A stretch of 23,086 nucleotides of DNA from a virus. Every line of letters starts with the position of its first letter. Positions within the stretch are counted from its first letter, which is position 1. The stretch is from IMG/VR virus record IMGVR_UViG_3300017743_000136, positions 1 to 23,086 of that record; one strand, written 5' to 3'. The translations under genes and the position numbers were made by a program. Of this stretch, positions 1 to 23,086 are shown piece after piece. The notes under the pieces were generated by a model, which was not told the DNA's origin, made no database searches, and saw nothing but the letters and a program-made list of their open reading frames with translations.

Positions 1-507
1 GTATTGTGGTTTAGTTAATCCTTCCACAATCGCTTTGCGCTTCGTGGAGCTTGTTAAGCATGCCCGCATGTGCCAACGATCAATCACAACACACCGAGCA
101 AGACGTGTCAACTCTATGCTCTTTGCAAATGCCCACGTTTTTGGCGAGCCATCATCGAGAGCTTTTGAGTCACCCTCGAGAAGGTCCCAAGCCTTGTGTT
201 TGTTGTTGTTGAATGTGCAAACGCGAACGTCACTAGGTTTCCCTCCATCGTGATGGACAAGCGCCAAGTTCAACGCGTCTAGCTTGTTGCGCTCCCAATC
301 GTTCATTGGGCTTAGCGCACTGATAACAGCAGCAGCAGTCCAAACATCACAACCAACTTCTTGCGCGATCAATTGAGCGTGAGCGTTCGCTTCCTCATAC
401 CACTCGCCACCTTGGCGTGCATCGCGTGCTGTCGCTCTGTCTCGCCATGTGCGAAGATTCTTGCGGATAACACTATCACTGACCTTTGTAAGACTTTGCT
501 TTTTCAT
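1..507 (-). CDS. Partial phage protein with HhH-GPD DNA-glycosylase-like features
   Basis: This open frame runs off the left edge of the window; 169 codons are visible and the C-terminus is missing. I chose the ATG at 507 because it overlaps the stop of the preceding small ORF as ATGA. The same frame stays open further upstream, so a longer product cannot be ruled out. Residues 55-75 (VWTAAAVISALSPMNDWERN) resemble a conserved block I recall from phage proteins of unknown function. Residues 120-130 (GSPKTWAFAKS) followed by VVIDRWHMR at 140-148 look like the hairpin Lys and catalytic Asp arrangement of HhH-GPD DNA glycosylases, with K123 and D143 as the candidates. This is a motif reading by eye, not a family match. 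Possible roles are base excision or DNA modification; a non-enzymatic relative is equally possible. Confidence 0.7.
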   Translation of the reverse strand, partial: MKKQSLTKVSDSVIRKNLRTWRDRATARDARQGGEWYEEANAHAQLIAQEVGCDVWTAAAVISALSPMNDWERNKLDALNLALVHHDGGKPSDVRVCTFNNNKHKAWDLLEGDSKALDDGSPKTWAFAKSIELTRLARCVVIDRWHMRACLTSSTKRKAIVEGLTKPQY

Positions 508-605
508 TTCTTCAGCATCAGTTTGATTATGATCACCCACATGGCAGCAGTAAGGCTTACAGTGCCTGCCCAAAACATTGAGAAGGTTCGCTTTGCCCTC
601 TTCAT
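504..605 (-). CDS. Tiny 33-residue putative membrane protein
   Basis: This short ORF encodes MKRAKRTF at its N-terminus, then a hydrophobic stretch at about residues 9-30 (FWAGTVSLTAAMWVIII) and a KLMLKK tail. That is the layout of a single-pass inner-membrane peptide. Three things support it as a real gene. Its ATG overlaps the stop of the 66-residue ORF as ATGA. Its own TGA overlaps the next ATG the same way. A full AGGAGG lies eight bases before the start, in a window where most genes have no Shine-Dalgarno sequence. No function can be assigned. A small membrane toxin or anti-host peptide would fit an early-region location but is only a guess. The strong ribosome site may also serve the downstream gene by coupling. 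Confidence 0.5.
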   Translation of the reverse strand: MKRAKRTFSMFWAGTVSLTAAMWVIIIKLMLKK

Positions 606-802
606 TTAAAGGCCCTCCTCCCGGCCTGCTTCTCAATCAACTTGAAGTCGAGAGTCTCGGTTCGCTTGATAATGTCGGTCATGACATCTTCATGACTTGC
701 GCGGAGCAGTGCTGCTTGTATGTCTGCAAGCGTGCTCCGTTGTTCCTCGAGCACCGTGATGATCTCACGGATTGTTTGCTTTGTCTTTGTTCTTTTGTTC
801 AT
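602..802 (-). CDS. Small hypothetical protein, 66 residues, helical
   Basis: The product is charged and probably all-helical, with a basic N-terminus (MNKRTKTKQ) followed by IREIITVLEEQRSTLADIQA, which has the heptad look of a coiled coil. I do not recognise a family. It lies 20 bases after the stop of the 83-residue gene and its stop overlaps the next ATG as ATGA, so it belongs to a four-gene leftward operon. No Shine-Dalgarno sequence precedes the ATG. Its position just after a sigma70-type promoter suggests an early gene, for example a small host-protein binder, but nothing in the sequence proves that. Confidence 0.6.
   Translation of the reverse strand: MNKRTKTKQTIREIITVLEEQRSTLADIQAALLRASHEDVMTDIIKRTETLDFKLIEKQAGRRAFK
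614..619 (-). promoter_or_regulatory. Strong Shine-Dalgarno AGGAGG
   Basis: On the minus strand AGGAGG lies eight bases before the ATG at 605, within the end of the 66-residue ORF. It is the clearest ribosome binding site seen in the window and decides the start of the 33-residue ORF. Confidence 0.55.
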
Positions 803-822
803 TTGTTCTTGTTGGTTGGTGA

Positions 823-1074
823 TTACTTAACAGTATCAATCAAGTAAGCTTCTCCGTTACCACTTGACATCGTCCAGAGGTTTTCACTCCCCGCAATACG
901 TGTGAGCGTTAACACATAGCCCGCATCGTTCACCTCTTGTTTCGTGATGCTGAAAGAGATCACCTTGTCACCTCTTGTTTCAAGGACTACAACCTCCTTG
1001 TTTTGCATTGTCAGGCCCCATCCGTGGATTTGATCAACGGCAGGTATTACTTGTTTCATTTGGCTTACATTCAT
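823..1074 (-). CDS. Small hypothetical protein, 83 residues
   Basis: This is the first gene after the roughly 400-base gene-free stretch and the sigma70-type promoter, and therefore the first gene of the left-hand operon. The sequence alternates short beta-like segments (KEVVVLETRG, KVISFSI, YVLTLTRI) and is neither strongly acidic nor basic, suggesting a small beta-rich domain. Two starts are possible: ATG at 1074 or ATG at 1059 (residue 6, MKQVIPAV). The leader is A-rich (GATAAAAAGAAAAA) without a Shine-Dalgarno sequence. I do not recognise a family and propose no function. Adjacent coding frames on the plus strand here are shadows. Confidence 0.6.
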   Translation of the reverse strand: MNVSQMKQVIPAVDQIHGWGLTMQNKEVVVLETRGDKVISFSITKQEVNDAGYVLTLTRIAGSENLWTMSSGNGEAYLIDTVK

Positions 1075-1192
1075 TTTTTCTTTTTATCTTGTTAGCTAGC
1101 TCAATAATTGGGCCAGTGGAGATACTACTATCAGTCCGTTTGGATTCTTGCAAGAAAAACTTTAAACTTTCTTCAAGGTTGTTTTGAGAAGG

Positions 1193-1219
1193 CTTGGTGT
1201 GACTTGGTGAGTCTTGGTG
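1193..1219. repeat. Three CTTGGTG direct repeats at 10-bp spacing
   Basis: CTTGGTG (CACCAAG on the minus strand) occurs at 1193-1199, 1203-1209 and 1213-1219, each separated by three bases, so the period is exactly one helical turn. Such phasing suggests a protein-binding array on one face of the DNA. No gene covers it convincingly. Confidence 0.75.
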
Positions 1220-1231
1220 CGTGTGAAGAGA

Positions 1232-1249
1232 AATCGCTAAGGAATCGCT
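1232..1249. repeat. AATCGCT direct repeat pair
   Basis: AATCGCT occurs at 1232-1238 and 1243-1249, followed by AAG and GAG respectively. A related TTCGCTGAGCC lies at 1428-1438. The copies are short and could be chance, but they sit in the same gene-free stretch as the CTTGGTG array. Confidence 0.4.
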
Positions 1250-1479
1250 GAGCTTTCAAAACGTAAAAACACCCACAAACACTCACACGCACCCATGCGA
1301 CCGGCTTAGCGCTGGCCAATCGATCACTTGTTGCTTCCCATTGATGCCCCCAGGCCCCCCTTGATCTCTTTGCGCTCCTTCGAGCTCGCCCGCCTGGCGT
1401 GAAGACGTCGCCAAGTTTGCGCTTCGATTCGCTGAGCCTGCGACGAGGCCCTACGGGGTGATGCGGCAAACTCTCCGTA

Positions 1480-1508
1480 TATATAACCCTCTCAGACTTT
1501 TTTGCCAA
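1480..1508 (-). promoter_or_regulatory. Sigma70-type promoter for the leftward (possibly early) operon
   Basis: Read on the minus strand, TTGGCA (1508-1503, five of six to TTGACA) is followed 17 bases later by TATATA (1485-1480, four of six to TATAAT). Transcription would start near 1473 and run into the gene-free leader and the four small genes at 1074-1. The -35 element touches the end of the intrinsic terminator at 1506-1546. Late readthrough would therefore be stopped just where host RNA polymerase could start. In T7, host-RNAP promoters drive early genes from the left genome end. The alternative is a phage-polymerase promoter, since TATACGGAGA resembles the core at 1976-1985. Confidence 0.5.
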
Positions 1509-1546
1509 AAATAGAACAGGGCCCCTAGCGATTACTAAGAGCCCTG
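1506..1546 (-). terminator. Rho-independent terminator after the 78-residue ORF
   Basis: On the minus strand CAGGGCTC (1546-1539) pairs with GGGCCCTG (1524-1517), an eight-base-pair stem with one G-T pair, followed by TTCTATTTTT. On the plus strand the same pair is a C-A mismatch and there is no T tract, so the minus orientation is favoured. It closes the packaging end of the late region. Confidence 0.75.
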
Positions 1547-1588
1547 CCTAATGAACAACACAATGCAAATATAGAGCATAAGGTTAAC

Positions 1589-1825
1589 TCAAGGCTTCTC
1601 TTCGTCAGACGATGAGGGTGGCCCGAAGTCAATCTCGATGCCATCTATATAGGAATTGAAAGATTCGTCAACAATATTTAATCCGACATTGAGCAGTCCT
1701 TTAGCTGCGAATGAATTGTCATAGATGACTCTGCACTGGTGCCGGGTGTCAGCCACAACAACCACATAGTTCTCGTAATGTTCGCCTAGGGTGGCTTTGA
1801 GTGAGTCGAGAGGGTCGTCAGGCAT
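1589..1825 (-). CDS. Small hypothetical protein downstream of terminase, 78 residues
   Basis: This acidic protein begins MPDDPLDSLKATLGEHY, has a central hydrophobic strand (NYVVVVADT) and ends in a Ser/Asp/Glu tail (PPSSSDEEKP). It lies alone between the T7-type promoter core at 1976-1985 and the intrinsic terminator at 1506-1546, so it may have its own transcription unit. The 10-bp repeat array occupies its immediate upstream leader, and no Shine-Dalgarno sequence is present. By position it corresponds to T7 gene 19.5, the last gene after the terminase, although I see no sequence similarity I can vouch for. The function is unknown. Confidence 0.65.
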   Translation of the reverse strand: MPDDPLDSLKATLGEHYENYVVVVADTRHQCRVIYDNSFAAKGLLNVGLNIVDESFNSYIDGIEIDFGPPSSSDEEKP

Positions 1826-1874
1826 ACTTAAAGATACTTAGAGTTACTTAAAGTATCTTTAAGATATCTAAGAG
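1825..1874. repeat. Five-unit degenerate 10-bp repeat array (TACTTAAAGA type)
   Basis: Consecutive 10-base units are TACTTAAAGA, TACTTAGAGT, TACTTAAAGT, ATCTTTAAGA and TATCTAAGAG. The array lies directly before the ATG of the 78-residue ORF, downstream of the large terminase gene. T7 and its relatives carry short repeats of the CCTAAAG type beside their terminal repeats, and this array has similar wording and position. That makes a role in concatemer processing or packaging plausible. Control of the small ORF is the alternative. Confidence 0.7.
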
Positions 1875-1913
1875 ATGTAGTTGTAAATGAATAAAATTAA
1901 AGAATATAGTGGT

Positions 1914-1933
1914 CTCTTAGTCATCTCTAAGAG
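1914..1933. repeat. Inverted repeat CTCTTAG / CTAAGAG
   Basis: CTCTTAG (1914-1920) and CTAAGAG (1927-1933) form a seven-base inverted repeat with a six-base spacer. The half-site CTAAGAG recurs in the last unit of the array at 1825-1874 (CTAAGAG at 1868-1874), so both may be bound by the same protein. Confidence 0.5.
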
Positions 1934-1975
1934 TACTTATAGAGAGAAAACACCCCTTGTCAATAGTCTTTTTAT

Positions 1976-1998
1976 TCTCCCTATACGATCATTGATAT
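1976..1998 (-). promoter_or_regulatory. T7-type single-subunit RNA polymerase promoter candidate
   Basis: On the minus strand the sequence ends in GTATAGGGAGAAT, with +1 expected at the first G (1981). The ten bases TATAGGGAGA are identical to the -4 to +6 part of the T7 consensus. The upstream recognition part does not match T7, as expected for a polymerase of different specificity. It lies just after the large terminase gene, where T7 has phiOR, and would transcribe the 78-residue ORF after a leader of about 155 bases containing the repeat array. The phage's polymerase gene is not in this window. Confidence 0.5.
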
Positions 1999-2028
1999 AA
2001 GACATTTATAATGAATCATTTACAACAA

Positions 2029-3708
2029 CTACCAAGTGAGGATGTTTTCACTTCCTTTTCGTGTTTTATAATATGCCTCTGCATACTTTTCTAGCTCCAT
2101 TTTAAGATCGTCCTCCTTTCGCTCTAGGATGCGTTCTGACGCGTCTTGGGCCATTTGGGCGGCCCAGTAGCCAACCGCCATCGAAAGCGCGTCTAAGCGG
2201 TCGTCATGCGTCACAGCGCCCCTGTCACGAGTTATACGAGTCATCTGGTAGATTAACTGGTATTTCAGTGAGTGGTCCTTAGGATAGCTCTGAGTCGTCT
2301 CGTAGTCGTTCTGGATGACCTTCGGGTCAACCACAAGCTTATGGCCTGTCATCACGGGCTCGAGGGTATCAATGATCCTTCGTTCTTTCTGTGTGCTGTG
2401 CCTCACTTCCTCAATGGTGCACGGATGGACCTTGCGAAGTATTGGTTTTAGTAGTTCAACAAACATACCATCCCCGAAGTTACTCTCTACAACGATCTCA
2501 TTGACCTTGTGTTCTTTTGCGGTCATCGAAAGGAACTTAAGGGTTTCCTCAGAGTAGCCTCCTTGGACCCCTCCAGCCGCCGTGACATAAAGGAAACCAT
2601 TAAGCATCTTAACGACTGCGTAGCCTGTCTCGTCCTTGCCTCGTCCTGACGGGTCGATTGACATGACGCTCCCGGTATACTTAACGTGTTCGCCAAGCAC
2701 CTTCATCGGGCGATAGAATCTGTCTCCGGTCATCCCTACGTTAGGTATTGATCCGTCCCACTCGAGCTCTGGGTCCCGAGCCCACACTAGGCGTTCGGGG
2801 GCCAGTTCGTTGTCAAGGGACATCACGATAAGGTCCGCAAGCTTCAGCGGATACTTTTCGACGTCACTAAGGTTTGAGTCCAGCATAAATTGAAGAGCAT
2901 ACCCGGCAGAGCCGTAGGATACTTTACGTTCGGCAAGGTCTACGTCAGAGAACCGGAGTGGCTCTGTGGACCTTCCTTTTTGTTCTATATCAACACAACA
3001 ATCAGCGATGTGCCCATCGTAACGCTTAGCGCTTTGGTCTGGGGTGACATACTGAGCAGGCCAGATGCGGGTCTGGTAGCCACGCTCGGTTAGCTGTCGG
3101 TATATTGTGTCTTCGCATTGTGGCGTCCCCAAGAAGATAACCTTTGAGTCATCAAGTGGCTTAATGATCGCATCGAACTCTTTGACTTGTTCTCCGAGCT
3201 TGTCTCGCATCATTTGGGTTGCCGAGTTGTTTGGCACCTCGACGTCATCAGCAACAATGATGTCTGCACGAGACCCAGTCAGTTGAGATGTAATACCCAG
3301 GGACTTGACGGAGGGCGCGTGGGCCGCTGGGGCCGGACCGACGTCGAATGAGATCTTACTGAATCGTTGTTTGTCTTGGGGGATGAGGTGCTTAAGTAGG
3401 GGCATCTCATGGATAAGCCTAAGAGTAAAAGTTGAGAAGTCATCTGCTCGAGTTTTTGAAGCAGAGACAACAAGTATATTCTTTGAGGGATCGAGGAGCA
3501 ACTGGTGGACAACATAAGCAGAGCAAATCCAGCTTTTTCCAACGCCTCGAAAGCCTTGAATAACTGCTCGCTTGTCTCCGTGCTGCATGTAATCCGCGAT
3601 CTCATATTGAATAGTTGTGGGGGCAGGTAGGTTTAGTTGCTTCCAGACAAGGTAAAGGAAGTTACGGAAGTCTTTAAGCTGTGATGCTGTTTGTTTTATA
3701 TCAGCCAT
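2029..3708 (-). CDS. terL: Terminase large subunit (T7 gp19-like)
   Basis: This is the ATPase-nuclease motor that pumps concatemeric DNA through the portal into the prohead and cuts it. The 559 residues are close to T7 gp19 (586). The N-terminal ATPase has a Walker A at residues 52-59 (GFRGVGKS) and a Walker B at about 150-157 (IIVADDVE) with D154, D155 and E157, followed by IFLGTPQ at about 191-197 as a coupling-motif candidate. The C-terminal RNase H-like nuclease shows D352 in SIDPSGRGKDE, E408 in VVESN and D502/D503 in HDDRLDAL. The start overlaps the HNH gene by eight bases. No Shine-Dalgarno sequence is evident, so coupling to the upstream gene is likely. Everything needed for activity appears intact. 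Confidence 0.95.
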   Translation of the reverse strand: MADIKQTASQLKDFRNFLYLVWKQLNLPAPTTIQYEIADYMQHGDKRAVIQGFRGVGKSWICSAYVVHQLLLDPSKNILVVSASKTRADDFSTFTLRLIHEMPLLKHLIPQDKQRFSKISFDVGPAPAAHAPSVKSLGITSQLTGSRADIIVADDVEVPNNSATQMMRDKLGEQVKEFDAIIKPLDDSKVIFLGTPQCEDTIYRQLTERGYQTRIWPAQYVTPDQSAKRYDGHIADCCVDIEQKGRSTEPLRFSDVDLAERKVSYGSAGYALQFMLDSNLSDVEKYPLKLADLIVMSLDNELAPERLVWARDPELEWDGSIPNVGMTGDRFYRPMKVLGEHVKYTGSVMSIDPSGRGKDETGYAVVKMLNGFLYVTAAGGVQGGYSEETLKFLSMTAKEHKVNEIVVESNFGDGMFVELLKPILRKVHPCTIEEVRHSTQKERRIIDTLEPVMTGHKLVVDPKVIQNDYETTQSYPKDHSLKYQLIYQMTRITRDRGAVTHDDRLDALSMAVGYWAAQMAQDASERILERKEDDLKMELEKYAEAYYKTRKGSENILTW

Positions 3709-3925
3709 TTCTTGAGCGATTACGCCTTTTTGATTGAATCCTTAGGTTTGCTCGTGTGTTGTTGTTGGGGTTCCTGTCCTTATGATCAACGTCCTTCCCC
3801 TCCAAAGTCTTCCTACCTACCTTTTTAATCATCAACCTTCGTGCCGCGTTGCGTCCAGCCCTGCGTTTCTTCTGGGTCGGCTTAGCGTGGTAGGTGTTGT
3901 ATTCGTTCTTGTAATTTCTAGCCAT
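3701..3925 (-). CDS. Small HNH-type nuclease domain protein
   Basis: This very basic 74-residue protein has the HNH core DVDHKDRNPNNNTRANLR at residues 45-62. It matches the DHxxxNxxNNxxxNLR pattern of HNH endonucleases associated with phage genomes (D47-H48, N55/N56, N60). The N-terminal 45 residues are rich in Lys and Arg and probably contact DNA. It is shorter than usual homing endonucleases and no extra DNA-binding module is visible. It lies between the terminase subunits, overlapping both by eight bases. HNH proteins beside terminases are known in other phages to assist DNA cleavage in packaging. Here that role is an inference; a free-standing mobile nuclease is the alternative. Confidence 0.75.
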   Translation of the reverse strand: MARNYKNEYNTYHAKPTQKKRRAGRNAARRLMIKKVGRKTLEGKDVDHKDRNPNNNTRANLRIQSKRRNRSRNG

Positions 3926-4154
3926 TGGACGTCATGTCTACGATTCGGTCTACATTGTCATCATGGAATGGTAATGCATTCACCAACTCGTGTAATGGGG
4001 AGCTATCGGTGGCCACAGCACTCACGTTGTTATCTTTGAGGAACTGCCTGACTGTCGATAGGTCAGCCGTGGTGGCCTCCCCTGACTTAACGCGCAGCAA
4101 GAACTCGTCGATGAGGAGGTCCTGTAGTTCGTATAGTTTATCTGATTTATCCAT
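3918..4154 (-). CDS. terS: Terminase small subunit (T7 gp18-like)
   Basis: The small terminase subunit recognises phage DNA and delivers it to the large subunit. The protein is 77 residues from the ATG at 4154 (MDKSDKLYELQDL), and acidic and helical overall. Residues 16-38, with FLLRVKSGEATTADLSTVRQ, resemble the ERVKSGEATAADLNVARQ-type segment I associate with small terminases of T7-like phages. I preferred this start over the ATG at 4187 because it follows the preceding stop by a single base; the upstream extension overlaps that gene. T7 gp18 is 89 residues, so the size fits. The stop overlaps the HNH gene start by eight bases. The call rests on this motif, the size and the position before the large subunit. 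Confidence 0.8.
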   Translation of the reverse strand: MDKSDKLYELQDLLIDEFLLRVKSGEATTADLSTVRQFLKDNNVSAVATDSSPLHELVNALPFHDDNVDRIVDMTSNG

Positions 4155-4155
4155 A

Positions 4156-4305
4156 TTATTTAATTTCCTTAATGATTTTGATAGCAAGGTAAGTCAGGGT
4201 TGCTAGTCCTACACAGATAGCAACAACAGTATTGACTCGCTCAAGAGTAAGTGTCCCGAGGAGTCCGGTGAATCCAATGAATGATGGCATGTATGATGAG
4301 TTCAT
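4156..4305 (-). CDS. 49-residue membrane protein, possible class II holin
   Basis: This ORF starts at ATG 4305, two bases after the stop of the large internal virion protein, and ends one base before the small terminase start, so it fits the operon exactly. The product has a short polar N-terminus (MNSSYMPSF), a moderately hydrophobic stretch at about 9-20, a stronger helix at about 24-42 (VNTVVAICVGLATLTYLAI) and a charged tail (KIIKEIK). T7 gene 17.5, the holin, sits immediately before gene 18 as this ORF does, and is 67 residues long with one membrane helix. Position and topology therefore suggest a holin. A second holin candidate lies at 20043-20228, and one of the two may have another membrane role. 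Confidence 0.65.
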   Translation of the reverse strand: MNSSYMPSFIGFTGLLGTLTLERVNTVVAICVGLATLTYLAIKIIKEIK

Positions 4306-4307
4306 GT

Positions 4308-7300
4308 TTATCTTGCGGCTCGTTTTGCTGCGATATAACGCTGATATAGCTCTGGGTTTTCTCTAAGAGTCTGGGCCCTTGCTGATAACCTATAAGCATT
4401 AATTAGCTTTCGGATAGATTTTACCCTAGGACTTTCAGCGCCTGTTATATCTTTCATGCTATTGTCAGGCATGTCTTGGTAGCGTTTCGTCTCAAACAAC
4501 TTCTTGAGTCGTTCTCTTAGGGTTTTCCCTCTGATTTTTTTTGTCCCCATGAGTTCTAGCATCCGGTCATATGATTGTTGTCCGGTCTCTGGGTTGTAGT
4601 AGTCTTTCATGTTCAGTTCTTCTACGCCTTGCCTTAAGAAGTGTCCAGGCTTCCCAAAGCCCGCCCCTAAGTTTGCAAACTCATAGTCTACAATGTTCTT
4701 AGTTGCATCCTTCATATACAAAGGATTAATGATTCCCATTGCTCCTCCTGTTGAATCCATAGTCTCTACTTCTCCAAGGAAGTTACGACGAGGAGGAAGT
4801 TTTTCTTCTAAGCCTGGGGTTCGTTTAATCATGTAATCAACAATACTTCTCACCTCTCTGAGTGGTCGGTCTTCTTGGACGTTCATTGTTTGATTAACAA
4901 AGTTAGGAACAAATCCCCCTGCGATACTACCAACAAACCTCTCAGTGTTATTAAGTGGGTCTTTTAGGACTTTGAATAAGTTGTCGATACCTTGCACATA
5001 TGATTTGTTGGTTACGTTGTTGGAGAACGCTAAAGCTAAAGATCCAAAGACCATAGACATGTCTCTTTCATCAAACTCGTTGTATTTTGTGGCCTCACTT
5101 ATATCTGCTATGATACCTAACATGGTAGCCATCGGATCAAGGCGGTTGTAGCTGACAATCTTGTCCCCAATCTTAATTGAATACTGTTGGTTATCCATCT
5201 CCCACGCTTTCCTTTGATTCTCTTCTCGAGGACCAAACCCGCTAATAAACTTCTCACTGCCTTGGCTTTGGAACATGTAAAGGAGTGCAGCGGTCGAAGC
5301 CACTGAGGTTGCCATTTTACCGCGAAGCTCTGCACGCTCTGTAGGCCCTGCCTTAGATAAGGTTTCCCGGTAATCTTTGCTAAGCCTTTTAATGCCTTCT
5401 AGCGGTAACCCAAAAGGAGACCTTTCAATACCAAACGTAAGTAGGTTGGTTGGTGTTCGGACAAATGGAATAATAGCTGTAAGCCAAGGGTTCTGCACAG
5501 TCATGTGAGAAAGTCCCTTAACAATGCTGTTCTCTGAGTCTTGGGTGTGTGTATTGACCTTTGCTATTTGTTCTGCTCGGGCGGCTAGTGCCCCTCGGTT
5601 TCCATAGTCAAGCTCAGTGCCGTCAGGGAGAATTAAGTTTCTTTGTTTCTTCTGTTCTTGGATATATTTATTAATGAAGACTTCTGCTTCAGTGAACCTA
5701 AGCTTCTTTTTCTCTGCCATTTCCTTAGCAGTCTCAACAAGGTTCTGTTCGTTAAACACTCGGCCAGTCTCAGTGACATGAGCATCTACTCCTTTATACA
5801 CATACTCTCCAAGTTGTTTTCCTGATAAGTTCTTAGCTTTTCCTTTCAGTGCTAACTCGGTCATTACATAGCTCCGGTAAGACAAAGCCTTAAAGAATTC
5901 ATCACCAGTAATAAGCCCCCTTGAAGGTAATCTAGTTATTGTTCCAATAGTATTAATAGCGGTGCCAAATGCATTCTGTTGGTCAGAGCTAATTGCATGT
6001 TGAGAATTTTTAGCGTCATCAAACTGCCTTGAGTTAGGGATACTAATTGCCTCCCCTGACTTTGCGGCCCTTACGGCTAAATCAAACGCATCTGCGATAG
6101 CCACCGTATCAAAGGCATAGCGAAGGGTTGCGCGTGCAAGCTCTGGGTTACCTGTAAGAAGAGCCCCTCCAGCACGTTCCAGTGTTGTCATTGCATACGT
6201 AATCGCAGAGCCAATCATGTTAATGTTGAAGGTGGACACTCCAGAGAGTAGCGAGTTAATCCAATACTCACGCACAATATCAAACATGCGCTTACCTCGA
6301 GATGCCTTAGCAATCTTGTTGAGTCCTCCTTGGATGTCATCAGTGGTCCGAGCCGCAAGAACTAGTTGTAGTAGCTTCTGTTGACCCATGCTGCCTCGGC
6401 GCTCATCTTTATACCGAGCTATGGCTTCCTTACTTTGATTCTCAAGCTGACTAAGTGACGTATCAAATCTATTCGACTTAACATCTTGGTAGATATATTT
6501 CCGTTGAAGCATCAACAAAGAAGGGAACCTTCCATAGAGCCCCCAGATGCGCTGAGTTCCTACCATCAGTTCCATTTGTTGCAGCATCTGTGCATACTTC
6601 TCATCATAAAGATCAAACATATTCTGATCCCCAGACTGCTTAGCACGCTCAAAGGCATCACTAGCTGCTTTAGCTAGGTCACTTATCTCTTCCCCAATCA
6701 TGTTGTTGAGTAAGCGAATGGCTTGTTGATCCTTCAACATCTCTTCATACTTACCTTCGAGGCCTTCAGCTTTCCCTTCTAGCTCTTTGATGTAACGGGT
6801 AAGGTTGTTCTTGTTACCTCCGAAAGCACTTGTGAGTTCATCTGTGATTTTCTCTAAGCTATCTTTGGGATTCAGTAGCTCTTCTTTAGTTGTCTTTGCA
6901 AGCTTGTCGCTTTCTTTAAGCACCGACTCTTGCTCTTCTACAAGTGCGCGTGCGATGGTAATAAAATCTTTCTCTTCTGAAATAGTCCTAATGACTCCTT
7001 TAAGTGCCGTAAGGCCTCCCCCTGGCCCTTTATCTTTGAGCACTCGTTTCACGGTAGCCCTCAAAACATCTTCGCTTTCTGTATCAGTGCGTGGGGCTGG
7101 GTCAACTGCCTGACCTTTATCGTCCATCATTTTCCCAATAGGAACTTCCTCGGCTGCACTCTTTGCCGTTACTTTCCCTCCTTTAGCTTTTAAGTAGAGG
7201 GCTACTTCATCTTGTAGTTCTTCTGGGAGTTGTTTAAAGCTTAATTGTTTGTCTCCTTCTCCAAAGAATGAAACTTCAACATGATCAGGGGAAGTCCGGT

Positions 7301-8801
7301 TTCCTTCAATATCCTTGATGCTGACAGAGACGCCTGCCTCCTGTGCTGCGGCATTAAGGAACTTAGCGTTCCCTACTTGGGTCATTGTGTTTGTCCGTGT
7401 TAAGTCTTGTAACTCAGCTTCAAACACCTGCCGTGCTGATTTCTTTGATTTGACTTTATATACATTCTCATGGAAAACCTCTCCATCTTTTGTCGCTTGT
7501 GCTACAAACTGTCCCTCTTCATTCTTCTCGATTTTAATATCATAGTCATCAACTTTTGCTCTTTGATTAACTAACTCAATACTAGGTTTTACTTTTGCTT
7601 CCCTTCCTTCTCGGGCCGCCTTAAGAACACTAAGAAAGGCTTTATCAAGGTTCTCTCTTATATCAATCTTGTCCTGTTTTCCCACTTTTAATTTATCATA
7701 AGCATCAGTAATTTTACCTACAGGAACTCCCTCATATAGCTTAGAATCTTTTACTTTTTCTATAGCAGCTTTCTCTTCAGGCTTTAATTCTACATTGTAT
7801 TTTACTGCTAATTCTTCTATAGATTTAACACCATTTTTATACATGTTATCAGTCCCTAAAGATATACTTTCAAGGTCTCTGATTTCTGAATAACCATCTA
7901 AATCCTCAGGGTCTGCTAAAGGCCTTGAGTCTGTAGGAGTCTCTTCAAGAGCCCCAGGCCTTCCTTCTGGCTGTCCCTTGCTTCCTGAGATTGGGTCGTT
8001 TAGGTCTGCATAATTAAAGTTTAACTGCTGAGCCATGTCCGGGTCGGCCTCCGCTATGGCTTCATCCACTGCGTCTTCAGGAGATTTACCTTCCGCAATT
8101 TTCTTGTTACGGTTCTTAATCATCTTAAGGCTTGCTGCAAATGGTTTTAAGACCGCCGCTACTCCTGCCTCTAAGAATAATCCTTCCAAAACATTCTTAA
8201 ATCGTCCTTCAATTTCCCCATCATCCCCAGTGGATTGAAGATACTCAGTGACTGGGTTTTGTAGTGAAGGATATTGATACAGAAGGTTACTTAGCCTTGC
8301 TTCTTGTGCATCAAACATTAAGAAGTCTGAGGCTACTCCTGCGGCTAGTGCGTCTCCATACCTGCGAAGCTTAGTGCTCTTAGCTAGTTTCTTTGCTTCT
8401 TTTGCAGACAACCTACCTCCCTGGGCTAATCTCTTAGCCACGCTTGGTCCTAAGAACTTACGCGCATTTGCAATTCTTCCTACTTTACCCAGTTGTCCTA
8501 CTACCGGAACAAAACCTGTAGCGAATTGAGCAATACCCTCAACAAACCCACCCACCATCGTGTTAGATGTTCCAAACAGTCTTGTGTCGTAGTCAGGTAA
8601 ATTATCCCCAACTGCAAAGTCTACGAAATCATAGAAACTCTTAAAACCTCCTTCAATACCTCGAAGGGGAGCCATAGCCGTATCTCCCATTGAAAAGACG
8701 TCTGGGTCTTTTTGCTGAAAAGGTTTATCTGCTGATCGAGCTGCTGCCCCTGCAAAGTTTTCTTTGAGCGGAGGGAAGTATAAAGTAGGATCTATAGCCA
8801 T
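4308..8801 (-). CDS. Internal virion protein D / internal core protein (T7 gp16-like), 1497 residues
   Basis: This largest gene of the window lies where T7 has gp16 (1318 residues), the protein ejected first to build the channel across the cell envelope. The N-terminal 120 residues contain Gly/Phe-rich hydrophobic segments (MVGGFVEGIAQFATGFVPVVG). The middle is highly charged and helical with coiled-coil-like stretches at about residues 580-720. Around residues 840-880 a segment with INSLLSGVSTFNINMIGSA resembles hydrophobic regions of large ejected proteins in other podoviruses. I see no lytic transglycosylase motif at the N-terminus, unlike T7 gp16; wall cleavage seems to be supplied by the neighbouring protein instead. 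The family call comes from size, position and composition more than from a signature. The start follows a CACTAACAAAC leader without a Shine-Dalgarno sequence. Confidence 0.8.
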   Translation of the reverse strand: MAIDPTLYFPPLKENFAGAAARSADKPFQQKDPDVFSMGDTAMAPLRGIEGGFKSFYDFVDFAVGDNLPDYDTRLFGTSNTMVGGFVEGIAQFATGFVPVVGQLGKVGRIANARKFLGPSVAKRLAQGGRLSAKEAKKLAKSTKLRRYGDALAAGVASDFLMFDAQEARLSNLLYQYPSLQNPVTEYLQSTGDDGEIEGRFKNVLEGLFLEAGVAAVLKPFAASLKMIKNRNKKIAEGKSPEDAVDEAIAEADPDMAQQLNFNYADLNDPISGSKGQPEGRPGALEETPTDSRPLADPEDLDGYSEIRDLESISLGTDNMYKNGVKSIEELAVKYNVELKPEEKAAIEKVKDSKLYEGVPVGKITDAYDKLKVGKQDKIDIRENLDKAFLSVLKAAREGREAKVKPSIELVNQRAKVDDYDIKIEKNEEGQFVAQATKDGEVFHENVYKVKSKKSARQVFEAELQDLTRTNTMTQVGNAKFLNAAAQEAGVSVSIKDIEGNRTSPDHVEVSFFGEGDKQLSFKQLPEELQDEVALYLKAKGGKVTAKSAAEEVPIGKMMDDKGQAVDPAPRTDTESEDVLRATVKRVLKDKGPGGGLTALKGVIRTISEEKDFITIARALVEEQESVLKESDKLAKTTKEELLNPKDSLEKITDELTSAFGGNKNNLTRYIKELEGKAEGLEGKYEEMLKDQQAIRLLNNMIGEEISDLAKAASDAFERAKQSGDQNMFDLYDEKYAQMLQQMELMVGTQRIWGLYGRFPSLLMLQRKYIYQDVKSNRFDTSLSQLENQSKEAIARYKDERRGSMGQQKLLQLVLAARTTDDIQGGLNKIAKASRGKRMFDIVREYWINSLLSGVSTFNINMIGSAITYAMTTLERAGGALLTGNPELARATLRYAFDTVAIADAFDLAVRAAKSGEAISIPNSRQFDDAKNSQHAISSDQQNAFGTAINTIGTITRLPSRGLITGDEFFKALSYRSYVMTELALKGKAKNLSGKQLGEYVYKGVDAHVTETGRVFNEQNLVETAKEMAEKKKLRFTEAEVFINKYIQEQKKQRNLILPDGTELDYGNRGALAARAEQIAKVNTHTQDSENSIVKGLSHMTVQNPWLTAIIPFVRTPTNLLTFGIERSPFGLPLEGIKRLSKDYRETLSKAGPTERAELRGKMATSVASTAALLYMFQSQGSEKFISGFGPREENQRKAWEMDNQQYSIKIGDKIVSYNRLDPMATMLGIIADISEATKYNEFDERDMSMVFGSLALAFSNNVTNKSYVQGIDNLFKVLKDPLNNTERFVGSIAGGFVPNFVNQTMNVQEDRPLREVRSIVDYMIKRTPGLEEKLPPRRNFLGEVETMDSTGGAMGIINPLYMKDATKNIVDYEFANLGAGFGKPGHFLRQGVEELNMKDYYNPETGQQSYDRMLELMGTKKIRGKTLRERLKKLFETKRYQDMPDNSMKDITGAESPRVKSIRKLINAYRLSARAQTLRENPELYQRYIAAKRAAR

Positions 8802-8825
8802 GTTTGTTAGTGGTGTGTATTAAGT

Positions 8826-11800
8826 TTATTGAGTTTCTTTATCCTTACTCATAGGTTTAAGGAAAAGCTTTTGTTCTTTGATCCTGCGTTTAACAAGACC
8901 TTCCTTTTTCTTTCCGCCTGCGTTGTAGTATAAAAGCATCATCTCCGCAATTTTTGAAACAGAGCGAGTTCCCTTCTTTGTTAGTTCGGAAATCCTTCCG
9001 GTATTGTAGTCGAATGAAATTAAGGCATTTATCTGGTTTTGATTTAGATTATACTTATATTTCTTTACGTGAGATTTAACTCTCTTTTCGTGTTTGTTAA
9101 GCTCTTCTGATAATCTTTTAGATGCTTCCTCTTTAGTTATAGTCTTCTCCCCTTTTTTCGCTCTAGTTCCATACCCAATAGATGTCTGCTTGTAGTCATC
9201 ATAGGCTTCAGGGTAAAAGTCTTCTTCTTCTTTAACAAAGTTAACCAAAGAATCATCCAACTTTTCATCAAAGTCTAAAGTTAGTTGTTCTGTTGTAGAT
9301 ATTCTAGTTCCTACTTTAACGTCCTCTGGTTCCGGTGGTTTTGTTGTTGATACCTTTGTGTCTACCTTGACATCCTCTTCTTTAGCGTCCTCTTTGTTAA
9401 TTCCCTCTACATCCTTCATAGTGGGCACTGTAGGAATCGTAGGTGGCTCGTCAATGAATTGAGTTTGTCCTTTCTTGACTGGTTCAACTATTCCCTTTTC
9501 TCTTTCAAGTTTAGCAGGCCTCTTAGATGTTGGTTGAGTCTCAAGCTCTGGGACACTTGCTTTCTTTATCCCTTTGTATCTATTCTCTAGTTTTTGCTGG
9601 GCCGAATGAAGGGCCTCTACAGTTGTTCCTAGTTTATCCGCTATAGGTTTAAGTTGGAATTTAGATAGAGCCGGATTGTAGTTAAGTTTAATCGTAGCTC
9701 TCCCTCCTGTTGCTTCTCCTAAAAGCCCATTAAAGTATGCAAACTTATCTGATCCCAAAGATGCCCCTTCGGGAAGATACCCTGTTTCTAAAGCTTGAAC
9801 GGCTTCCTCAGGTGAGAACCCTGTGATTCTGCGTCCGTTCTTCATTGTGTCTTCTACAAGTTTTAGTGATGTTCGGTGCTTCTCATTGACTCCTTGCATA
9901 CTTTTAAAGTGTTCTAACTCCTCTTTTAATCTGTTTTTGACTAGTGGGTTATTAAAATGATTTTTAAAGTGCTCTACAATAATCCCAGCCTTTCTCCCTG
10001 GCTCACCCTCCTTTTCCCCATCATAAGCCCCGAGGTCAAACCCGTCTTCGAGAGCTTTGTAAAACGTGTCTACTTGTGCTGCCGTCCTTGTTTCCGCAAA
10101 CGTCCAGTTTTTAAAGCCTCCCGCAAAGTTACTAACCCAATCATACTCGCCGTCCACTTCTGTAGGAATATCAGTCCCTTTAAGCTTAACAGGTTGTTCT
10201 ATTGTGTATCTTTTATTACTGTAAGGGTCCCATTGAGATCTAGTGGGATCAGAAACATCTAAGCGAGCTTTGTGTGCCTCAATCCTATCTGGGAGTTCCG
10301 CTAGTCTTGTCTCTTCAGCTTCTTTGAGGTCTTGGGCGTCTTTAAGCTGGCTAAGTCTATTTTTGTCCTTCTCAAGCATAGCTTTGAGATTCTCTTGGCT
10401 CTCTATTCTAAGCTCTTCACGGCGCTTGCTGAATATCTTAGTAAATAGAGTTTGCTTAAATTCTTCATACCCAGTTTCTGGGATAATCACTGGAGCAAAG
10501 TCTTTGTATTCAAAAGAACTACCCGGAAGAGCACTGGCTATCTTTTCAGATAAATCTCTTACCTCTCTGTTAAACTTGATCTTGGGGTTTATCAATAGTT
10601 GCCTTCCCTTTGGGGTAAGTTGTCTAGCTATTGGAACACCTAACGCATCATCTTCGGCGGGAAACATGAACCGACCGTATTGTTGTAGTAAATAATTATA
10701 CCCAGGCTTATCCTCAATGTCCGCTATTGCCGCACTAAGTATATCTTGGAGATCAGTCTCAAGGTCATCTGAAAACATTGGGGTAGATACCTCTTCGGGA
10801 GGGACTCCTCTAAATAATTCTTTTACATCCTCATCTTGTTTGGTTCCTAGGTAAGACTCAAGAAGCTCGTAGGACTTCATTAAGGCATCCCTTTCTAGGG
10901 TATCTGTGACATCTAGTAATGCTTCTTTCTTACCATCAATCCACTCATTTATCTCTGCCCTAGTCATGTCTGGAGAAGCCATCATTTTATTGGCCTCTGC
11001 TTTCGTCTCCCTGAGAGTCTTGGTGGTTAATCTGGTATATTGCCTATCAAGCCTTTGTTCTATTTTAATCTTTTTGTCACTTAGTTCCTCAAGTAACTCG
11101 TTATACACAAACCCTTCTTCATCTTCTGCATCTAAAGGCTGGGTTCCTATAGCTATCCCAGCACTGCTTATAGCCTCTACAAAGTCTTCTGCATCTGAAA
11201 TCCCATCAAGAGTAGGAGGGAATGAGTTAAGGGCCATTGCAATGACTGCCCTTTGTTCAGGGCTGTTAAGAGATCCTGTAGATGCCCATGCTTCTTTAAT
11301 CCTAGAAGCCAATACCTCAGGGTCTTCTATCTCTTCTGAATCAATATTTACGGCCCTTACTAATGAGCTTGCTGCTTTAGGAATAACGAGCTCGGCTTTG
11401 TGGATTCCTGCTGCTTGAGCAGGAAGTGTAACATTTAACTTATTTCTAACGGGAGCACTAGCTCGCATAAATCCATCAAGAATAAGTGCATCTTTAAATA
11501 TCCCTTCGTTCTCAGGGAGGGCCTTAAACTCCTCTAGGAGTCCCCCAGTGAACTGGTTGATTTCAACAGGACTTGGTTTGTTTCCAAATGTTCTTACTCG
11601 TTCTTGAATAAATTCTTCTTTTCTCCGTTCCACTAAGCTCTGGAAGTCATCCACAAGGTCAGCCCCAATAAGCTCTTTAGCATACAAGGTGGCCACTGGG
11701 TTTGTCTCGTAGTCTTTCCCACGAAACCTAGCGTTAATCTTTTCTTTTGTGGCTAGTTGAGCAGCGTAAGCCTTCTTCTCTTGCTCATCCATTGCAGAGT

Positions 11801-12053
11801 AGTGGAGACCAACAGTAGTTTTCTGTAGCTCTGTCTCTGCCTGTTGAGCTTGCCCGTAAGCCCTAATTGCTGGATTTATCTGCCCTAGCGTTGCTGCCAG
11901 TTTCCCCAGAGACGTCTGTGAGGCAGGCACGGGGTCCTGCACTGCCACCGAATACTGCCCTCCCTGAAAGGGTTTCCCTGTGATCGCGGGGGCGCTCAAG
12001 TTAAATGGGACTTGTTGACGGTCGGGGGTAGTAAATAAATCTCTACGTGTCAT
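8826..12053 (-). CDS. Internal virion protein C (T7 gp15-like) with C-terminal GH24 lysozyme
   Basis: The 1075-residue protein is in the position of T7 gp15 (747 residues). Residues 1 to about 870 are a long, charged, mostly helical core protein. A Pro/Thr/Lys linker follows, holding two imperfect repeats (EDVKVDTKVSTT at 893-904 and EDVKVGTRISTT at 910-921). Residues 935-1068 are a T4-type lysozyme: EEEDFYPEAYDDYKQTSIGYGT contains E943 and D952 with Ser958 where Thr is usual. The family's closing motif GLVKRRIKEQKLF is present near the C-terminus. The expected job is local peptidoglycan cleavage at infection while the core proteins are ejected. The gene overlaps the preceding stop as TAATG, so coupling is likely. 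An alternative is that the domain contributes to exit lysis, but the fusion to a virion protein argues for entry. Confidence 0.85.
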   Translation of the reverse strand: MTRRDLFTTPDRQQVPFNLSAPAITGKPFQGGQYSVAVQDPVPASQTSLGKLAATLGQINPAIRAYGQAQQAETELQKTTVGLHYSAMDEQEKKAYAAQLATKEKINARFRGKDYETNPVATLYAKELIGADLVDDFQSLVERRKEEFIQERVRTFGNKPSPVEINQFTGGLLEEFKALPENEGIFKDALILDGFMRASAPVRNKLNVTLPAQAAGIHKAELVIPKAASSLVRAVNIDSEEIEDPEVLASRIKEAWASTGSLNSPEQRAVIAMALNSFPPTLDGISDAEDFVEAISSAGIAIGTQPLDAEDEEGFVYNELLEELSDKKIKIEQRLDRQYTRLTTKTLRETKAEANKMMASPDMTRAEINEWIDGKKEALLDVTDTLERDALMKSYELLESYLGTKQDEDVKELFRGVPPEEVSTPMFSDDLETDLQDILSAAIADIEDKPGYNYLLQQYGRFMFPAEDDALGVPIARQLTPKGRQLLINPKIKFNREVRDLSEKIASALPGSSFEYKDFAPVIIPETGYEEFKQTLFTKIFSKRREELRIESQENLKAMLEKDKNRLSQLKDAQDLKEAEETRLAELPDRIEAHKARLDVSDPTRSQWDPYSNKRYTIEQPVKLKGTDIPTEVDGEYDWVSNFAGGFKNWTFAETRTAAQVDTFYKALEDGFDLGAYDGEKEGEPGRKAGIIVEHFKNHFNNPLVKNRLKEELEHFKSMQGVNEKHRTSLKLVEDTMKNGRRITGFSPEEAVQALETGYLPEGASLGSDKFAYFNGLLGEATGGRATIKLNYNPALSKFQLKPIADKLGTTVEALHSAQQKLENRYKGIKKASVPELETQPTSKRPAKLEREKGIVEPVKKGQTQFIDEPPTIPTVPTMKDVEGINKEDAKEEDVKVDTKVSTTKPPEPEDVKVGTRISTTEQLTLDFDEKLDDSLVNFVKEEEDFYPEAYDDYKQTSIGYGTRAKKGEKTITKEEASKRLSEELNKHEKRVKSHVKKYKYNLNQNQINALISFDYNTGRISELTKKGTRSVSKIAEMMLLYYNAGGKKKEGLVKRRIKEQKLFLKPMSKDKETQ

Positions 12054-12715
12054 TACTCAATAGGTGTTGTTGTTGTAGGGGCTGAAGAAAGTTGACGCGC
12101 CTGTAGACGCTTAGCATCTGAAAAATTCCCAAGGCTCGTCGTGGCTGCCCCTAGCATTGTCCCAAGGACATTAGGAGTAGCGATAGGCTTGTTGATGTTG
12201 ATGTAGTTCTGTTGTGTTTGAAGTCCAAGGTCACGGGCTCGCATCTCATAGGCCTGGTCAGCCAAGTATTGATTCTGTTGGATCGCATAGTTGTGCTCAC
12301 CTACCTGCCGCTCGAGGTCTCTCATCTCCGCAAGGAAACTTGCAGACCCAAGGCTTATGCCTCCCTCGGCGGCTGAGACCTCTTTACGAGCCATGGCCTC
12401 CATGCTTGCTCGGTTGGCCGCTGAGACCTCCTGAGCGAGCCTTAGCGACTCAGTGGCTTGTTGTTTACGCATCGCAGATACCTGTTGACTGTATCGAGCA
12501 TTCTCAGCAATCGTAGCGCGTTTCTGAGCCTCGGCCTGCATCGAAGCCTGCTGGCCCTGAGCGCCAATTGTAAGCATGCCCTGAGCAAGTGGCCCAAGCA
12601 CAGACATGGTGCCAACTGCCTGCGCGATAACGCCAGTAGACGCTAATGCACCAGTAGTAGCCCCAGTAGTCCCGAGTAGTGCTGCTCCTGCTGCACCAAA
12701 TATAGGTAAACACAT
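12053..12715 (-). CDS. Internal virion protein B (T7 gp14-like)
   Basis: The protein is 220 residues against 196 in T7 gp14, the smallest of the three ejected core proteins, which forms a pore in the outer membrane. Residues 1-55 are Gly/Ala/Thr-rich and hydrophobic (MCLPIFGAAGAALLG...). Residues 55-160 form a long Ala/Gln/Glu/Arg helix region (RSMQAEAQKRA-like composition), then a short loop and a Thr-rich tail. This hydrophobic start plus Gln/Ala-rich helix is the pattern of the family. It lies between the Gp13-like gene (six bases) and internal virion protein C (TAATG overlap), the same order as in T7. No Shine-Dalgarno sequence is seen before the ATG. Confidence 0.85.
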   Translation of the reverse strand: MCLPIFGAAGAALLGTTGATTGALASTGVIAQAVGTMSVLGPLAQGMLTIGAQGQQASMQAEAQKRATIAENARYSQQVSAMRKQQATESLRLAQEVSAANRASMEAMARKEVSAAEGGISLGSASFLAEMRDLERQVGEHNYAIQQNQYLADQAYEMRARDLGLQTQQNYININKPIATPNVLGTMLGAATTSLGNFSDAKRLQARQLSSAPTTTTPIE

Positions 12716-12721
12716 ATTAGT

Positions 12722-13189
12722 CTAGTTTGTTGTAATGATAAATTCGTAAAATGAATGTGACGAGATCTCTACCTCTTGTAGAAACTTAGCGCCACAAAAC
12801 TTCAGCCAGCGTATGGCTTGTTTGTTGTCTTTGAGGACCACGTTAGAGGTAATCCCAAAGGGCTTGGAAAGGTGTTGGACCCAGGCTCGAGATGCCCGAA
12901 CGAAATGCTTCTTGTGCTTGGTGACGTCTGGGGTCCCAAGCATCCATATATAACCACCATCCTCAGCCTTCCCCGAGCCGAACATAGCGAACGGCTCTTT
13001 GTCTGGGCCGAGTGCCGTGTAGGTCTTGTAGTCGAGCGTGAGGGCAATACTGAGGGCTTCCTTAGGGCTATGGCCCAAAAGCTCACACTCGAGTGCGTCG
13101 TGGAACCTTAAGCGATCCTTTAGGTAATTCGCATGGACCATTGTTGCTGGAACAATAGAACAATCACCATAGGTGTGCTTAGGCTCCAT
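12722..13189 (-). CDS. Gp13-like virion-assembly protein (GNAT-like fold possible)
   Basis: I start this gene at ATG 13189 (MEPKHTYGDCSIVPATMV), giving 155 residues, near T7 gp13 (138). An in-frame ATG at 13258 would overlap tail tubular B by 80 bases and adds an unlikely N-terminus. Visible blocks include ALSIALTLDYKTYTALGPDK, FAMFGSG, YIWMLGTPDV and, near the end, NKQAIRWLKFCGAKFL. The sequence therefore runs as in small acetyltransferase-like phage proteins: a strand with a Phe-Ala-Met-Phe-Gly turn, a LGT strand and a final WL..CGFxf-type motif. T7 gp13 is needed for normal particle assembly. Whether this protein has transferase activity is unknown. Order and size support the gp13 assignment. 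Confidence 0.75.
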   Translation of the reverse strand: MEPKHTYGDCSIVPATMVHANYLKDRLRFHDALECELLGHSPKEALSIALTLDYKTYTALGPDKEPFAMFGSGKAEDGGYIWMLGTPDVTKHKKHFVRASRAWVQHLSKPFGITSNVVLKDNKQAIRWLKFCGAKFLQEVEISSHSFYEFIITTN

Positions 13190-16100
13190 AGCGATTTGAT
13201 CGTGTGTGAATAAAGGATTCAAACTCAGCGGACTGGAAGTTACTAGGCTTAGCCCCATCGTTCTCCAGCTTGATCTCTACGTTTTCACTAGAGGTAAACA
13301 CGGGGGCCCTAAAGAACCCGTCTTTTAGCTCAGTGCGTAAGGAGCTCCCGGTGCCTGTGAATGACTCAGGAAACTCGTTAGTATATTGTGATCGTTTATC
13401 TGGTGTCACCTTGACCTTATAGTCTGAGGTGTTCGTGTGGTAAAGCGATAGATTCTTAATGAACTGCTTGGCCGAAGCGTTAGGTGTCCGGGCTTGTCCT
13501 GCCTGGGCCTTAAAGATCTGCTCAGAGAACGTGTAGGTGCTGTTGAACTCATAGCCTACCCAGACTGATGTGTAGTTAGGCCAAACTCCTGTATTGTTGA
13601 CTGAGATCGATGTGGGATCAGTGGTTCCCCCACCTGATGCAGTAACTGTTACTGGTATATTTATGCCCCTGTCAGTGTATACCTTAATATCAGAGGAAGC
13701 TAAGTAGGGGCTATAGAACGAGATGTTAGGAGGCGATGTGATTGCAACTGTAAATGTGCTGATGTTTTCTCTAAGAGGCTTAGTGCTCCCTGTGGTAAAC
13801 GTAGGAAAAATTACCTTATTATCGTGAATCATTGCCGGAACCCTCATGTCTAAGTGCGTGACATTGTCATCTGGGGAAGTTGTGATCGTTTTTGTCAATG
13901 AACTCCCATTTAAACCATATGTCGCAAGCCCTTCGTCTTCTCCGTCAAAGTTTAAAGGAAGGCTAACTATAGAAGGTATGTCTGTTATGGGGTCAGCTAC
14001 AATCAAGTAAAGCGTTGAGTCCATAAACTCAAATCCTCGTATCTTCATGTTAAAGTCCCACTTGAACCACGAGCTCAACACCTTCTTGTTCTCGCTAAAG
14101 AAGTAACGATACATGTAAAGAGACTGGTCTTCGTCTTTGGACAGGATACCCAATAGATTCTCTGAGAGTGACCCAGAGAAATATGTGATGTCCTTAGGTA
14201 TATACCGGGGGACTTGCTCAGTGATGTCCGTAGACTCATAGACGTCAGTAGTCTTGTTCAGTGAGAACTCTCGGATGCCTGTGTTGTTTCCTAAGTCAAA
14301 TGGGTAATAGATATACGAACCGACAGACACAGGGTCGGTCTCATCGTTGTATTCAAAGTTAGTAATAGGCTTCACTGAGACCGTGCGTGGCGTCAGTAGG
14401 TCTTCGCCTTTGAGAACAAACTGTCCGTTCTTTGAGAAAAGTATGAGGTTCTCTTGGGACGCAGCGGCTGCTGTGATGTCAGTGACTCGGTCAGACTCGA
14501 CAATGACGTCAATCGGGTCCGAGTCGAGAAGGGTTGTGACTGTTGTTCGGCCAAAGTTATACTCAAAGATCCCCTTGTCATTTACGCGTCCTAGCCCAGC
14601 TTCAGAAAGTATTACGTTACTACCACAGACAAACCCTAAGCGATTCTTGAAGAACACACTGTTCTGGATTGTTTGGTCAGAAAACGACGAGAACGGGTTA
14701 CTTATGTCATCACCTACGCTGCGTGGTGCAGTCTTAAGGTGTTCTAACTTAAACTCATTTAGCCCTGTGTTAGTGATGAACAAAGGTAAGCTTGTTTCCT
14801 TGTAATTAAGAAGAATATCAGGAGCGACGGTCTCAACCCACGAGCCTGGTCCGATCTCTTGGTTCTCATCGTCTGTCTTAAACTCGACGTAGTAGTCGTC
14901 AGCAGCAAGCTCACCATCCCCGCGCACCTTGACTCGGAAGCCGTTCTTAGCAAACAGTGGTAGGTCAGTGATTGCGCCTACTTCCTTGTAGACGACTCCT
15001 AGTGCTCCACCCCCAAGTCCGTCCTTGGCTTTTATCTTGAAGTCACTTTGCGCGTTGTTGCTGGAATCTAACTTACGGTTAAGAACAATCAAGTTACCCT
15101 CACGGGTCAATGTAAACTCTGCGTTTGTTCCTGCGCCTATCCCAGGGAACCTGTCTTCAAACCCCCCGATTGCGGTAGTAGGTATATCCCCAGCGTTATA
15201 GGGAGGGGACAGCGTCGTCCCATTGTGTCCTCTTTGTAAAACTTCAGTAATTCTAGTAGTGTCCGCCCCATACCCTTTATCAGATTTCTCCGAGTAAATA
15301 GTTACATGCTTGGTGTTGTCATATTGCGTCACTCCGCCTAAACCCGGAGACTCTTCTAAGGTCACTGTAATAGAGACAGTCGCCCCTACGTTTGAAACAT
15401 TTCGCTCTCCTGGTTTATGAAAGAACACTCTGCGCCCTATGTCTTCAATAGACGCAGCGGATATAGTTCCATTTGCATCTGATGTCACTTTGACAGTTGT
15501 GTCCCCTGTGCCTGCCCCGAGTCCTACATTATATGAAACTCCACCTATTGACGTAGTCGTAGGATACGAAAAGACTTTATAAATATCTCCACTTACATAC
15601 CCAGAACCCCCACCACCCCCAGTTACAGAGACATTACTTGTTGAACTGAGTTTATACACAGCCCCGTCCCTTGTATAAGTTAATGTCAACTGTGCAGTAG
15701 CAGGTGTCTTTGAGCTATAGTTAACCTCAAGCGAATACTCTTTCTCGTAGTCTCCTTGCTTCACAAATATCAGTGCCTCTTTATCTAATGAAGAAGAACG
15801 CGTAGTTTGATCTACTGAAACGGTGGAGCTTCTGTTTATGAGAAACGTCCCATCAGCCACCGTAGTAGCCCTAAGTGTGTCCCGTGCGTTGGTGGTGCTG
15901 GCAGAGACATCAAGGTAAGTGTTCGCAGTCGTGTAGCCGCCTGTATGCACTACACCATCTACCTCAATACTCGCCTCGTCCCCACTGAGCACATTGTAAG
16001 CGTGTATCTTAGTCCCATTGTGTAGCAATACGTATCGCTCAGTTTCACTTCTGTTGATAAAGTGAATAAAGCTATCTTCCGAAAGAGTAAGACCAGCATC

Positions 16101-16265
16101 ATCTAGGATTTGAACAAACCTAGTGCCGTTACGTTTTGTTAATCCATCAACAACACTACTCATGAAGTTAACCTGCTCGTCGCATTGTCCCGAGAAGCGC
16201 GTAGCGTCTGGCTGCTGGCTAACCCCCTGAATAAGGTTTGGTAATGATGTATTAATTAAAGGCAT
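13179..16265 (-). CDS. Tail tubular protein B (T7 gp12-like, nozzle), enlarged
   Basis: This protein forms the nozzle of the short tail, through which DNA leaves. The start MPLINTSLPNLIQGVSQQPD is characteristic of the family, as is the following QVNFMSSVVDGLTKRNGT. At 1028 residues it is about 230 longer than T7 gp12 (794). Part of the extra length may be a Gly-rich beta segment at about 205-290, with five Gly in a row at 216-220 and alternations such as GLGAGTGDTTVKVT. Such segments are common in exposed tail domains. The start follows the tail tubular A stop by two bases, and its end overlaps the Gp13-like gene by eleven. Since no tail fibre gene is present here, the enlarged nozzle may be relevant to host binding; that is an inference. 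Confidence 0.92.
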   Translation of the reverse strand: MPLINTSLPNLIQGVSQQPDATRFSGQCDEQVNFMSSVVDGLTKRNGTRFVQILDDAGLTLSEDSFIHFINRSETERYVLLHNGTKIHAYNVLSGDEASIEVDGVVHTGGYTTANTYLDVSASTTNARDTLRATTVADGTFLINRSSTVSVDQTTRSSSLDKEALIFVKQGDYEKEYSLEVNYSSKTPATAQLTLTYTRDGAVYKLSSTSNVSVTGGGGGSGYVSGDIYKVFSYPTTTSIGGVSYNVGLGAGTGDTTVKVTSDANGTISAASIEDIGRRVFFHKPGERNVSNVGATVSITVTLEESPGLGGVTQYDNTKHVTIYSEKSDKGYGADTTRITEVLQRGHNGTTLSPPYNAGDIPTTAIGGFEDRFPGIGAGTNAEFTLTREGNLIVLNRKLDSSNNAQSDFKIKAKDGLGGGALGVVYKEVGAITDLPLFAKNGFRVKVRGDGELAADDYYVEFKTDDENQEIGPGSWVETVAPDILLNYKETSLPLFITNTGLNEFKLEHLKTAPRSVGDDISNPFSSFSDQTIQNSVFFKNRLGFVCGSNVILSEAGLGRVNDKGIFEYNFGRTTVTTLLDSDPIDVIVESDRVTDITAAAASQENLILFSKNGQFVLKGEDLLTPRTVSVKPITNFEYNDETDPVSVGSYIYYPFDLGNNTGIREFSLNKTTDVYESTDITEQVPRYIPKDITYFSGSLSENLLGILSKDEDQSLYMYRYFFSENKKVLSSWFKWDFNMKIRGFEFMDSTLYLIVADPITDIPSIVSLPLNFDGEDEGLATYGLNGSSLTKTITTSPDDNVTHLDMRVPAMIHDNKVIFPTFTTGSTKPLRENISTFTVAITSPPNISFYSPYLASSDIKVYTDRGINIPVTVTASGGGTTDPTSISVNNTGVWPNYTSVWVGYEFNSTYTFSEQIFKAQAGQARTPNASAKQFIKNLSLYHTNTSDYKVKVTPDKRSQYTNEFPESFTGTGSSLRTELKDGFFRAPVFTSSENVEIKLENDGAKPSNFQSAEFESFIHTRSNRYGA

Positions 16266-16267
16266 TA

Positions 16268-16858
16268 TTAGAGTAGATCGTAGTTGCGGTTAATACCAAG
16301 GCACGAGGCAACATCGTAGTTATCAAAGATGGTCCTGTCGGCTCCTTGGCCGTCCATCTCCTCGAGGTTGTAGCGTGCTTTAAGTTCATCCCGGAGGATC
16401 TGTTGCTCAAGCTCCTGAGACCCGACGGTGCGTGCCTGGAAGACCCTTGAGCCTTTGAGTGTAATGTATCTCCGTGCTTGTTCAGGGAGATCCGTGAAAT
16501 CTAAAAGGAACATCAACCGAACGTCAATAGCTCCTGTGAAAGTAAATGTGTTGTCTTCACGGTTAAACAACTTACCTCCACGTTGCACAATGTCCTTAGA
16601 GTTATCCAGGGTATCTACGTGCATAATGTCAGCCGCGAGAACAATCTCATCGCTGCTGTTAGGAGTAAGTGTTTGTTTGTTGACCGTATTGAAGTGCCAT
16701 CCCTCTGATTGAACCTCGCGACTGACTTCGTCTAACACGGTGATCGCGGTGACCGCAGAGATAGGCAGAGTGGAAGTAACAGTGATTTGAGTCACTGGGC
16801 TTTCCCCAATGTTACCCAGCATCGTATTGACGGCTTCGAGTTTTGTAGTGAGTGGCAT
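16268..16858 (-). CDS. Tail tubular protein A (T7 gp11-like, gatekeeper)
   Basis: This protein forms the ring between portal and nozzle. I use ATG 16858, giving MPLTTKLEAVNTMLGNIGES, the typical start of the family and exactly 196 residues, the same length as T7 gp11. A longer reading from 16891 would begin inside the terminator stem and adds an unrelated hydrophobic stretch, so I reject it. Other family-like parts are EVQSEGWHFNT at about residues 59-69 and RRYITLKGSRVFQARTVGS at about 130-148. It is the first gene after the post-capsid terminator and is probably expressed by readthrough, followed two bases later by tail tubular B. The leader has no Shine-Dalgarno sequence. Confidence 0.92.
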   Translation of the reverse strand: MPLTTKLEAVNTMLGNIGESPVTQITVTSTLPISAVTAITVLDEVSREVQSEGWHFNTVNKQTLTPNSSDEIVLAADIMHVDTLDNSKDIVQRGGKLFNREDNTFTFTGAIDVRLMFLLDFTDLPEQARRYITLKGSRVFQARTVGSQELEQQILRDELKARYNLEEMDGQGADRTIFDNYDVASCLGINRNYDLL

Positions 16859-16870
16859 AATTGTAAAAAT

Positions 16871-16907
16871 GAAAAAATACCCCGTCCCCAACTTAATGAG
16901 GACGAGG
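16871..16907 (-). terminator. Strong intrinsic terminator after the capsid gene (Tphi position)
   Basis: On the minus strand CCTCGTCCTC (16907-16898) pairs with GGGGACGGGG (16889-16880) over ten base pairs with two G-T pairs. The loop has eight bases and TATTTTTTC follows. It lies 20 bases beyond the capsid stop and before tail tubular A. T7 has its main late terminator, Tphi, at exactly this point, where partial termination raises capsid mRNA over downstream genes. Confidence 0.9.
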
Positions 16908-16927
16908 CATGAATTTAGTGTGTGCTA

Positions 16928-18046
16928 TTAACTAGCAGCAGATGAAGTGGTGTTAACCACAACAGCAGACTCAGGGCGAAGAACACCAAGGCCCATTGCA
17001 TACTTAGCAACGAACAAGGTGGACTGGCGCTCAATGAGATACTCGGACTCAGTAGCGAGGTCGAGAAGCTTAACGCAACCAACAGCAGATGAGTGCCCAG
17101 CAACGAAGCCATGGCTGTTAAGGGTAGCACCTGACTGAGCATCAGCAATACCATCAAGCTCACCTTTGTAACCAGACGAAGGTGAAGCGATGTTAGTGGC
17201 TGAAAACGGGCTGTTAGCAACCACGTTGTCATCATTGGTCTTAGCCGATACAGCAGCCTGAACACCAGCAAGGTGAGGACTCTTGAAGAGGCGAATTCCT
17301 GCAACTTCAACAATGTTACCTTTAGCAGCATCAGCAGAACCACTCGAGGTGTCCTTGTTGATTGCTACGTTGTCAGCAGTAAGCAACTTGTAGTATTGGA
17401 ACGGAGTCAAGATAGCAAAGCGGTCCTCAGATGGGACTTCTTTCTCATCAAGGGCGCGTGCACACTCAAAGAGTGCATCAACAAGTCCCCCAGCAGACAG
17501 GGTGTCTACACTACTTCCAAAGATCTCGGTGCCAGTAGGGCCCCCAGTGTAGTTTGGAGTAGTGGTGAGACCAGCAGCAAACATGGTGTTAAGGATCTGG
17601 ATGTCCAGACGCTTAGCGAGTGCCTTACCGAGCTCCTTACCGTAGATGCTACGGAGATCGTAATGGTTCTTAACTTCATCAATTCTTGGAATAAGAGTTG
17701 AAGCGACGAGCATGTCATCAATGTTAATTACCTTCTCGTTGTGAGCAATCTGAGACAAGTAGTCCTGTCCAGATCCGTTTACTGTGTTCAACAAGTCAGC
17801 ACCAGGAACATGATACTTGGCTTCTGCCTTGCCTGTTACTGGGAACTGTGCGCTCTTTCCACTGGAAATCGTGCGAGTCATGATGAGGTCTTTAGCAACA
17901 TTTGATTCATCAAACGCTGTAAGAATCTCACCGCTAAATACCTTAAGGAACAGAGCGTTGTCTACTGACGGAGAGCCAGCAGGCGCAGTTCTTGCTCCTG
18001 TGCCATTCACTTTACCCGGAATGGATGGGAAGTTATCTAGTGCCAT
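16928..18046 (-). CDS. Major capsid protein (T7 gp10-like)
   Basis: This is the shell protein of the icosahedral head. The 372 residues compare with 345 for T7 gp10A. The sequence shows the family's features: a flexible Gly/Pro/Ser N-terminus, then LFLKVFSGEILTAFDE at about 33-48, TRTISSGKSAQFP at about 57-69, and HNEKVINIDDMLVAS at about 102-116, followed by the long helix YGKELGKALAKRLD. It lies after the small basic gene cluster behind a 141-base leader and before a strong terminator, suggesting separate, high-level expression. The leader is A-rich with no Shine-Dalgarno sequence. I looked for a T7-like 10A/10B frameshift; the +1 frame extends only about four codons beyond the stop, so a useful minor form is not evident. 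Confidence 0.94.
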   Translation of the reverse strand: MALDNFPSIPGKVNGTGARTAPAGSPSVDNALFLKVFSGEILTAFDESNVAKDLIMTRTISSGKSAQFPVTGKAEAKYHVPGADLLNTVNGSGQDYLSQIAHNEKVINIDDMLVASTLIPRIDEVKNHYDLRSIYGKELGKALAKRLDIQILNTMFAAGLTTTPNYTGGPTGTEIFGSSVDTLSAGGLVDALFECARALDEKEVPSEDRFAILTPFQYYKLLTADNVAINKDTSSGSADAAKGNIVEVAGIRLFKSPHLAGVQAAVSAKTNDDNVVANSPFSATNIASPSSGYKGELDGIADAQSGATLNSHGFVAGHSSAVGCVKLLDLATESEYLIERQSTLFVAKYAMGLGVLRPESAVVVNTTSSAAS

Positions 18047-18187
18047 AATAAGTTTTGGTTATAGTTTGTTTTGTTTGTTTATTTTGTCCGTAGTCGTTAG
18101 TCACCAACGAAACGATCAGTTGTCTGACGCATCAGGCTGAAGGTTTATTGTTTGATGTCCTTGGGTTTATTGGACGCAATGAAAGTT
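18047..18187 (-). promoter_or_regulatory. Capsid leader, probable promoter region
   Basis: The longest intergenic gap of the late region, 141 bases, lies before the capsid gene, where T7 has phi10. The minus strand holds CGACTACGGACAAAATAAA (around 18096-18078), which weakly resembles the core at 1976-1985 (GTATAGGGAGAATAAA). It also has several four- to five-base hairpins and ends in a long A-rich, G-poor leader (AACAAACAAAACAAACTATA) before the ATG. The promoter call comes mainly from position. Confidence 0.3.
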
Positions 18188-18583
18188 TTAGTTAAATACA
18201 TCTAGCTGTCTTATGCAGCTCCTGATTATAGTATAAGTGGTTCGGTTAGTGTCATCGTCGTCTTCGTAGGTCGGATGCCACGATGTGATATTAATAAATG
18301 TTTTATCTATATGCTCTACGATGCCATACACCGTGCAAACTAGGGGTTTTCCTAAGTCTTGCGCGTGGTCCAAAAAGACGACCCTGGCGATGTCTTCAAG
18401 CTCTATTTCTTGATCCGCAGCTTCACACGCGCAGCAGGGGTGTTTGCAACAAACTGCTTCCCCTTCGCACCAGCACGTTTCTTCTTGCGTGCAGTGGAGG
18501 CTCTCTGTGTCTGACTTAGGCTTTTCGCTTTCGATGATGGAAGACATCTGTCTGGATTTTTTTTGTTCTTTGAGGTTCCGCAT
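18188..18583 (-). CDS. Hypothetical protein with Cys-rich segment, overlapping the upstream gene
   Basis: The frame gives 131 residues from ATG 18583 or 119 from ATG 18547. Residues about 60-131 (ARVVFLDHAQDLGKPLVCTVYGIVEHI and onward) read like an ordinary folded beta-rich domain. The N-terminal 60 residues overlap the preceding small basic gene by 181 bases in another frame and contain eight cysteines in about 25 residues (HC, TCWC, VCC, PCCAC), possibly a metal site or a by-product of overprinting. The true start is uncertain: both ATGs lie inside the overlap, and an AAAGGA sits only two bases before the first. A -1 slip on the run of eight A at 18564-18557 would fuse the first 32 residues of the upstream gene to this frame. 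Function unknown. Confidence 0.6.
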   Translation of the reverse strand: MRNLKEQKKSRQMSSIIESEKPKSDTESLHCTQEETCWCEGEAVCCKHPCCACEAADQEIELEDIARVVFLDHAQDLGKPLVCTVYGIVEHIDKTFINITSWHPTYEDDDDTNRTTYTIIRSCIRQLDVFN

Positions 18584-18654
18584 GGTCCTTTGATTTTACC
18601 GTCGGTGCCTATTCGGACCCAGTTCTGCTTTCGCCAGTTTGCTAGTTCACCCAC
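18403..18654 (-). CDS. Small basic conserved phage protein, 83 residues
   Basis: The gene starts with GTG at 18654, overlapping the preceding stop by eight bases. The product is strongly basic, with NWRKQNWVRIG at the N-terminus, then GKIKGPCGTSKNKKNPDRCLPSSKA at about 19-43 and an Arg/Lys-rich tail (STARKKKRAGAKGK). I recall similar small proteins in many phages, with a W.KQ.WV motif, a PCGR-type Cys, a second Cys in KC.P.SKA, and a basic tail. Two conserved Cys and the charge suggest nucleic-acid binding, but no function is known to me. It lies in the cluster of tiny genes before the capsid and overlaps the next ORF for 181 bases, which is unusual. Confidence 0.75.
   Translation of the reverse strand: MGELANWRKQNWVRIGTDGKIKGPCGTSKNKKNPDRCLPSSKAKSLSQTQRASTARKKKRAGAKGKQFVANTPAARVKLRIKK
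18557..18564 (-). other. Run of eight A, possible slippage site
   Basis: The coding strand reads AAC AAA AAA AAT CC in the frame of the 83-residue gene. A -1 ribosomal slip or transcriptional loss/gain on this run would pass into the overlapping 18188-18583 frame, which is the -1 frame and is open here. No stimulatory structure was demonstrated. Confidence 0.35.
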
Positions 18655-18805
18655 GTTTCTTTTTGATTTTAAGTTTAGACCGCTTGCCCTTACCGTAGTT
18701 AGGGTCTTTGCAGTATTTCGATGCTGCCATGTTAGCGTAAGCGCTCGGATACTTATCGAACTTGCGCTTAGCCCATGCGATTCCTTTAGGACATATTTTA
18801 GCCAT
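18647..18805 (-). CDS. Small Cys-containing basic phage protein, 52 residues
   Basis: The gene, from ATG 18805, encodes MAKICPKGIAWAKRKFDKYP followed by SAYANMAASKYCKDPNYGKG and a Lys-rich end (KRSKLKIKKKRG). I recall the ICPKG...YPSAYAN...S..C pattern as a recurring small protein of marine and cyanobacterial phages, of unknown function. The two Cys (residues 5 and 32) and the high positive charge would suit DNA or RNA binding or a virion accessory. It follows the 36-residue gene after 26 bases (which contain the AGGT-like TTCAGGTGAAGC) and overlaps the next gene by eight bases. Confidence 0.75.
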   Translation of the reverse strand: MAKICPKGIAWAKRKFDKYPSAYANMAASKYCKDPNYGKGKRSKLKIKKKRG

Positions 18806-18831
18806 GCTTCACCTGAAGGTTACTTTTTGTT

Positions 18832-18942
18832 TCACTTCTTGTTCTTCTTCTTAATCGAGAGACCAGTCCGTTTAGCTTCTTTCTTCGCTGCTTTTTGACC
18901 AGCAGCCGTGTAGGCGTATTTCTTTTTTCCAACTTTAGGCAT
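18832..18942 (-). CDS. Very small basic phage protein, 36 residues
   Basis: From ATG 18942 the product is MPKVGKKKYAYTAAGQKAAK, continuing with KEAKRTGLSIKKKNKK. MPKVG(K/N)KKF.YT..G..AA is a start I recall from tiny conserved proteins of marine phages. Fourteen Lys or Arg in 36 residues make it one of the most basic proteins here. It lies 12 bases after the previous stop, inside a run of similar tiny genes. Nucleic-acid binding or charge balance inside the head are possible roles, but neither is shown by the sequence. Confidence 0.7.
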   Translation of the reverse strand: MPKVGKKKYAYTAAGQKAAKKEAKRTGLSIKKKNKK

Positions 18943-18954
18943 AATTTTATATAG

Positions 18955-19194
18955 TTAACATTTCCAGCGACGCAGTGCTAACGCTTTGCGCGTAGGGCGT
19001 CCCTTAGCATCCTTCATCGGGCCCTTAACGCCGCTCATGCGTGCACAGAACGATCTCTTACGGGGACCACCACCAGGCTGAGGTTTCTTAAGTTTACTCC
19101 CAGTCTTGTTGTTGTAGTATTTCCGTCCCTTCTCGGTAAGGCCACCTTTCTTAGACTTGTGTTCCTTCCTGAGGCTGACTCCTTGACGTTTCAT
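18955..19194 (-). CDS. Small conserved basic protein (GGLTEKGRKYYN family), 79 residues
   Basis: I start at ATG 19194 (MKRQGVSLRKEHKSKKGGLT), because the longer frame from 19287 adds an unlikely segment within the amidase gene. The core KKGGLTEKGRKYYNNKTGSK, then LKKPQPGGGPRKRSFCARMS and RPTRKALALRRWKC, matches a conserved phage protein I recognise (I believe Pfam DUF6321; the number is from memory). Hallmarks are GGLTxKGRxxYN, RKRSFCARM and a C-terminal ALRRWxC. The role is unknown. Its start overlaps the amidase end by 44 bases, which supports joint translation with the lysis cassette. Confidence 0.85.
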   Translation of the reverse strand: MKRQGVSLRKEHKSKKGGLTEKGRKYYNNKTGSKLKKPQPGGGPRKRSFCARMSGVKGPMKDAKGRPTRKALALRRWKC

Positions 19195-19789
19195 GCTTAT
19201 AGTAGTTGTTGAATCCGTTAGCCAGAGTAACACCCAGGCTATCATGATTAAGTTTAAATTGATTCCAGTCGTCCATATTGGACCCAAAGAACGGCTCAGC
19301 GATCACTGAGGGGCATGGAGTAACCCGGAGAAACTTCGAGCCTCGCTCTTGCTTTGTCCGTGGCTTAACGCCTCTGTCCCTTGTTTTGAATTTATTTACA
19401 ACAACCTCCTGTAGACACTCAGCGATCTTCTTGCCCTTACTGGACCTGTGCCAGTGGAGCATCTCGCTGCCATGTGCTGACGCGCTTGCTGAGTTAAAGT
19501 GGAGCTCTATGGCCGCCTTGACCTTCTTGGTCTTTAAGAACTCCCCTAGCCACTCCATGGCATCAAAGTAATTACTCCCTTGATACTCACATACTATCAT
19601 ACTGGGAACATCAAGGTGCTCCTTCATTGCCTTAGCCACCCTTAGGTTGTAGTCCCACTCAGTGGTTGTGTTGTCACACGAGGAAGCCCCCATGTCTACC
19701 GCACGGCTATGCCCTACGCAGATCGCTAAGACCGGCTCAGCGTCCTCTTGGGGGACCTCTGGGCCACTGAACCATGCACTACAACTCAT
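19151..19789 (-). CDS. N-acetylmuramoyl-L-alanine amidase (Amidase_3-like endolysin)
   Basis: This 212-residue protein is the likely endolysin, cutting the amide bond between muramic acid and L-alanine in peptidoglycan. Four expected zinc or catalytic residues line up: H27 in ICVGHSR, E44 in TTTEWDYNL, H97 in IELHFNS and E165 in VIAEPFFGSN. These match the GH, E, HxN and E pattern of Zn-dependent Amidase_3 enzymes. There is no signal peptide, so export through a holin is expected. T7 lysozyme (gp3.5) is a different amidase family and lies far away in the early region. The gene overlaps the lipoprotein gene by 11 bases and follows two small membrane proteins, a compact lysis cassette. No cell-wall binding domain is visible. 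Confidence 0.88.
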   Translation of the reverse strand: MSCSAWFSGPEVPQEDAEPVLAICVGHSRAVDMGASSCDNTTTEWDYNLRVAKAMKEHLDVPSMIVCEYQGSNYFDAMEWLGEFLKTKKVKAAIELHFNSASASAHGSEMLHWHRSSKGKKIAECLQEVVVNKFKTRDRGVKPRTKQERGSKFLRVTPCPSVIAEPFFGSNMDDWNQFKLNHDSLGVTLANGFNNYYKHETSRSQPQEGTQV

Positions 19790-19976
19790 TCTCTAAGTAG
19801 TTAATGTAGTGAAGGAGCGCAGAGATGGTCTGTTTCTCGTCCTTGTCAAAGTCGTGGGCATCAAGCCTCTGGATCATCTCGGGGATCCGACTTGGTTTCA
19901 TCGTCGTGCACCCACTTGTTGATAAGGATGCGATGACGATTGTGCCTGCGATTAGCAAGCTCTTTAGTGTATTCAT
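19779..19976 (-). CDS. Small lipoprotein, probable outer-membrane spanin (Rz1-like)
   Basis: The 65-residue product begins with a lipoprotein signal peptide: K5, a hydrophobic core (LLIAGTIVIASL) and STSGC with the acylated Cys at 23. The mature part is only about 43 residues, polar and acidic (HDFDKDEKQ). The -3 residue is Thr rather than Leu, a slightly weak lipobox. It overlaps the upstream membrane-protein gene by 116 bases in another frame and sits directly before the amidase. This nested arrangement is typical of Rz/Rz1 spanin pairs, which fuse inner and outer membranes in the last lysis step. Unlike many Rz1 proteins it is not Pro-rich, so the assignment relies on signal peptide and context. 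Confidence 0.7.
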   Translation of the reverse strand: MNTLKSLLIAGTIVIASLSTSGCTTMKPSRIPEMIQRLDAHDFDKDEKQTISALLHYINYLENEL

Positions 19977-20046
19977 CTCTTATAGAAAGAAAAAGCCTGC
20001 CCAGTGCCGGGAAGGCTATAAGTAACTTAACGATCGACCCGATCAT
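19861..20046 (-). CDS. Small membrane-anchored protein, possible inner-membrane spanin (Rz-like)
   Basis: The 61-residue product has a short hydrophobic N-terminus (MIGSIVKLLIAFPALGRLFL) and then a charged region: SIRDEYTKELANRRHNRHRI, followed by LINKWVHDD and an acidic tail. I recall similar phage proteins with an RDEYxKELxxRR block. Its ATG overlaps the holin-like gene's stop as ATGA, and its second half overlaps the lipoprotein gene in another frame. By layout it could be the Rz partner, but 61 residues is short for a periplasm-spanning coiled coil and the basic segment is unusual. A separate lysis regulator or membrane protein is an alternative. Confidence 0.6.
   Translation of the reverse strand: MIGSIVKLLIAFPALGRLFLSIRDEYTKELANRRHNRHRILINKWVHDDETKSDPRDDPEA
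19984..20017 (-). terminator. Terminator-like hairpin inside the spanin-like gene
   Basis: On the minus strand AGCCT-T-CCC (20017-20009) pairs with GGG-C-AGGCT (20002-19994) around a six-base loop, with one internal mismatch, and is followed by TTTTCTTTCT. It has the form of an intrinsic terminator although it lies in coding sequence, eight bases or so before the lipoprotein ATG. It could attenuate transcription into the amidase and capsid, or be a chance product of the codons. Confidence 0.4.
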
Positions 20047-20228
20047 TTGTCTTTGGCTTTCCCTACGTTAAGAGCGAGCCAATCAACGACCTTGTAGAGC
20101 TTAGCAGCCCAACCGTCGTCAGCAGGCGTCGGCGTTAACGCTGCGATAGCTGATGCTGCCGCAACGATAGCAGTAAGGGTGCTGATAAGGGTGTCTTTGT
20201 TGTCAATGATGTAGTTAATAATGTTCAT
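20043..20228 (-). CDS. Small membrane protein, holin-like
   Basis: The 61-residue product has a polar start (MNIINYIIDNKDT), a single Ala-rich hydrophobic segment at about 14-32 (LISTLTAIVAAASAIAAL), a TPTPADDG turn and an amphipathic tail (LYKVVDWLALNVGKAKDK). I recall proteins with this TPTP..D and YKVVDWLALN.GKAK ending from many tailed phages. A holin role is plausible because it is the first gene of the cassette with spanin-like proteins and amidase, and overlaps the next gene as ATGA. Only one membrane helix is seen. The 49-residue protein at 4156-4305 is a rival holin candidate. Confidence 0.7.
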   Translation of the reverse strand: MNIINYIIDNKDTLISTLTAIVAAASAIAALTPTPADDGWAAKLYKVVDWLALNVGKAKDK

Positions 20229-20231
20229 AAT

Positions 20232-21014
20232 CTAAAGGACGTCAGAGATTGCAAGGCGTCGTTGGACCTCGTTACGATACGCGGGGTCACTGTTATACCT
20301 GGGGTCACGCATAGCCATGCTGACTTGCTTGGACGAACCAAACGGAGCCACTGCATTGCCCGAGGTGTTACCTTGGACGAGCGTAGGGGTTGCCCCACTG
20401 GACGACTGATACTGAGCATAGAGCCCTTGGACTGCTACCTTAGCTTGGTCGATGGTGCCTGTCTCAACAATCTGGTTGAACGCATCTACCGAGGCCTCAT
20501 CAAGGGACTCATTGGCCCACTCAGCCATCGCTGCGTAGTTCTCCTGGCCTCCTGCGATCTCAAATACTGCACTGGTCTGACTCTCAGCGATTGCTTGTTG
20601 TCCGGCAATATACGACTCAACGAGCTCACGAGGAAGCCCTGAGCCCTCTAGTGACTTGAAGGTATCGTCACTGAGTGCCCCTGATTCCATGAACTCCTCA
20701 GTGGCTTGGTTGATTGATTGGAATGCCTCAGACGGCTCAGCGGTCTCGGTTGGTTCCTCAGTGGGATTGCCAAGCTTCGACTCAAGTTCACCATAGGCTT
20801 TCGCCATGTCTTCTGGGCTTGAAAACTTCTCAGGAAGCCACTCAGGGCGGTCCTGTGCTTGTTCCTCGGGCTCAGGCGCTAAGCCATCCCCAAGTTCTTG
20901 TTGTAGTGCCTCCTGCTTGTCATCCCAAGCTTGGGCCATTGCTTCTGTGTTATCAGTTGCTTCTTGTTCTTGCACTGACGGGCTTACCATCGTGCTGGTT
21001 TGTAGTTCGGCCAT
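20232..21014 (-). CDS. Scaffolding protein (T7 gp9-like)
   Basis: This internal assembly protein guides capsid shell formation and leaves before DNA packaging. It is 260 residues, acidic and Gln/Glu/Ala-rich, and lacks a globular pattern in its N-terminal half. RPEWLPEKFSSPEDMAKAYG at residues 56-75 is a hallmark of T7-type scaffolds. The C-terminus is more basic (RYNSDPAYRNEVQRRL), as expected for the part that contacts capsid protein. It lies seven bases after the portal and three bases before the holin-like gene. In T7 the capsid follows the scaffold directly; here ten lysis and tiny genes intervene. Confidence 0.92.
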   Translation of the reverse strand: MAELQTSTMVSPSVQEQEATDNTEAMAQAWDDKQEALQQELGDGLAPEPEEQAQDRPEWLPEKFSSPEDMAKAYGELESKLGNPTEEPTETAEPSEAFQSINQATEEFMESGALSDDTFKSLEGSGLPRELVESYIAGQQAIAESQTSAVFEIAGGQENYAAMAEWANESLDEASVDAFNQIVETGTIDQAKVAVQGLYAQYQSSSGATPTLVQGNTSGNAVAPFGSSKQVSMAMRDPRYNSDPAYRNEVQRRLAISDVL

Positions 21015-21021
21015 TTATTTA

Positions 21022-22569
21022 TTATTCGGGTTCAGGTGCCCCTTGTTGCCGTTGTTGTTCAATAGATTGGTCAGAAAGGGCCTTAATCCCTTGTGGTGCT
21101 ATTTGCTGTAACATAGCCATCTGTTGGGCTTGTTGTTGTTCAGCTTGCATCTCTTCCTGGCTCTTAACGAGTCCAGCGGTCTTTATGCCTAATGAGGTTG
21201 CTCGCCTCTGGAAGTATTCTCCAACATTCACAAACTCAGCAACAGCTTGTGGGCCTACCACCTGCGCTGCGCCTGCAAGGAACAAGTCAAGCTTCTGTAG
21301 GTCGTTCCCTCGGCCTAGCGCTTCGACCCCTGTGATGATCACTGGGCTCACTACGTCCTTAGGGAGGGCAGGCAGCTTCTTCTTGCGCTTCATGACATCC
21401 ATGAGCCTGTTGACAAAGGGCATCTGCATCTCAGTTGACAACAACGAATACAACCCACCTAGGGCTGACTCGAGCTCCTGTGAAAGCATACGGATCTCCT
21501 CAGCGGTCACTCGCTCAGCGTTACGAACAACACCCGAGGTAAGTAAGAAGGCAGCGCCAAGTCGGTCAGAGATCACTTGGATCGACGCTTGGGCGGTCCT
21601 GAAGTCGTTCACCTTGTTTAGTTGTAGTGTTGTTACATCAGCAGCATTACCCTGGACGATAGCACCACTAGGGCTTTCAGCTAACGTCCGGGCCCGCGTA
21701 GTGCCATTAGGATTCACCAAGAACATCACCTTGGCCGCTGCCGCTGATCCCTCAACGATGGCCCGAGTGAGTCCCTCAAGTGACTGTAGGTCACCTAAGT
21801 ATTCCTCAACGTATCCACGACCATAACTCTCCCCGTCAATCCGAGAGAACCTCAATGGAATGAATGGATTCTTGTCAGCCTTAACGGTGCCTCCTGAGCT
21901 CGGCAATGCGACCCCGTTGACATCTTGGTAAATCACAAAGTTATCCCCTTCCCGGCAAGCAGCCGTGTAGAGGTGAATCTCGTCAGTGGGCTGTCCTCCA
22001 GAGCTCGCTAAGGCCTCCTTGACCTCATCGTCCACTGCCTCGTAGCTAAGGTTCTCTTTAGTGGCTATGTGAAGCACGTTGCCCATTGGGTCTCGGTCGA
22101 TCACAAAGCGGTCCAAGTGAAACACTCGGATGCCTCCTTCGTCAGGTAAATACAACAACACATTACCAGTCACAATCAGATGCTTGAGGGCCGCATGAAT
22201 GGCAGTCCGGTAGGCCTCCCTACTGATCTCACTCATGACTGACTCCTCGACTTGTTGTAGACTGGTTTCAATCTCGGAAATAAGCTCTTCAGGTGCCCCT
22301 TCGTTAGCCAGGGCATATTTGTCGATGTTCAATCGAAAGAACGGGGCGTTAGGCGGAAGGAGTGCTAACAGTAATTTAGAGGCGAGGTTATTTACTCCGC
22401 GAGCCCCAACGCCCTGAAAAGGTGTTTCAAGTCTGCTGTGTGCTCCGTGCCCCTCTTCGGGCATAACATACGGAAGGGTAAGCTTAGAGCACGACCTAGC
22501 TCGGTCTAAGTATTGGTAGCGCTTCCCTTCAAGGGTGTCATATACGGATTTAGCAGTTTTGAAATTCAT
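21022..22569 (-). CDS. Portal protein / head-tail connector (T7 gp8-like)
   Basis: The portal forms the twelve-subunit ring through which DNA enters and leaves the head. The 515 residues are close to T7 gp8 (536). Family-like segments include the start (MNFKTAKSVYDTLEGKRYQY), LETPFQGVGARGVNNLASKL at about 47-66, LLALLPPNAPFFRL at about 67-80 and IVTGNVLLYLP at about 131-141. The C-terminal 50 residues are rich in Gln, Met and Ala and end with PEPE. The start overlaps the upstream gene as ATGA and has one of the few reasonable Shine-Dalgarno sequences here (GAGGACTTATC before ATG). Confidence 0.95.
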   Translation of the reverse strand: MNFKTAKSVYDTLEGKRYQYLDRARSCSKLTLPYVMPEEGHGAHSRLETPFQGVGARGVNNLASKLLLALLPPNAPFFRLNIDKYALANEGAPEELISEIETSLQQVEESVMSEISREAYRTAIHAALKHLIVTGNVLLYLPDEGGIRVFHLDRFVIDRDPMGNVLHIATKENLSYEAVDDEVKEALASSGGQPTDEIHLYTAACREGDNFVIYQDVNGVALPSSGGTVKADKNPFIPLRFSRIDGESYGRGYVEEYLGDLQSLEGLTRAIVEGSAAAAKVMFLVNPNGTTRARTLAESPSGAIVQGNAADVTTLQLNKVNDFRTAQASIQVISDRLGAAFLLTSGVVRNAERVTAEEIRMLSQELESALGGLYSLLSTEMQMPFVNRLMDVMKRKKKLPALPKDVVSPVIITGVEALGRGNDLQKLDLFLAGAAQVVGPQAVAEFVNVGEYFQRRATSLGIKTAGLVKSQEEMQAEQQQAQQMAMLQQIAPQGIKALSDQSIEQQRQQGAPEPE

Positions 22570-22898
22570 GATAAGTCCTCAGTAGGTTGAGGTTTAATTG
22601 ATAAAAATTCTAATTGGGTTAACTCTTGAACGCCCTCGGCATCTTCAAGCATCGCATCATCGTTAGCGGTGAATCTCCAACAGTCGATGGCTATGAGTCG
22701 TCCACTGCCGTCGGTAGCTTCGGAAAGGTTTTCGACAGGAGGTAGGCCCGTGAACGTGTTGAAATTCGGATAGCCCCTGTCAGCATCTACGGCTTCAACA
22801 AGTCCCGTGTAGAGTTCGTCAGGTTGAACGACATAGTATCTAAAGCCAGTGTCGGCTCGGGATTGCTCAATGTCTGTAAGTGGTGCGTCAGGGTCCAT
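22566..22898 (-). CDS. Hypothetical acidic protein upstream of portal, 110 residues
   Basis: The product is acidic (MDPDAPLTDIEQSRADTGFR). A FRYYVVQPDEL stretch at about 19-29 and LIAIDCWRF at about 68-76 look like strands of a small folded domain. Its ATG overlaps the upstream stop as TAATG and its stop overlaps the portal start as ATGA, so all three are likely translated together. I do not recognise the family. Genes at this position in T7 (gene 7.3 region) encode small virion or host-range proteins, so a tail or adaptor role is possible but unproven. Confidence 0.75.
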   Translation of the reverse strand: MDPDAPLTDIEQSRADTGFRYYVVQPDELYTGLVEAVDADRGYPNFNTFTGLPPVENLSEATDGSGRLIAIDCWRFTANDDAMLEDAEGVQELTQLEFLSIKPQPTEDLS

Positions 22899-23086
22899 TA
22901 GTCAGGTAGTTCTAGTTCGTCGAGAAGCTCTAGGTCTTCTTCTATCGGTGGCTCCCAGCGTAGTCGTTGTAGATACGTGTCGAGGTTAATTTCTTCGATG
23001 CCCTCAAGGTCAAAGTTATCAGACTCAAGGATACCACTGCGCTTAACACAATACAGCCGGTCGCTGTTGGTCTCAGGGTCTAAGAA
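22898..23086 (-). CDS. C-terminal end of an unrecognised gene (cut by window edge)
   Basis: The last 62 codons of a minus-strand gene are visible, from the window edge to TAA at 22898, which shares one base with the next ATG (TAATG). The visible part contains DRLYCVKRSGILESDNFDLE followed by a very acidic tail (EEDLELLDELELPD). The frame is open throughout with protein-like composition. I cannot assign a family from this fragment; it presumably belongs to the same operon as the portal. Confidence 0.7.
   Translation of the reverse strand, partial: FLDPETNSDRLYCVKRSGILESDNFDLEGIEEINLDTYLQRLRWEPPIEEDLELLDELELPD

Follow-up and report, generated by a model that had tools for sequence, protein, structure and literature searches.

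The region that follows the terminase large-subunit gene of an uncultured marine phage is, in our reading (probability about 0.87), the concatemer junction of a T7-type phage: the place at which the genome would be cut to give packaged ends, with the direct terminal repeat (TR) appearing as a single collapsed copy. A two-part cut signal, comprising a conserved box and a C-run at the correct spacing, occurred once in the window (the whole 23,086-bp stretch analysed, a linear virus record), compared with 0.008 occurrences expected, and short tandem repeats flank both sides of the predicted TR, as SRR and SRL, the short repeat regions of T7, do in that phage. A preliminary description of this DNA had proposed a genome end or a late/early junction here, and our analysis supports that proposal. 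By homology with T7, genomes in infected cells would be joined head to tail via the TR. The phage terminase would make the left cut on the terminase-gene side, at about 1484/1483, marked by AAAAAAGTCTGAGAGGGTTA and by CCCCGTAGGG 26 nt inside, and the right cut would fall on the early-gene side near 1265/1264, between GGTGTTTTT and ACG, marked by a G/T block. Each packaged molecule would then carry the same sequence of about 219 bp at both ends, and the arrays would lie outside the TR, in the places of SRR and SRL.

The late genes of this T7-like phage (portal, scaffold, capsid, tail tube, internal virion proteins and the small and large terminase subunits) lie on the minus strand. The junction begins at the stop codon of the T7-type terminase large-subunit (TerL) gene (2029 to 3708, minus strand; PHROG 38, E 8.7e-114; T7 RNaseH-like domain PF22530, E 2.8e-42), the arrangement found in T7-type genomes with direct terminal repeats. 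The early region, with genes for an 83-aa, a 66-aa and a DUF7178 protein, occupies positions 1 to 1074 on the minus strand; no credible gene was found in 1075-1588, there was no Rfam match and no tRNAs were found. A small HNH-endonuclease-like protein (PF13392) is encoded at 3701-3925 (minus strand), between the terminase small- and large-subunit genes. Searches with megablast and blastn detected no DNA-level relative of the window among annotated phages, and the closest annotated TerL was that of Ayaqvirus AP013544 (MedDCM-OCT-S45-C18), at 70.6% identity. Comparisons were made with the best 80 of 223 IMG/VR stretches encoding a relative (L-numbers below). Nine long relatives encode a T7-type RNA polymerase on the TerL strand, downstream of that gene, so that the right and left genome ends meet at the junction. 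The first early gene past the junction (within 1-1074 in the window) differs among L004, L005, L007, L012 and L014, whose terminases are >97% identical, which suggests mosaic exchange beside the genome end.

The left junctions of known repeats, SP6 excepted, were found to consist of an A-rich stretch, TNTGA[AG], six bases and then the cut. In T7, T3, P-SSP7, Syn5 and HTVC019P the shared pattern is AAAAATCTGAG plus about 6 nt before the cut, and about 25 nt after it CCCC[AG]TAGGG. A left-cut profile was built from these five known junctions, and in a leave-one-out test the true cut was the best genome-wide match in four of five. When both strands of the window were scanned, the best match fell at 1484/1483 on the late-gene strand, scoring 16.7 bits compared with 10.4 for the runner-up (P = 0.0004 in the post-terminase region; P = 0.015 across the whole window). 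The predicted left cut box of the window is TTTTTGGCAAAAAAGTCTGAGAGGGTTA (1484-1511, minus strand), which matches the boxes of T7, T3, P-SSP7, Syn5, HTVC019P, gh-1 and K1F. Since 7 nt rather than 6 separate TCTGAG from TA in the window, the predicted cut may be off by about 2 bases. The second element, CCCCGTAGGG (1449-1458, minus strand), starts 26 nt inside the predicted repeat, within the span of +24 to +30 at which all the known repeats examined begin a C-run, usually one followed by [AG]TAG.

In T7 and P-SSP7 the combined pattern hit nothing but the true end, and gh-1 and K1F, which were fetched once the rule had been fixed, agree with it in both parts. The cultured phages CRP-125 and HTVC119P, whose records have no deposited repeat, also carry the box, with cuts predicted after record positions 37451 and 37574, respectively. 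In phiKMV and SP6 the C-run is kept and the box has diverged; neither SP6 nor RHEph01 gave a match to the left-cut box, and HTVC011P and HTVC120P were not recovered as top matches of the profile, though a box can be read by eye. Among the relatives, the best profile match lay after the terminase in 51 of 69. Distant relatives (L049-L081) carry near-perfect boxes, for example AATTTGGCATAAAAATCTGAAGGGGTA before the cut and TACG after it, 0.8-1.9 kb past the terminase, and box scores in the sister clade (L021-L044) were weak, at 3.6-12 bits.

The right edge of the TR was placed by conservation. A profile of 29 aligned sequences showed conserved islands at both predicted TR edges. Past the box, the next decamer with 100% conservation is GGTGTTTTTA at 1273-1264, which ends a G/T-rich block (1264-1297, minus strand) forming the probable right cut zone, and conservation drops sharply just beyond it, at the start of array 2. 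From the conserved decamer and the collapse of conservation that follows, together with the left box, we predict a TR at 1483-1265 (minus strand) of about 219 bp; the decamer probably marks its right edge, which we place tentatively at about 1283-1257. Known direct terminal repeats, in the T7, T3, SP6, P-SSP7, Syn5 and HTVC019P records, are exact and span 160-237 bp. T7 and HTVC019P have similar G/T-rich right ends; the conserved GGTGTTTTTACG block of the window stands where T7, T3 and Syn5 have ATCTGTT, of which the window has no clear copy. Pattern scans of the fetched contigs revealed none with two TR copies. Contig ends of relatives fell within 2.5 kb past the terminase in 25 of 39 contigs of at least 8 kb, compared with 0 upstream; this clustering was dropped as proof of a genome end, since the ends are not stacked at one base and strain variation could explain it. 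Folding of the TR with array 2 as single-stranded DNA was no better than that of shuffles. An 11-bp perfect inverted repeat, GGTGCGTGTGA at 1283-1293 and TCACACGCACC at 1216-1226, lies across the predicted right TR edge and could fold into a hairpin; it is not kept in L007.

Several parts that had been proposed to accompany the junction were recovered. The T7-type promoter core beyond the terminase, ATCGTATAGGGAGA (1989-1976, minus strand), is conserved in the close clade; even with up to 3 mismatches allowed, the window has no other match. It occupies the place of T7 phiOR, which sits 98 bp past gene 19. In L042, about 120 bp containing the T7-type promoter are tandemly duplicated, about 80-290 bp past TerL. 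The small ORF encodes 78 aa with no family match (1589-1825, minus strand, between array 1 and the terminator) and has 20 relatives by sequence. It differs from its counterpart in L004 by 8 synonymous and 0 nonsynonymous codons, and it is missing in the close relatives L008, L011 and L017-L020, which keep the promoters and cut box; judged from these sequences, it is a real but optional gene carried as a cassette. The terminator, a hairpin with T-run of the intrinsic type (1548-1515, minus strand), lies directly before the cut box (-25 kcal/mol, z -5.1), and in 10 sequences 8 cells had changed on both sides of the hairpin, compared with 2.6 after shuffling. A perfect 12-bp palindrome, TTCTTGCAAGAA, at 1145-1156 between array 2 and the first early gene, is kept in most close relatives and is possibly an operator.

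The preliminary description had also called a sigma70-type promoter, TTGGCA-17-TATATA, at about 1507-1479 on the minus strand. This element coincides with the cut box, and in relatives its TTGGCA and TATATA vary freely whereas AAAA..TCTGA and the C-run stay. Reading the element as the conserved cut box places the TR between the two arrays. The better sigma70-type candidate is TTGACA-16-TATAAG at 1963-1936 (minus strand), before array 1, whose TTGACA is kept in relatives, including those without the small ORF. If the box were nevertheless a sigma70 promoter, the whole region could be no more than a spacer between late and early genes that serves regulation through host and phage promoters, a terminator and repeats resembling operators, and the packaging site would lie elsewhere. 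The promoter-like appearance of TTGGCA-17-TATATA fits such a spacer, as does the presence of the T7-type promoter, the TTGACA-16-TATAAG promoter and a covarying terminator. However, the same motif is the genome end in P-SSP7, T7, T3 and Syn5, the box of divergent relatives retains AAAAATCTGAAGGGGTA, which is not a -10 element, and we know of no promoter role for a C-run at fixed spacing. We consider this explanation very improbable.

Both arrays exceed chance. Array 1 (1824-1874, minus strand; CT[CT]TAAGTA-type units) lies on the terminase side of the TR, and array 2 (1193-1219, minus strand; CACCAAG units, read as CTTGGTG three times on the plus strand) on the early-gene side. Tandem Repeats Finder (TRF) reported array 1 at 1824-1866 with period 10, 4.3 copies, 79% matches and a score of 49, the maximum in the window, and array 2 with period 10, 2.7 copies and a score of 40; it also reported a third period-10 stretch, AAACACCCAC, at 1267-1295. 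First-order Markov shuffling of 1180-2010 (300 replicates) never gave a score of 49 or two period-10 arrays scoring at least 37, and gave one such array in 0.7% of cases; coding controls showed no lag-10 excess. The five-unit repeat described at 1825-1874 is therefore a genuine period-10 array but not an exact one: on the plus strand its units are TACTTAAAGA, TACTTAGAGT, TACTTAAAGT, ATCTTTAAGA and TATCTAAGAG, three good and two loose. The second array was as described, in DNA free of credible genes.

Whole 10-bp units of array 1 have been gained or lost between near-identical relatives. Array 2 ranges from zero to about seven units among relatives, is absent from the close relatives L013-L015 and from L069, and shows less conservation than any other part of the junction, with array units turning over fastest in the 29 sequences. 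The period is 10 in the clade of the window, 11 in the sister clade, 12 in HTVC019P and L071, and 12-13 in T7. Many relatives, and likewise HTVC019P, have arrays at +220 to +290 from the left cut. Arrays adjoin the repeat in T7 and HTVC019P also. Allowing 1 mismatch, CCTAAAG occurred once on the array 1 side and 0 times on the array 2 side, compared with 7 and 13 in T7; the arrays are accordingly SRR- and SRL-like by position only, and the earlier remark that their units differ, unlike those of T7, was correct.

What the arrays do is less secure than the genome end itself. Ordered binding by terminase or another packaging factor, which had been proposed from exact helical phasing, would agree with arrays that flank the TR in the clade of the window and in T7, and with the period of 10 in the window. 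Periods that vary between 10 and 13 bp speak against a scaffold of fixed helical phase, as do the rapid turnover of units and the relatives that have no array 2, and such binding is improbable. A serious rival to any auxiliary role is neutral turnover, in which slippage or recombination at a site of end formation and copying would leave the arrays as by-products. Changes of whole units between near-identical phages, rapid turnover and the relatives without arrays would follow naturally from it; their recurrence, beside the repeat in T7 as well as at a similar distance in many relatives and HTVC019P, suggests instead selection or a site-fixed mechanism. We regard neutral turnover as possible, with the odds somewhat against it. 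Our preferred reading is that the arrays may be auxiliary, lineage-specific repeats which aid the processing or joining of concatemers and whose length changes in both directions through slippage, rather than a helically phased terminase scaffold; we hold it tentatively, with the odds again somewhat against it.

Taken together with the junction model, these comparisons lead us to a broader suggestion, which we hold tentatively, at a little under even odds: that a two-part signal, TTTTGG..AAAAATCTGAGnGGGTA and, about 25 nt past the cut, CCCC[AG]TAGGG, is common to T7, T3, gh-1, K1F, cyanophages, pelagiphages and this uncultured marine group, so that the physical ends of many T7-like genomes could be read from sequence alone, the flanking arrays being fast-evolving, lineage-specific partners in concatemer processing. 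We found no published account of the shared cut box in a search that lay mostly outside the subscription literature, and the signal is possibly a new and useful comparative rule. Assemblies that look circular conceal where T7-like phage genomes really end, P-SSP7 being one example (PMC3350473); with a cut signal recognisable in sequence, the ends of many phages from marine metagenomes would be fixed. Completion of the left repeat in T7-type phages is still not fully understood (PMC3350473), and comparing junctions whose arrays differ offers direct material for testing which parts matter.

T7 and T3 share with the window the order of terminase, phage promoter, small ORF, short repeats, cut box, C-run, repeat, short repeats and early genes, with a box of AAAAATCTGA plus about 6 nt before the cut and CCCCC.TAGGG. 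In the window, unlike T7 and T3, a terminator immediately precedes the cut, and T7 has CCTAAAG-type units of period 12-13 on both sides whereas those of the window differ between sides. The ends of P-SSP7 were sequenced experimentally and define a 206-bp repeat (PMC3350473); its left box and C-run are near-identical (TTTTGGCAGAAATGTCTGAGGTCATA before the cut, TATACG after it, and then CCCCCGTAGGG), but TRF finds no short arrays beside the repeat. The pelagiphages HTVC019P and HTVC022P have the box and C-run past the last gene, a G/T-rich right end and a CACCACCACAAG-type array after the repeat; they differ in having no array on the terminase side and, in HTVC019P, a period of 12 and a repeat given in its record as 162 bp. 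Ayaqvirus AP013544 has the same cut box and C-run past the terminase, but its TerL is separated from the junction by an amidase gene and only a weak array is present. The junction described here is very probably a further case of the known T7-type genome end, in an uncultured marine phage group.
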